A stretch of DNA of 53,007 nucleotides. It comes from an uncultured Ruminococcus sp. Lineage in GTDB: Bacteria; Bacillota; Clostridia; Oscillospirales; Acutalibacteraceae. Location: NCBI GenBank assembly GCA_902798755.1, contig CADBYC010000003.1, forward strand, positions 99,859-152,865. Direction: 5' to 3'. Within the stretch, counting starts at the first letter, position 1. Each line of letters starts with the position of its first letter. The notes below the pieces were generated by a model. The model saw only the letters and a list, made by a program, of their open reading frames with translations, did not search any database and was not told the DNA's origin. The position numbers and the translations under genes were made by a program. Shown here in pieces: positions 1-53,007 of the stretch.

Positions 1-97
1 CCGGATATGCCTACCGAGTACAGCGAACGACGACGACAACAAAGCTATACGAAATATAGCGCAATAGATGATATAGGTTTTTATTAAGGATTAGTAT
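1..97. repeat. Right part of a MITE-like element cut by the window edge
   Basis: Positions 78-97 read TTTTTATTAAGGATTAGTAT, identical to the right terminal inverted repeat of the complete element at 18463-18583. The first 25 bases are repeated exactly as the last 25 bases of the window (52983-53007). If the two ends are joined over that overlap they make one element of about 260 bp. I infer that the contig was cut inside a dispersed repeat. Confidence 0.7.
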
Positions 98-108
98 CAC
101 ATAAAAAA

Positions 109-131
109 GGCAGAGCCGCACTCTGCCTTTT
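109..131 (-). terminator. Intrinsic terminator downstream of comM
   Basis: GGCAGAG (109-115), a 5-nt loop and CTCTGCC (121-127) form a perfect hairpin. On the minus strand it is followed by a T-run (103-108 are A on plus). On plus it is followed by TTTT, so it could work in both directions. Confidence 0.75.
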
Positions 132-218
132 ATTCGTTCCATTCAAATGACCTTCTTCAAACGGATATCGATCTGATAGCGCTTTTGTCTGTCAATAATA
201 TTATATCAAGATACTGTC

Positions 219-1742
219 TTACTCATGCCAGTATTTTCTGTCGAGTGAGCGGTACTGGATCGCTTCGCTGATGTGCGCTGAGCGGATCACTTCGCTTTGG
301 TCGAGATCGGCGATCGTCCGCGCGACCTTCATGATGCGGTCGTAGGCGCGGGCGGTCATGCCCAGCTTATCGAACGCCGCCTTGAGCATGCGGTTCGCCT
401 TGTCGTCCATCACGCAAACTTCCTCAAACATCGCCGCTTCGATATGGGCGTTGCAGTTGGTTTTCGTCCCCTTGAAACGCTCCGTTTGGATTGCGCGCGC
501 CGCGTTGACGCGGGCGCGGATATCGGCGGACTTTTCCTCTCCGCTTTTCGCGGTCAGATCGTCGTATTCGACAGGCGGTACCTCGATATGGATATCAATG
601 CGGTCGAGCAGCGGTCCCGACACGCGGTTGAGGTATTTATGCACCGCCGTGTCCGAGCAGGAGCAGGTCTTTTTCGGGTGATTATAGTAGCCGCAGGGAC
701 AGGGATTCATCGCGGCGATCAGCATGAATTCGGAGGGATAAGTATAGGTGCCGTGAGCGCGTGCGATCGACACCACGCCGTCCTCGAGCGGCTGCCGCAG
801 TACCTCTAATACGTTTCGGGGGAATTCAGGCAGCTCATCAAGAAACAGAACGCCGTTATGCGCCAGCGAGATCTCGCCGGGCTTTGGATTGGTCCCGCCG
901 CCGGTCATGCCCACGCGCGTGATGGTATGGTGCGGCGAGCGAAACGGGCGCATGGTCACCAGCCCCGAGCCCTTTTGCAAGGTGCCCGCGATAGAGTGTA
1001 TCTTCGTCGTTTCGATCGTTTCGTCAAAGGTCATCTCAGGCAGGATCGTCACCACGCGTTTAGCGAGCATGCTTTTGCCCGCGCCGGGTGATCCGATCAG
1101 CAGGACGTTGTGTCCGCCCGCCGCGGCGATCTCCATCGCGCGTTTCGCCTCCGCCTGTCCCTTCACCTGAGAGAAGTCCAGCGCACTGTCCGGCACGCTG
1201 TCGCTGTTTTCAAACACAGCAGGCTCTATTTGTCTGCGGCCAGCGAGGTGGTCGATCAGCTCAAAAACGTGCTTGACGGGGTAAACCTCCAACCCGTCCA
1301 CCACCGCGCCTTCGTTCGCGTTCACCGCAGGGACATAGAGCTTTTTCAGCCCCAGCTCACGTGCCGCGATCGCCATAGGAAGTACGCCGTTGATCCCGCG
1401 CAATTCACCCGACAAGGACAGCTCGCCGATGAACGCACTGTCATCCGTATTGGCGCTGATCTGCCGCGTCGCCTTCAGCACGGTCATCAATATCGGCAGG
1501 TCGTACAGCGGGCCTTCCTTCTTGATATCCGCGGGCGCAAGGTTGATGATCAGACGTGAATTCGGAAATTCAAATCCGCAGTTTTTCATCGCAGAACGCA
1601 CGCGGTCGCGGCTCTCCTTGACAGCGGCGTCGGGTAATCCGACGATATCAAAAGCGGCGATCCCGCGGCTCAGATCCGCTTCGATCTCGATCCCGTAAGT
1701 ACTCATTCCGAACAGTCCGAGACTAAGACATTTTACGACCAT
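219..1742 (-). CDS. comM: ComM/YifB-family Mg-chelatase-like AAA+ ATPase
   Basis: A 507-residue protein of the YifB/ComM family. In naturally transformable Gram-negative bacteria ComM is a hexameric helicase that drives branch migration during transformation; in Clostridia its role is not settled. The N-terminal domain carries the family sequence FDIVGLPDAAVKESRDRV. The AAA+ core has Walker A GSPGAGKS at about residues 217-224, the PFRSPHHT motif, Walker B LFLDELPEF, and the cysteine-containing MNPCPCGYY segment. Length matches the family norm. I start at the ATG at 1742 rather than the GTG two codons earlier, because AAAGGG lies at usable distance upstream. It is a single-gene unit with its own promoter and terminator. 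Confidence 0.93.
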   Translation of the reverse strand: MVVKCLSLGLFGMSTYGIEIEADLSRGIAAFDIVGLPDAAVKESRDRVRSAMKNCGFEFPNSRLIINLAPADIKKEGPLYDLPILMTVLKATRQISANTDDSAFIGELSLSGELRGINGVLPMAIAARELGLKKLYVPAVNANEGAVVDGLEVYPVKHVFELIDHLAGRRQIEPAVFENSDSVPDSALDFSQVKGQAEAKRAMEIAAAGGHNVLLIGSPGAGKSMLAKRVVTILPEMTFDETIETTKIHSIAGTLQKGSGLVTMRPFRSPHHTITRVGMTGGGTNPKPGEISLAHNGVLFLDELPEFPRNVLEVLRQPLEDGVVSIARAHGTYTYPSEFMLIAAMNPCPCGYYNHPKKTCSCSDTAVHKYLNRVSGPLLDRIDIHIEVPPVEYDDLTAKSGEEKSADIRARVNAARAIQTERFKGTKTNCNAHIEAAMFEEVCVMDDKANRMLKAAFDKLGMTARAYDRIMKVARTIADLDQSEVIRSAHISEAIQYRSLDRKYWHE

Positions 1743-1874
1743 TATCACACGCCCTTTCCAAATATAAATCGTTAAATGATTGACGTATTTTTCCTCGATT
1801 TATCTCCTCGCTTGATACATTTTCCAATGCTGTTTTCGGAGCAAAATCGCTTTTATGTTCGAACCACTATCCGC

Positions 1875-1903
1875 ATTATAACACACTTTTTGACGGTTGT
1901 AAA
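1875..1903 (-). promoter_or_regulatory. Sigma-A-type promoter for comM
   Basis: On the minus strand, -35 TTTACA (1898-1903) and -10 TATAAT (1875-1880) are separated by 17 bp. It gives a leader of about 130 nt before comM. The rest of 1743-2044 shows only the divergent promoter for the next gene. Confidence 0.7.
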
Positions 1904-1997
1904 CCATCATCATGCAAAAATACTGGTGAATATTCACAAAACCTTTTCGTCGTGAATCATTTGTCATTTTTTGATTGCATTGATTTTAAAAAACCTG

Positions 1998-2026
1998 TTG
2001 ACTTTTGGCGGCATATTTATTACAAT
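1998..2026 (+). promoter_or_regulatory. Sigma-A-type promoter for the SigH-like gene
   Basis: TTGACT (1998-2003) and TACAAT (2021-2026) with a 17-bp spacer, immediately upstream of the sigma-factor gene. Confidence 0.7.
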
Positions 2027-2044
2027 TTAGACAGATAAAATATT

Positions 2045-2647
2045 GTGAGGTGCTATATCCTGAACGACAATGCTGCCGGTTGTAAGAATCAACTCTCCGA
2101 TGAAGAATTGATCAAATCTTTTCTCTCGGGTGATGATGAAGCATTCGAAGTGATCGTATCGCGATATCTCGGGCTGATCTCTACAGTTGCGAAAAAATAC
2201 CGCGGTATCTCGTCGGATACAGACGACAGCGACATGATCCAGGAGGGCATGGTCGCTCTGCTGTCGGCGTGCCGCAGCTTTGATGCGCAAAAGGGAATGA
2301 GCTTCAAAAACTACCTCGTTCTTTGCGTCGAGAACCGCTACCGCACGATGCTGCGCTCCTGTGCGCGTCAGAGCGCTGTTCCCGCCCGCAATATGATATC
2401 GTTAGAGGACGACGCAGAGTCCGCCTTTGATCCGACCGTTACTTCCTTACCCGAGATCGTCGAGACAAAGGATTACATCGACAGCCTGCACCGCGTCCTC
2501 AAAGACAGCCTCTCTCCCCTCGAGTACAAAGTAGCAATATTGCACCTTTCCGGCTATTCGTACAAGGAAATAGCAAAGCGGCTGGACATTCCCCTAAAAT
2601 CAGTTGACAATGCACAGACCCGTATACGTCAAAAGCTTTCTAGGTAA
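2045..2647 (+). CDS. Sigma-70 family RNA polymerase factor, SigH-like
   Basis: About 200 residues with the two-domain layout of small sigma-70 factors. Region 2 is AFEVIVSRYLGLISTVAKKY followed by DMIQEGMVALLSA and FKNYLVLCVENR. Region 4 is LSPLEYKVAILHLSGYSYKEIAKRLDIPLKSVDNAQTRIRQKL. The arrangement and the DxxQEG...F sequence resemble Firmicutes SigH (Spo0H), which directs early sporulation and competence genes; that assignment is by resemblance only. The start is unclear. The GTG at 2045 has no ribosome site upstream, while GAGGTG at 2047-2052 is placed correctly for an unusual CTG start at 2060 (reading LNDNAAGCKNQLSDEEL). Both choices give the same conserved region. It is probably monocistronic. 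Confidence 0.8.
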   Translation: MRCYILNDNAAGCKNQLSDEELIKSFLSGDDEAFEVIVSRYLGLISTVAKKYRGISSDTDDSDMIQEGMVALLSACRSFDAQKGMSFKNYLVLCVENRYRTMLRSCARQSAVPARNMISLEDDAESAFDPTVTSLPEIVETKDYIDSLHRVLKDSLSPLEYKVAILHLSGYSYKEIAKRLDIPLKSVDNAQTRIRQKLSR

Positions 2648-2722
2648 TACACCCCGAAGAGAAATCAGACGGTGCAACTCCGCCGCGGGGTAAAATATAT
2701 ACCAAAAAGTGAGGTACACGCT

Positions 2723-2946
2723 ATGTACGAAGACAAGATTCTCCGTTGCAAGGACTGTGGAAAGACTGCCGCATCGCTCGTAAGAATGCAATCAGGGCTA
2801 ATCGTGAGATGCACATTACTGTGTGCGCAGATTGTGGCGGCGAAGCAAAGATCCCATTTAAGCCGATGGAAGGCAAGGATTACTATTGCAGCGAATGCTT
2901 TGCGAAGCGCAAAGAGGCCGAAGAAGCGGCAAATGCTGATGAATAA
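2723..2946 (+). pseudogene. Zinc-ribbon protein gene broken by an internal deletion with frameshift
   Basis: Frame 1 starts at the ATG at 2723 behind GAGGT and reads MYEDKILRCKDCGK, the normal start of the Clostridia zinc-ribbon (zf-trcl-type) proteins. It then leaves the family. One nucleotide out of frame, the sequence resumes as DCRIARKNAIRANREM, then CADCGG and YCSECFAKRKEAEEAANADE, the normal second half with CxxC pairs. In the family these two parts are separated by roughly 28 residues. The junction lies where two near-identical strings, TGCAAGGACTG and GGAAAGACTGC, would meet. This looks like a deletion of about 80 nt between short repeats that also shifted the frame. It may be real or an assembly collapse. 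A TTG at 2746 could restart a C-terminal fragment. Confidence 0.75.
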
Positions 2947-2959
2947 AGTAAAATTGCTT

Positions 2960-2990
2960 ACAGCGTTCCTGTAAAGGGAACGCTGTTTTT
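2960..2990 (+). terminator. Intrinsic terminator after the zinc-ribbon gene
   Basis: ACAGCGTTCC (2960-2969) pairs perfectly with GGAACGCTGT (2977-2986), followed by a T-run. Confidence 0.85.
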
Positions 2991-3041
2991 CTATACGCAG
3001 GGCGGCAATACAGGCGAAACAGTGCGCGTGTTTAGAACAAA

Positions 3042-3057
3042 TGTTTCACGTGAAACA
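3042..3057. other. parS site (ParB/Spo0J binding)
   Basis: TGTTTCACGTGAAACA matches the bacterial parS consensus exactly (TGTTNCACGTGAAACA in Bacillus). The palindrome extends perfectly to 22 bp (3039-3060). It lies between a terminator and a promoter, in non-coding DNA. parS sites normally cluster in the origin-proximal part of the chromosome, so this window is probably in the oriC half. Confidence 0.9.
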
Positions 3058-3074
3058 TTTTAATTGTGCCGTAC

Positions 3075-3103
3075 TTGTCTTTTTCACAACACTGTGTTAT
3101 AAT
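3075..3103 (+). promoter_or_regulatory. Promoter of the DUF1858-trmK-Nif3 operon
   Basis: TTGTCT (3075-3080) and TATAAT (3098-3103) with a 17-bp spacer. It begins 18 bp after the parS core, so ParB bound there could affect it. Confidence 0.75.
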
Positions 3104-3142
3104 CGCATACATAAAACAAATCATAACAACGGAGGTAATACT

Positions 3143-3337
3143 ATGATCACCAAAGAATCCATCATCGGCGACGTTCTGGATAAATTCCCCGCTACCGCTC
3201 CCCTGTTCTTACAGATGGGCATGCACTGCCTGGGCTGTCCCGCTTCCCGCGGCGAGAGCATTGAGGAAGCCTGCATGGTACACGGCGCGGATCCCGACGC
3301 GCTGGTCGCGGCGCTGAACAAGGCTGTAGGCGCGTAA
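3143..3337 (+). CDS. DUF1858 domain protein
   Basis: A 64-residue protein with the DUF1858 pattern. It opens ITKESIIGDVLDKFPATAPLF and then carries MHCLGCPASRGESIEEAC, with a CxxC pair typical of this small domain often found with hybrid-cluster or redox proteins. Exact function is unknown. A GGAGG ribosome site precedes the ATG at 3143. It shares TAATG with trmK, so the two are translationally coupled. Confidence 0.85.
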   Translation: MITKESIIGDVLDKFPATAPLFLQMGMHCLGCPASRGESIEEACMVHGADPDALVAALNKAVGA

Positions 3338-3999
3338 TGTCAATATTAAAACCACAGGGGCGGCTGTCGCTTTGCGCTGATTTTGTGCGCGAAGGCAGCC
3401 GCCTTGCGGATATCGGGACCGATCACGGCTATCTGCCGATCGAGCTGTGCAGGAACGGAAAGATCCCCTCGGCGCTCGCCTGCGACATCAACCCTCTGCC
3501 CCTGCGATCCGCTGAGGAAAATATCACAAGGTTCGGATTATCAAAAAAAATACAAACGCGTTTGTCCGACGGGCTGAAAGAGGTATCCGCCGACGAAGTC
3601 GACGACGTGGTGATCGCGGGCATGGGCGGCGAGCTGATCCGCGATATCCTCTCTGCCGCTCCGTCCTTTCAAGATACAGACAAACACTTTGTGCTCCAGC
3701 CGATGACCCATCACGAGGATCTGGTCCTGTGGCTGTATGAGAACGGTTTTGTCATCGACCGACAGGAAGCGACCCTCGACGAGGGCAAGTACTACACCGT
3801 TATTTCCGCTCGCTTTATCGGTAAAAAAACGCCGTGCGACCTCTACACCGCCGTCGTCGGAAAGCTCGATCTGACCGATGAGAACAGCCGCGGCTTTCTC
3901 AGCCGCGTTCTGCATAATTACCGCAACAAAAGCAAGGGCGATCCCGCGCTTTTGCCCCTTGTCAAACAACTGGAGGAAAGTATCCGTGAAGCTGAATGA
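3337..3999 (+). CDS. trmK: tRNA (adenine-22-N1)-methyltransferase TrmK
   Basis: TrmK methylates N1 of A22 in tRNAs of Gram-positive bacteria using S-adenosylmethionine. The 220-residue protein has the Rossmann methyltransferase start LADIGTDHGYLPIEL (SAM-binding motif I with DIGTDHGY) and the family signature DDVVIAGMGGELI. Its central region includes LQPMTHHEDLVLWLYENGF, also typical of the family. The start ATG overlaps the DUF1858 stop, and the Nif3 start lies inside its 3' end, so this is a tight operon. The trmK-Nif3 pair is conserved in Firmicutes. Confidence 0.93.
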   Translation: MSILKPQGRLSLCADFVREGSRLADIGTDHGYLPIELCRNGKIPSALACDINPLPLRSAEENITRFGLSKKIQTRLSDGLKEVSADEVDDVVIAGMGGELIRDILSAAPSFQDTDKHFVLQPMTHHEDLVLWLYENGFVIDRQEATLDEGKYYTVISARFIGKKTPCDLYTAVVGKLDLTDENSRGFLSRVLHNYRNKSKGDPALLPLVKQLEESIREAE

Positions 4000-4729
4000 A
4001 CTCATTGAATTTGCCGACAAGATCGCGCCCTTTGACACTGCCGAAGAGTGGGACAATGTCGGCCTGCTGGTCGGCTCGCCAAGCATGGAGATCGACCGCG
4101 CTTTGCTGGCGCTGGACATTACCCCCGCCGTCGTAGAAGAAGCGCTCGATCTCGGCGCACAGCTGATCATCAGCCACCACCCCGTCATCTTCTCGCCGCT
4201 GAGCGCACTGCGCCCCGACACGGCAGAATATCTTTTGGCAAAGCATGATATCGCCGCCTTATGTCTGCACACCGATCTTGACCGTGCAGAAGGGGGCGTG
4301 AACACCGCCTTGGGCAACGCGCTGGGGCTGAAAAACGCCGTATTATACCCCGAGGACTTCCTGCTTGTCGGCGAACCTGAAACGCCCTGTACGGCGCAGG
4401 GATTCGCCGCCTTTATCAAAGAGCGGCTGGACGCTCCGTCGGTGCGTTTTACCGAGGGCAAGATCACCCGCGTCGCGGTATCGTCAGGCGGCGGCGGAGA
4501 GGGCGTTGAGCTCGCCGCAAAATACGGCTTTGACGCCTTTGTGACAGGCGAGATGAAGCACCACCAGTATCTCTATGCGGTACAGCACGGTATCGCCGCC
4601 TTTGACGCGGGGCATTTCCCGACCGAGGACGTTGTGATCGCGCCGCTGAGAGAGCAATTCTCCGCCCGTTTTCCCGAAGCGGAATTCATCATCAGCCAAG
4701 CGTCGGTCTGCCCTTACCGAGCGGTTTGA
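3986..4729 (+). CDS. Nif3-like dinuclear metal-centre hexameric protein (YqfO family)
   Basis: The 247-residue protein has the metal-ligand motifs of the Nif3/YqfO family: ISHHPVIFSPL, HTDLDRAEGGVN, and in the C-terminal half GEMKHHQ and DAGHFPTE. The family forms hexameric rings with two metals per subunit and has been proposed as a GTP cyclohydrolase-like or hydrolytic enzyme; its true substrate is unclear. I place the start at the GTG at 3986, because GGAGGAAAG lies just upstream and the conserved N-terminus is KLNELIEFADKIAPF. It overlaps trmK by 14 nt. Confidence 0.88.
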   Translation: MKLNELIEFADKIAPFDTAEEWDNVGLLVGSPSMEIDRALLALDITPAVVEEALDLGAQLIISHHPVIFSPLSALRPDTAEYLLAKHDIAALCLHTDLDRAEGGVNTALGNALGLKNAVLYPEDFLLVGEPETPCTAQGFAAFIKERLDAPSVRFTEGKITRVAVSSGGGGEGVELAAKYGFDAFVTGEMKHHQYLYAVQHGIAAFDAGHFPTEDVVIAPLREQFSARFPEAEFIISQASVCPYRAV

Positions 4730-4801
4730 CAGCGTCCTCCTTTTCAACGGTTTCACTTTTTCGATCGAGAGAGTGCGAACCGTCGGAGCTCCTCTTTATG
4801 G

Positions 4802-4831
4802 GATTGCCGCGGGCTAAAGCCCTCGCAATGA
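4802..4831. repeat. ATTGCC/CGCAATGAC palindromic element, copy 1
   Basis: GATTGCCGC, a GGGCT-AA-AGCCC hairpin and CTCGCAATGAC. The same outer ends recur at 18390-18430, 28673, 30512, 32175, 33287, 38811, 46760, 46911 and 48585. The rest of 4730-5149 holds a terminator and the trmB promoter. Confidence 0.85.
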
Positions 4832-4869
4832 CATAGTAATTAATCAGTGCTTACTTAGAAACCGGTATT

Positions 4870-4900
4870 AAAGCGTGTTCTTTGTGAACGCGCTTTTATT
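4870..4900 (+). terminator. Intrinsic terminator of the trmK operon
   Basis: AAAGCGTGTTC and GAACGCGCTTT pair with one G-U across a 5-nt loop, followed by TTATTATTTT. Confidence 0.75.
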
Positions 4901-4998
4901 ATTTTGTCAAAAAAGAAATATAATTGTCATCACTTTTAACAGTTTGTAAATTTTAGCGGAAAACGATAAAAATATCGCCATATATATGTAAAAAAAGA

Positions 4999-5027
4999 TT
5001 GCAAAAAACACAAGCCTTTGTTATAAT
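4999..5027 (+). promoter_or_regulatory. Promoter upstream of trmB
   Basis: TTGCAA (4999-5004) and TATAAT (5022-5027) with a 17-bp spacer. Confidence 0.75.
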
Positions 5028-5049
5028 GTTGTAGTGTTTATAACTATAT

Positions 5050-5127
5050 CATGTGATAGTGTGGGTAATTAGGGGTATTCGAGTTCCGCTGATTCCTTTC
5101 CCTTGTCGGATTTTCTGTTATCACATG
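5050..5127 (+). other. Inverted repeat in the trmB leader
   Basis: CATGTGATA (5050-5058) is the exact reverse complement of TATCACATG (5119-5127), 60 nt apart, in the untranslated leader between promoter and trmB. It could fold the leader or bind a dimeric regulator. No known riboswitch class is recognised. Confidence 0.35.
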
Positions 5128-5149
5128 AGGATCGGATATTGAAAGAGCT

Positions 5150-5809
5150 ATGCGAATCAGAAAGAAGAAATGGGCGGAGCCGGAGCTCTCCGAGTGCCGC
5201 TACTATATCAACGACCCCGAGCAGTATCGCGGCAGGTGGAAGGAATTCTTCGGCAACGATAAGCCTATCGAGCTGGAGATCGGGTGCGGCAAATGCACCT
5301 TCATCGCCGAAAAGGCGCTGAAAAATCCCGACACCAACTACATCGCCGTGGATATCAAAAGCGACATGCTGGGAGTCGGGCGCAGGAACGTTGAACGTAT
5401 CTTTGCAGAAGCGGGCAAAAGCAGCCCCGATAACGTCGCGCTGGTACGCTGTAACGTCGAGATGATCGACAAGGCGTTTTCCGCACAGGACGGCATCGCC
5501 GTGATGTACATCAACTTCTGCAATCCTTGGCCGCGCCTGAAGCACCAAAAGCGCAGGCTGACCTATCCGAGAAAGCTCAATATGTACCGTGACTTTCTCA
5601 CAAAGGACGCGGTCATCTACTTCAAGACCGACGACGACGAGCTGTTTGAGGACAGCGTGGGTTACTTCGAGGAATCTCACTATCATATCCGTTACATCAC
5701 TCGCGACCTGCACAACAGCGACATTACGGGAAACATCGTCACCGAGCATGAGCAAATGTTCACGGACGAGGGTATCCCGATCAAGTATCTGGAAGCAACG
5801 CTTTCCTGA
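5150..5809 (+). CDS. trmB: tRNA (guanine-46-N7)-methyltransferase TrmB
   Basis: TrmB makes m7G46 in the tRNA variable loop. The 219-residue protein has the SAM-binding segment ELEIGCGKCTFIAEKA. The family block MYINFCNPWPRLKHQKRRLT corresponds to the usual NFSDPWPKxxHxKRRL, and is followed by FKTDDDELFEDS. The N-terminus MRIRKKKWAEPEL matches the common MRxRxKxWA start, which supports the ATG at 5150. A long structured leader precedes it. The lipoprotein gene follows 46 nt downstream and may be co-transcribed. Confidence 0.95.
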   Translation: MRIRKKKWAEPELSECRYYINDPEQYRGRWKEFFGNDKPIELEIGCGKCTFIAEKALKNPDTNYIAVDIKSDMLGVGRRNVERIFAEAGKSSPDNVALVRCNVEMIDKAFSAQDGIAVMYINFCNPWPRLKHQKRRLTYPRKLNMYRDFLTKDAVIYFKTDDDELFEDSVGYFEESHYHIRYITRDLHNSDITGNIVTEHEQMFTDEGIPIKYLEATLS

Positions 5810-5855
5810 ACTGAGATATTTTTCAATCAACCACTGACCGTAAGGAGGCAAGAGC

Positions 5856-7148
5856 ATGAAACTACAGCGACTGTTTGCTGCCGCGCTCGCGGCGGCCGCG
5901 CTGCTGTCCGGCTGTACCTCCCTGAGTCTGAACGATCCCGATATACTCGCCCCGCCGAAAGCGGGCGGCAACCGCGCCCAGGTGCAGAACATGATCGAGA
6001 AGGACGCGAAAGGCTCCTACACCCTGATCTATCCTGAGTCGGGCGAATTCAAAAGCGGCATCATCCAGCACGATATTAACGGCGATGACGTAGAAGAAGC
6101 CGTCGCGCTGTATCGCGCCGCGGACGGCTCTCCCCGTATGCTGACAGCCGTCAGGCAGGGCGATGACTACACCCTTTACGGCAGTGCCGATCTGTACTCC
6201 GCCAACGTCTACAAGCTCAGCTTCGCGGACATCAACTCCGACGGCACACAGGATATCATCGTCAGCTTTGATCACGGCTCTTCCGCTCCCGCGCTGCAAG
6301 CCTATCTCCTCGGCGACGGGCTCAACAGCCTATCGGTCGCCGAAGGCTTCACGGATTACACGGTCGGAGATTTTGACGACAACGCCTCTGCCGATATCCT
6401 TCTGATGAAGCCCGCCGAGGGCAAGACAGCGGCGAAAGCAATCTTGCTGGCATACGGCGACGGCGGCTTCAGCGAAAAGTCCGCCTGCGACGTTGACTCG
6501 GACGTTCAGTCCTATGTCGATCTGCGCTTCGGAAAGATCAGCGACGGGATCAGCGGAGCGATCGCCGACGGAGTGCTGGAGAACGGCGACTACACCACCC
6601 AGCTTTTATACTACGATCTGGCGGCGCATATGCTGGTCAATCCGCTGTTTCTGAACAACAGCTACAGTCAGAGCGTGCGTTCCTCCACCGTCCGCTGTAC
6701 GGACATCAACGACGACGGTATCATAGAGATACCGATGTGCAATCTTTCGGAGCACACCAAGGACGAAGATGTTGAAACAGTATGCAACCTGGTACACTGG
6801 TGCAACTACGACCCCGAAACGATGGCGCTGTCCTATACACAGCACGGCGTTCTGTGCGACAAATTAGGCTTTATGCTGAAATTCGACGCGGGGGCGCTGT
6901 CCTCGCTCACCGCGCGGTACACAGCCGACAACGCGGTCACACTGTATATGCTCAGCTACAAGGGCAGCGAGCCGATCATCGGCAAGGAGCTCTTGACCGT
7001 CAAGCGGTATGAGAAAAACAGCTTTGACAGCAGCCTGACGGCAGAAGCAAAGCTGATCGACACGACCGCCTACACCTACACCTACATTCTCAGCGAGGGC
7101 TCTACCCTCTCTCACGACGACGTAACAAACAGCTTTCTCTTAACCTGA
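5856..7148 (+). CDS. Predicted lipoprotein with calcium-loop-like repeats
   Basis: A 430-residue protein with a signal peptide (hydrophobic LFAAALAAAALLSG) ending in the lipobox LSGC, so it is probably lipid-anchored at Cys20. Downstream are Asp-rich loops of the FG-GAP/EF-hand-like kind: DINGDDVEEAV, DINSDGTQDIIV and DINDDGIIEI. These suggest a beta-propeller-like surface protein that may bind calcium. No enzymatic motif is visible. It has a good GGAGG site before the ATG at 5856. It lies between trmB and a two-component system whose signal could be related, but that is only proximity. Confidence 0.75.
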   Translation: MKLQRLFAAALAAAALLSGCTSLSLNDPDILAPPKAGGNRAQVQNMIEKDAKGSYTLIYPESGEFKSGIIQHDINGDDVEEAVALYRAADGSPRMLTAVRQGDDYTLYGSADLYSANVYKLSFADINSDGTQDIIVSFDHGSSAPALQAYLLGDGLNSLSVAEGFTDYTVGDFDDNASADILLMKPAEGKTAAKAILLAYGDGGFSEKSACDVDSDVQSYVDLRFGKISDGISGAIADGVLENGDYTTQLLYYDLAAHMLVNPLFLNNSYSQSVRSSTVRCTDINDDGIIEIPMCNLSEHTKDEDVETVCNLVHWCNYDPETMALSYTQHGVLCDKLGFMLKFDAGALSSLTARYTADNAVTLYMLSYKGSEPIIGKELLTVKRYEKNSFDSSLTAEAKLIDTTAYTYTYILSEGSTLSHDDVTNSFLLT

Positions 7149-7251
7149 CTATAGGTATCCGAACCGTGGTTTTGACGGGCAGGTTACTGAAAGCTGACGA
7201 AATAGAACATCATAACGCAAGATAAAACAATCCCGAACGGAGGTTATTAGT

Positions 7252-7956
7252 ATGAAAAAGATTCTGGTATGCGAAGACGAAGCTGCGATCCGCGATTTTG
7301 TGGTGATCAACCTCAGAAGAGCGGGCTATGACGTAGTAGAAGCAGACTGCGGCGAGATGGCGCTCGAAAAGTATGAGGAGCATAACGGCGACTTTGACGT
7401 CGCGATCCTCGACATCATGATGCCCGGTATCGACGGCCTGCAGGTATGCAAGGAGCTGAGAAACAGAAATTCCGGCATCGGCATCATCATGCTGTCCGCG
7501 CGCACCCAGGAGATGGATAAGGTCACGGGGCTTATGCTCGGCGCTGACGACTATATCACCAAGCCCTTCTCCCCCTCTGAGCTGACCGCGCGCGTCGACT
7601 CGCTGTACCGCAGAGTATCTCTCTCTGAACAGAAGAACGAGAACAACTTCAAGGAAGAGCTGCAGAGCGGTATCTTCACCCTGAACCTGAGAAACCGCGC
7701 TTTGATGAAGAACGGCAAGATGATCGAGCTGACCCAGGTCGAGTTCCAGATCATGGAGTACTTCTTCTCTAATCCCGGCGTAGCGCTTGACCGTACCGAT
7801 ATCCTCAACCACGTATGGGGCGAGGCGTATGTCGGCGAGGAAAAGATCGTCGACGTTAACATCCGCCGTCTGCGTATGAAGGTCGAGGACGAGCCCTCTA
7901 ACCCCAAGTATATCGTGACCGTATGGGGTCTGGGCTATAAGTGGGACACCGTGTGA
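7252..7956 (+). CDS. OmpR/PhoB-family response regulator
   Basis: A 234-residue two-domain regulator. The receiver domain has acidic residues CEDE (8-10), the phospho-acceptor D54 in AILDIMMPG, and the conserved ADDYITKPF. The C-terminal winged helix has LTQVEFQIMEYFFSNPG, the recognition region GEEKIVDVNIRRLRMKVE and the end YIVTVWGLGYKW. It acts as a transcription factor phosphorylated by the histidine kinase encoded 211 nt downstream. The RBS is GGAGG. The controlled genes cannot be read from the sequence. Confidence 0.95.
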   Translation: MKKILVCEDEAAIRDFVVINLRRAGYDVVEADCGEMALEKYEEHNGDFDVAILDIMMPGIDGLQVCKELRNRNSGIGIIMLSARTQEMDKVTGLMLGADDYITKPFSPSELTARVDSLYRRVSLSEQKNENNFKEELQSGIFTLNLRNRALMKNGKMIELTQVEFQIMEYFFSNPGVALDRTDILNHVWGEAYVGEEKIVDVNIRRLRMKVEDEPSNPKYIVTVWGLGYKWDTV

Positions 7957-8113
7957 TTTGCCAAGGGCAAATCAGTGAATAATGAATACTTAAGATTGAA
8001 GAATGAAGAATAGCGGGAGGGCTGTGCCCTCACCCAACTGATTGTTTGAGCGAAGCGAGTAACCTTTATTATTCAATTTTCAATTTTCAATTTTCAATTT
8101 TCAGTTTTCAGTT
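7957..8113. repeat. Dispersed-repeat-like intergenic stretch with CAATTTT tandem units
   Basis: Between regulator and kinase genes. It begins with a small hairpin (GATTTGCC-AA-GGGCAAATC), continues as GAATAATGAATAC-like A/T-rich sequence and GGGAGGGCTGTGCCCTCACC, and ends in four CAATTTT units followed by two CAGTTTT units (about 8072-8113). It is non-coding. The tandem T-rich part may form by slippage. Confidence 0.6.
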
Positions 8114-8167
8114 TAAGAAATCAAAACTATCAGCGAGTATAACGAGCGACAAAGGGGGGTGACAGTA

Positions 8168-9628
8168 ATGTTCAAGGGAATCTACAGGCGATGGCTGATC
8201 AACACGTTCGGCGTGGTATTGGCGATCATCGTCCTGATCGTCATATCTCTGTCCGTTGCTGTGCGCTCGCTTTGCTATTCGTCGGCGGAGAACGCGCTGA
8301 TCAGCCACAGCAGAGAGCTGGAGGCTGTCTTCCCCGAAGGAGTTTCGGACAGCACCGAAACCTTCATCGACACTGCGTCCGCGTACGCCGCGGATATCAG
8401 CTACAAGAACGAGGTCGAATTACAGGTGCTCAACGCCTCGGGGCGCGTCGTGATGACCTCTACGGGCTTTGTGCCGAATGACGAGACCGCTCCCGATTAC
8501 GCGGACGCCGTGAAGAACGAAAACGGCTACTCCCGTTATACAGGCCGCTCCGACGCGGGCGAGCGGATCATGGCGGTCACGAGAGTGATCCGCAGTACAC
8601 AGGGAACGGAGCTGGGCGCTGTGCGCTATGTGTCCTCCCTGAGAAACGCCAATCACAAAATACTGATCTACACGCTGATCGCGTCCGCGGTAGGACTACT
8701 GATCATTGCGGTCGTCGCGCTTTCGGGCTACTATTTTATCCGTTCGATCGTCAGACCCGTACGCGATATGACCGAGACCGCTCAGAGGATCGCGCAGGGC
8801 GACTTTACCGCAAAGGTCGACAAGATGTATGACGACGAGATCGGCGACCTGAGCGACACGATCAACGACATGGCAAAAGAGCTTGACGCCAACGAAAAGC
8901 TCAAGAACGACTTTATCTCCCGCGTATCGCACGAGCTGCGTACCCCCCTGACCGCGATCAAGGGCTGGGCGGAGACCATGCAGTACGGCGTGCCCGATCG
9001 CGTGACGATGGAAAAGGGCATGAGCGTCATCGTCAAGGAAAGCACCCGCCTGACCTCGCTGGTCGAGGAGCTGCTCGATTTCTCCAAGCTCCAGAGCGGC
9101 AGACTGACCATGCAGATGGAGCGCATGGATATCCTCGCCGAGATCGACGAAGCGGTCTATATGCTCAAGGAACGCGCGCTCTCCGAGGGCAAGCACCTCT
9201 TATATGACGACCCCGAGGATATGCCCATCATCTACGGCGACCGCAACCGACTAAAGCAGGTGTTCCTCAACGTCATCGACAACGCGCTGAAATACACGCC
9301 GGAGGGCGGTATGATCGGCGTACAGGTCTATCAGGACTTTAAGGAGCATACCATCAAGGTCGTCGTCGCCGACAACGGCTGCGGCATCGACCCCGAGGAC
9401 CTGCCGAAGGTCAAGGATAAATTCTATAAAGCGAATCAGAAGATCAACGGCTCCGGCATCGGACTGGCGGTAGCCGACGAGATCATCAAAATGCATAAAG
9501 GTACGCTCGAGCTTGAAAGCTCGCCCGAGGTCGGTACCACCGTCACCATCACCATCCCGATCTTCAACGAAGCCGCGGCGCTGGACGACGACAGCCAGCC
9601 GCTCGGCGGGATGAATCCCACCCCGTAA
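8168..9628 (+). CDS. Membrane sensor histidine kinase
   Basis: A 486-residue kinase. Transmembrane helix 1 is at about residues 11-33 and helix 2 (TLIASAVGLLIIAVVALSGY) at about 170-190. They enclose a roughly 130-residue extracytoplasmic sensor domain. HAMP follows, then the dimerisation/phospho-acceptor box FISRVSHELRTPLTAIKGW with H255, and the ATPase motifs NVIDNALKYTPEGG (N box), DNGCGID (G1) and GSGIGLAVADEII (G2). The ATG at 8168 is preferred over the upstream GTG because AAAGGGGGGTGA fits it. It partners the preceding response regulator. The stimulus is unknown. Confidence 0.94.
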   Translation: MFKGIYRRWLINTFGVVLAIIVLIVISLSVAVRSLCYSSAENALISHSRELEAVFPEGVSDSTETFIDTASAYAADISYKNEVELQVLNASGRVVMTSTGFVPNDETAPDYADAVKNENGYSRYTGRSDAGERIMAVTRVIRSTQGTELGAVRYVSSLRNANHKILIYTLIASAVGLLIIAVVALSGYYFIRSIVRPVRDMTETAQRIAQGDFTAKVDKMYDDEIGDLSDTINDMAKELDANEKLKNDFISRVSHELRTPLTAIKGWAETMQYGVPDRVTMEKGMSVIVKESTRLTSLVEELLDFSKLQSGRLTMQMERMDILAEIDEAVYMLKERALSEGKHLLYDDPEDMPIIYGDRNRLKQVFLNVIDNALKYTPEGGMIGVQVYQDFKEHTIKVVVADNGCGIDPEDLPKVKDKFYKANQKINGSGIGLAVADEIIKMHKGTLELESSPEVGTTVTITIPIFNEAAALDDDSQPLGGMNPTP

Positions 9629-9655
9629 TCTCCTCAATTACAAAGAAGGTATTAT

Positions 9656-10684
9656 ATGAAAAAACAGGACATGAAACAACAGAAGCGCATCACCTCGATC
9701 GGCGGCTCCGCCCTGATCGAAGGCATCATGATGCGCGGACCCAAGCGCACTACCGTCGCGTGCAGGGTCGATCAGGACACCATCTACACCGAGGATATAC
9801 AGGTCAAGCCGCTGTTCAAGGCGAAGTTCTGGAAGCTGCCGCTGATCCGCGGACTCGCGGGCATGATCGACAGTATGCGCCTGAGCTACAAGGCGCTCGG
9901 ACTCTCCGCCGACAAAGCGATGGAAGCGGGACTGGTCGAGGAGGAAGAACCCTCCAAGTTCGAGAAATGGCTCGATGAAAAGCTGGGCGACAAGCTGATG
10001 AACGTCGTCATGGTCATCGCCTCCGTTTTAGGCATTGCGCTGGCGCTGGGACTTTTCGTCTTTCTGCCTGCCGCTCTCTTTGACTGGACCTTGGGCGGGA
10101 TGTTCAAGACCGTCGATCCCGCTACGCAGGCAGAAACCTACACCGTCGCGGGACAGATCGTCAAATCCGCTTTCTGCGGCGTGCTGAAGATCGCGCTGTT
10201 CATCGGCTATATGCTGCTCGTATCGCAGATGAACGATATGAAGCGCGTATTCAAATATCACGGCGCGGAGCACAAGACCATCTTCTGCTATGAAAACGAC
10301 GAGGAGCTCACCGTCGAGAACGTCCGCAAGCAGACCCGTTTCCACCCCCGCTGCGGCACCTCGTTCCTCGTAGTGACCTTGCTCGTGAGCATTTTTGTAG
10401 GCTTGTTCATCCCCGTAGCGCCCTTCGGCGTGAAGCTACTCAACCCGGTATTCCGTTTGCTGCTCCTGCCGATCATGGTCGGTCTCGGCTATGAATTCAT
10501 CAAGCTGTGCGGCAAGCATGACAATAAACTCACCCGTATCCTCGCGACCCCCGGACTGTGGGCGCAGCGCATCACTACCAAGGAGCCCGAGGACGAAATG
10601 ATCGAATGCGCGATCGAAGCTATGAAGGCCGTCATCCCCGACGACGGCTCGGATATCGTCAATGACTGTTCCTGCGCTCACTAA
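9656..10684 (+). CDS. yqhQ: DUF1385 membrane protein, YqhQ family
   Basis: A 342-residue protein with the DUF1385 start SIGGSALIEGIMMRGPKRTTVACR and several membrane segments (about 120-145, 165-185, 235-255 and 265-290). It has the signature KYHGAEHKTIFCYENDEELTVENVRKQTRFHPRCGTSF, rich in His and Cys. Function is unknown. In many Firmicutes it sits directly before prmC and prfA. Here its 3' end overlaps prmC by 23 nt, but prfA is absent downstream. Confidence 0.92.
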   Translation: MKKQDMKQQKRITSIGGSALIEGIMMRGPKRTTVACRVDQDTIYTEDIQVKPLFKAKFWKLPLIRGLAGMIDSMRLSYKALGLSADKAMEAGLVEEEEPSKFEKWLDEKLGDKLMNVVMVIASVLGIALALGLFVFLPAALFDWTLGGMFKTVDPATQAETYTVAGQIVKSAFCGVLKIALFIGYMLLVSQMNDMKRVFKYHGAEHKTIFCYENDEELTVENVRKQTRFHPRCGTSFLVVTLLVSIFVGLFIPVAPFGVKLLNPVFRLLLLPIMVGLGYEFIKLCGKHDNKLTRILATPGLWAQRITTKEPEDEMIECAIEAMKAVIPDDGSDIVNDCSCAH

Positions 10685-11516
10685 CGCGCTGAAAGGTCTG
10701 CTCACCCGCGCGGGCGCTGATAATCCCGACGGCGATACCGCGGAGATCCTGTGCGCGGTCTTAGGCTGTAATCACACACAGCTGATCCTGCGGGAAGATG
10801 ATATTCCCGCTCGATTTTGTGACAGGGCGATGCAGATGGCGCGCAGGAGAGCCGACGGCGAGCCGATCCAGTATGTGCTCGGCTGTTGGAGCTTTATGGG
10901 GCGCGACTACAAGGTCGGCGAAGGCGTATTGATCCCGCGGGACGATACGGAAGTCGTCGTATGCGAAGCGTTGAAGCGCGCGCAAGGCTTCTCCCGTCCC
11001 GTCGTCGTCGATCTATGTGCGGGCTCGGGAATTATCGCCGTCACGCTGGAAAAGGAACTCAGCGGGGCAACGGTATTTGCTGTTGAGAAAAGCGAAGAAG
11101 CATACGCTTATCTGCAAGAGAATATCGCGCTGAATCAGTCGTCGGTCAAAGCGATCCATGCCGATCTTTCGGATTGCTTCAGCGCCTTTGACGACAGCTC
11201 GCTCGACATGATCGTGTCCAATCCTCCCTATATCCGCTCCGACGAGATCGCTGCGCTTCAAAGCGAAGTACAGTATGAGCCGAAGATGGCTTTGGACGGC
11301 GGAGAGGACGGCTATGTCTTCTACGAAATGATCATTCGTCTGTGGACGCGCAAGCTGAAAAACGGCGGCTGTATCGCCTTTGAGATCGGCGAGGGGCAAT
11401 ATGAAACCATCGCTGAGATGCTCCGCTCAGCGGGCTATACCGATATCAAAGGTACGCCCGATATACAGGGGATCACGAGGGCGGTAACGGCAATATATAA
11501 AGACGCCCTCTCGTAA
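10662..11516 (+). CDS. prmC: Peptide chain release factor N5-glutamine methyltransferase PrmC
   Basis: PrmC methylates the GGQ glutamine of release factors. The 284-residue protein has the substrate-binding N-terminal helix bundle, GEPIQYVLG, VLIPRDDTEVVV (usually RPxTE), SAM motif VVDLCAGSGIIAVTLE and the catalytic NPPYIRSDEI. It is translationally coupled to yqhQ. The stop TAA (11514-11516) lies within the repeat block that follows, so the last residues (DALS) may be repeat-derived. RF1 is not encoded nearby. Confidence 0.95.
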   Translation: MTVPALTNALKGLLTRAGADNPDGDTAEILCAVLGCNHTQLILREDDIPARFCDRAMQMARRRADGEPIQYVLGCWSFMGRDYKVGEGVLIPRDDTEVVVCEALKRAQGFSRPVVVDLCAGSGIIAVTLEKELSGATVFAVEKSEEAYAYLQENIALNQSSVKAIHADLSDCFSAFDDSSLDMIVSNPPYIRSDEIAALQSEVQYEPKMALDGGEDGYVFYEMIIRLWTRKLKNGGCIAFEIGEGQYETIAEMLRSAGYTDIKGTPDIQGITRAVTAIYKDALS

Positions 11517-11663
11517 GGGAGCTGTCGCCGAACGCTTGCGTTACGGTGGCTGAGGTTAAAAAACTAACATATCGTCACAAAGCAAAAAACGGAAACGCTC
11601 TGCACGGCAACCCTCCGAGTCGGAACAAGTTCCGACCCACCTCCCTTAGAAAAGGGAGGCTAA
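11508..11663. repeat. Inverted pair of CTCCCTT/AAGGGAG elements after prmC
   Basis: The left copy runs from the prmC stop region through TAAGGGAGCTGTCGCCGAAC and GGTGGCTGAGG. The right copy, in opposite orientation, is CCCTCCGAGTCGGAAC-AA-GTTCCGACCCACCTCCCTTAG-AAAAGGGAGG (split by its loop). Each has an inner hairpin plus the CTCCCTT..AAGGGAG stem. The rest of 11517-11792 holds only the recA promoter. Confidence 0.75.
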
Positions 11664-11690
11664 TGGATAGAAATTTTGTTCGAAAATCGC

Positions 11691-11719
11691 TTGATTATTT
11701 CAAACATATATGCTATAAT
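11691..11719 (+). promoter_or_regulatory. recA promoter
   Basis: TTGATT (11691-11696) and TATAAT (11714-11719) with a 17-bp spacer. No convincing LexA box was found; CAAACATATATGCT near the -10 matches the Firmicutes consensus at only 10 of 14 positions. Confidence 0.8.
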
Positions 11720-11792
11720 ATTATCAAATATAAATTCGGTCGCGATCGCCGCGCAATGACGATCAAAACAGAAACCAAAGGAGAGAATCACC

Positions 11793-12911
11793 ATGGCTCT
11801 GGATAAGAACAAGGCTCTGGAAACAGCATTATCACAAATCGAAAAACAGTTCGGCAAGGGCGCCGTCATGAAGCTCGGTCAGAACTCACATATGAACGTC
11901 GAGCATATTTCGACAGGCTCTCTGAGCCTTGATATCGCGCTCGGTATCGGCGGTCTGCCCAGAGGCAGGATCGTCGAGATCTACGGACCCGAAAGCTCGG
12001 GTAAGACCACCCTGTCCCTGCACTGCATCGCAGAGGGTCAGAAGAACGGCGGTAACGTCGCCTTCATCGACGTAGAGCACGCGCTCGACCCCGTCTACGC
12101 GGCGGCGCTGGGCGTTGACGTAGACAGCCTGCTCGTTTCTCAGCCGGATACCGGCGAGGACGCGCTGGAGATCGCCGAGGCGCTGATCCGCTCCGGCGCG
12201 ATCGACGTCATCGTCATCGACTCGGTCGCGGCGCTTGTGCCCAAGGCGGAGATCGAGGGTGAGATGGGTGACAGCCACGTCGGCTTACAGGCTCGACTGA
12301 TGTCGCAGGCGCTCAGAAAGCTCGCCGGCGCGATCAACAAGTCTAACTGCGTGGCGATCTTCATCAACCAGCTGCGTGAGAAGGTCGGCGTGATCTACGG
12401 CAACCCCGAGGTCACCACGGGCGGCAGAGCGCTGAAGTTCTACTCCTCTGTGCGTATCGACATCCGCCGTATCGAGACCCTCAAGGTCAACGGCGAAATG
12501 GTCGGTTCACGCACGAGAGCGAAGGTCGTCAAGAACAAGATCGCTCCCCCCTTCAAGGAAGCGGAATTCGATATCATGTACGGCGAAGGCATCAGCCGCG
12601 TAGGCGAGCTGATCGACCTCGCGGTCAAGGCGGACGTCATGCAAAAGAGCGGCGCGTGGTTCTACTACGGCGAGACCCGTCTGGGTCAGGGTCGCGACAA
12701 CGTCAAGGAGCTGCTCAAGAACGACGACCGTCTGCGCAATGAGATCGAAGCAAAGCTGTGGGAAAACGTTGACAAGCTCAGCACCCGTCCCAAAAAGACC
12801 GCGAAAGCCGCGGCGACTCCTGTCGCAAAGGCTGAGCCCGCACCCGCGCCGGCTCCCGCAGCGGACAAGAAAAAGAAAACCTCCAAGATCGACATTCTTG
12901 TTGAGGACTGA
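11793..12911 (+). CDS. recA: Recombinase RecA
   Basis: A 372-residue RecA, the ATP-dependent strand-exchange protein for homologous recombination and SOS induction. Walker A GPESSGKT is at 65-72, Walker B is [11 protein letters not shown], and [27 protein letters not shown] (in two parts, L2 loop region and following) matches the family throughout. The C-terminal 40 residues are an Ala/Pro/Lys-rich tail ending in an acidic IDILVED. The RBS AAAGGAGAG precedes the ATG at 11793. recX follows 32 nt downstream, as is common. Confidence 0.99.
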
Positions 12912-12943
12912 TACTGATTAAACCAATCAGGTAGAAAACTATC

Positions 12944-13558
12944 ATGATGATCACTGCTATTGAGCCCCGTAAAAAGGGGCTCTCGGCGCTTTATATCGAC
13001 GGTGAGTTCGCGATGAAGCTCGACGCCGAGACCCTGCTCGCCTGCCGCTTTGACGTCGGACGCGAGATCGACGACGAAGAACTGCACGAGTGTATACAGG
13101 CATCCGACCGCAAGCGCTGTAAGGACAAGGCGCTGTGGCTGATCGGCTACCGCGATCACTCGCGCAAGGATCTGATCACAAAGCTCAAAAAAGATTATCC
13201 CGAGGACGTTTGCACGGCAACGGCAGACCGTCTGGAGGAATTGGGGCTGCTCGACGACGGTCGATACGCGCGGCATTATGCCGCCGACCTCGTCAACCTC
13301 AAGCACCTGTCGGAACGCGGCGTTCGCCAAAAGCTGTATGAAAAGGGCATCGACCGCGACCTGATCGACGAGGTGGTAAGCGAGCTGTTCATCGACGAGA
13401 AAGAACAGATCCGCACGATTATCGAGAAAAAATACGCGCGCTCCCTCTCGGACGAGAAGGGACAGCGCCGATGTGTCAACGCTTTGTCGCGGCTGGGCTT
13501 TAGCCGGTCGGACATAAAAAGCGTTCTCAGTGAATATACAGAAACAGAGGAATACTAA
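12944..13558 (+). CDS. recX: Regulatory protein RecX
   Basis: RecX modulates RecA filaments. The 204-residue protein has the three-helix tandem units typical of the family: KALWLIGYRDHSRKDLITKL, LEELGLLDDGRYARHYAADL and GFSRSDIKSVLSEY. An N-terminal beta region (ITAIEPRKKGLSALYIDGEF) is typical of Firmicutes RecX. The start may be 12944 or the adjacent ATG at 12947. It lies between recA and rimO with very short gaps, so one operon. Confidence 0.93.
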   Translation: MMITAIEPRKKGLSALYIDGEFAMKLDAETLLACRFDVGREIDDEELHECIQASDRKRCKDKALWLIGYRDHSRKDLITKLKKDYPEDVCTATADRLEELGLLDDGRYARHYAADLVNLKHLSERGVRQKLYEKGIDRDLIDEVVSELFIDEKEQIRTIIEKKYARSLSDEKGQRRCVNALSRLGFSRSDIKSVLSEYTETEEY

Positions 13559-13560
13559 CT

Positions 13561-14889
13561 ATGCCAAGTGTCGGAATCGTATCTCTCGGCTGCGCGAAGA
13601 ACCGCGTGGACGCCGAAATGATGATGTTTCAATTGAATCAAGCGGGCTTTCAGCTAAAGGAAGACCCCGCGATGGCGGACGCTGTCATCGTCAACACCTG
13701 CGGCTTCATCGAGAGCGCCAAGCAGGAAAGCATCGACGAGATCTTAGAGCTTGCACAGCTGAAAAAAGAAGGCAAGATCAAGGCGATCATCGTCACAGGC
13801 TGTCTTGCTCAGCGCTACAACAGCGAGATCATGAAGGAGCTGAGCGAAGTAGACGCGGTCATCGGCATCGGCAAAAACGCTGATATCGCGAAGGTCGTTC
13901 AAAACGCTCTTGACGGCGAAAAGGTAGAGGACTTCCCCGATAAAATGCTTCTGCCCATGGAGGGCGGCAGGGTGCAGAGCACCGAACAGCACTGGGCGTA
14001 TCTGAAGATTGCCGACGGCTGTGACAACTGCTGTACCTACTGCGCCATCCCGCTGATCCGCGGCCGCTTCCGCTCGAGAGAGATGGAGAACATCATCAAA
14101 GAAGCGGAGCGCCTTGTCTATAACGGCGTTAAGGAGATCAACGTCATCGCACAGGATACCACCCGCTACGGCGAGGATCTCTACGGCGAGCTGAAGCTCG
14201 CAGAGCTGCTCAGGAAGCTGTGCAAGATCGACGGCCTTGAATGGATCCGCGTGCTGTACTGCTATCCCGACCGCATTACCGACGAGCTGCTCGACACGAT
14301 CCGCGAAGAGAATAAGATCGTCAAATATATCGACCTGCCGCTCCAGCATTGCAGCGGCAAGGTGCTGCGCGCGATGAACCGCCGCGGCGATAAGGAAAGC
14401 CTGTTGGAGCTTGTGGAGCATATCCGCGAGAAGATCCCCGGCGTTGTACTGCGCACCACCCTGATCGCGGGCTTCCCGGGCGAGACGGAGGAGGATTTTG
14501 AAGAGCTGAGCGACTTTGTGCGACAGACAAAGTTTGAGCGGCTCGGGTGCTTTGCCTACTCTCAGGAGGAGGACACCCCCGCCGCCTTGATGGAAGATCA
14601 GATCGATGAGGAGATCAAAAACCGACGCGCCGAGATCATCACGGAGCAAGAGGCGCTGATCATCGACAACTGGTGCGAATCGCAGATCGGCAAGGACATC
14701 GACGTGCTGGTCGACGGCTTTGACCGCTATGCCGAATGCTTCTTCGGCCGCTCCGCGTTTGACGCGCCCGAGGTCGATCCGAACGTGTTCTTCACTGCTC
14801 CCGAGCGCAAGCCGCGCCCCGGCGAGATCGTCCGCGTCCATATCAGCGACCATATCGACTGCGATCTGACGGGCGAGATGGCGGAATAA
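13561..14889 (+). CDS. rimO: Ribosomal protein S12 methylthiotransferase RimO
   Basis: A radical-SAM enzyme that adds a methylthio group to Asp88 of ribosomal protein S12. The 442-residue protein has the N-terminal cluster ligands C11, C47 and C81, the radical-SAM triad C154xxxC158xxC161 in GCDNCCTYCAIP, the IRGRFRSR sequence and a C-terminal TRAM-like domain (DVLVDGFDRYAECFFGRS). SxGCxKNRVD at the N-terminus separates RimO from MiaB. It begins 2 nt after recX and precedes pgsA. Confidence 0.97.
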   Translation: MPSVGIVSLGCAKNRVDAEMMMFQLNQAGFQLKEDPAMADAVIVNTCGFIESAKQESIDEILELAQLKKEGKIKAIIVTGCLAQRYNSEIMKELSEVDAVIGIGKNADIAKVVQNALDGEKVEDFPDKMLLPMEGGRVQSTEQHWAYLKIADGCDNCCTYCAIPLIRGRFRSREMENIIKEAERLVYNGVKEINVIAQDTTRYGEDLYGELKLAELLRKLCKIDGLEWIRVLYCYPDRITDELLDTIREENKIVKYIDLPLQHCSGKVLRAMNRRGDKESLLELVEHIREKIPGVVLRTTLIAGFPGETEEDFEELSDFVRQTKFERLGCFAYSQEEDTPAALMEDQIDEEIKNRRAEIITEQEALIIDNWCESQIGKDIDVLVDGFDRYAECFFGRSAFDAPEVDPNVFFTAPERKPRPGEIVRVHISDHIDCDLTGEMAE

Positions 14890-14951
14890 TCACTAAAGCA
14901 ATTGGCAGGGCAGGAGAAAGCCCCTCCCCTGCTATCATGAAAGGCATGCCT

Positions 14952-15608
14952 ATGAAAAAAATGAATCTGCCAAATAAATTGACGCTGCTGCGGATCCTGC
15001 TGGTTCCAGCGGTGATCGCCGTGATCCTGATCGACTTTCCGTTCCACTTCACTGTGGCGGGAGTGCTGTTCGGAGTCGCCGCCATCACCGACGCTCTGGA
15101 CGGCAGGATCGCACGCAGAGATAACCTGATCACCGACTTCGGCAAATTCGCCGACCCGCTTGCGGATAAGATCCTCGTGATCTCGGTACTCGTGTGCTTC
15201 GTCAAGCTCGGGCTGTGCGGCGCGATCCCGCTGATCATCATCATCTTCCGCGAATTCACCGTCACATCCGTACGGCTGGTCGCCGCCGCGAAGGGCAAGG
15301 TCATCGCCGCCAATATGTGGGGCAAGGTCAAGACCGTGACCCAGATCGTCGCTATCGTCGCGATCTTCCTGATGCAGACCGCGATGGATATCATCTCCCT
15401 TTCCCTGATCGGTAAGGTACTGCCGATGTCTGAATACAATGTCGTGAAGATCATGCTCAACAGCAATTCGCTGTATTATGACTTGTTCAACATCTATAAT
15501 ATCTTTAACATCATCGGTCAGGTGCTGTTATGGATCGTCGCGGTCATCACTGTGATCTCGGGCGTAAAATACCTTGTTGATAACAAGGAAGTTATCAGCG
15601 ATATGTGA
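14952..15608 (+). CDS. pgsA: CDP-diacylglycerol-glycerol-3-phosphate 3-phosphatidyltransferase
   Basis: Makes phosphatidylglycerol phosphate at the membrane. The CDP-alcohol phosphotransferase motif is visible as DALDGRIARR-DNLITDFGKFADPLADK (D-G-x2-A-R-x8-G-x3-D-x3-D). There are four or more hydrophobic segments, the last (VLLWIVAVITVISGVKYLVD) at the C-terminus. The start at 14952 (MKKMNLPNKLTLLR) fits the family N-terminus better than the ATG at 14937. The rimO-pgsA order next to recA is common in Clostridia. Confidence 0.94.
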   Translation: MKKMNLPNKLTLLRILLVPAVIAVILIDFPFHFTVAGVLFGVAAITDALDGRIARRDNLITDFGKFADPLADKILVISVLVCFVKLGLCGAIPLIIIIFREFTVTSVRLVAAAKGKVIAANMWGKVKTVTQIVAIVAIFLMQTAMDIISLSLIGKVLPMSEYNVVKIMLNSNSLYYDLFNIYNIFNIIGQVLLWIVAVITVISGVKYLVDNKEVISDM

Positions 15609-15625
15609 TCCTCTTCAAAAAACAG

Positions 15626-15654
15626 TTGCAAAATCAAAAGCAATCGTATATAAT
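15626..15654 (+). promoter_or_regulatory. Promoter of the T-box cysE-cysS unit
   Basis: TTGCAA (15626-15631) and TATAAT (15649-15654) with a 17-bp spacer, only 18 nt after the pgsA stop. Confidence 0.8.
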
Positions 15655-15660
15655 GTGATA

Positions 15661-15900
15661 GATATGTAAAGGCTTTGAACAGGAAAAGTAGCTTTACGGA
15701 CGCTAACAGAGAGGACGGCAAAGGCTGGAAGCCGTCTTAGCGAAAGTTCAGTGAAATGCGCCTGTGAGCTTGCGGAAGGAAATGTCCGCGCGTCAGCCCG
15801 CGTTAAGGGCAGGAGTTTTTTGAACTCTGTAAGAGCGCTTTTGCGCTGAATTTGGGTGGAACCACGGCACTGTCGTCCCTATGGATGGCAGTGCCTTTTT
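15661..15900 (+). promoter_or_regulatory. T-box leader specific for tRNA-Cys
   Basis: The T-box sequence GGGTGGAACCACGG is at about 15854-15867. It is followed by a strong terminator that overlaps the antiterminator. Stem I lies upstream (AGTAGC, AGAGAGGACGG and later elements). A candidate specifier codon TGC (Cys) is at 15757-15759, after GTGAAA. The T-box bulge TGGA has A at the position that pairs with the tRNA discriminator base, and tRNA-Cys has U73. Specifier, discriminator and downstream genes (cysE, cysS) all agree on cysteine. Confidence 0.93.
15866..15900 (+). terminator. T-box attenuator terminator
   Basis: GGCACTGTCGTCC (15866-15878) pairs with GGATGGCAGTGCC (15883-15895) along 13 bp including two G-U pairs, with loop CTAT and then TTTTT. 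Confidence 0.93.
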
Positions 15901-15996
15901 ATTTTGAATATCGGATAAAGGAGAACAGAGAACGGGGAAAGGCAGGACCCGCACCCGTTTAATATATCCGTTATCCGCAGATTAAGGATTGATTCA

Positions 15997-16680
15997 ATGT
16001 TCGACACATTAAAAGCCGACCTCGGCGCGGTCATGGAGCGCGACCCGGCGGCTCGCAATAAGCTGGAGGTCTTCTTCCTCTACTCAGGCTATAAAGCCGT
16101 TCGCAAATACCGCCGCGCACACTGGTTTCAGACGCACAACATGAAATTCATCGCCCGATGGCTCAGCCAGCGCGCCCGCCACAAGACGGGCGTGGAGATC
16201 CATCCCGGCGCGACCATCGGCAAGGGGCTGGTGATCGACCACGGCATGGGCGTTGTCATCGGCGAGACCACCGTCATCGGTGAGAACTGCCTGATCTACC
16301 AGAACGTGACCCTCGGCGGCACGGGAAAGGATCAGGGCAAACGCCATCCTACCCTCGGCGACAACGTCATGGTGGGCTCGGGCGCGAAGGTGCTCGGTCC
16401 GTTCAAGGTCGGCGACAACTCCCGCATCGCGGCGGGCGCGGTGGTACTCACCGAGATACCGCCCAACTGTACCGCTGTCGGCGTACCCGCGCGGGTCGTG
16501 CGCATCAACGGCGTTCGTCCCGATCTGCTCGACCAGATCCACTACTCCGATCCCGTTGCTCAGGAGCTCTGTCGTATGCATAACGAGATCCAGCAGCTCG
16601 GCGCGCAGGTGCAATATCTGGAGAAAACCGTCAGTCAGGCAGTCGAATTGGCTGCGACATCAAAAGGTAACACAGAATAA
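15997..16680 (+). CDS. cysE: Serine O-acetyltransferase
   Basis: Makes O-acetylserine from serine and acetyl-CoA, the precursor used by CysK. The 227-residue protein has a short N-terminal helical part and a left-handed beta-helix of hexapeptide repeats: GVEIHPGATIGKGLVIDHGM, VVIGETTVIGENCLIYQNVT, LGGTGKDQGKRHPTLGDNV. The C-terminal coiled part (ELCRMHNEIQQLGAQVQYLE) is like Firmicutes CysE/EpsC. It is expressed under the Cys T-box together with cysS. Confidence 0.95.
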   Translation: MFDTLKADLGAVMERDPAARNKLEVFFLYSGYKAVRKYRRAHWFQTHNMKFIARWLSQRARHKTGVEIHPGATIGKGLVIDHGMGVVIGETTVIGENCLIYQNVTLGGTGKDQGKRHPTLGDNVMVGSGAKVLGPFKVGDNSRIAAGAVVLTEIPPNCTAVGVPARVVRINGVRPDLLDQIHYSDPVAQELCRMHNEIQQLGAQVQYLEKTVSQAVELAATSKGNTE

Positions 16681-16737
16681 GAGAGCTACCCGCCATTCAA
16701 CAGCTCACTTAGAAAAGGCAATAATCATTAAGTTAAG

Positions 16738-16820
16738 AAATAGTATCTCGCTGACGCTCGGTCAATTGATACAATCCCTCAGTCACCGTTCGGTGACAGC
16801 TCCCTTAGGAAAGGGAGCCT
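16738..16820. repeat. CTCCCTT/AAGGGAG element between cysE and cysS
   Basis: It contains ATCTCGCTGACGCTCGGTCA, AATCCCTCAGTCACCGTTCGGTGACAG (inner hairpin GTCACCG/CGGTGAC) and CTCCCTTAGGAAAGGGAGCC. The same string of parts recurs at 42979-43066 and 45648-45691. It sits inside the T-box operon and could shape the cysE-cysS mRNA. Confidence 0.8.
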
Positions 16821-16843
16821 ATTATATGGAAAGGAAGTCAAAG

Positions 16844-18298
16844 ATGATTTTATATAACACACTCGGCGGCACGCGTCAGGAATTTATCCCTCACGAGGAG
16901 GGCAAGGTCAAGATGTACACCTGCGGTCCGACCGTCTACCACTACGCTCATATCGGCAACCTGCGCACCTATATCATGGAAGATGTGCTCGAGAAATTTT
17001 TCCGCTACGCGGGCTACGACGTCCTGCGCGTGATGAACATCACCGACGTAGGTCACCTCAGCTCCGACGCGGACACAGGCGAGGACAAAATGCTCGCGGG
17101 CGCAAAGCGCGAGCACAAGAGCGTTATGGATATCGCGAAGTTCTACACCGACGCGTTTTTCTCCGACGCTGAGAAGCTCAATATCAAAAAGCCCGACGTG
17201 ATCGAGCCCGCCACCAACTGTATCCCTGAATTCATCGAGATGGTACAGACCCTGCTCGACAAGGGCTACGCGTATCTTGCGGGCGGCAACGTCTATTTCG
17301 ACACCTCAAAGCTCGACAATTACTATGTCTTCGGCAATATGAACGAGGACGAACTGCAGGTCGGCGTGCGCGACGACGTCACAGAGGACAACAACAAGCG
17401 CAACAAAAACGACTTTGTTCTGTGGTTCACGCAGAGCAAGTTTGAGGATCAGGCGCTGAAATGGGAATCCCCGTGGGGTCTGGGCTATCCGGGCTGGCAT
17501 ATCGAGTGCTCCGCGATCTCCATCAAACATGCGGGCGAGTACCTCGACATCCACTGCGGCGGTATCGATAACGCGTTCCCCCATCATACCAACGAGATCG
17601 CGCAGAGTGAAGCCTACCTCGGTCATCAGTGGTGCCCCTACTGGTTCCATGTGCTCCACCTGCTCGACAAGCGCGGCAAGATGAGCAAGAGTAAGGGCGG
17701 CTTTTTGACCGTATCTTTGCTCGAAGAAAAGGGATATGACCCCCTCGCCTATCGCTTCTTCTGCCTGCAGTCGCATTATCGCAAGCCGCTGGTATTCTCC
17801 TTTGAGAACCTCGACAATACCGTACAGGCGTATAATAAGCTGGTCAATAAGATCATGAAGCTGAGCAAGGACGGCGAGCCTGATCTCGACGCCGCAAAGC
17901 CGTATCAGGACAAATTCAAGGCGGCGCTCGACAACGACCTGAACACCTCGCTCGCGATCACCGCGCTGTACGACGTGCTCAAGGGCAAGATCGACGACGC
18001 GACAAAGCGTTATCTGATCGCCGACTTTGACCGCGTTCTGTCGCTCGGTCTGCTTGAAGCGGCTGACAGAGAGCTGCAGAAGGCGGCTGCCGCGGAAGCC
18101 GAGAAAGCGGCATTACAGCTCAAAGCCCTTGAGGAAAAGGGTCTGTCCAAAGAGTGGGTAGAGAAAAACATCGCTGCCCGCGCGACGGCAAAAGCCGAGA
18201 AAAACTGGGCGGAAGCCGACCGCATCCGCGACGAGCTGCTCGCAAAGGGCATCGTCATCAAGGACAGCAAGGACGGCGCGACCTGGGAGATACAATAA
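16844..18298 (+). CDS. cysS: Cysteinyl-tRNA synthetase
   Basis: Charges tRNA-Cys. The 484-residue class I synthetase has [19 protein letters not shown] (HIGH-type HIGN and the first zinc Cys), the zinc-site Cys and His residues in [33 protein letters not shown], the KMSKSKGG loop, and a C-terminal anticodon region ending [20 protein letters not shown] start at the ATG at 16844 (MILYNTLGG), preceded by GGAAAGGAA, rather than six codons upstream. It is controlled through the T-box with cysE. Confidence 0.97.
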
Positions 18299-18311
18299 CC
18301 GATCATAAGAT

Positions 18312-18450
18312 AAAAGGCGCTGCGAAAAAACAAGCCGTCGGTATTGTGAGGAGCAATTGACGTAGCAATTTCCCAAGGTACTATCTTGGCTTTGTGGGAT
18401 TGCCACGGGCTAAAGCCCTCGCAATGACTGCGTTTTTTCACAGCGCCTTT
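18312..18450 (+). terminator. cysS terminator stem split by a REP-like insertion
   Basis: AAAGGCGCTGCGAAAAAA (18313-18330) and TTTTTTCACAGCGCCTTT (18433-18450) are reverse complements with one mismatch, so they would form the terminator. The loop holds about 100 nt that include two opposed ATTGCC-type elements: a degenerate copy at about 18340-18373 (ATTGTGAGGAGCAATTG...GCAATTTCC) and a clear one at 18390-18430 with the GGGCT-AA-AGCCC hairpin. Confidence 0.7.
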
Positions 18451-18462
18451 CGTATTATACTA

Positions 18463-18583
18463 ATACTAATCCTTGATAAAAAGATTTAATCAGATATTAG
18501 TGATATATTTCGGATAGCGCGACGGGAGACGCAGACAGGCTGGCGCCTGTCAAGGAGCATAGGTTTTTATTAAGGATTAGTAT
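18463..18583. mobile_element. MITE-like element with 20-bp terminal inverted repeats
   Basis: The left end ATACTAATCCTTGATAAAAA (18463-18482) is the reverse complement, with one mismatch, of the right end TTTTTATTAAGGATTAGTAT (18564-18583). The interior has an imperfect hairpin, GACAGGCTGGCGCCTGTC. No protein is encoded. The right end is identical to 78-97, and the interior resembles 52840-52910. No clear target duplication was seen. Confidence 0.75.
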
Positions 18584-18601
18584 AATTATTTGTGTACGGA
18601 A

Positions 18602-18630
18602 AAACCGCCGCTGTGGGAAAGCGGCGGTTT
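18602..18630 (-). terminator. Terminator for the 55-residue protein gene
   Basis: AAACCGCCGCT (18602-18612) and AGCGGCGGTTT (18620-18630) pair perfectly with a 7-nt loop. Read on the minus strand it is followed by TTTTCC. Confidence 0.75.
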
Positions 18631-18705
18631 CATCTTATCTATCGCTATAGGAGGTCAATACTCTCATTGCTCTTCTTTATGCTCAATCTCTTCTGAGCTC
18701 TCACT

Positions 18706-18873
18706 TCAAGCGGTACGGTCGAGATCGTGCATCATGCGGACCTTCATCTTATCTCCGTCCACAATGATATCCACAGCGCTGATATGCTTGTCGGGGTGAG
18801 CTTTGACAAGCTCGGTGACATACATATTGATAATATTTTCAGATACGTGTTCTCCTTTTACGTTGATCTTCAT
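18706..18873 (-). CDS. Hypothetical 55-residue protein
   Basis: Starts at the ATG at 18873 behind GAAGGAGATGATTGT and reads MKINVKGEHVSENIINMYVT, then ELVKAHPDKHISAVDIIVDG and DKMKVRMMHDLDRTA. It looks like a compact alpha/beta protein without signal peptide or membrane segment. I do not recognise a family. The excellent ribosome site, clean start, and a terminator hairpin about 75 nt downstream support it as real. Confidence 0.6.
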   Translation of the reverse strand: MKINVKGEHVSENIINMYVTELVKAHPDKHISAVDIIVDGDKMKVRMMHDLDRTA

Positions 18874-18980
18874 ACAATCATCTCCTTCATTTATTCGAAC
18901 AGTTGTTTTATTTCCTACAATTATATTGTAACAGAGAACCCCCGAAAATACCAGTTACAGGTGCTCAATTTTCATATCAG

Positions 18981-19050
18981 TTTGTTAACGGTTAATTCCT
19001 TTTTGAATAAAAATAATGTCACTTTGTAACCGTTAATTCCCTTTGAAAAA
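18981..19050. repeat. Direct repeat pair upstream of the 55-residue gene
   Basis: TTTGTTAACGGTTAATTCC (18981-18999) and TTTGTAACCGTTAATTCCC (19023-19041) are near-identical and start about 42 nt apart. Both lie in the AT-rich gap 18874-19240, upstream (minus strand) of the small gene. They could be a regulator site. Otherwise the gap shows only the hppA terminator. Confidence 0.35.
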
Positions 19051-19190
19051 TAAAGCGATTTTTAATATATTTTGGAGAAAAATAACCGAAAATCACTATA
19101 TATTGTAACTTCCGCAGGAGAATTATTTATAATTTCCTTTCGGAATTATGAGAAAATTTTCAGAAAAGTGTTCGAACAAATTTAAGGCAG

Positions 19191-19221
19191 AAAAAGAGCA
19201 GGTACATTTTGCACCTGCTCT
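19191..19221 (-). terminator. hppA terminator
   Basis: AGAGCAGGT (19195-19203) and ACCTGCTCT (19213-19221) pair perfectly. On the minus strand the stem is followed by a T-run (19191-19195). Confidence 0.85.
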
Positions 19222-19240
19222 TGAAAATATTATATTACGA

Positions 19241-21343
19241 TCAACCGAAAAGGTGGACCTGAACGACCAGCGCAGCGAATACGATGGATACCATCGACAG
19301 CAGCTTGATCAGGATGTTGATGGACGGACCCGAGGTGTCCTTGAAGGGATCGCCTACGGTGTCGCCGACAACAGCCGCCTTGTGCTGATCGGAGCCCTTG
19401 CCGCCGTGGTTGCCCGCTTCGATGTACTTCTTAGCGTTATCCCACGCACCGCCGGAGTTAGACATGAAGATCGCCATGAGGAAGCCCGAGGCGGTAGCGC
19501 CCGCGAGCATACCGACAACGCCGTAGAAGCCCAGCACCAGACCGACAACGATCGGGACAACGATCGCAATAACGGTGGGCAGGATCATCTCTTTCAGAGA
19601 AGAACGCGAGCACATATCGACGCACTTCGCGTAATCGGGATCAGCCTTGCCCTCCATCAGGCCGGTGATCTTCTTGAACTGACGGCGAACCTCGATAACA
19701 ACGCTCTGAGCCGCTCTGCCGACGGCGTCCATGGTGAGCGCCGCAAAGACAAAGGGCAGGCAAGCGCCGATGAACAGACCGATCAGAACCAGCGGGTTCA
19801 TGACGCTGAAGCTATCGTAGTTGATATCGGGGCTCATGGTCTGGACCTTGTCGATATAGGAAGCGATCAGCGCGAGCGCGGTCAGCGCCGCGGAACCGAT
19901 CGCAAAGCCCTTACCGGTAGCAGCGGTGGTGTTGCCCAGAGAATCCAGCGCGTCTGTACGCTCACGAACCTCGGGATCAAGACCGCTCATCTCAGCGATA
20001 CCGCCCGCGTTGTCCGCCACAGGACCGTACGCGTCGGTCGCGAGGGTGATACCCAGCGTGGACAGCATACCGACAGCCGCCAGAGCGATGCCGTACAGAC
20101 CCATCTGAGGAGCCTGGAGCGTACCGCCGGATACAAAGAACGCCACTAAGACCGCGATACCGACGATAACGATCGGCAGAGCGGTAGAAAGCATACCCAG
20201 ACCTAAGCCGCCGATGATGATGGTGGCGGAGCCGGTCTCGGATTTAGAGGCTAAGTTCTTGGTGGGCTTATAGGTATCGGAAGTGAAATACTCGGTGGAT
20301 TTACCGATCAGTACACCCGCGATCAAGCCGGCGAGGACGGCGAAATACAGCGTCCAATGCTCAGCGCCGAGGATGAAGTAGATCAGCGGGAACGCCGCGA
20401 CAGCGATCAGGATCGCCGCGAGGTTGGTACCGCGGGAAAGCGCCTTTAAGAGGAGCTTCTGCTCGGTCTTTTCGCCGGTGCGTACAAAGAAGGTGCCGAT
20501 GATGGAGCACAGGATACCAAGCGCCGCCATGATCATCGGGATCGCCATCGCCTTGAACTGCATGCCGTCATTGCCGGAGAATGCGGCAACGCCTAAGGCA
20601 GCGCAGGAGATAACGGAGCCGACATAGCTCTCGTACAGGTCAGCGCCCATGCCCGCTACGTCGCCGACGTTGTCGCCGACGTTATCAGCGATAACAGCGG
20701 GGTTGCGGGGGTCGTCCTCGGGGATACCGGCTTCGACTTTACCGACGAGGTCGGCGCCGACGTCGGCAGCCTTGGTGAAGATACCGCCGCCGACACGGGC
20801 GAACAGCGCCATAGAGGACGCGCCCATACCGAAGGTCAGCATTGCGGAGGTGATGCCCGCCGCGTCAAGCTTGAATACAAATTTCAACAGAGTGAACCAA
20901 ATCGAGATGTCGAGAAGTCCCAGACCTACGACGGTGAAGCCCATGACGGAGCCCGCCGAGAAAGCAACTCTCAGACCCTTGTTCAGTCCGGTACGGCAAG
21001 CGTTCGCGGTACGCGCGTTAGCCGCCGTCGCGATCTTCATGCCGACAAAGCCCGACAGACCCGAAAAGAAGCCGCCCGTGATAAAGGCGAAGGGCACATA
21101 GGGGGTCAGCAGTCCGAAGATCGCCATCGCGCCCAGGATCACGAACATGACGACAAAGAAAATCAGTACGATGGTGTACTGTCTTTTCAGATACGCGTTC
21201 GCGCCCGAACGGATCGAAGCGGAAATCTTCTTCATCCTGTCTGTACCTTCGTCAAAGCTCATCACGCGCTTAGCCATGATCAGAGCGAAAGCCAGCGCTA
21301 AGATCGAGCCGACGAAAATAGCAATTACAAGATATAATTCCAT
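19241..21343 (-). CDS. hppA: Membrane-bound cation-translocating pyrophosphatase
   Basis: Hydrolyses pyrophosphate and pumps H+ or Na+ across the membrane. The 700-residue protein has about 15-16 membrane helices. The acidic catalytic motifs are DVGADLVGKVEAGIPEDDPR, NPAVIADNVGDNVGDVAGM and GDTVGDPFKDTSGPSINILI. GNTTAATGKGFAIGSAALTA has Ala where K+-independent enzymes have Lys, which indicates the K+-dependent subfamily; many such Clostridia enzymes pump Na+, but this is not proven here. It is a single-gene unit with its own promoter and terminator. Confidence 0.96.
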   Translation of the reverse strand: MELYLVIAIFVGSILALAFALIMAKRVMSFDEGTDRMKKISASIRSGANAYLKRQYTIVLIFFVVMFVILGAMAIFGLLTPYVPFAFITGGFFSGLSGFVGMKIATAANARTANACRTGLNKGLRVAFSAGSVMGFTVVGLGLLDISIWFTLLKFVFKLDAAGITSAMLTFGMGASSMALFARVGGGIFTKAADVGADLVGKVEAGIPEDDPRNPAVIADNVGDNVGDVAGMGADLYESYVGSVISCAALGVAAFSGNDGMQFKAMAIPMIMAALGILCSIIGTFFVRTGEKTEQKLLLKALSRGTNLAAILIAVAAFPLIYFILGAEHWTLYFAVLAGLIAGVLIGKSTEYFTSDTYKPTKNLASKSETGSATIIIGGLGLGMLSTALPIVIVGIAVLVAFFVSGGTLQAPQMGLYGIALAAVGMLSTLGITLATDAYGPVADNAGGIAEMSGLDPEVRERTDALDSLGNTTAATGKGFAIGSAALTALALIASYIDKVQTMSPDINYDSFSVMNPLVLIGLFIGACLPFVFAALTMDAVGRAAQSVVIEVRRQFKKITGLMEGKADPDYAKCVDMCSRSSLKEMILPTVIAIVVPIVVGLVLGFYGVVGMLAGATASGFLMAIFMSNSGGAWDNAKKYIEAGNHGGKGSDQHKAAVVGDTVGDPFKDTSGPSINILIKLLSMVSIVFAALVVQVHLFG

Positions 21344-21475
21344 TTTGTTCTACGTCTCCTTTCTGATACCGCACACCGTCAAAAAAGCATTTTCAGCGGT
21401 ATGCCGTATACTTCGCGCCGCATTTTTGCAGGAAAAGACCCGCAATCCTGCAAGCGCCGAATTTACGTAACTAAT

Positions 21476-21504
21476 ATTTTACTATATGTAAGCGGATTAG
21501 TCAA
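21476..21504 (-). promoter_or_regulatory. hppA promoter
   Basis: On the minus strand TTGACT (21499-21504) and TAAAAT (21476-21481) with a 17-bp spacer. Between this and the divergent promoter at 21702 I see nothing else. Confidence 0.75.
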
Positions 21505-21701
21505 GAAAAACACCGCTTTAAAGTGCCGTATTATGAATCGGATTTTAACAAATTTTCGTGAAAATTGCAAAAGGGAGAGGGGGTTGATTCATCATACAGG
21601 AACAATTCCTCTCTGTCGTTCGCAAATCCGTAAAGATGTTTCGATACGAAATACTCCGCTTCAAAATTCTTCGTTTCGTCACTGTTTACGGCGTTTTTCT
21701 A

Positions 21702-21730
21702 TTGCATAACAAAAAAGTGTGTGATAAAAT
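21702..21730 (+). promoter_or_regulatory. Promoter of the ABC exporter operon
   Basis: TTGCAT (21702-21707) and TAAAAT (21725-21730) with a 17-bp spacer, 50 nt before the first gene. Confidence 0.65.
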
Positions 21731-21780
21731 ATGTTGATAATCCCATATATATTAATTGTTTTTTATAAGAAGGTATGCCT

Positions 21781-23541
21781 ATGAAATCTATCATGCGCCA
21801 TTTCACCAAGCGCGACTGGTTCGCAACCGCGGGCGCGGTCGTGCTGATCGCGCTGTCGGTATGGCTCGAGCTGCTGATGCCCGACTACATGAAAGACATC
21901 ACCGAGCTGCTCATCACCCCTAACTCGTCGATCGGCGACCTGCTGTGGGCGGGCGGCAAAATGCTGCTGTGCGCTTTAGCGAGCCTGATCGTCAGCGTGC
22001 TGGTCACGATCATCTCGGGCTTTCTCGCCGCGAACTACTCCTTCAACGTCCGCGCAAAGCTATATAACGCGGTCGAGGGCTTCTCGATGGCGGAGATCAA
22101 CCGCTTTTCCACCGCTTCGCTGATCACCCGCTCCACCAACGATATCACACAGGTGCAGACCATCATCGTATTCGGTCTGTTCGTCATCGTCCGCGCACCG
22201 CTGATGGCGGTGCTGGCGATCACCAAGATCGCCGACAAAAGCTCGGAATGGACGATCTCGGCGGCGATCGCCGTCGGGCTGGTCATACTGATCCTCGGCT
22301 TCTGCTTTATCTTTGCGCATCCGCTGTTCAAACGTATCCAGCTGCTCACGGACAACATCAACCGCATCACCCGCGAGAACCTCACGGGTCTGCGCGTTGT
22401 GCGCGCGTACAACGCCGAGCAGTATCAGAAGGACAAATTTGAACAGGCCAATACCGATATCACCCAAAACAATATGAAAGCGCACCGCATCATGTCGATC
22501 ATGATGCCGTCGATGCTGCTGATCATGAACGGACTTTCGCTGATCGTCTACTGGATCGGCGCCTACCTGATCGACGGAGCGCCGCTTCAGGACAAAGGTC
22601 CTCTTTTCCTCGATATGACCGTATTCTCGCAGTACGCTTTGATGGTCATTATGGCGTTCATGATGCTGAACATGATCTTCATCATGGGGCCGCGCTCGCT
22701 GATCGCCGCGAAGCGTATCAACGAGGTCATCGACACCAAGTCCTCTGTCGCGGACGGCAAGGGCGTTGAGCATACCGACCTTGAGGGCGAGATCGAATTC
22801 AAAAACGTCAGCTTCAAATATCCCGACGCGGCGGACTATGTCCTCGAAAACATCAGCTTTTCGGCGAAAAAGGGCGAGACCGTCGCCATCATCGGCTCTA
22901 CGGGCTGCGGCAAAAGCACGATGATCAACCTGATCCCCCGCTTCTATGACGCGACCGAGGGCGAGGTGCTGGTGGACGGCGTGAACGTCAAGGACTACAC
23001 CCTTGAACAGCTCCATAACAAGATCGGCTACGTACCCCAGAGAGCTGTCCTCTTCGCGGGCACTATCAACACCAACGTCGCGATGGGCGACAACGGCAGC
23101 GAGGGCTACACGCAGGAGGACGTCGCCCGCGCCGTCGAGATCGCGCAGGCGAAGGACGTCATCGAAAACTATCCCGAAGGATATGAGCACCCTGTCGCTC
23201 AGGGCGGCTCGAACCTCAGCGGCGGTCAGAAGCAGCGCGTCTGTATCGCGCGCGCCATCTGCCGCGATCCCGAGATCCTGATCTTTGACGACTCTTTCTC
23301 GGCGCTCGACTATAAGACCGACCGACAGCTCAGGAATGAGCTGAAAAAGCAAACAGCGGGCACGACGAACATCATCGTCGCCCAGCGTATCGGCACGATC
23401 AAGGACGCCGACCGGATCATCGTCCTCGACGAGGGCAAGATCGTCGGTATCGGCAAGCATAAAGAACTGCTGAAAACCTGCCCGGTCTACCACGAGATCG
23501 GCTTGTCACAGCTCGGAGAGGAGGAACTCAATAATGTCTGA
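21781..23541 (+). CDS. ABC exporter half-transporter with degenerate ATP site
   Basis: A 586-residue half-transporter with a six-helix membrane domain, then an ATPase domain. Walker A is IIGSTGCGKSTMI and the signature is LSGGQKQR. Walker B is ILIFDDSFSALD, with Ser replacing the catalytic Glu, and the H-loop position reads AQRIGTI, with Gln replacing His. This pattern matches the degenerate-site subunit of heterodimeric exporters such as TM287/288, BmrCD or LmrCD. Its partner follows with an 8-nt overlap. The start at 21781 has AAGG at proper distance. Substrate is unknown, probably drugs or lipids. Confidence 0.93.
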   Translation: MKSIMRHFTKRDWFATAGAVVLIALSVWLELLMPDYMKDITELLITPNSSIGDLLWAGGKMLLCALASLIVSVLVTIISGFLAANYSFNVRAKLYNAVEGFSMAEINRFSTASLITRSTNDITQVQTIIVFGLFVIVRAPLMAVLAITKIADKSSEWTISAAIAVGLVILILGFCFIFAHPLFKRIQLLTDNINRITRENLTGLRVVRAYNAEQYQKDKFEQANTDITQNNMKAHRIMSIMMPSMLLIMNGLSLIVYWIGAYLIDGAPLQDKGPLFLDMTVFSQYALMVIMAFMMLNMIFIMGPRSLIAAKRINEVIDTKSSVADGKGVEHTDLEGEIEFKNVSFKYPDAADYVLENISFSAKKGETVAIIGSTGCGKSTMINLIPRFYDATEGEVLVDGVNVKDYTLEQLHNKIGYVPQRAVLFAGTINTNVAMGDNGSEGYTQEDVARAVEIAQAKDVIENYPEGYEHPVAQGGSNLSGGQKQRVCIARAICRDPEILIFDDSFSALDYKTDRQLRNELKKQTAGTTNIIVAQRIGTIKDADRIIVLDEGKIVGIGKHKELLKTCPVYHEIGLSQLGEEELNNV

Positions 23542-25411
23542 GAAAAACACCTCTCAAAAGCAATATATCAAGAAGAGCCGCGAGACCCTGATCGGAGCTG
23601 ACTCCAAGCGCCCTCAGGCGCAAAAGGGCATGGGCGGTCCCAGGGGCGTCATCACCGAAAGCTCCGATAACTTCGGCGCTTCTTGGAAAAACCTGCTCTC
23701 TTACGCAAAGCCCCAGATGGTCGCTATCGTCATCGCGATGCTGTGCGCCGTGATCGGCACGGTCATCTCACTGATCGGTCCCAAGCAGATCCAGAAGATC
23801 ACCGACCTGATCACCGCGGGCGTGACGGGCTCGATCGACCTCGACGCCGTCACCGCTACCGTCACCTTCCTACTGATCCTCTACGGTATCAGCTGGCTGA
23901 TGAACTTCTTACAGCACTTCATCATGGCGACTGTCGCGCCGACCATCAGCAACCGCATGCGCACGGATATCTCCGACAAGACCAACCGCATGCCCCTCAA
24001 ATACTTTGACTCGACCTCCTTCGGCGATATCCTCAGCCGTATCACCAACGATATAGACACCATCGAGCGCACGCTGAACCTCAGTATCGCTCAGTTCATC
24101 ACCTCCATCGCGCTGTTCATCGGCTCTGCCGTTATGATGTTCATCACCAACTGGATCTTAGCGCTGACCGCGATCGTCGCTTCTATACTCGGCTTCTTTT
24201 TGATGTCCGTGATCATGAAGCGCTCACAGCTCCACTTCAACCGTCAGCAGCGCCACCTCGGCGCGATCAACGGCCATGTCGAAGAGATCTACTCGGGTCA
24301 CAATATCGTCAAGGCGTATAACTACGAAAAGGAAAGCAAAGAGGAATTCAGCCGCATCAACCGCCACCTGCGCGACAGCGTTTTCAAATCCACCGCGCTT
24401 TCGGGCGTGATGCAGCCGCTGATGACCTTTATCGGCAACCTCGGCTTTGTCGCCGTATTCGTCGTCGGCGCGCTCTTGGTCAAGGACGCCGTCATCACCT
24501 TCGGCGTTATCATCGAGTTCACCATTTATGTACGACTGTTCACCCAGCCTCTGCAGCAGCTCGCGCAGAGCTTCTCGAGTATGCAGAGCACTGCCGCGGC
24601 GGCTGACCGCGTCTTTGAGTACCTCGATGAAGAGGAGCTCTCCGACGAGAGCGGCAAGACCCGCCGCCTCGACTCGGTCAAGGGTCATGTGCGCTTTGAC
24701 CACGTCCGCTTCGGCTACAATCCCGACAAGATCATCATCAAGGACTTTTCTGTTGATATCAAGGCAGGTCAGAAGGTAGCCATCGTCGGACCGACCGGCG
24801 CGGGCAAGACCACGATCGTCAACCTGCTCATGCGCTTTTATGAGCTCAACGCGGGGCGTATCTTCATTGACGACGTTCCGATCGACGAGCTGACCAGAGA
24901 GAACGTGCACGACCTGTTCTGCATGGTCTTGCAGGACACGTGGCTCTTTGAGGGCACGGTACGCGAGAACCTTGTCTACAGCAAGAAGAACGTCACCGAC
25001 GAACAGCTCGAACGCGCCTGTAAGGCGGTAGGAATCCACCACTTTATCCACACCCTCCCCCACGGCTATGACACTGTGCTCGACGACAAGGCGAGCCTGT
25101 CGGCAGGTCAGAAGCAGCAGCTCACCATCGCCCGCGCGATGATCGAGAACGCGCCCTTGCTGATCCTTGACGAGGCGACCTCCTCCGTCGATACCCGTAC
25201 CGAGCGCATCATCCAGAGGGCGATGGACGGTCTGACCGAGGGCAGAACGAGCTTTGTCATCGCTCACCGACTCTCGACGATCAAGAACTCCGACCTGATC
25301 CTCGTCCTCAAGGACGGCGATATCATCGGCTCGGGCACACATGAGGAACTGCTCGCCGAGGGCGGCTTCTACGCTGATCTGTACAACAGCCAGTTTGAGC
25401 AGAGCGCATAA
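23534..25411 (+). CDS. ABC exporter half-transporter, catalytic partner
   Basis: The 625-residue partner subunit carries an extra N-terminal stretch of about 45 residues before the membrane domain. The ATPase domain has Walker A IVGPTGAGKTTIV, a variant signature LSAGQKQQL (Ala for the usual second Gly), a normal Walker B LLILDEATSSVD with catalytic Glu, and a normal H-loop IAHRLSTI. It therefore complements the degenerate neighbour to give one consensus ATP site per heterodimer. LOG-family and RAYT genes follow within 32 nt and may be co-transcribed. Confidence 0.94.
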   Translation: MSEKNTSQKQYIKKSRETLIGADSKRPQAQKGMGGPRGVITESSDNFGASWKNLLSYAKPQMVAIVIAMLCAVIGTVISLIGPKQIQKITDLITAGVTGSIDLDAVTATVTFLLILYGISWLMNFLQHFIMATVAPTISNRMRTDISDKTNRMPLKYFDSTSFGDILSRITNDIDTIERTLNLSIAQFITSIALFIGSAVMMFITNWILALTAIVASILGFFLMSVIMKRSQLHFNRQQRHLGAINGHVEEIYSGHNIVKAYNYEKESKEEFSRINRHLRDSVFKSTALSGVMQPLMTFIGNLGFVAVFVVGALLVKDAVITFGVIIEFTIYVRLFTQPLQQLAQSFSSMQSTAAAADRVFEYLDEEELSDESGKTRRLDSVKGHVRFDHVRFGYNPDKIIIKDFSVDIKAGQKVAIVGPTGAGKTTIVNLLMRFYELNAGRIFIDDVPIDELTRENVHDLFCMVLQDTWLFEGTVRENLVYSKKNVTDEQLERACKAVGIHHFIHTLPHGYDTVLDDKASLSAGQKQQLTIARAMIENAPLLILDEATSSVDTRTERIIQRAMDGLTEGRTSFVIAHRLSTIKNSDLILVLKDGDIIGSGTHEELLAEGGFYADLYNSQFEQSA

Positions 25412-25442
25412 ACGCAAACACCCCTGAAAGGATACTATCAAT

Positions 25443-26021
25443 ATGAACATATGTGTATACGGAGCGGCAAGCAAAAGTATTGACGCAAAATTTACCGACG
25501 CGGGCTACGACCTTGGTCTGAAGCTCGCGAAACGCGGTCACGGCTTGGTCTTCGGCGGCGGGAACGGCGGCATGATGGGAGCGGTGGCGCGCGGCGCTCA
25601 TGACAGCGGCGCACATATCATCGGTATCGCTCCGTCCTTCTTCAATATCGACGGCGTTCTCTATCCGCATTCCGACGAGGTCATCTATACCGAGACCATG
25701 CGCCAGCGCAAGCAGAAGATGGAGGACATGAGCGGGGCATTCATCGTCACGCCCGGCGGGATCGGCACCTTTGAGGAATTCTTTGAGATTCTGACCCTGA
25801 AACAGCTCGCCCGCACCGACAAGCCGCTTGTTATCCTCAATACGGCGGGTTACTACGATTCCATGCTCATGATGATGCGCCACAGCATTGAGAACAACTT
25901 CCTGACCGCTTCTACCATGGGCTTGATCTTTGTCGCCGATACTCCCGACGAGGCGCTCGACTACATTACGGATTACCGCTCGCAAGAGGTGGATATCAAG
26001 AAGCTGCGGAATGTTGAATAA
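25443..26021 (+). CDS. LOG-family (TIGR00730-type) Rossmann-fold protein
   Basis: A 192-residue protein with the LOG/lysine-decarboxylase-like motifs. The nucleotide-binding start is MNICVYGAASKSID, followed by GLVFGGGNGGMMGAVARGA and the PGGxGTxxE signature (FIVTPGGIGTFEEFFEILT). Characterised homologues are phosphoribohydrolases releasing cytokinin bases from nucleotide 5'-monophosphates; in gut Clostridia the substrate is uncertain. The stop overlaps the RAYT start as TAATG. Confidence 0.9.
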   Translation: MNICVYGAASKSIDAKFTDAGYDLGLKLAKRGHGLVFGGGNGGMMGAVARGAHDSGAHIIGIAPSFFNIDGVLYPHSDEVIYTETMRQRKQKMEDMSGAFIVTPGGIGTFEEFFEILTLKQLARTDKPLVILNTAGYYDSMLMMMRHSIENNFLTASTMGLIFVADTPDEALDYITDYRSQEVDIKKLRNVE

Positions 26022-26509
26022 TGGATAACTTCTATCGTCCAACACGCAAGCAGATTCGTATGCCGGAATTTGATTACAATTCAAACGGTGCGTATTTTCT
26101 CACGTTTTGTACCAAGGACAGGAAACCGCTGTTATCAAGCGTTTCCGTAGGGACGACCATCGGTCGTCCGCCTGATATCATTTTGACAAAATACGGTCAC
26201 ATTACAGAGGAAGCCATCAAGAATATCGAAAATGTATATCCTTCTGTTCATGTAGACAATTTCGTCATCATGCCGAATCATGTCCATCTGCTGCTTTTTC
26301 TCTACTGCGACGACGGACGAGCAATGCTCGTCCCTACGGTAGCGCGCGTCGTCCAACAACTAAAGGGCGTTATTACCAAGCATATTGGATATTCTATATG
26401 GCAAACTCGGTTCTACGATCATGTGATTCGTACAGAGCGTGATTATCGTGATATATATACCTACATCGACAATAATCCTGCTCACTGGGCAGAAGATGAA
26501 TACTACTGA
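26021..26509 (+). CDS. REP-associated tyrosine transposase (RAYT, Y1/HUH family)
   Basis: A 162-residue single-strand transposase of the IS200-like RAYT group. The start motif is FDYNSNGAYFLTFCTKDRKPLL and the HUH metal site is H87-V88-H89 in VIMPNHVHLLL. The helix region IWQTRFYDHVIRTERDYRDIYTYIDNNP has several candidate catalytic tyrosines (Y132, Y142, Y146, Y148). RAYTs cut and move REP palindromes. Two such palindromes lie in this gene at 26145-26169 and 26315-26339, coding for SVGTTIGRPP and DDGRAMLVPTV, in inverted orientation around the HUH segment. It uses more A/T-ending codons than its neighbours, suggesting separate origin. No IS ends are evident, as usual for RAYTs. Confidence 0.9.
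   Translation: MDNFYRPTRKQIRMPEFDYNSNGAYFLTFCTKDRKPLLSSVSVGTTIGRPPDIILTKYGHITEEAIKNIENVYPSVHVDNFVIMPNHVHLLLFLYCDDGRAMLVPTVARVVQQLKGVITKHIGYSIWQTRFYDHVIRTERDYRDIYTYIDNNPAHWAEDEYY
26145..26169 (-). repeat. REP hairpin inside RAYT (left, inverted)
   Basis: CCGTAG then GGACGACC-ATC-GGTCGTCC, an 8-bp perfect stem with 3-nt loop. As its reverse complement it is hairpin plus tail CTACGG, the same as the copies at 48251-48275 and 48398-48422 apart from the loop. It encodes about residues 42-50. Confidence 0.9.
26315..26339 (+). repeat. REP hairpin inside RAYT (right)
   Basis: GGACGAGC-AAT-GCTCGTCC then CTACGG. It is a perfect 8-bp stem with the same tail, opposite in orientation to the left copy. 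One compensated base pair differs (C-G to G-C at the stem top). It encodes about residues 99-107. Confidence 0.9.
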
Positions 26510-26512
26510 CAA

Positions 26513-26544
26513 AAAACGACCCGACGGCGACGTCAGGTCGTTTT
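26513..26544. terminator. Bidirectional terminator between RAYT and HAD gene
   Basis: AAAACGACC (26513-26521) and GGTCGTTTT (26536-26544) pair perfectly, with a second inner pair GACG/CGTC. A/T tracts flank both sides. The stem resembles the REP stem and may derive from one. Confidence 0.75.
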
Positions 26545-26547
26545 CTT

Positions 26548-27267
26548 TTATAGTTGTTCTAAAAATGCTACCAGTTCCTCATACCTACCCTGACGGAAAT
26601 CGTCGTGGGGCAGACCGTGCGTGATGATGTGGTTCGTCACGAGGAAGGTATCCACGCCCAGTTCTTTGCACGGGTACATATCCTCGCGGACGTCGTTGCC
26701 GATCATCAGCGCCTCCTCGGGCTTTGTGCCGAAGCGGTCGAGAATCTCCTGAAAATACTGCGGGTTCGGCTTGCAATAGCTGCTGGTGTGCGCGGTCGTG
26801 ACAAGGTCGAACATCTCAGGCTTGAGCCCAACCCAGCCCATGCGCATCGCCACCGCCTCAATCGTAAAGACGGGCATCGTCGCGATGACGGCGTACTTTG
26901 CCTTCTCCCGCATGAGCTCGGCGATACGCACCGCAAAGGGGTTCGGGAGCGTGATATCATATACGTTCTCAAATGTCGTTGTATAATATTCTAAGGTCGG
27001 CGGCTCGATCTGCTCGCGGGTATAGCCGCAGATCTTCTCGACCTCATCATAAAAGACCTCGATATTTTTCCTGCTGCCGTCGTTGTACAGCATCGCGCGG
27101 ATCCCCTGATTCACGCCGCTCGCCGCTTTCACGGGATCGAGCCCGTAAGCACGGAAAACCTTGGAGATATCGCGGAACCAGATCTGTACAAATTCGTCCT
27201 GTGTGTAGATCGGCAAAAGCGTATTATCGAGATCGCTCATTATCAATTTGTACTTACTCAATACCAT
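26548..27267 (-). CDS. HAD-superfamily hydrolase
   Basis: About 239 residues with the HAD motifs: DLDNTLLP (motif I, nucleophile Asp), ATMPVF (motif II region), the Lys in SSYCKPNPQYF (motif III) and GNDVREDMYPCKELG (motif IV, acidic metal ligands). It is a probable small-molecule phosphatase acting on a sugar phosphate or nucleotide; the cap domain is alpha-helical. The start is uncertain between the ATG at 27267 and a downstream ATG. It is convergent with RAYT and divergent from the DUF1015 gene. Confidence 0.87.
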   Translation of the reverse strand: MVLSKYKLIMSDLDNTLLPIYTQDEFVQIWFRDISKVFRAYGLDPVKAASGVNQGIRAMLYNDGSRKNIEVFYDEVEKICGYTREQIEPPTLEYYTTTFENVYDITLPNPFAVRIAELMREKAKYAVIATMPVFTIEAVAMRMGWVGLKPEMFDLVTTAHTSSYCKPNPQYFQEILDRFGTKPEEALMIGNDVREDMYPCKELGVDTFLVTNHIITHGLPHDDFRQGRYEELVAFLEQL

Positions 27268-27313
27268 CACCAAAGCATATATTAGCATGATTCACGAAAT
27301 TTCGCAATAGTTA

Positions 27314-27342
27314 TTGTCAAAGAGCAAAAATCATGGTATTCT
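27314..27342 (+). promoter_or_regulatory. Promoter of the DUF1015 gene
   Basis: TTGTCA (27314-27319) and TATTCT (27337-27342) with a 17-bp spacer. Confidence 0.55.
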
Positions 27343-27403
27343 GTAAAAAAATCGGTCAGATCAGCCGTATATACGGCAAAAGCCGACATTGGAGTTGATA
27401 TTT

Positions 27404-28594
27404 ATGAAGCATTTTAACCCCGCGGATATCCTGCTGCCCAAGAAGGATTTTGAGACCTGGGCGGTCGTCGCGTGCGACCAGTACACCAGCGAGCCCGATT
27501 ACTGGCACGACGTTGAAGCCGCCGTCGGCGACAAGCCCTCAGCGCTGCACATCATCCTGCCCGAGATCTATCTTTCCGACGACAACAGCGAGCGTATCAG
27601 CGCGATCAATGAAAATATGCAGAAATACCTCGACGGCGGCGTATTCGACGTGCATGAGAACAGCATGATCTACGTCGAGCGCGAGTCGAACAACACCCTG
27701 CGCAAAGGTATCGTCGGTATCATCGACCTTGAGGATTACGACTACCGCAAGGGCGCAACCTCCGCGATCCGCGCGACCGAGGCGACCGTACTCGAGCGTA
27801 TCCCTCCGCGCGTACAGATCCGCAAGGATGCTCCCCTCGAAATGCCGCATATCCTGCTGCTGATCGACGACCCCACCCGCTCCGTTATCGAGCCGCTCTC
27901 CGACAAGAAGGCTGATTTTGAGCAGGCTTACGGCTTTGAGCTGATGAAAAACGGCGGTCATATCGACGGCTACTTCCTGCCCGAGAATGTGATCGGACAG
28001 GTGCAGGACGCGCTGGAAGCGCTGATCGCCGATAAGGACGACAAGCTCCTGTTCGCTGTCGGCGACGGCAACCACAGCCTTGCTACCGCGAAGGAATGTT
28101 ATAATCAGAGCAAGAATCCCCTCGCCCGCTACGCGCTGGTCGAGGTGGTCAATATCCACGACGAGAGTATCGAATTCGAGCCGATCTACCGCGTGCTGTT
28201 CAATGTGGACGCCGAGGACTTTATCGAGAAGTTCTCCGCCCACACCGACGCTCACGGCAGCGGCATCCGCCAGACCTTCCGCTGTATCACACCCGACGCG
28301 GACGGCGAGCTGGAGGTCAAGGCGACCGCGAAGCTGCCTGTCGGCACGCTGCAGACCTTTATCGACAGCTACATGAAGGATCACCCCGAAACTAAGATCG
28401 ACTATATCCACGGCGAGGAGGTCGTCGAGAACCTGTGCAAGCAGGAGGGCACGCTCGGCTTCATCTTTGAGGGCATGGGCAAGGACGAGCTGTTCCCCGC
28501 GATCACCGCGGACGGCTCTCTCCCCCGCAAGACCTTCTCGATGGGTCACGCGCACGACAAGCGCTACTACATCGAAGCAAGAAAAATCAAATAA
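27404..28594 (+). CDS. DUF1015 family protein
   Basis: A 396-residue protein of the DUF1015 family, which is widespread in anaerobes and lacks a proven function. Recognisable segments are WAVVACDQYTSEPDYW near the N-terminus, the signature FAVGDGNHSLATAKECY and FIFEGMGKDELFPAI near the C-terminus. It has no signal peptide. In other genomes it is often near serine/phosphoglycerate metabolism genes, which is not seen here. The start at 27404 is chosen for the GGAG site and family N-terminus MKHFNPADILLPKKD. It is monocistronic. Confidence 0.85.
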   Translation: MKHFNPADILLPKKDFETWAVVACDQYTSEPDYWHDVEAAVGDKPSALHIILPEIYLSDDNSERISAINENMQKYLDGGVFDVHENSMIYVERESNNTLRKGIVGIIDLEDYDYRKGATSAIRATEATVLERIPPRVQIRKDAPLEMPHILLLIDDPTRSVIEPLSDKKADFEQAYGFELMKNGGHIDGYFLPENVIGQVQDALEALIADKDDKLLFAVGDGNHSLATAKECYNQSKNPLARYALVEVVNIHDESIEFEPIYRVLFNVDAEDFIEKFSAHTDAHGSGIRQTFRCITPDADGELEVKATAKLPVGTLQTFIDSYMKDHPETKIDYIHGEEVVENLCKQEGTLGFIFEGMGKDELFPAITADGSLPRKTFSMGHAHDKRYYIEARKIK

Positions 28595-28664
28595 TATACT
28601 TTCCCGCCCAAGAGGATAAATCCTCCCCTAAAGGCTCTCTCGCTGCAAGCAGCAGGGAATGATG

Positions 28665-28719
28665 CTTTTTTATCGGTTGAGATTGCCACAGCCCCTAAAG
28701 GGGCTTCGCAATGACTATT
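28665..28719 (+). repeat. 55-bp direct repeat, copy A (ATTGCC element)
   Basis: Begins CTTTTTTATCGGTTGAGATT, has the inner hairpin GCCCC-TAAA-GGGGC and ends CGCAATGACTATT. It is identical over 55 bp to 30504-30558, which lies on the other side of the secreted-protein gene. Confidence 0.9.
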
Positions 28720-28737
28720 GAATCAATCAAAATGATG

Positions 28738-28770
28738 AAGGCGCTCAAGTGTTTGCTTGAGCGCCTTTTG
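28738..28770. terminator. Bidirectional terminator between DUF1015 and the secreted-protein gene
   Basis: AAGGCGCTCAAG (28738-28749) pairs perfectly with CTTGAGCGCCTT (28756-28767), followed by TTG. The minus-direction T-run is weak. It closes the DUF1015 gene and probably the sigma cassette. Confidence 0.8.
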
Positions 28771-28829
28771 TCGTTTGAAGATGGGATTCTATGCGATAAA
28801 TGTTGAATTTTTAATGAATATCAGTATTT

Positions 28830-30492
28830 CTATTCGCTGATCAGATAGCGCTGGAGGGCGGTCACGTCGAGGATATCGCGCCCGCCGTCTCGGTTGAAGT
28901 CGGAGTAATAGCGGGACTTGCCCCACTCATAGGTAACGGAGAAAACGTCGTCCTCTGGGTAATCGCGGAGCTTCAGGTCGCACCGCTGGAGCAGTGTAGC
29001 GTCAATGACCGAAAGATCGTTATCGCGGTCGATATCGCCGATCAGTCTGCCGCCGCCGATCTCGTCAAAGACCTTGAAAAAGCCGTCATAGCTCTTTGCC
29101 GAAGCAGAACCCGCGTCGATGAATTTGTCTTCTTTCACGTCATAGATACCGTAGCACGCTCTGAACGGGTCATATTGAGTGCCCGGAGAAAGCACACGGT
29201 TGCCGACGATCGTGGTCAGCTCGATCGGACTTGTCATCGGAAGATACGCGTAAACAAGCGCCCAGTCGGTCTCGCCGGTTTTGTCGGTATGATAGTACAG
29301 CTCTTTATAATTGAACCAATCTGTGTTCTGATCGACATATTGCTGCTCGAACGCCGCTTTGTACAGATCCGATTTGGGCGGCTCGGTCGATTGCTCCCAA
29401 GGCTCTTCGGTAGGCGCTATATCGTTTTTGACTGCTTTCATATATCCGTCAGGGGAAGCTGCTGTCACCCTTGCCGTCGGGGCGGAACCACACGGTATAC
29501 TCATCGCTCGAGGGATAGTTATTGATCGAGCCGTTCTCATTGTACCAGCCGTCGGCGGGATACTGCTCGCAGTCGCTCACCTTTTCTCCGTCGATATAGT
29601 GGACGATCTTGAAGCGGGTCTCTTTGTCGATAAAGCGATAGCGGTAATATTCGCCATCGACAGAAGTCGGATAGAGCTTGTTCTCGGAGCGGACGGTATT
29701 CGGCTCGATGGAAGAAACGAAGTAGTAGCCGTCGAGAGAGTGATCGACAAGAGGCTTTTCGGGTGCGACCGGGGCTTTGAGATGCGCGCCGCCGATATGG
29801 TTGCCGCTCTCGTCGAAGTGATCGGGATTCAGGCAGTTTTCTTCGACCGATACAAAGTTATCGCTCGTCTTAGCGTAACTGCCGTAGCATCCGTTGCCGT
29901 AGTAGATGTAGGGATCGAACCGGTACAGGGGATGTTGTGTGTAAATCGTCTCTGTGACAGTATCGGGATTATACACGAAGATACAGCCGTCCATACCCTC
30001 TTCGCTCGGAGAGCCCTCGGGAAGCGTATCAAATTCGCCCTCCCATGCGCCCTCGACATAGAGATCGTATGAATCTACAAACATCGGATCACTCGAAACC
30101 GGCTCTTTTCGCGGATAGTAACCGTTGTTCAAGATCACGTAAGCTATATCGTCGGGGATATCCGCATAATAGACGCCCTGCTCATAATCGTCGATCGAGG
30201 TACGGTAGCCGGGATAGTACTCGGGATTGATATACTTGCTGTCCCACCAGTAGATCGAAGCGTAGTACTTGCCCTCATACACGCTGTAGTCGCAGTACCA
30301 GTTGTCGATATCGGGCATTTTGAAGTATACGCGGTTGGTGGATATGGCTTCGCCTGACTCAGTCTCCGCCTGCGCGATCGCTTCACTGACGAATTGCTGC
30401 GGCTCCTGATTGATGATCCGGGCATTGACGGTCGCGGTGAGCGCCAGGATCAGCAGAACACATACCAAGAAGATACTCACTGCCTTTTTCAT
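28830..30492 (-). pseudogene. Secreted dockerin-like repeat protein, interrupted by a +1 frameshift
   Basis: Starts at the ATG at 30492 behind GGAGG with a signal peptide (KKAVSIFLVCVLLILALTATVNA). The first frame runs to a TGA at 29449-29451 after DGKGDSSFP. A +1 shift at CCC-TGA-C (CCC at 29452-29454) continues as DGYMKAVKNDIAPTEEPW to 28830, making about 554 residues. The C-terminus has two dockerin-I-like loops, GDIDRDNDLSVIDATLLQR and FNRDGGRDILDVTALQRYL. It is Tyr-rich and probably on the surface. The break may be a mutation, an assembly error or programmed +1 frameshifting. It lies behind the ECF sigma/anti-sigma genes and is flanked by identical 55-bp repeats. Confidence 0.8.
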
Positions 30493-30503
30493 GTTGATTC
30501 CTC

Positions 30504-30558
30504 CTTTTTTATCGGTTGAGATTGCCACAGCCCCTAAAGGGGCTTCGCAATGACTATT
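30504..30558 (+). repeat. 55-bp direct repeat, copy B (ATTGCC element)
   Basis: Identical to 28665-28719 and in the same orientation, in the gap between the anti-sigma gene and the secreted-protein gene. Recombination between the two would remove about 1.84 kb carrying exactly that gene. Confidence 0.9.
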
Positions 30559-30579
30559 TTGAATAAAATCAATATTCTT

Positions 30580-31626
30580 TTATTCCGCGCTGAGATAGGC
30601 GTTGCCCTTGGAAAGACTTCTGCCCGCTCGGGTATAGAATTCAAAGTGATAATATCCGTCCTCGGGTAAAATGCCGTGATCGCGCGGGCTGTAGGAAAGG
30701 CTGCCGCCGTCAAAGGTCAGGGTCAAGGTCGCAAGGTGCTGGTCGGAATACAGATCGCCGTCGCCGTATACATTACCGTTATCATCATAGATGCGGCAGT
30801 AAACGGCGCCGCCATCCTGATTGATCTTCGATATGGAGTAAACGGAAGCCGAGATCCTGACCGAATCCTTGTATTTGCTTTGGGTCGGCTTAGGTTGAGT
30901 AGGCTTGGGCGTCGGCTCGGTCGCGTCGGGATCCCACGGCGCCTCTGTCACATCCCACCCGCCGGGACCGTGGGGGATGACCCCGCCGCTCTCGGTCGGT
31001 GACGTCGTCGGATATTCCCACGGCGTTACGGTCGGAGGTTCCTCGATGATTATTTCCGTCGGGGCGGTGGTAGAATAAGGCGGGTCGGTCGGGACAGCAG
31101 GCAAATCGCTTTTCTCTGTCGGGGTATCCTTTGCCGTCGGGGACGACTTTCCCTTTTCGGTCGGTGCGGGCTTTTGATTCGGCGATCTCCTGCCGCTCTC
31201 TGTCGGAGAAGGAGTCGGGGCGGTAGGATCCGTACCGCCGAAGATACGCTCGAAGAACTGAGCGACAGGCGACTTTTTCTCTGTGGGCTGAGTGGCGTTC
31301 TGCTGTTCATCGGGATCGGGAATGATGACGACCTCTGTCGCGACGGTCTCGCCGTTTTCATCGGTCGACCAGATGATCTCGGTCGCCGATGGCTTAGAAT
31401 TGGGCTTGACGGTAACAGGGGGCTTATTCCCCATACTCAGGTACAGCGCGATACTCAGCGCGGTGACCAGCATCAGGCTCGCCGCCATAGCGATGGACCG
31501 CGGCTTGCGCCAAAACGGGATAACGGCGGGCTTTTTCTCCTCCTCTTCGGGGATAGCGAGAGCGCTCTCGATCCACTTTTCGGGGACAGGGAGATTCCGC
31601 AGGGCGTCGAAGTTAAACTCTTTCAT
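30580..31626 (-). CDS. Probable membrane anti-sigma factor with Pro/Thr-rich linker
   Basis: A 348-residue protein. Its cytosolic N-terminus (KEFNFDALRNLPVPEKWIESALAI) is followed by one transmembrane helix at about 46-64 (SIAMAASLMLVTALSIALYL). Then comes a long extracytoplasmic linker rich in Pro, Thr, Ser and Glu (about 75-255, units such as PTEKG and TPKPTQPKPTQ) and a C-terminal beta-rich domain of about 95 residues. The start at 31626 has GGAGGTGA upstream. It overlaps the ECF sigma gene by 14 nt, the standard arrangement for sigma and membrane anti-sigma pairs. The assignment is from layout and context; no zinc motif is present. Confidence 0.75.
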   Translation of the reverse strand: MKEFNFDALRNLPVPEKWIESALAIPEEEEKKPAVIPFWRKPRSIAMAASLMLVTALSIALYLSMGNKPPVTVKPNSKPSATEIIWSTDENGETVATEVVIIPDPDEQQNATQPTEKKSPVAQFFERIFGGTDPTAPTPSPTESGRRSPNQKPAPTEKGKSSPTAKDTPTEKSDLPAVPTDPPYSTTAPTEIIIEEPPTVTPWEYPTTSPTESGGVIPHGPGGWDVTEAPWDPDATEPTPKPTQPKPTQSKYKDSVRISASVYSISKINQDGGAVYCRIYDDNGNVYGDGDLYSDQHLATLTLTFDGGSLSYSPRDHGILPEDGYYHFEFYTRAGRSLSKGNAYLSAE

Positions 31627-32107
31627 CTGCGTCACCTCCGTAAATCTTCCTGAGCTTCTCTCTGCCGCGGGAGAGCAGCGTTTTCACCGTATTCTGATTC
31701 TTGCCGAGGATCTCGACGATCTCCCTGACCTTCATGCGCTCGACATAATACAGGTAGACGACCTCGCGATAGTCGCCCTCGAGCTTTAACAGCGCCCACG
31801 ACAGATCGGCGTCATCCTCAGAGGACGGGGCGGGGAGATTCAGCGCCGAGTCGAGGGGCAGATGGCGCCGATTGTCGCGGATACAGTTCTTGCACTCGTT
31901 GATCGCCACTCTCAGAAGCCACGCCTTGAGGTGGTTCTCATTCTTGAAATCGGGGGATTTTTGATACAGCTTCAAAAAGGTATTCTGGAAACAATCCTCG
32001 GCGTCCGCCCAGTTTTGCAGGCGCATCATACAGGCGGAGGAAACGTTTTGGGCATACTTGCGCACAACCTGCTCGTAGCTCAGTCCCGCGTACAGCTTAC
32101 TGCCCAT
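31613..32107 (-). CDS. ECF-type sigma factor
   Basis: A 164-residue sigma factor. Region 2 is LSYEQVVRKYAQNVSSACMMR followed by ADAEDCFQNTFLKLYQK and HLKAWLLRVAINECKN. Region 4 is LSWALLKLEGDYREVVYLYY, then VREIVEILGKNQNTVKTLLSRGREKLRKIY. It has no region 1 or 3, as expected for the ECF group. The overlapping downstream gene is its probable inhibitor and the third gene encodes a secreted protein that may be its target. A possible autoregulated promoter is present upstream. Confidence 0.92.
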   Translation of the reverse strand: MGSKLYAGLSYEQVVRKYAQNVSSACMMRLQNWADAEDCFQNTFLKLYQKSPDFKNENHLKAWLLRVAINECKNCIRDNRRHLPLDSALNLPAPSSEDDADLSWALLKLEGDYREVVYLYYVERMKVREIVEILGKNQNTVKTLLSRGREKLRKIYGGDADERV

Positions 32108-32127
32108 GTTGTTCCCCCCTTCACTTT

Positions 32128-32156
32128 ATACACACATGAAAGACCGTTTTGGTTTC
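32128..32156 (-). promoter_or_regulatory. Possible ECF-dependent promoter of the sigma operon
   Basis: On the minus strand GAAACC (32151-32156) and GTGTAT (32128-32133) are 17 bp apart. ECF factors commonly recognise a GAAAC-type -35 and drive their own operon. No sigma-A promoter of similar quality is visible here. Confidence 0.45.
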
Positions 32157-32174
32157 ATACTAATCTCCGATTGG

Positions 32175-32221
32175 GATTGCCACAGTTCCCTGACTCAACA
32201 GTCAGGGAGCTTCGCAATGAC
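32175..32221. repeat. ATTGCC element upstream of the ECF sigma gene
   Basis: GATTGCCACAG, a TCCCTGACT-CAAC-AGTCAGGGA hairpin and CTTCGCAATGAC. Confidence 0.85.
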
Positions 32222-32233
32222 GAATGAAAATGA

Positions 32234-32262
32234 AAAAGCGCCTCTTTGCAGAAGCGCTTTTC
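32234..32262 (-). terminator. Terminator after the small membrane protein gene
   Basis: AAAAGCGCCTCT and AGAAGCGCTTTT pair with one mismatch across a short loop. On the minus strand the stem ends in a T-run. Confidence 0.7.
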
Positions 32263-32264
32263 TC

Positions 32265-32489
32265 CTATTGATACGGATCTTCTTTCGGCTTTTTGACAAA
32301 ATGGTGCACGATCAACAGCATGATAATGCCGCCGACAGCGTTGCCAATCCACACCGCTTTCATATCAAGCTCCATACGCGTCATGCTCATGTACCAGTAC
32401 AGTCCCGCGACGACCAGCCCGAGCAGAACCAAAGTGACCGCAAAGGAGATCAGCCACTCAATGAGCTTGCGTTTTGTTTCTTTCTTCAT
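32265..32489 (-). CDS. Small two-helix membrane protein
   Basis: A 74-residue protein with two hydrophobic segments, at about 11-33 (WLISFAVTLVLLGLVVAGLY) and 46-63 (WIGNAVGGIIMLLIVHHF). A basic start and a basic end place both termini in the cytosol. AGAAGGTG precedes the ATG at 32489. I recognise no family. Confidence 0.65.
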   Translation of the reverse strand: MKKETKRKLIEWLISFAVTLVLLGLVVAGLYWYMSMTRMELDMKAVWIGNAVGGIIMLLIVHHFVKKPKEDPYQ

Positions 32490-32567
32490 TCATACACCTT
32501 CTCGTGGTTATCAATGCCAACAATATAGCACAGTCGAAAGGGAATTTCAACCGAAAAATGTAAACAA

Positions 32568-34916
32568 TTAAGTGTTGAACATCGAGAACATTCTGCCGAA
32601 TTTCTCGAATGCCGCCTCATGGCCGCCGACATAATTGCCGGGATACCAGTAGGAGTAGACCAGCCCCATGTTGATGAACAGGCAGGCAAACATCATGATC
32701 AGCAGGATATGCTCGTAGATGCGCTTTGCGTCCTTACCCCTGAGGTTGCGGTAGAACAGGAACATCACAAAGAACGCGCCCGTCAGCATCTGCCACGCAA
32801 AGTCCATCATATAGCGCGTGCCGTAGCCCGACTCCCAGATAGAGGCGATGATGATACACGGAGCGACCAGGACCGCCGCGCTGAACAGCACCGCCGCGAT
32901 GCCGCGCTTTTCCTTATCGACATACTTCAGCGCGAAGGGAGAAGCAAAGAGGAAGAACATCGGCAGGGCGCGATAGAGCAGACCCGCGCCGTTGTTGGTG
33001 GCTTCAAAATAGTAGCCGTTCACGCCGAGCTTGGAGAGCGTCGTCTGTACATAGGGGAACTCGCCCGAGAAGGACGGCGGCGCGAAAAGATAGTCAAAGA
33101 AGCCGATCGCGGAAAGCTGGGTATGGAACTCGGTATGGGTAAAGTCGTTGATGGTCAGCGAATAGGCGATACCGAAATCGGTAAACGAACCGAAGCGCGC
33201 GTGATTATACAGCATTTGTGCGCCGCCGATCACGACGAACGGCAAAAGCGCCGCGACAAGATAAATGATGATTGCAGATTTTTTTGATCGGTTGAGATTG
33301 CCGCGGTTCTTGGAAGAACCTCGCAATGACGATTCATTGTTGGTGCGTCTGAGCTTCAACACGCCCGCGACAATGAACGCCACCGCGACAACGCACCAGA
33401 CGGCTGTCGTCGGACGGCAGGTCACGGCGATCGCCAAAAACAGCGAGGATAATGCCGCGCAGACAGGCTTGACATTTTCCTTATCCGAGCCGACGACGTT
33501 GGAGGACACGAGGAAATAAGCGCCCAGTATCGTAAAGCAGAAGCCGGAGCTCTGCGCGATCTCATAGAAGTTCGCCATCACCGTGCAGTACCATACGCCG
33601 CAGGAGGCATAAATCATGATCAGCGCCGCCGTGTACATCGACAGCGGGATATCCTTGAAGAACTTCTTCATCAGGACGTAGAAGGTCATGCCGAGGAAGA
33701 TCAGCGCCAGCGTATTGAACAGCACCACGCCCGGCAGACTCGCCAGATAATGCCCTGTGATCAGGTGATACGGCAGATATATGAGAATGACGGGACCGAT
33801 ACCGTAGTAGGAATAGTACTTGCCGTTATACAAAACATGATCCCACTTCGCGTTGACGTTCTGTTCCACACGCGCCGACCAGTCGTAGGGGTTCTGCATA
33901 TTCAGCAGGTCGGACCCGGGCTTGTCCTTGAGCTCGACCTGTCCCGCTTCGAAGGAATCGACCAGCTCCTGTGTGATCTGGTTGCCTGTCGTTCCGTTGA
34001 AATCCGTCTTGGGATCCAACCCGACGGAGGAAAGGAGCAGGGAGATCAGCACCACGATGATGACGATGATCGCGGTGACGGACTTCGCGTTTTTCAGCTG
34101 ATCGCCTAAGGGTGCTCTGAACTTCACACTGCGCTTGAACAGCCAGACAAAGGCGACGCCGAGCAGGATCAGCAGGAACCGCAGGTAAGAGAAATGGGTC
34201 GGATAATCCGCGTTGAGGGTCACCCCGCTGAGGGTCACGGTGTTGTCCTTGAGGTTGGTCAGATTGATCTTGAGCTTGCTGACCTTGCCCGAAAAATCAC
34301 AGACGACGTACTTTGTCTGTTCGATATCGTTGAACACCGAGCCTGTGACAAGGCCCGAGCGCATATAGTAGGAAGCGTTGGTCTCGTCGGCAAAGTCGAT
34401 GGAGTAATCCGTTTTATATGCCGTGCTCTTGAGGTCGAGCTTGATCACGCCGACCTTCTGATCCAATACGGGGAACTCGACCGTCGCGCTCTCGCCGTTA
34501 GAGAGATAGCTGTCGCCGCTCTGTGAAAAGCCTGTCACGGTCGCCGTGCTCAGCTGCAACGGCGTTTCTTCATAGCCGCCCTTGAACAAATGGTAGCTGT
34601 TGAAGTTGAAGCAGACCGCCTCGAGCAGTAAGACGACCAGTATCGCCTTGCCCATATACTTGACGAACGCTTGCACGCTGTCTTTCTTGAACCGATCATA
34701 AAAGATGCTCAGCAGAAAGCTCAGCGCAGTGAATATGACAAGTCCGATCGACAGCGAACGCAGGGACGATGAGGCGATCGCCGTGACCAGCGAGCATACT
34801 ACCGTCGCACCGCAGGAAATCAGCCGCACGGGCTTGGTAAATTTGCGCTCTTTCAGGATACTCGTGACGGTGAAAACCAACAGCGACAGGATCGCTAAGA
34901 TAAATATGATCTTCAT
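32568..34916 (-). CDS. Large polytopic membrane protein, GT-C-like
   Basis: A 782-residue protein with four N-terminal helices, an extracytoplasmic beta-rich domain at about 110-245, then about ten more helices. The segment KWDHVLYNGKYYSYYGIGPVIL-IYLPYHLITGHYL (split here) and the acidic/aromatic loops before it resemble uncharacterised GT-C-type membrane glycosyltransferases, but no catalytic motif can be fixed. Residues about 529-545 (NNESSLRGSSKNRGNLNR) are encoded by an ATTGCC repeat inserted in frame in a cytosolic loop. It appears monocistronic or follows the OGG-like gene 15 nt upstream. Confidence 0.75.
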   Translation of the reverse strand: MKIIFILAILSLLVFTVTSILKERKFTKPVRLISCGATVVCSLVTAIASSSLRSLSIGLVIFTALSFLLSIFYDRFKKDSVQAFVKYMGKAILVVLLLEAVCFNFNSYHLFKGGYEETPLQLSTATVTGFSQSGDSYLSNGESATVEFPVLDQKVGVIKLDLKSTAYKTDYSIDFADETNASYYMRSGLVTGSVFNDIEQTKYVVCDFSGKVSKLKINLTNLKDNTVTLSGVTLNADYPTHFSYLRFLLILLGVAFVWLFKRSVKFRAPLGDQLKNAKSVTAIIVIIVVLISLLLSSVGLDPKTDFNGTTGNQITQELVDSFEAGQVELKDKPGSDLLNMQNPYDWSARVEQNVNAKWDHVLYNGKYYSYYGIGPVILIYLPYHLITGHYLASLPGVVLFNTLALIFLGMTFYVLMKKFFKDIPLSMYTAALIMIYASCGVWYCTVMANFYEIAQSSGFCFTILGAYFLVSSNVVGSDKENVKPVCAALSSLFLAIAVTCRPTTAVWCVVAVAFIVAGVLKLRRTNNESSLRGSSKNRGNLNRSKKSAIIIYLVAALLPFVVIGGAQMLYNHARFGSFTDFGIAYSLTINDFTHTEFHTQLSAIGFFDYLFAPPSFSGEFPYVQTTLSKLGVNGYYFEATNNGAGLLYRALPMFFLFASPFALKYVDKEKRGIAAVLFSAAVLVAPCIIIASIWESGYGTRYMMDFAWQMLTGAFFVMFLFYRNLRGKDAKRIYEHILLIMMFACLFINMGLVYSYWYPGNYVGGHEAAFEKFGRMFSMFNT
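33287..33330. repeat. ATTGCC element inside a coding sequence
   Basis: ATCGGTTGAGATTGCCGC, the hairpin GGTTCTT-GG-AAGAACC and TCGCAATGAC. It keeps the reading frame of the 782-residue membrane protein open and adds a hydrophilic basic stretch between two helices. Confidence 0.9.
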
Positions 34917-34930
34917 AAATTCCTCCTGTA

Positions 34931-35746
34931 TCAGTTATCAAACAATTCGGGGTGCATGCGAGAATAATGGAAAATATATTGCTGGGCGATGCCTGCGTAT
35001 TGCCCGAAATCTTTTGGGGTCAAATCAGGGAACAGCGCCGCCATCGCGCGCTTCATCCATACGTCCAGCGGAAAGCCGTCCAGACGGTGAAGCCCGTAGA
35101 GCAGAACGCAGTCGGCGACCTTCACGCCTACGCCCGTGATCTTCATCAATTCCGCTCGCGCCTCATCATACGGCAGATACCGAAGGCTTTCTAAATCCAC
35201 CGTACCGTCAGCGACCTTTTGCGCGGCGTCGATGATATAGCGGTGGCGGAATCCCGCGCGGATCGGCGCGAGATCATCGAGGGATAAAGAAGCCAAACGC
35301 TCAGCGGTCGGAAAAGCGAACCTTCCCGCTTTGATCTCCTGTCCGAAGTTTTCGCACAGCCGATCGACGATACCCGCGATCCGCTTGATATTGTTGTTCT
35401 GTGAGATGATGAAGCTGATCAGTGCTTCAAACGGCTCCTGGTTCAGTATCCGTATCCCCGGAGCGAACCGCGCCGCCTGAGCCAACACGGGATGGAGTGC
35501 GGAAAGCTCCCTTTTGACCTTTCCGTAATCAAGATCAAGGTCAAAGTAATCCCGCCACATCATGCGGTCGGATTCCTCAGCGCCGTCTAAAAACAGATCG
35601 TTGCCGTCCATCCTTACCTGTGCAAACCTCCCGCGGATGATACCGCGGAAGCTGCCGTCAGACTGCTCGCTCCATCGAAAGCACTGGCCGCAGTCAAGCG
35701 TCTCGCGCAGGTCAAGATCGGTGATATTCTCAAAAATAATTCCCAT
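34931..35746 (-). CDS. OGG1-like 8-oxoguanine DNA glycosylase
   Basis: A 271-residue helix-hairpin-helix glycosylase. The OGG N-terminal domain begins DLRETLDCGQCFRW. The central part has FEALISFIISQNNNIKRI. The HhH motif is MKITGVGVKVADCVLLYG with the catalytic Lys, and the following Asp is in FPLDVWMKRAM. It removes oxidised guanine opposite cytosine in base-excision repair. I start at the ATG at 35746; the upstream extension starts at TTG and has no ribosome site. The membrane-protein gene follows within 15 nt. Confidence 0.92.
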   Translation of the reverse strand: MGIIFENITDLDLRETLDCGQCFRWSEQSDGSFRGIIRGRFAQVRMDGNDLFLDGAEESDRMMWRDYFDLDLDYGKVKRELSALHPVLAQAARFAPGIRILNQEPFEALISFIISQNNNIKRIAGIVDRLCENFGQEIKAGRFAFPTAERLASLSLDDLAPIRAGFRHRYIIDAAQKVADGTVDLESLRYLPYDEARAELMKITGVGVKVADCVLLYGLHRLDGFPLDVWMKRAMAALFPDLTPKDFGQYAGIAQQYIFHYSRMHPELFDN

Positions 35747-35866
35747 AGTGTTCCCATTATCAAAAAAATACAAAAACAGTATACCATATTCCGAATCAAT
35801 ATGCTATAATATTTTTAAATTTATCGGTTCAGAAAATGCGCTTGCCAATGATGAAGGAGGATAATT

Positions 35867-36568
35867 ATGAAGCCCAATATCACCACCATTCCGATCAGCG
35901 ACCTTTTTGCTCAGACTGAGGGCTGTCCGATCTGCCGTATGTACCGGATGCTTGAGGAACAGTACACCGAGTACATCACAGGCGCGGCGATGATGGCGCC
36001 CGACGTGCGCGTACAGACCAACAAGGTCGGCTTCTGTCACCGCCATTTCTCGATGATGGTCAACAACGGTCCCCGCCTGTCAAACGCCCTGCTCCTGCAA
36101 ACGCATATCGACGAGCTGAGGAAGAAGGCGTTCCCGAAAAAGGAGACCGACGCGCCTGACAAGAAGAATCTCGCCGCCATCCGAGAGAACGCGCATACCT
36201 GCTATGTCTGCGACCGTATCGAGCACGATATCCTGCACCTGCTCGCGACTGTCTACGTCCAGTTCGGCGCGGACAGCGACTTCCGCAGGCAGTACGCCGC
36301 GCAGGACTTCATCTGTCTTGACCACTACGCCCTCGTCACCTCGAGCTTCAACAAAAAGGCGATGGACAAGCAAACGGCGCAGGAATTCTTCAGAGTGACC
36401 AACAAGCTCTCTAAGGGCTACATGGACACGCTGTATGACGACGTCACCCACTTCACCACCATGTTTGACTACCGCAACGCGGGCGGCGACTACAAAAACA
36501 GCAAAGACGCCATCGAGCGCTCGGTGCGCTTCCTGACGTCTTATCCTGTGGATGAAAATCTGAAGTAG
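35867..36568 (+). CDS. DUF6062 family protein with two CxxC motifs
   Basis: A 233-residue cytosolic protein with GCPICRMYRMLEEQYTEYI near the start, GFCHRHFSMM, and in the middle CYVCDRIEHDILHLLATV. The CxxC and Cys/His pattern suggests metal binding. It resembles DUF6062 proteins of Clostridia, which have no known function. GGAGG precedes the ATG at 35867, and TATAAT at 35805-35810 may be its -10. It converges on truB; both stop codons touch the palindrome at 36568-36598. Confidence 0.75.
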   Translation: MKPNITTIPISDLFAQTEGCPICRMYRMLEEQYTEYITGAAMMAPDVRVQTNKVGFCHRHFSMMVNNGPRLSNALLLQTHIDELRKKAFPKKETDAPDKKNLAAIRENAHTCYVCDRIEHDILHLLATVYVQFGADSDFRRQYAAQDFICLDHYALVTSSFNKKAMDKQTAQEFFRVTNKLSKGYMDTLYDDVTHFTTMFDYRNAGGDYKNSKDAIERSVRFLTSYPVDENLK

Positions 36569-36598
36569 AGAGGCTCCCTTTACCAAAGGGAGCCTCTC
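36568..36598. repeat. CTCCCTT/AAGGGAG palindrome between convergent genes
   Basis: GAGAGGCTCCCTTT pairs perfectly with AAAGGGAGCCTCTC around a 3-nt loop. Its ends overlap the stop codons of the DUF6062 gene (TAG 36566-36568) and truB (TGA, 36597-36599). It lacks a proper U-tract on either side, so it may stabilise 3' ends rather than terminate. Confidence 0.85.
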
Positions 36599-37484
36599 AA
36601 AAATGCTTATATAATTTCAAGCTGTCGCCGTCGACGATACCGAGTGAAAGGAAGTTGCCTTGTCTGTCCTTCACGCGGTATATTTTTTTGTCCTCGGCAT
36701 GGTCGCGCAGGGATGTGCGGGAGATATCCAGCGGGTTGCCGTTGACAAAGCGATGCGCCTGCTTGTCGCTGACCTCCAGCGCGTCATAGCTCATGAAGAT
36801 GCTCTCGACGCTGTGCAGAAAGCTGAAATCGTTATTATCGATCATTTCTTTCAGCTCGCCGAGCCTGATACAATCCTCGAGCTTATAGCCGCAGGCTTCA
36901 AAACGAGTCAGATCCGTCATCACGCCGACCGTGCCCAATGACCGCGCCAGATCGTCGATGATCGTGCGGATATAGGTGCCGTTAGAGCAGTAGATATACA
37001 GCGCGCCGCTCTGGGAGCGTGTGTCATAGGACAAAAGCTCCAGCTCATAGACCGTCACCGTCCGGGGACGGCGCTCCACCTCTTTGCCCTCGCGGGCATA
37101 CTGATAGAGCCGCTTGCCGTCGATACTGACGGCGGAGTACATCGGCGGAAGCTGTTCGATCTGTCCCCGAAAGGATTCAAGAGCCTTTTCTACTTCTTCG
37201 CAAGATATATTTGACGGCTTTTCCTCCGTGACCTCGCCCCAGATATCGAGCGTATCGGTCGCGATACCGAAGCGAAAATCCGCGCGGTAACGCTTGTCGT
37301 GACACGGAATGATATCCTGCGCCTTTGTCGCCGTGCCGAGCAGCACCGGCAGTACGCCCGTCGCGTTAGGGTCGAGCGTACCCGTATGACCGACCTTTTT
37401 CTGACCGATCAGCTTGCGCACGACAGCGACAACGTCAAAGGAGGTGAACTCCTTTTCCTTATAGATCAGAACGACTCCGTTCAT
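36597..37484 (-). CDS. truB: tRNA pseudouridine-55 synthase TruB
   Basis: Converts U55 to pseudouridine in tRNA. The 295-residue protein starts MNGVVLIYKEKEFTSFDVV, has KKVGHTGTLDPNATGVLPV with the catalytic Asp in HTGTLDP, the LPPMYSAVSIDGKRLYQYAREG block and GTYIRTIIDDLARSLG. The start at 37484 overlaps the nrnA stop as ATGA. It is the last gene of the nusA operon, as in many Firmicutes. Confidence 0.97.
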   Translation of the reverse strand: MNGVVLIYKEKEFTSFDVVAVVRKLIGQKKVGHTGTLDPNATGVLPVLLGTATKAQDIIPCHDKRYRADFRFGIATDTLDIWGEVTEEKPSNISCEEVEKALESFRGQIEQLPPMYSAVSIDGKRLYQYAREGKEVERRPRTVTVYELELLSYDTRSQSGALYIYCSNGTYIRTIIDDLARSLGTVGVMTDLTRFEACGYKLEDCIRLGELKEMIDNNDFSFLHSVESIFMSYDALEVSDKQAHRFVNGNPLDISRTSLRDHAEDKKIYRVKDRQGNFLSLGIVDGDSLKLYKHF

Positions 37485-38428
37485 CTGAGATATTCCTCCG
37501 CCGCGTCGATCAACTGCTTTTTCACCGTTTCGAGGTCGCCCTCGATAGAGCAGCCGGAAGCCGCGGGGTGACCGCCGCCGCCAAACTGCTTGCAGAATTC
37601 TGCCGCGTCGACATCGTCGTTTGTGCGGACGGAGACCTTGAATACGCCGCCTGCCTTTTCGCGCATGGTAATGCCCATCTCCACGCCCTCGATACGGCGC
37701 GGAATGTTGGCGAGGCCTTCCATCTCGTCGTCGCCCGCTCCCATCGCCTCGCACATGGCGAGGGTGGTGTAGACGATCGCGCACTTGCCGCCGGCATAGA
37801 ACTCCATGGTCTTGTAGATCATGCGCTCCATCTTGACCTTCGCGCGGCTCTTGATCACAAAGTTGATGCTGTTGATCATGCGCCAGTCGCAGTAGGACAT
37901 GACCGCTGCCGCGATCTGATGTGTGCGCGGGGTGGTGTTGGTATAAACAAAGCAGCCCGTATCGGTAGAGATACCCGTATAGATACCGCCGGCGATATCA
38001 TCGTCCAAGCCGACGTTCAACAGCTCGGTAAGCTGAAAGATGATCTCAGCCGCCGCGGCAGCCGTGCTGTCGACATAGCGATTATCCGCTGTGAGCGAGT
38101 TGGTGCCGTGGTGATCGATACACAGATCGATATGATCTACACCTTCCATCACGCTCTCACCCAAAAGGGTGGGCGCGGCGACGTCCACGCTGACGATATA
38201 CTCGGGCTCAAAATCCTGTTCCTCATAATTTTTCACAAGGTAGGTGAATTTTGAGGGGAGCTTGCCGTCGACGGCTACGTTGGCTTTTTTGCCGAGCTTG
38301 CGCAGAATGAACGCCAGCGCGTAGCCGCTGCCGAGACAGTCGCCGTCGGGATAGCTGTGGGTCAGTATTTTAAAATTGTCGTGCTCTGAGAGCAGCAATG
38401 CCGCCTCGTCAAGCGTTATCTCCCTCAT
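37481..38428 (-). CDS. nrnA: Bifunctional oligoribonuclease/pAp phosphatase (DHH family)
   Basis: NrnA degrades short RNA oligomers and dephosphorylates pAp. The 315-residue DHH/DHHA1 protein has LTHSYPDGDCLGSGYAL, SVDVAAP, the DHH motif CIDHHGTNSL, and the C-terminal substrate motif QFGGGGHPAASGCSI. I use the ATG at 38428. It overlaps rbfA by 20 nt and truB by 4 nt. The position between rbfA and truB is conserved in Firmicutes. Confidence 0.95.
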   Translation of the reverse strand: MREITLDEAALLLSEHDNFKILTHSYPDGDCLGSGYALAFILRKLGKKANVAVDGKLPSKFTYLVKNYEEQDFEPEYIVSVDVAAPTLLGESVMEGVDHIDLCIDHHGTNSLTADNRYVDSTAAAAAEIIFQLTELLNVGLDDDIAGGIYTGISTDTGCFVYTNTTPRTHQIAAAVMSYCDWRMINSINFVIKSRAKVKMERMIYKTMEFYAGGKCAIVYTTLAMCEAMGAGDDEMEGLANIPRRIEGVEMGITMREKAGGVFKVSVRTNDDVDAAEFCKQFGGGGHPAASGCSIEGDLETVKKQLIDAAEEYLR

Positions 38429-38792
38429 CAGAGCCCTCCTCATCTTTGGGAATATCCAAGCTGTTCAGGATACGCGAGATCTCCGCGCTGTATTCGATAG
38501 AATCGGTGGGGGTGAAGATCAGCTCAGGCACATGGCGCAGACGGAGTCGGTGTCCCAGTTCTCTGCGGATAAAGCCCGCCGCGCTTTTGAGCCCCTTGAC
38601 CGCCGCCTTTGCCGCGTCGAGACCCTCCAGCGCGCTGACGTAAACCGTGCAGTAGGAAAGGTCATTTGTGACCTCTACGCGCACGATCGACAGAAAGCAC
38701 GCGTTCACCCTCGGATCCTTGAGCTCACGGAAGATCGCCGTCAGCTCGCGCTTGACGTCCTCGGTTATCCTGCCTAATTTATGATTAGCCAT
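38409..38792 (-). CDS. rbfA: 30S ribosome-binding factor RbfA
   Basis: A 127-residue KH-fold assembly factor for the 30S subunit and 16S rRNA maturation. Recognisable parts are HKLGRITEDVKRELTAIFREL, VEVTNDLSYCTVYVSAL and GHRLRLRHVPELIFTPTDSI. It has an acidic C-terminal tail and lies between infB and nrnA. A nested repeat separates it from infB. Confidence 0.95.
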   Translation of the reverse strand: MANHKLGRITEDVKRELTAIFRELKDPRVNACFLSIVRVEVTNDLSYCTVYVSALEGLDAAKAAVKGLKSAAGFIRRELGHRLRLRHVPELIFTPTDSIEYSAEISRILNSLDIPKDEEGSDEGDNA

Positions 38793-38810
38793 AGTAATGT
38801 TACCTCAGCG

Positions 38811-38861
38811 TCATTGCGAGGCAAGCCTCCCTTTACCAAAGGGAGAATCTCGCAATGACAA
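38811..38861. repeat. Nested repeat: CTCCCTT palindrome inside an ATTGCC element
   Basis: The outer part is GTCATTGCGAG...CTCGCAATGAC, so the ATTGCC family ends face each other. The inner part is GCCTCCCTTTACCAAAGGGAG of the other family. It occupies the whole infB-rbfA gap within the operon. Confidence 0.8.
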
Positions 38862-38869
38862 ATTCTATA

Positions 38870-41254
38870 TTAGTCCTCACGATATTCTTCGATGGTGAAT
38901 ACCTCGAAAATGTCGCCTTCTTTGATATCGTTGTACTTCTCAAGACCGATACCGCACTCGTAGCCTTCATTGACTTCCTTGACGCTGTCCTTGAAGCGCT
39001 GGAGCGAACCGATATTGTCGTCGGCAATGATGATACCGTCGCGTACGACGCGAACGCCCGCGCCGCGCTGGATCTTACCGCTCTTGACATAACAGCCCGC
39101 GATATTGCCGACGGACTTGATACGGATAACGTTGCGGACCTCGGCGGTACCGAGGATGACTTCTCTGGTCTTGGGAGCCAGCATACCCTTCATCGCGCTC
39201 TCGATCTCTTCGATGCAGTCGTAGATGACGCGGTACATACGCATATCTACGCCGTCGCGCTCAGCGTTTGCCTGAGCGGTCGCGTCGGGACGGACGTTGA
39301 AGCCGACGATGATCGCGTTGGAAGCGTTCGCAAGCATGACGTCAGACTCATTGACAGCGCCGACAGCACCGTGAATGATATTGACGCGGACTTCTTCGTT
39401 GGAGAGCTTCTCAAGACTCTGGCGAACCGCTTCGACAGAACCCTGAACGTCAGCCTTGACGATGATCTTGAGCTCCTTGACCTCGCCGAGCTTCATCTGA
39501 TCGAAGAGGTTGTCGAGAGTGACCTTGGTACGGGCGTTGAACTCCGCTTCCTTCTTCTCGTGCTTGCGCTGCTCGACCAGCTCACGCGCCAGACGCTCGT
39601 CGGTGACGGCGTTGAAGGTATCGCCGCCGGTGGGAACGTCGTCCAGACCTGTGATCTCAACGGGGATAGAGGGGCCTGCGCTCTCGACGCGGCGACCCTT
39701 GTCATCGGTCATCGCGCGGACGTGACCTACCGCCATACCCGCGACGACGATGTCGCCGGTGTGCAGGGTGCCGTTCTGGACGAGGATAGAAGCGATCGGG
39801 CCTCTGCCCTTATCCAGACGCGCCTCGATGACCGTGCCCTTTGCGGCGCGGTCGGGATTCGCCTTGAGCTCCTTCATATCCGCGACCAGCAGAACCATCT
39901 CGAGAAGATCGTCGATACCCATACCGGTCTTGGCGGATACGGGCACGCAGGGCGTATCGCCGCCCCACTCCTCGGGGATCAGCTCATACTCGGTGAGCTG
40001 CTGCTTGACCTGCTCGGGATTTGCGCCCGGCTTATCCATTTTATTGATTGCGACGATGACGGATACGCCCGCCGCCTTCGCATGGTTGATCGCTTCAACG
40101 GTCTGGGGCATGATACCGTCGTCAGCCGCTACGACTAAGATCGCGATATCCGTGACCTGAGCGCCGCGTGCTCGCATGGTGGTGAACGCCTCATGACCGG
40201 GGGTGTCGAGGAAGGTGATGTCGCGGTCGTTGATATTGACGCGATAGGCGCCGATATGCTGGGTGATACCGCCCGCCTCAGTCGCGGTGACGTGCGCGTT
40301 GCGGATATAGTCGAGCAGAGAGGTCTTACCGTGGTCGACGTGACCCATGACGACGACGACCGGAGCGCGGTCGACAAGATTTTCGTCAGCGTCCTCGCTG
40401 TCGTCGATGATCCTCTCTTCGATGGTGACGACGACTTCCTTCTCGACCTTCGCGTGGAATTCCATCGCGATCAGGGACGCGGTGTCGAAATCGACTACAT
40501 CGTTCGCAGTGACCATCGTACCCATCAGGAACGCCTTCTTGACGACCTCGGCGACAGTCGCCTTGAGTCTGAGCGCCAGATCGCCGATGGAGATCTCCTC
40601 GGGGATCAGGACGGTCATCTTCTTAGCCTTGCGCTCCTTCTCGATACGCGCCATACGCTCGCGCTCGGTCTCGCGCTTTGCAGAACGGCGGTTCTTCTGC
40701 TTAGAGCGCTGGTTGATCTTCTGCTTCTTCGAGGACATGTTGTTCTCGTTCTTGACCTTATCAAGCGCCAGATCGTCATACTTCTGGTTGTAACGGTCTA
40801 CGTTGACCTCCGCGGCGCCCGTATCGACGATACGGCCCGTACCGCGCTTACTCTTGATCTCGGATTTCAGATCGATCTCAGCGATTTTGTCGACCTTTTC
40901 TTTCTTGGGCTGTTCGGGCTTGGTCTGCTCCTTGCCGCTCTTCTTAGCGGACTCGGGACGCAGCTTATCCTTTTCTTCTTCTCTGCGCTTTTTCTCTTCT
41001 TCTTTGCGCTTCGCCGCTTCTTCCTCCTGCTGCTTGATCGCCTTGTCGCGTACCGCAAAGTAAGCGGACAGATCGGAAACGGCGTTCTTCTGTGTGAAAT
41101 AATCGAAGATGTAGTTCAGTTCATCCTCATTCAGGGCGGTCATAGTCTTTTTATCCACACCGAGCTTCTCTTTAAGCACGGTGATGACCTCTTTTGTCGT
41201 GACGTCAAGGTCAGTGGCCACCTCTTTGACTTTATATTTAATCATAATAGCCAT
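38870..41254 (-). CDS. infB: Translation initiation factor IF-2
   Basis: Brings initiator tRNA to the 30S subunit. The 794-residue protein has the N-terminal IF2N domain ([20 protein letters not shown]), a Lys/Glu/Arg-rich linker (about 75-215), a second IF2N unit ([15 protein letters not shown]) and the GTPase domain with G1 GHVDHGKT at 304-311, DTPGHEA and NKMD. The C-terminal beta-barrel domains follow. AAGGAGG precedes the ATG at 41254. It is in the standard position after ylxQ. Confidence 0.98.
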
Positions 41255-41266
41255 GGTAATTCCTCC

Positions 41267-41569
41267 TTAATCGATCATGGTAAGAATCTTGTCGGCAAAG
41301 CCTTTGTCTGTCGTACAGACGATACCGCAGTGCTTTCCGAGCGCGAAGCTGAGCTCTTCCTTTGTACGGGGCAGCTCCTTTGCGGTCACGCCGCCGTCCT
41401 CAGCCGCTTTGACAACGCCTTTTAGGCTGTTGTCGGAAACGTCGGACGCGTAGAGCACCAACAGGGCTTTACCCTCTCTGACCGCTTTGGTGATGGTCTC
41501 GGCGCCCGAGATCAAACAGCCCGCGCGCTTGCATAAGCCGAGAAAGCTCAGCAATCGGTCGTTATTCAC
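41267..41569 (-). CDS. ylxQ: Ribosomal L7Ae/L30e-family RNA-binding protein
   Basis: A 100-residue YlxQ-type protein with the L7Ae fold: LLSFLGLCKRAGCLISGAET, ALLVLYASDVSDNSLKGVV and GKHCGIVCTTDKGFADKI. It likely binds kink-turn RNA. It overlaps the ylxR gene by 8 nt and precedes infB by 12 nt. Confidence 0.93.
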   Translation of the reverse strand: MNNDRLLSFLGLCKRAGCLISGAETITKAVREGKALLVLYASDVSDNSLKGVVKAAEDGGVTAKELPRTKEELSFALGKHCGIVCTTDKGFADKILTMID

Positions 41570-41825
41570 TCAGATCACTCCTCAGGGTGTCGTAGATCTC
41601 ACCCTCGATCGCTGTTGAAAAGGCGCGTTCGAGCCGTTTTGCCTTCTGCACTTTGTTCAGGCAGTCGATACTCTTACATATATACGCGCCGCGGCCGGGC
41701 TTTTTGCCGGTAAGGTCAACGGATATCTCGCCTTCCTTATTGCGGACGATACGCACCAGCTCGCGCTTGTCTTTCATCTCATTGCAGCCGATACATTTTC
41801 TAAGCGGTATTTTTCGCTCTGCCAT
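41562..41825 (-). CDS. rnpM: YlxR/RnpM family RNA-binding protein (DUF448)
   Basis: An 87-residue protein with the DUF448 signature KIPLRKCIGCNEMKDKRELV, LTGKKPGRGAYIC and CLNKVQKAKRLERAF. Recent work on the Bacillus homologue links it to modulation of RNase P, hence the name. It is nested in the nusA operon and co-translated with ylxQ. Confidence 0.94.
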   Translation of the reverse strand: MAERKIPLRKCIGCNEMKDKRELVRIVRNKEGEISVDLTGKKPGRGAYICKSIDCLNKVQKAKRLERAFSTAIEGEIYDTLRSDLSE

Positions 41826-41839
41826 ATGGATTCTCCTAA

Positions 41840-42922
41840 TTACTCAGTATCCTTGTCGTCTTCTTCATCCTCGCCCCAGAAGCCTGACTCGGGACGAATA
41901 TCTATCTTGTAATTGGTCAGCTTAGCCGCCAATCTGACGTTCTGACCCTTGTTGCCGATCGCCAGAGAGAGCTGGCCGTCGGGGACAGTCGCCTTGCATG
42001 CCTTGGTGCCGTCCTCGGCAAGCTCTACCTTTACGACGTTAGCGGGAGAGAGCGCCGCGGCGATGAACTTCTCGGGATCGTCGCTGTAGGGTACGATATC
42101 GATCTTCTCGCCGCCGAGCTCATCTACGATGGAGTTGACTCTCGCGCCGCGGGTACCGATACACGCGCCGACTGCGTCGATCTCTTCGTCCTCGGAATAA
42201 ACCGCCATCTTTGTGCGGGAGCCTGCCTCGCGGGAGATGGACTTGATCTCCACGATACCGTCGTAGATCTCGGGGACTTCCTTCTCAAACAATCTCTTGA
42301 CAAAATCGGGGTGGGTACGGGAGATGACCGCTCTCGGTCCGCGCTCGGTCTCCTTGACGCCCGCGACATAAACCTTGATAGTGCCGCCCTCGCGGAGGAC
42401 GTCGCCCTCGATCTGCTCGGACTTGGGCAGTACGGTAACGGCGTTACCGAATTTCAGGGTCGCGTTGCCTGTCACGGGATCGACGCGCTCGACGGTCGCT
42501 GTCGCGATCTCCTGCGCCTTAGACTGGAACTCGACCAGCATCTGATCCTTCTCACCGTCGCGGATACCCTGACGGATAACGGAACGCGCGGTCTGGACCG
42601 CGATGCGACCGAACTGCTTGGGCTCGAGCGGGATACCGACCTCTTTGCCGACAGCGGCGCGTTTGCTGATGACCGTCGCGTCCTCGAGAGAGATCTCAAA
42701 GTTTTCGTCCTCGACCTCTTCGACGACCGTCTTTAACAGCTTGACGGAGAAGGTGTTCTTCTCGGGATCCATCTTGATCTCAACGTTTTCGTTGCCGCCG
42801 TACAGGTTTCTGCAAGCGGTAACGATCGCTTTTTTGATCTGGGTGATCATATACTCAACGGGGATTCCTTTTTCTTTTTCAAGGAGTCTTAACGCCTCGA
42901 AAAGTTCTTTGTTGCTAGCCAT
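41840..42922 (-). CDS. nusA: Transcription termination/antitermination factor NusA
   Basis: A 360-residue NusA. The N-terminal domain starts NKELFEALRLLEKEKGIPVEY. S1 has ATATVERVDPVTGNATLKFG. KH1 and KH2 contain EIDAVGACIGTRGARVNSIV and LAIGNKGQNVRLAAKLTNY. The tail is short and acidic, without the extra C-terminal repeats of Proteobacteria, as usual in Firmicutes. Confidence 0.97.
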   Translation of the reverse strand: MASNKELFEALRLLEKEKGIPVEYMITQIKKAIVTACRNLYGGNENVEIKMDPEKNTFSVKLLKTVVEEVEDENFEISLEDATVISKRAAVGKEVGIPLEPKQFGRIAVQTARSVIRQGIRDGEKDQMLVEFQSKAQEIATATVERVDPVTGNATLKFGNAVTVLPKSEQIEGDVLREGGTIKVYVAGVKETERGPRAVISRTHPDFVKRLFEKEVPEIYDGIVEIKSISREAGSRTKMAVYSEDEEIDAVGACIGTRGARVNSIVDELGGEKIDIVPYSDDPEKFIAAALSPANVVKVELAEDGTKACKATVPDGQLSLAIGNKGQNVRLAAKLTNYKIDIRPESGFWGEDEEDDKDTE

Positions 42923-42978
42923 TTTTCCAAATCAGACCTTTCTATATAAAATGATAATTAATTGCGACTAAGGGATTA

Positions 42979-43066
42979 TATGTTTCTCGCTACGCTCAAT
43001 CAAATCATGCAATCCCTCCGAGTTCGCTTAACGCGAACCCACCTCCCTTTACCAAAGGGAGGCTTT
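42979..43066. repeat. CTCCCTT/AAGGGAG element between rimP and nusA
   Basis: Contains TCTCGCTACGCTCAATCA, AATCCCTCCGAGTTCGC-TTAA-CGCGAACCCACC (inner hairpin GTTCGC/GCGAAC) and CTCCCTTTACCAAAGGGAGG. It lies in the operon within the rimP-nusA gap and ends at the rimP stop. Confidence 0.8.
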
Positions 43067-43068
43067 AT

Positions 43069-43548
43069 TTAATCAAAGTCGTCCAGCTTGATATAAGCCG
43101 CGTCCTTTTTATTGATCGTGACGGTGTTCTCGCCGCTGTGGTCGGTGATGGTCACCATGCCGTCCTCGTAGGCTGTCAGAACGCCTTTGAATTCCTTGCC
43201 GATGCCTTCGAGCGGTCGGATCATCTTGACCATGATATCCGCGCCGATGAATTCTTCAAAATGCGCGGGGCGGACAAGCTCACGCTCGATACCGGGGGAG
43301 CTGACCTCGAGGATATACTCGCCGTCGATGGGGTCCGCCTTGTCGAGCGGTTCGTCCAGCGCGCGGGACATGTTCTCGCAGTCGTTGATGTCCACGCCGC
43401 CGTCCTTGTCGATGAACACCCTCAGATACCACTGGGAGCCTTCTTTAAGATACCGCACGTCCCAGATCCGAAGCGAGAGGCTCTCGGCGATCGGAGCGGC
43501 GATTTCTTCCACAACAGACACGGTGTTTTTCCCTTTGCTGTTCGCCAC
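43069..43548 (-). CDS. rimP: Ribosome maturation factor RimP
   Basis: A 30S assembly factor of 159 residues. It contains WDVRYLKEGSQWYLRVFIDK, the family block VDINDCENMSRALDEPLDK, YILEVSSPGIERELVRPAHF and the C-terminal SH3-like domain GVLTAYEDGMVTITD. I start at the GTG at 43548 with AAAGGATG upstream, as the upstream codons do not fit the family. It is the first gene of the operon, behind a structured leader. Confidence 0.95.
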   Translation of the reverse strand: MANSKGKNTVSVVEEIAAPIAESLSLRIWDVRYLKEGSQWYLRVFIDKDGGVDINDCENMSRALDEPLDKADPIDGEYILEVSSPGIERELVRPAHFEEFIGADIMVKMIRPLEGIGKEFKGVLTAYEDGMVTITDHSGENTVTINKKDAAYIKLDDFD

Positions 43549-43591
43549 GTTATCACATCCTTTCAATGTCGATATGCTCTGTAACAATAAC

Positions 43592-43624
43592 AAAGAGCGG
43601 GTCCGTCAAGACCCACTCTTTACG
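43592..43624 (-). promoter_or_regulatory. Hairpin in the rimP leader
   Basis: On the minus strand AAAGAGTGGGTC and GACCCGCTCTTT pair (one G-U) around TTGACG, followed by GTTATTGTTAC. Firmicutes rimP operons often begin with a leader hairpin containing AGTGGG/CCCACT that is thought to be an attenuator. Here the U-tract is interrupted, so termination may be weak. Confidence 0.65.
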
Positions 43625-43646
43625 ATAACATATCTTACTGTAGGAT

Positions 43647-43675
43647 ATTTTAGCACTTCTACCCATTATTGTCAA
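43647..43675 (-). promoter_or_regulatory. Promoter of the rimP-nusA operon
   Basis: On the minus strand TTGACA (43670-43675) and TAAAAT (43647-43652) with a 17-bp spacer. Confidence 0.8.
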
Positions 43676-43747
43676 GTAAATGGTCACCAAATATACGTCC
43701 GCAAGCCCGTCCGATTTTTCGCAAAATGAATATTTTTCAAAAAAGTG

Positions 43748-43776
43748 TTGACAAACAGCATTTTACTCGCTATAAT
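43748..43776 (+). promoter_or_regulatory. cysK promoter
   Basis: Consensus TTGACA (43748-43753) and TATAAT (43771-43776), spacer 17 bp. So strong a promoter suggests control by a repressor. Confidence 0.92.
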
Positions 43777-43784
43777 ACAACTAT

Positions 43785-43801
43785 CCTACTTGATAGGTAG
43801 G
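43785..43801. promoter_or_regulatory. Predicted Rrf2 operator at the cysK start site
   Basis: CCTAC-N7-GTAGG, inverted half-sites overlapping the expected transcription start. The same pattern (CCTAC-N7-GTAGT) lies between -35 and -10 of the Rrf2 gene at 46876-46892. Confidence 0.7.
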
Positions 43802-43828
43802 TTGAAACAAAGTACAGAAGGTGATAGA

Positions 43829-43885
43829 ATGTATTCGACAGGCTTTCGATGTCGGAGCTTAATGCCCGAAACCGATCAAAAATGA
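43829..43885 (+). CDS. Possible 18-residue leader peptide upstream of cysK
   Basis: Behind AAGGTGAT, the ATG at 43829 opens MYSTGFRCRSLMPETDQK and ends at TGA 43883-43885, 89 nt before cysK. A Cys codon at position 8 makes it a candidate for cysteine-sensitive translation or attenuation. A short stem (AAGCC/GGCTT) lies after it near 43915-43934. It may be a chance ORF; only the good ribosome site, the location and the Cys codon support it. Confidence 0.45.
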   Translation: MYSTGFRCRSLMPETDQK

Positions 43886-43974
43886 TCAAACGCCGTTCAT
43901 AAGAATAACTCGGAAAAGCCCCGACGAGAGGCTTTACAAACAAAAAACGATACTATATAATAAGGAGAAACATC

Positions 43975-44907
43975 ATGTCTAAGATATTCACTTCCGCCGA
44001 TCAGCTGATCGGCAAGACCCCGCTGCTTGAACTGACCCAAATCGAAAAGAACCTGAACCTGGGCGCGAAGATCCTCGCAAAGCTCGAATACTTCAATCCC
44101 GCAGGCTCTGTCAAAGATCGTATCGCCAAGGCGATGATCGACGACGCGGAGGCTAAAGGACTGCTGAAAGAGGGCTCCGTCATCATCGAGCCGACCTCCG
44201 GCAACACCGGTATCGGTCTGGCGGCTGTGGCGGCAGCACGAGGCTACCGCATCATCATCGTCATGCCCGAGACCATGAGCGTTGAGCGCAGACAGCTGAT
44301 GAAGGCTTACGGCGCTGAGCTGGTGCTCACCGAAGGCGCGAAGGGCATGAAGGGCGCGATCGCCAAGGCCGACGAGCTCGCAAAGGAGATCGAAGGCGCG
44401 TTCATTCCCGGTCAGTTCGTCAATCCCGCCAACCCCGCCGCGCATGTCGCGACCACCGGCCCCGAGATCTATGAGGACACCGACGGCAAGGTCGATATCT
44501 TTGTCGCGGGCGTAGGCACAGGCGGCACCGTCACCGGCGTAGGCGAATATCTGAAAAGTAAAAATCCCGACGTCAAGATCGTAGCTGTAGAGCCTGCTTC
44601 TTCTCCCGTGCTGAGCAAGGGCGAGGCAGGCGCGCATAAGATACAGGGTATCGGCGCGGGCTTTGTCCCCGACGTGCTGAACACCGCCGTTTACGACGAG
44701 GTCATCGCCGTAGAGAATGACGACGCCTTCGCGGCAGGAAAGCTGATCGGCAAGAGCGAAGGCGTGCTGGTCGGTATCTCCTCCGGTGCGGCAGCATACG
44801 CGGCGATCGAGCTGGCGAAACGCCCTGAGAACGCGGGCAAGAACATTGTCGTTCTTCTGCCTGATACGGGCGACCGCTACCTCTCCACTCCCCTGTTCCA
44901 AGATTAA
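43975..44907 (+). CDS. cysK: Cysteine synthase (O-acetylserine sulfhydrylase)
   Basis: Makes cysteine from O-acetylserine and sulfide with PLP. The 310-residue protein has the PLP Lys K47 in [11 protein letters not shown], the substrate loop [12 protein letters not shown], the phosphate-binding [15 protein letters not shown] and [11 protein letters not shown], and the C-terminal [21 protein letters not shown] precedes the ATG at 43975. It works downstream of CysE. Its own promoter, operator and leader suggest sulfur-responsive control. Confidence 0.97.
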
Positions 44908-44918
44908 GGTCAACGCAC

Positions 44919-44951
44919 AGCGGCTTCGGGTGATTTCGAAGCCGCTTTTTA
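44919..44951 (+). terminator. cysK terminator
   Basis: AGCGGCTTC (44919-44927) and GAAGCCGCT (44938-44946) pair perfectly, followed by TTTTA. Confidence 0.88.
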
Positions 44952-44958
44952 CTTTATG

Positions 44959-44975
44959 GGAAACGACTCGTTTCC
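44959..44975. promoter_or_regulatory. Palindrome upstream of the ECF-transporter S gene
   Basis: GGAAACGA-C-TCGTTTCC, a perfect 8-bp inverted repeat 20 nt before the start codon. It may be an operator or an mRNA hairpin over the ribosome site region. Confidence 0.4.
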
Positions 44976-44995
44976 ATCAGGAAGAAGGAAAGTAT

Positions 44996-45535
44996 ATGAA
45001 AACCAAACATTCGGCGCATACCCTCCATATCGTCATCGCGGCAATGTTTGCGGCGATGATCGCGGTCATGACCGCTTTTGTCCAGATCAAGACCCCCACA
45101 GGCGGCTACGTCCACCTCGGCGACTCGATGATCTATCTGACGGCGAGCTTCCTGCCCCTGCCGTTCGCCGTCGCGGCGTCCGCCATCGGCGGCGGTATCG
45201 CCGACCTGCTGGTCTATCCCGAGACCATCATCTACACTATCATCATCAAAGCGCTCAACGCCGTTTTCTTCAGCGCGAAGGGCGACAAGCTCCTGACTAA
45301 GCGCAACGCGCTGATGACCATTCCCTCGGGGCTCGTGACGGTGATCGGCTACTCGATCTCTAAGCTGATCCGTCAGCTCTTGGCGGGCGACAGCTTCCAC
45401 TCGGCGCTGGTCACCGCCCTCTGGAAAATGCCCGAGAACGCAATACAGGCAGTCGCCTCGGCGCTGATCTTCATTCTGATCGCCGTCGCGTTTGATAAGG
45501 CGGATATCAAGAAGCGTATGCGGGGAAATAAATAG
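44996..45535 (+). CDS. ECF-transporter S component-like membrane protein
   Basis: A 179-residue protein with five to six hydrophobic segments. The substrate-domain start is HIVIAAMFAAMIAVMTAFVQ, followed by GYVHLGDSMIYLTASFLPLP and AIGGGIADLLVYPETIIYTI. This pattern fits S components of energy-coupling factor vitamin transporters of the TIGR04002 type. The ligand is unknown and no EcfA/EcfT genes are in the window, so it would use a shared module. It lies after the cysK terminator. GAAGAAGG precedes the ATG at 44996. Confidence 0.8.
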   Translation: MKTKHSAHTLHIVIAAMFAAMIAVMTAFVQIKTPTGGYVHLGDSMIYLTASFLPLPFAVAASAIGGGIADLLVYPETIIYTIIIKALNAVFFSAKGDKLLTKRNALMTIPSGLVTVIGYSISKLIRQLLAGDSFHSALVTALWKMPENAIQAVASALIFILIAVAFDKADIKKRMRGNK

Positions 45536-45544
45536 GGTATCAAA

Positions 45545-45577
45545 AAACGCCTTGCGATCAAGAATCGCAGGGCGTTT
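45545..45577 (+). terminator. Terminator of the ECF S-component gene
   Basis: AAACGCCTTGCGAT and ATCGCAGGGCGTTT pair with one G-U, followed by ACTTGT. Confidence 0.75.
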
Positions 45578-45593
45578 ACTTGTAGGGGATACA

Positions 45594-45609
45594 TGTTTCA
45601 CGTCAAATA
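45594..45609. other. Degenerate parS-like sequence
   Basis: TGTTTCACGTCAAATA matches the parS consensus at 14 of 16 positions. The loss is in the right half-site. It may be a weak ParB site or chance. Confidence 0.3.
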
Positions 45610-45647
45610 CGAATTAATCAGTTGGTCGCTTTGCTCCATTTATACAA

Positions 45648-45691
45648 TCCCTCACCCGCTCCCGCGGGAGCTCCCTTTACCAAAGGGAGCC
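45648..45691. repeat. CTCCCTT/AAGGGAG element overlapping the mnmA 3' end
   Basis: CCCTCACCCGCTCCCGCGGGAGCTC then CCCTTTACCAAAGGGAGCC (written apart). Read on the minus strand it encodes the last residues of MnmA and its TGA. Confidence 0.85.
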
Positions 45692-46737
45692 TGTTGTATC
45701 ACACCGCCGCCGAGGACGATATCATCGTCGTACAGCACGCATGCCTGACCGGGGGTGATCGCGCGGATCGGCTCGTCAAAGATCACGGTCACGGTGCCGT
45801 CGCCGTTCACGCAGGCAGTGGCGGGCTGTTCCTTCTGGCGATAGCGGGTCTTTGCCTTACACCGCACGGGAGCCGTCGGCTCTTCTCCCGAGATCCAATT
45901 GAAGTCGCTCACCTGCGCGACGGTGCTGAACAGGTTGCTTTCGTCCCCGAGCACTACGGTGTTCTCTTCGGCGTTGATCTTCACCACGTAGATCGGCGCG
46001 CCGACGCTGATACCAAGGTGCTTGCGCTGACCGATGGTGTAATGCGAGATACCCTTATGCTGACCGAGCACCTCTCCGTCGAGGGTCACAAAGTCGCCCG
46101 TCGGCATCGCGCCGCATTTTGCTTCGATAAAGCCCGCGTAATCGCCGTCGGGCACAAAGCAGATATCCTGGCTGTCGGGCTTGTTGGCGTTGACAAAGCC
46201 GTGCTCCGCCGCGATACGCCGCACCTCGTCCTTGCTCAGTCCGCCGAGCGGGAAGCGGATATGCTTTAACTGCTCCTGCGTGAGCGAATAGAGCACATAG
46301 CTCTGATCCTTTGCGGGATCGAGCGCCTTTTTCAGCAGGAACTTTCCGTTTTCTTCCTCCACGCGGGCATAATGCCCCGTCACTACCAAGTCGCACGACA
46401 GCTCACGCGCACGGACAAGCAGCTTGTCGAACTTCATATAGCGGTTACAGTCGATACAGGGATTGGGCGTGATCCCCCGACGGTAGCTGTCCACAAATTT
46501 GCCGATGATCTTCTCTTCAAAATCATCGGTAAAGTTGAACACATAGAACGGGATCCCGATACGGTAGCACACCGCGCGCGCGTCCTCGACCTCTTTTAAG
46601 GAACAGCAGGACTTGGGGTCATCGTCGTCTTCTTTATCGAACAGGCGCATCGTACAGCCGATGCGCTCGTGCTCCTGCATCAACAGAGCCGCGACGGACG
46701 AATCCACGCCGCCGCTCATTGCGATCAATGCTTTCAT
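45652..46737 (-). CDS. mnmA: tRNA-specific 2-thiouridylase MnmA
   Basis: Thiolates U34 of Lys, Glu and Gln tRNAs. The 361-residue protein has the PP-loop SGGVDSSVAALL at residues 8-19, the catalytic region TPNPCIDCNRYMKF, the second Cys in SQDICFVPDGDY and the C-terminal beta-barrel. I start at the ATG at 46737 with GAGGGT upstream; earlier codons lie in a repeat. The normal end would be near VLGGGVI; the final APFGKGSSRGSG is encoded by the adjoining repeat. It is divergent from the Rrf2 regulator, while in many bacteria mnmA sits in the isc operon. Confidence 0.95.
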   Translation of the reverse strand: MKALIAMSGGVDSSVAALLMQEHERIGCTMRLFDKEDDDDPKSCCSLKEVEDARAVCYRIGIPFYVFNFTDDFEEKIIGKFVDSYRRGITPNPCIDCNRYMKFDKLLVRARELSCDLVVTGHYARVEEENGKFLLKKALDPAKDQSYVLYSLTQEQLKHIRFPLGGLSKDEVRRIAAEHGFVNANKPDSQDICFVPDGDYAGFIEAKCGAMPTGDFVTLDGEVLGQHKGISHYTIGQRKHLGISVGAPIYVVKINAEENTVVLGDESNLFSTVAQVSDFNWISGEEPTAPVRCKAKTRYRQKEQPATACVNGDGTVTVIFDEPIRAITPGQACVLYDDDIVLGGGVIQQAPFGKGSSRGSG

Positions 46738-46759
46738 ATTACCCTCGATTATCAGAATT

Positions 46760-46803
46760 CGGTTGAGATTGCGAGGTTGATTATTGTTCAACCTCGCAAT
46801 GAC
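46760..46803. repeat. ATTGCC element upstream of mnmA
   Basis: CGGTTGAGATTGCGAGGTTGA, a short loop and TTCAACCTCGCAATGAC. It forms a long hairpin (TTGCGAGGTTGA/TCAACCTCGCAA) directly before the mnmA start region. Confidence 0.85.
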
Positions 46804-46867
46804 CGTTTTTAGAATATGGGCTTATTATATATGAAAAAAGAAAAAGTGTAAAGTGTAAAAGATATAC

Positions 46868-46897
46868 TTGATTTACCTACCGTGTTTGTAGTATAAT
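46868..46897 (+). promoter_or_regulatory. Rrf2-gene promoter with its operator in the spacer
   Basis: TTGATT (46868-46873) and TATAAT (46892-46897), spacer 18 bp. Within the spacer CCTAC (46876-46880), seven bases, GTAGT (46888-46892) match the cysK operator. I infer autoregulation. Confidence 0.7.
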
Positions 46898-46910
46898 AGT
46901 ATTGATTTTA

Positions 46911-46992
46911 ATCGGTTGAGATTGCCGCGGGGAACCCTCAGGCGCTGTGCGCCAGCTCCCTTAGAAAAAGGAGCCTATGCCCTCGCAATGAC
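46911..46992. repeat. Nested repeat: CTCCCTT element inside an ATTGCC element
   Basis: The outer ends are ATCGGTTGAGATTGCCGCGG and CCCTCGCAATGAC. Between them lie AACCCTCAGGCGCTGTGCGC and CAGCTCCCTTAGAAAAAGGAG of the other family. It occupies the 5' leader of the Rrf2 gene. Confidence 0.8.
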
Positions 46993-47017
46993 CGTTGATA
47001 AAAGAAGGGTGATAATC

Positions 47018-47446
47018 ATGATGGTATCTACCAGAGGCCGCTACGCCCTGCGCGTATTGATCGACCTTGCAGAGCACAACAACGGCGCTTACATCCCGAT
47101 GAAGGACGTCGCCGCAAGACAGGAGATCTCGTTAAAATACCTTGAGCGAATCCTCCCGACCCTCACCAAGGCGAAGCTGATCGAGGGCGTACACGGCAAG
47201 GGCGGCGGCTATAAGCTGACCCGCGCGCCTGAGAAATACACCGTCGGCGAGGTACTGCGCCTGACCGAGGGCGACCTCGCCCCCGTCGCCTGTCTCTCGC
47301 CTGAAGCAGAGCCCTGCGAGCGCGCCGCGGAATGCCGCACCCTGCAGATGTGGAAGGGCTTCTACGACATGACCAACAGGTACTTCGACGGTATCACGAT
47401 CGCCGACCTGACCCGCACCGAGACCGCGGATAACTATGTGATATAA
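47018..47446 (+). CDS. Rrf2-family regulator, IscR/CymR-like
   Basis: A 142-residue winged-helix regulator. It starts STRGRYALRVLIDLAEHN, has the recognition helix ISLKYLERILPTLTKAKLIE and the wing GKGGGYKLTR. Three cysteines C92, C100 and C106 (ACLSPEAEPCERAAECRTL) match the Fe-S ligands of IscR (C92, C98, C104) except for spacing. The shared operator at cysK suggests it senses Fe-S or cysteine status. iscS/iscU are not in the window. The start at 47018 has GAAGGGTGAT. Confidence 0.9.
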   Translation: MMVSTRGRYALRVLIDLAEHNNGAYIPMKDVAARQEISLKYLERILPTLTKAKLIEGVHGKGGGYKLTRAPEKYTVGEVLRLTEGDLAPVACLSPEAEPCERAAECRTLQMWKGFYDMTNRYFDGITIADLTRTETADNYVI

Positions 47447-47450
47447 AAAG

Positions 47451-47614
47451 CCTTCCCCTTGAGGGGAAGGTGTCGAGCGACTGAGCGAGACGGATGAGGT
47501 GAAAGCCTTTCAGTTCCATCAATATTCGACATAAAACGGAAACGTTTCCACCTCATCCGACCTTTTCGACGTTTGAACGTCGAAAAGCCTACCTTCCCCT
47601 CAAGGGGAAGGCTG
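47451..47614. repeat. Inverted pair of CCTTCCCCTTGAGGGGAAGG elements
   Basis: The left copy starts AGCCTTCCCCTTGAGGGGAA and ends GACGGATGAGGTG. The right copy is reversed: CACCTCATCCGACC, a TTTTCGACGTTTGAACGTCGAAAA hairpin (in parts TTTTCGACGTT and AACGTCGAAAA), and CTTCCCCTCAAGGGGAAGGC. The copies enclose about 50 nt. It is a REPIN-like layout after the Rrf2 gene. Confidence 0.8.
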
Positions 47615-47623
47615 ATCATTAAC

Positions 47624-47652
47624 AACGCCCCTCCGAGAGAAAGGGCGTTTTC
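47624..47652 (+). terminator. Terminator downstream of the Rrf2 gene
   Basis: AACGCCC (47624-47630) and GGGCGTT (47643-47649), then TTTCT. Confidence 0.6.
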
Positions 47653-47664
47653 TGCGTTCATAGC

Positions 47665-47997
47665 CTACAGCGACGGCTCGGGCGGTTCGGTGACCTCCTT
47701 GCCGTCATAGGTATAGGTCTTATCCTTTAATGTGATCGTTCCGTTATCCTTGAACGTAATATCCGTATTTTCGTCAAACGGAGGGTTTTCCCAGTAAAAA
47801 TCTTTGACCTCATGCCAATCCTTTATGAACTCAAACGCTCCGACCGAAAAGCTATGCGTACTGTCCTCGGAGAAGTCAAAGGAACGCCTGCCTGTATAGT
47901 TTTCGGTTTTATCGGGCGCGAGCAGTCCGTTTTCGATATATAACCGTATCGCTCTGTCGGACAGCCCCGTGCGCTCACATACCGTTTTGATTTTCAT
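47665..47997 (-). CDS. Truncated or chimeric MerR-type protein
   Basis: A 110-residue ORF. Residues 1-44 are a clear MerR-type winged helix start (MKIKTVCERTGLSDRAIRLY followed by ENYTGRRSFDFSED). The sequence then leaves the family: no dimerisation helix follows, but a polar segment IKDWHEVKDFYWENPPFD, then ITFKDNGTITLKDKTYTYDG. It may be an internally deleted MerR gene that kept its frame, or a fusion. It probably cannot bind DNA as a normal dimer. Confidence 0.6.
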   Translation of the reverse strand: MKIKTVCERTGLSDRAIRLYIENGLLAPDKTENYTGRRSFDFSEDSTHSFSVGAFEFIKDWHEVKDFYWENPPFDENTDITFKDNGTITLKDKTYTYDGKEVTEPPEPSL

Positions 47998-48118
47998 ACA
48001 ATCACCTGATTTCTCCCTTATATTACACTTTGACGCAGGGTAAAAGTCAAGGGCTTTTCAGAAATATACGCTGATAGATGCAAAAACTGCCCCAATCATC
48101 GGAGTAGATGATCTGCTT

Positions 48119-48520
48119 CACGGTAAGCGACGTTTATCGGAAGGGTTTCGGTACGTCGCAAGCGCCGTACCCTACAAATTGTTCATCTGCTTTGCATGTA
48201 AACAGCATAAGCAGGTAAGGTAACGGACGACCAATGGTCGTCAAGGTAACGGACGACCAATGGTCGTCCCTACGGCTGTGTTGATTTTCTTTACGGTAAA
48301 CGGCGTTTGATGGAAAGGTTTCGGTACGTCGCAAGCGCCGTACCCTACAAATTGTTCATCTGCTTCGCATGTAAACAGCATAAGCAGGTAAGGTAACGGA
48401 CGACCAATGGTCGTCCCTACGGCTGTGTTGATTTGCTTTACGGTAAACGGCGTTTGACGGAAAGGTTTCGGTACATCGCAAGCGCTGTACCCTACAAATT
48501 GTTGAGCTGCTTTGCATTCG
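48119..48520. repeat. 147-bp tandem array carrying RAYT-type REP hairpins
   Basis: Two and a half to three units begin with (T)ACGGTAAACGGCGTTT at about 48120, 48294 and 48441. The period is 147 bp, plus a 26-bp internal duplication in the first unit. Each unit has hairpin 1, GGTACGTCGC-AA-GCGCCGTACC with tail CTAC. Units one and two also have hairpin 2, GGACGACC-AAT-GGTCGTCC with tail CTACGG (48225-48242 without tail, 48251-48275, 48398-48422). Open frames through it are by-products of a period divisible by three. The rest of 47998-48711 holds the glgP terminator and one ATTGCC element. Confidence 0.85.
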
Positions 48521-48542
48521 GCGACACATATCTTTATATACA

Positions 48543-48572
48543 AAAACTGCCCCGATCGCTCGGGGCAGTTCG
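48543..48572 (-). terminator. glgP terminator
   Basis: AACTGCCCCGA (48545-48555) and TCGGGGCAGTT (48560-48570) pair perfectly. On the minus strand a T-run follows. CAAAAACTGCCCC also occurs near 48078, suggesting a duplicated relic on the far side of the array. Confidence 0.85.
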
Positions 48573-48584
48573 GTTTTTATTCAG

Positions 48585-48623
48585 TCGAGATTGCCACGCC
48601 GTCAGTTGACGGTTCGCAATGAC
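48585..48623. repeat. ATTGCC element after glgP
   Basis: TCGAGATTGCCACG, hairpin CCGTCA-GT-TGACGG and TTCGCAATGAC. Confidence 0.85.
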
Positions 48624-48711
48624 AATTGAAAGGATCTGTTCTTGACCCGCCGTTCAGGGAGCGTCAGTCAAGATGTCGTTCGCAAAAGGCGGAACAAACA
48701 CGCGCGCGTGA

Positions 48712-51066
48712 TTATTTTACTTTCCAGATCTCTTCCGCGTACTGGAGGATGGTGCGGTCGGAGCTGAAGGTGCCGCAGTGCGCTATGTTCTTGAGGCACT
48801 TGGTACCGAAGGCGATACGATCCTTGTAGTCGTTGTTCGCCTGCAGCTTCTTCGCGACATAATCCTGCAGATCATAGAGCAGGAAGTAATGGTCGGCGTG
48901 GTGCCAGTTGGTGCCGTTGATGAGCGCGTTGTGCAGCTCTGCGAAGGAGCCCTCGCCCTGAGCGCCGCCGTCGCTGAAGGTACCGTCGATCAAGGTGTCT
49001 ACGACGCGCTTGATCATCGGGTTACTGTTATACAGCGCTCTCGCGTCGTAGCCTTCCTTCTTCAGGCGCTCGATATCCTCGACTCTGCCGCCGAAGATGT
49101 ACTCGTTCTCTTCGCCTGCCTGCTGAGCGATCTCAACATTCGCGCCGTCGTAGGTGCCGAGGGTGACAGCGCCGTTGAACATGAACTTCATGTTGCCGGT
49201 ACCGGAAGCCTCAGTGCCCGCGGTGGAGGTCTGCTCGGAGATATCCGCCGCTACGACCAGCTTCTCTGCGTAAGAAACGTTGTAGTTAGAGACGAATACG
49301 ACCTGGAGCTTATCCTTGGTGTCGGGATCGTTATTGACGAGGTTCGCGATCTCGTTGATATACTTGATGATGGCTTTCGCTCTCTTATAGCCGGGAGCAG
49401 CCTTAGCGCCGAAGATGAAGCAGGTCGGCTGGAAGTTGGGCAGCTGACCGCTCTTGATGCGGAAGTAGATCCACATGATGGAGAAGGCGTTGAGGAGCTG
49501 TCTCTTGTACTCGTGCAGACGCTTGACCTGGATATCGAAGATGAACTTCGGGTTGATCTCAACGCCGTCCATCTTCTTGATATAGGCAGCAAGCTGCTTC
49601 TTCTTCGCGTATTTGATCTTGTTGAATTCCTTGACAGCGTCGGGATTGATGTGAGCGTCGAGCTTCTCCATCTTGCTCATATCCTTGAGCCAGCCCGCGC
49701 CGATACGGTCGGTGATGAAGGAGGCGAGCTCGGGGTTGCACAGACCCAGCCAGCGGCGCTGAGTGATACCGTTGGTCTTGTTCTGGAAGCGCTCGGGATA
49801 TACCCAGTACCATTCCTTGAGAACGTCGTTCTTGAGGATCTCGGTGTGGATCCACGCAACGCCGTTGACATAGGAGGATACGTACATCGCAAGTCTTGCC
49901 ATATGGACTTTGCCGTCGCGGATGATGCCCATCGCGTTGATGTTGTGCTCTTCTACGCCCTTATACTTGAGGTCGTGCCACTCGCGGTCGTTGATACGCT
50001 CGATGATAGCGTATACCTCGGGAATGATCATCTTCATCAGACCGGTATCCCACTTCTCGAGAGCCTCAGCCATAACGGTGTGGTTGGTGTAGTTGAAGGT
50101 CTTCTGAGCGATATCGAACGCCTGATCAAAATCAACGCCCTCGTTACCCAGCAGACGGATCAGCTCGGGGATGGATACGACAGGATGGGTATCGTTGAGC
50201 TGGATGGTGGTCATCTCAGCAAAATGTGAGAAGTCGGTGCCGTACTTCATCTTATATCTGCGGATGATATCCTGCAGAGAAGCGGAGGAGAAGAAATACT
50301 GCTGCTTTAAGCGCAGGATCTTGCCCTCGTAGCTGTTGTCGTTGGGATAGAGAACCTTAGAGATGTTCTCGCAGTTGTTCTTGTTCTTGACGGCGTCGTC
50401 ATATCTGCCCTCGTTGAACGCGATAAAGTCAAAGTCTTCCACAGGCTCCGCCTGCCACAGGCGCAGGGTGTTGACGTTCTTGGTGCCGTAGCCGATGATC
50501 GCCATATCGTAAGGAACAGCGACAACGGTGCTGTCGGCGAACTTGACGATCTGAGCCTGATCGACGCGGCGGATGCTCCACGGATCGGCGTACTTGAGCC
50601 AATCGTCGGCGACCTCTACCTGCCAGCCGTCCTTGATCAGCTGCTTGAACAGACCGTAACGATAGAAGATGCCATAGCCGTCGAGCGGGACTTCCTGAGT
50701 CGCGGCGGAGTCAAGGAAGCAGGCGGCAAGACGACCCAGACCGCCGTTACCGAGAGCGGCGTCCTCGATGTCCTCAAACTGGTTAATGTCGATGCCCTTG
50801 CTCTTGAGCAGGTCCTTGACCTCGTCGAGGATACCCATGCAGTACAGGTTGTTGTAGAACATTCTGCCCATCAGGAACTCGGCGGAGAAGTAGTAAGCTC
50901 TTCTGCCTTCCTCATGCTTTTTCTTGCTCTTGCGCCAGTTGTCGGCGATCTCACCCATGACAGCCTTACCGATGACAAGGTGAAGCTGCTCGGTGGTCAG
51001 AGCCTTCGGCTTTTTGCAATACGCACTTTTCGATATAGCAGTGATCTGATCCATAGTAATGCTCAT
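48712..51066 (-). CDS. glgP: Glycogen/starch/alpha-glucan phosphorylase
   Basis: Releases glucose-1-phosphate from alpha-1,4-glucans with PLP. The 784-residue protein has YFSAEFLMGRMFYNNLY, the active-site block ALGNGGLGRLAACFLDSAAT, NDTHPVVSIPELIRLL, VKRLHEYKRQLLNAFSIM and the PLP-Lys motif EASGTGNMKFMFNGAVTLGT. GGAGG precedes the ATG at 51066. It directly follows malQ; the two act together on maltodextrins or stored glycogen. Confidence 0.97.
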   Translation of the reverse strand: MSITMDQITAISKSAYCKKPKALTTEQLHLVIGKAVMGEIADNWRKSKKKHEEGRRAYYFSAEFLMGRMFYNNLYCMGILDEVKDLLKSKGIDINQFEDIEDAALGNGGLGRLAACFLDSAATQEVPLDGYGIFYRYGLFKQLIKDGWQVEVADDWLKYADPWSIRRVDQAQIVKFADSTVVAVPYDMAIIGYGTKNVNTLRLWQAEPVEDFDFIAFNEGRYDDAVKNKNNCENISKVLYPNDNSYEGKILRLKQQYFFSSASLQDIIRRYKMKYGTDFSHFAEMTTIQLNDTHPVVSIPELIRLLGNEGVDFDQAFDIAQKTFNYTNHTVMAEALEKWDTGLMKMIIPEVYAIIERINDREWHDLKYKGVEEHNINAMGIIRDGKVHMARLAMYVSSYVNGVAWIHTEILKNDVLKEWYWVYPERFQNKTNGITQRRWLGLCNPELASFITDRIGAGWLKDMSKMEKLDAHINPDAVKEFNKIKYAKKKQLAAYIKKMDGVEINPKFIFDIQVKRLHEYKRQLLNAFSIMWIYFRIKSGQLPNFQPTCFIFGAKAAPGYKRAKAIIKYINEIANLVNNDPDTKDKLQVVFVSNYNVSYAEKLVVAADISEQTSTAGTEASGTGNMKFMFNGAVTLGTYDGANVEIAQQAGEENEYIFGGRVEDIERLKKEGYDARALYNSNPMIKRVVDTLIDGTFSDGGAQGEGSFAELHNALINGTNWHHADHYFLLYDLQDYVAKKLQANNDYKDRIAFGTKCLKNIAHCGTFSSDRTILQYAEEIWKVK

Positions 51067-51067
51067 T

Positions 51068-52570
51068 TTATTTTTCCTCCAAACGATGATATGTGATTGC
51101 TAAATTCTTCAGCCTGTCGGCCAAATCTTTATTCAAAGCGCCGTCCTTGATACGCCATACCCAGTTGTTACCGAGGGTAGAGGGGACGTTGATCCTTGCC
51201 TCGCTCCCCAGACCTAAGATATCCTGCATCTGGATGATCGCGTAGTTGGCAACGCTTTTATAAGCTGCTTCAATAAACTTCCAGTTGACCTCGTCGCCGA
51301 ACTTCATGCCGACGTACTTCGCCATATACTGGTTGCAGTGCTCTTTCTCCCAGCCTTCCGCCTGACTGTACCAGCCGAGAATGGTGTCGTTATCGTGAGT
51401 GCCTGTGTATACGACGCAGTTCTCGGTATAGTTATGCGGCAAAAAGTCGTTTTCGTCGTCGTCGGCAAAAGCGAACTCCAGCACCTTCATGCCCGGATAG
51501 CCGCTCTCCTCAAGCAGCTCCTTGACGCTGTCAAAGAGCTCGCCCAGATCCTCAGCGACGATCTGGATATCGCCTAAGGTCTCGCGCATGACGTTGAAGA
51601 AGTCGATGCCGGGGCCGTCGATCCACTCGCCGTCGATAGCGTTCTCAGCGCCGAACGGGATCGCGTAGTAGGTATCAAACGCACGGAAATGGTCGATACG
51701 GGTGATGTCAAAGAGTTTGTCGGCAGCGGCGATGCGTCCCATCCACCACTCATAGCCGGTCTCTTCAAGGTAGTCCCAGTCGTACAGCGGGTTGCCCCAC
51801 AACTGACCGGTCTCGGAGAAATAATCGGGCGGGCAGCCTGCGACGCAGACGGGCTCGAGGTTCTCGTCCAGCCAGAACACCTCGGGGTTTGCCCAGGTAT
51901 CGGCGGAGTCCATCGCGACGTAGATCGGCATATCGCCTAAGATCTTGATGCCCAAGCCGTTGACGTAAGCGCGGAAGTCCTCCCACTGCTCATAGAACTT
52001 GAACTGGACCCATTTCCAGAAATCGATCTCCTTGCGGAACTTGCGGGTATAGCGCGCGATCGCCTTTTCATCGCGGACGCGGATCTCCTCGTCGTCCCAC
52101 TCGGGCCAAGCCTTGTTGCCGAAATACTTCTTGACAGCCATGTACAGGGCATAGTCCTTGATCCACTTGGAGTTCTTTCTCTTAAAGGAGTTAAACGCCT
52201 TCTGATCGCCCTCTTTGGACTTTTCATAGGCGATCTTGAGCACCTCAAAGCGGCTGTAGTAGATCGCGCCGTAGTCGATCTCCTCCGCGTTGTTGCCCCA
52301 GTAGAACTGGTCGATCTCGGCTTTGGTCAGCAGACCCTCCGCGATCAGTGTGTCAAGGTCGATCATGTAAGGGTTGCCCGCATAAGTAGAGAAGCTCTGG
52401 TAGGGGCTGTCGCCGTAGCTGGTCGGACCGACGGGCAGAATCTGCCATACGGACTGACCGGCGGCTTTGAGAAAATCAGCGAATTTTCTCGCCTCTTTAC
52501 CGATCGTACCGATTCCGTACGGCGAAGGTAAAGAGGTGATGGGCATGAGCACACCGGAAACTCTTGCCAT
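51068..52570 (-). CDS. malQ: 4-alpha-glucanotransferase (amylomaltase)
   Basis: Transfers glucan segments between maltodextrins, supplying chains to GlgP. The 500-residue GH77 enzyme has SGVLMPITSLPSPYGIGTIG, QILPVGPTSYGDSPYQSFST, GDMPIYVAMDSADTWANPEV, FDITRIDHFRAFDTYYAIPF with the catalytic Asp, IVAEDLG with the acid/base Glu, and YTGTHDNDTILGW. I start at the ATG at 52570 with AGGAGTTG upstream. It lies one base before glgP. Confidence 0.96.
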   Translation of the reverse strand: MARVSGVLMPITSLPSPYGIGTIGKEARKFADFLKAAGQSVWQILPVGPTSYGDSPYQSFSTYAGNPYMIDLDTLIAEGLLTKAEIDQFYWGNNAEEIDYGAIYYSRFEVLKIAYEKSKEGDQKAFNSFKRKNSKWIKDYALYMAVKKYFGNKAWPEWDDEEIRVRDEKAIARYTRKFRKEIDFWKWVQFKFYEQWEDFRAYVNGLGIKILGDMPIYVAMDSADTWANPEVFWLDENLEPVCVAGCPPDYFSETGQLWGNPLYDWDYLEETGYEWWMGRIAAADKLFDITRIDHFRAFDTYYAIPFGAENAIDGEWIDGPGIDFFNVMRETLGDIQIVAEDLGELFDSVKELLEESGYPGMKVLEFAFADDDENDFLPHNYTENCVVYTGTHDNDTILGWYSQAEGWEKEHCNQYMAKYVGMKFGDEVNWKFIEAAYKSVANYAIIQMQDILGLGSEARINVPSTLGNNWVWRIKDGALNKDLADRLKNLAITYHRLEEK

Positions 52571-52657
52571 AATTTCAACTCCTGTCATATTTATTTTTTT
52601 CATCGGATTGGCTACTTTGCACAGATATAAGCAGTGCTACCGACCCTATTCTTAAAT

Positions 52658-52686
52658 ATTTTAACATACGGTTTACTAAATTACAA
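52658..52686 (-). promoter_or_regulatory. Promoter of malQ-glgP
   Basis: On the minus strand TTGTAA (52681-52686) and TAAAAT (52658-52663), spacer 17 bp. The leader is about 85 nt. Confidence 0.65.
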
Positions 52687-52722
52687 CCTTTTTTACAAAA
52701 AAGCAGGGGAAATCACAAAGAA

Positions 52723-52747
52723 AAACGCCCTCTTTGAGGACGTTTCG
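52723..52747 (-). terminator. Terminator of a gene beyond the right edge
   Basis: AAACGCCCTC and GAGGACGTTT pair with one mismatch around TTT. On the minus strand the stem is followed by TTTTCTTTG. It would end a minus-strand transcript entering from the right. Confidence 0.55.
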
Positions 52748-52819
52748 GATAATTAATGACAATGAGGATAAGAAAAGGGTCTGTCTGTCACGAAAATGGT
52801 GAATCATGATATCCCCTTT

Positions 52820-53007
52820 TATACTAAGTAGCAATAAAAAACTTAAAACAGATATTAGCAGATTATTTTGCAGAGCAAGGCGGAGAGCGCAGGCAGGCTG
52901 TCGCCTGCCACTTCCGGGGTCCCTACAACGCCTCGCGTTGTGGGGAGAGGAGGAGTTGCGGCACGAGGTCAAGGCATACCAACCGGATATGCCTACCGAG
53001 TACAGCG
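52820..53007. repeat. Left part of a MITE-like element at the window end
   Basis: It begins ATACTAAGTAGCAATAAAAA, a degenerate form of the 20-bp terminal repeat. It contains GCAGGCAGGCTGTCGCCTGC, like the interior of 18463-18583, and a hairpin ACAACGC-CTC-GCGTTGT. The last 25 bases equal the first 25 of the window. Confidence 0.65.

Follow-up and report, generated by a model that had tools for sequence, protein, structure and literature searches.

A clostridial RAYT gene with an in-frame pair of REPs from its host's own family: a candidate REPtron moved inside the coding sequence

A RAYT/TnpAREP gene carrying two REP hairpins within its own reading frame was found in a window of 53,007 nucleotides (the whole stretch of DNA analysed here) from an uncultured Ruminococcus sp. 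On balance, we consider it probable that this is a RAYT whose cognate REP pair sits in frame in two surface loops and not beside the gene, as if a REPtron had been moved inside. At the level of sequence, this reading is carried by two fixed sites, a head-out orientation, concerted change of the two REPs, an association with the REP family dispersed in the host, and co-variation with the putative REP-binding helix. A broader proposal, in which the internalised REPtron comes with a readable recognition code and forms a minimal self-seeding unit with its ends inside the coding sequence, is put forward as a serious but tentative possibility.

The product of the open reading frame is a Y1 HUH protein with the features of a RAYT/TnpAREP: an HUH motif, a single tyrosine in Y---NP, and the TnpAREP fold (Table 1). 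A profile of the protein and its homologs matched the E. coli TnpAREP structure 4er8 (E 2.8e-12), and the same entry was the best Foldseek match of the structural model (mean pLDDT 87.9; E 4.0e-7). The Pfam Y1_Tnp score was 18.4 bits, below the cut-off of 23, and the gene was missing from the listing of the Pfam search of its own genome; Pfam-based family counts can therefore miss this RAYT group. Its NHVH, WQ, and YIDNNP motifs agree with the NH[IFV]H, WQ, and YIxNNP given for subclass 2.4/group 4 in Table 1 of PMC6006769, in the part of that source available, and the REPs lie in frame inside the gene, as in that subclass. We therefore class the gene as a group-4/subclass-2.4-type RAYT, an assignment made by motifs and in-frame REPs. 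When the genome was searched with the protein, a second RAYT (L034) was returned, which is 77% identical and carries the same kind of embedded REP pair, together with four weak matches (E 0.04-0.18).

Table 1 Features of the RAYT gene and of its REP family in the window.
Feature	Position	Strand	Remarks
RAYT/TnpAREP gene	26021..26509	+	162 aa; NHVH (86-89), WQ (127-128), YIDNNP (148-153)
Embedded REP A	26145..26169	+	CCGTAG + GGACGACC-ATC-GGTCGTCC; 19-nt hairpin; GACC subtype
NHVH codons (residues 86-89)	26276..26287	+	between REP A and REP B; from sequence and translation
Embedded REP B	26315..26339	-	GGACGAGC-AAT-GCTCGTCC + CTACGG; 19-nt hairpin; GAGC subtype
Helix 107-122	26339..26386	+	aligns with REP-binding helix alpha3 of E. 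coli TnpAREP
Free REP copy, RAYT's family	48251..48275	-	
Free REP copy, RAYT's family	48398..48422	-	

A preliminary description of this DNA had placed two in-frame hairpins in the transposase gene, in opposite orientation and spanning 195 bp around the H87-V88-H89 codons, and both the coordinates and this arrangement were borne out: REP A and REP B are in frame, point head-out, and enclose the HUH motif. From GTAG onward, REP A encodes VGTTIGRP (residues 43-50), and residues 43-51 form a modelled loop between strands 39-42 and 52-55. REP B covers codons 99-106 plus the first base of codon 107 and lies immediately before helix 107-122. The two free copies singled out earlier do equal the embedded REPs in stem length, loop length, and foot. 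The compensated change reported in one stem is real (seventh pair, C-G to G-C), but a second REP subtype is a better reading of it than random drift: 12 of the 14 other close pairs in the own-genome loci examined join a GACC-type with a GAGC-type REP.

Searching the genome for CCGTAGGGACGA with at most one mismatch gave 91 matches, compared with 6 for a reversed-pattern control. The full hairpin pattern GTAGGGACGANCNNNGNTCGTCC gave 94 matches against 0 for the control, four of them in the two RAYT genes, and hairpin-pattern searches with the wrong loop length gave none. The embedded hairpins and their dispersed family are far beyond chance. In the 30 own-genome loci examined, 16 distinct head-out pairs less than 300 bp apart were present; two were the RAYT genes, and the subtype combination of 12 of the remaining 14 is that of both RAYT genes. 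Those 14 pairs span 107-115 bp; measured from GTAG to CTAC, the pair in the gene extends over 191 bp. By orientation, subtype pairing, and the 94 genome matches, the embedded hairpins are two inverted REPs of one genome-dispersed family, the make-up of a REPIN, and the proposal that the gene itself is a REPIN is supported in the sense of a REPIN-like pair belonging to the host's own REP family. When the two subtypes were looked for in a further genome (G003), both were present; apart from the pair in the RAYT gene, a single close head-out pair was seen there, made of unlike subtypes.

The homologous loci used for comparison were the best 80 of at least 440 matches and are biased to this clade; 50 of them supplied the 50 further genomes that, with the window's own, make up a set of 51. 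A first census of 72 of 82 genes found GT[AG]G-footed hairpins at both sites in 42, at A only in 2, at B only in 12, and at neither in 16, the ten genes left out being eight cut by a contig end or stop and two (L077 and L089) failing the motif pattern. A profile search then found RAYTs in 51 of 51 genomes, as expected from the way the genomes were chosen. After duplicate removal, 122 gene pieces remained (short fragments among the matches are only partly included), and leaving out 19 gave 103 assessable genes. Both REPs were present in 73 of these, A only in 5, B only in 11, and neither in 14; with G-T pairs allowed, the numbers were 77, 3, 10, and 13. The 14 include L166, whose REPs are decayed and which counts as having both when G-T pairs are allowed, as well as L178 and L202, in which a REP lies farther upstream than the allowed stretch. 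Hairpins in the wrong orientation occurred at the two sites in 3 and 4 of the 103 genes, respectively. With both sites occupied in 73 of 103 genes, the embedded REP pair is, on these detections, general among the RAYT relatives examined.

Adding the other loci, and genomes related to that of the window, enlarged the set to 152 distinct genes, of which 95 had both REPs, 30 one, and 27 none. Records from outside the Clostridia, several of which are metagenome bins whose taxon labels may err, included both REPs in Burkholderiales (L057 and L059) and a Delta proteobacterium (L053), one REP in Synergistaceae (L063 and L109) and Chloroflexi (L112), and none in a further Synergistaceae record (L085) and in Anaerolineae (L117). 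The preliminary description also named loops such as VGAIHESP in other Clostridia, which would suit a different REP family; L116 has this loop, and a different REP is indeed encoded at both of its sites. In L204 and L208, two genes from different genomes, additional palindromic sequence sits in REP B, and the reading frame is shifted at that point. Within the genus, RAYT matches at E <= 1e-15 occurred in 13 of 35 other genomes, some of them incomplete, and this patchy presence is consistent with gain or loss.

One alternative is that the REPs are passengers, tolerated in two flexible loops, refreshed by conversion from host REPs, and functionless in the gene. Such a reading is close to a suggestion in the available text of PMC6006769, according to which the protein may be little affected by the insertions, and it agrees with the location of both sites in loops of the structural model, with the frame-broken state of L204 and L208 at REP B, and with in-frame REPs known from other genes (PMC3733652, available part). 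We nevertheless regard it as rather unlikely, and the constancy of sites and orientation in most genes is the first point against it.

The relation to flanking REPs is a second. Between 22508 and 28737, no hairpin with a stem of at least 8 bp was found besides the two embedded ones, so the gene does not have the flanking REPs of a REPtron. Flanks were compared in 100 of the 103 genes, counting REPs with a GTRGGG foot. REPs on both flanks were present in 5 of 14 genes without embedded REPs versus 1 of 70 genes carrying an embedded pair (Fisher p 0.0004), and REPs on any flank in 8 of 14 versus 11 of 70; the 16 genes with a single embedded REP had REPs on both flanks in 2 cases and on any flank in 8. 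In the five genes that lack embedded REPs and have both flanks occupied, a plus-strand REP lies upstream and a minus-strand REP downstream, with further REPs in some of them; the embedded pair is oriented in the same way. By a second measure, 62 of the 70 pair-carrying genes lacked a REP of the same family within about 530 bp; around the other eight, same-family REPs were clustered, at 0.26 per kb near the gene versus 0.004 per kb farther out. This trade-off between embedded and flanking REPs argues against mere passengers.

The two REPs of a gene resemble each other far more than they resemble those of other genes. Mean identity between A and B within a gene was 0.959, with identical REPs in 37 of 73 genes, compared with 0.610 between A of one RAYT and B of another in the same genome (104 comparisons, 4 identical) and 0.609 across genomes (5,152 comparisons, 20 identical). 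The observed mean was matched in 0 of 10,000 within-genome shuffles of 51 genes from 19 genomes, each with more than one such gene. Comparison of A with B showed differences in 22 of 541 stem pairs, all with pairing intact at the two sites and 0 with pairing lost, although the detector favours paired stems; imperfect hairpins can be shared too, L213 and L219 having an identical G-T mismatch at A and at B. Evidently, REP A and REP B of a gene change together. If the preferred reading is right, selection for recognition by one enzyme would keep REP A and REP B alike, possibly with conversion between copies contributing. On the passenger reading, refreshing would have to be RAYT-specific, given that RAYTs sharing a genome mostly keep different pairs (4 of the 104 comparisons being identical).

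It could also be supposed that the loop peptides are conserved for protein function and that the hairpins follow from them. Invariance of V43 and G44 among 11 aligned homologs would suit this constraint, but all 11 had been picked with REPs; in an alignment of 67 homologs, these residues are absent from the conserved list, being neither invariant nor nearly so, and the site A stretch is without V-G in 12 of the 14 genes scored as having neither REP. The two that retain V-G are L166 and L178, each with a decayed or displaced REP. For these reasons, the apparently invariant V43-G44 is taken to be the translated GTAGGG foot. Random synonymous recoding seldom yields such stems, reaching the observed score in 522 of 14,600 trials for site A and 374 of 14,600 for site B. 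Frame and length also vary: reading frames among the 73 genes with both REPs are split 60, 12, and 1 at site B and 70 and 3 at site A, and hairpins are mostly 19, 20, or 22 nt long in the 152-gene set. A protein-loop constraint was accordingly rejected on synonymous recoding, frames, and REP-less homologs, and we hold it to be highly improbable. The preliminary description had it that REP sequence evolves as a protein loop; the direction appears to be the reverse, REPs changing as DNA units in length and frame and the loop following the REP. Loss of the hairpin in homologs through synonymous codons, named there as a point that would tell against its reading, was mostly absent; in a few homologs, such as L217 and L224 at site B, the peptide is similar and the hairpin is weaker by one base.

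For the match with the host, five REP families were counted in the 51 genomes, and a REP at most 60 nt from a RAYT gene was counted as in-gene. At least five free copies were present in 37 of 45 genome-family cells with the family at a RAYT gene versus 34 of 210 cells without (Fisher p 2e-17), the latter class possibly holding RAYT pieces missed among short fragments; in genome shuffles, the number of such cells averaged 13.4 and never exceeded 25 of 45. All five families pointed in the same direction, the weakest being GGGCGGC (6 of 9 versus 14 of 42, p 0.013). Of the eight matching cells with fewer than five free copies, five had none (one family each in G004, G010, G012, G021, and G033). 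In the DNA around the gene, a REP at least 0.9 identical was found for 10 of 73 genes versus 72 of 5,152 cross-genome gene-locus pairs. In this sample, the in-gene REP predicts the family dispersed in the host. The embedded loops are thus, by the same 37 of 45 versus 34 of 210 cells, not unrelated to the host's REPs, which the preliminary description had named as the other adverse outcome. This association also fits passengers refreshed from the host. The main weakness is the 34 unmatched cells, which draft genomes, omitted fragments, lost RAYTs, or independence could explain.

The own genome offers a possible example of a REP family outliving its RAYT: it holds 9 copies of GTAGGGTACGGCGCTTGCGACGTACC, and a profile search found no RAYT of the GTAGGGTACGGCGCTTGCGACGTACC type in it. 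RAYTs of this type are carried by G026 and G027, with match coordinates equal to those of the same-genus genomes G067 and G062. Within the window, the GTAGGGTACGGCGCTTGCGACGTACC family lies on the minus strand at 48150-48175 and 48323-48348, alternating with the RAYT's family in a repeated block. In G028 (L066/L136), both embedded REPs are GGGACG...CGTCCC, while 7 of the 10 listed dispersed copies are GGTACG...CGTACC; this mismatch counts against the preferred reading and suggests a joint change of the two embedded REPs that either preceded that of the dispersed copies or was separate from it.

Correlations between protein regions and REPs were computed for 76 of the 77 genes with both REPs. 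Identity in helix 107-122 predicted REP identity best (partial rank correlation 0.31, reached in 0 of 300 shuffles), compared with 0.17 for b4, 0.09 for the N-terminal part, 0.09 for aA-b2, and -0.03 for the HUH strand adjoining REP B. Among 44 genes below 55% identity, helix 107-122 still came first (0.23; b4 0.16). Single columns exceeding the largest value of 100 shuffles (0.051) were 113, 116, 65, 72, 117, 109, and 112, and we read the five in the helix (109, 112/113, and 116/117) as one face of it. Column 116 aligns with K82 of the E. coli TnpAREP, a residue for which the available text of PMC8266576 gives a contact with a REP base in the crystal structure; invariant K115 falls on K81, from which the numbering in the window was derived. 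This link to the REP-binding helix is a further point against a passenger insertion.

In the 152-gene set, Q113 was found in 42 of 49 genes with 19-nt REPs and also in two genes with 22-nt hairpins. Among 19-nt REPs, stem base 6 was G in 27 of 27 copies from R116 genes and A or C in 41 of 47 from G116 genes, counts that ignore ancestry. Individual examples are L120, with R116 and GGGCGGC REPs, and L125, with M116 and GGGCGATTC REPs. On a tree built without the loops and helix 107-122, residue 116 had three independent supported pairs, on average 2.6 of them the predicted way and none opposite (median p 0.25), and residue 113 had five, on average 2.8 the predicted way and almost none opposite (median p 0.25); neither result is significant. 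The relation of residues 113 and 116 to hairpin length and stem base 6 is therefore presented as an apparent recognition code with thin tree-aware support.

We propose that the encoded HUH/Y1 nuclease would bind and nick the embedded REPs as single strands, in the manner of the E. coli TnpAREP and its REPs. The pair would replace the flanking REPs of an ordinary REPtron and physically link enzyme and substrate, and a transferred gene would thereby bring its own REP seed to a new host. Against an internalised REPtron counts the fact that excision between the REPs would remove the HUH codons. When exchange of the HUH segment through the REP pair was looked for, interior and exterior identity in 76 genes gave a correlation of 0.35, and 6 of the 8 outliers printed involve the truncated L051. 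Autoregulation was suggested in the preliminary description; in this putative scheme the protein would limit its own synthesis by binding either the mRNA, at the sense-strand hairpin of REP A, or the gene as single-stranded DNA. It seems distinctly unlikely: REP A is sense-oriented in the mRNA and both REPs have the GTAG foot, but REP B in the mRNA is a reverse-complement REP, and TnpAREP proteins are described in the available part of PMC8266576 as strand-specific on single-stranded DNA, with iREP not processed.

Known systems are compared here as they appear in the available portions of the cited papers. In-frame REPs in subclass-2.4 genes have been called a unique feature, generally located between HuH and Y (PMC6006769). 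The present genes share with that subclass (Bertels group 4; Quentin et al., 2018, PMC6006769) the NHVH, WQ, and YIxNNP motifs, the in-frame REPs, and the GTAG foot; they differ from the description in having a second fixed site before the HUH motif, so that a head-out pair results, and in REPs that agree with each other, with the host, and with the REP-binding helix. A REPtron, a tnpAREP flanked by REPs (PMC8266576), likewise has one RAYT, its own REP family, and the head-out orientation, whereas here the REPs are within the coding sequence and REPs on both flanks occur in 1 of 70 pair-carrying genes. The two inverted REPs, and the two-subtype make-up of most other close pairs here, are like a REPIN (PMC3116915); the spacer is different, being coding sequence with the HUH motif, and so is the span (191 versus 107-115 bp). 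Intragenic REPs have been reported in other genes, and these and the Rickettsia palindromic elements are in-frame palindromic insertions too (PMC3733652), but here the carrier gene is the likely enzyme for the element and the positions are common to distant relatives. In PMC6006769, PMC3733652, PMC8266576, and the other literature as available, no statement was found on a pair of REPs at two fixed sites, on their joint change, on the link to the helix, or on the apparent recognition code; supplements or the 2017 group-4 paper may hold them.

Genes with their own REP pair would provide dozens of putative enzyme-substrate pairs, independent of neighbourhood. For most RAYT groups, the basis of REP choice is not known to have been settled. 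Three RAYT/REP pairs were analysed in PMC8266576, and REP recognition has been described there, in the part available, for two other RAYT groups. If the reading given here is true, RAYT and REP are matched without guessing, and a recognition code could be read by comparison and tested with natural proteins. These genes would also be a clear case of protein sequence set in part by a DNA element, one that is the probable target of the encoded enzyme, and they suggest a route by which a REP family could reach a new host together with its enzyme.

Elsewhere in the window, a CTCCCTTT-ACC-AAAGGGAG hairpin with no GTAG foot is repeated at 36568-36598, 38827-38845, 43042-43062, and 45670-45690. Similar hairpins lie at 11640 and 16799, and together they look like another dispersed palindromic family.
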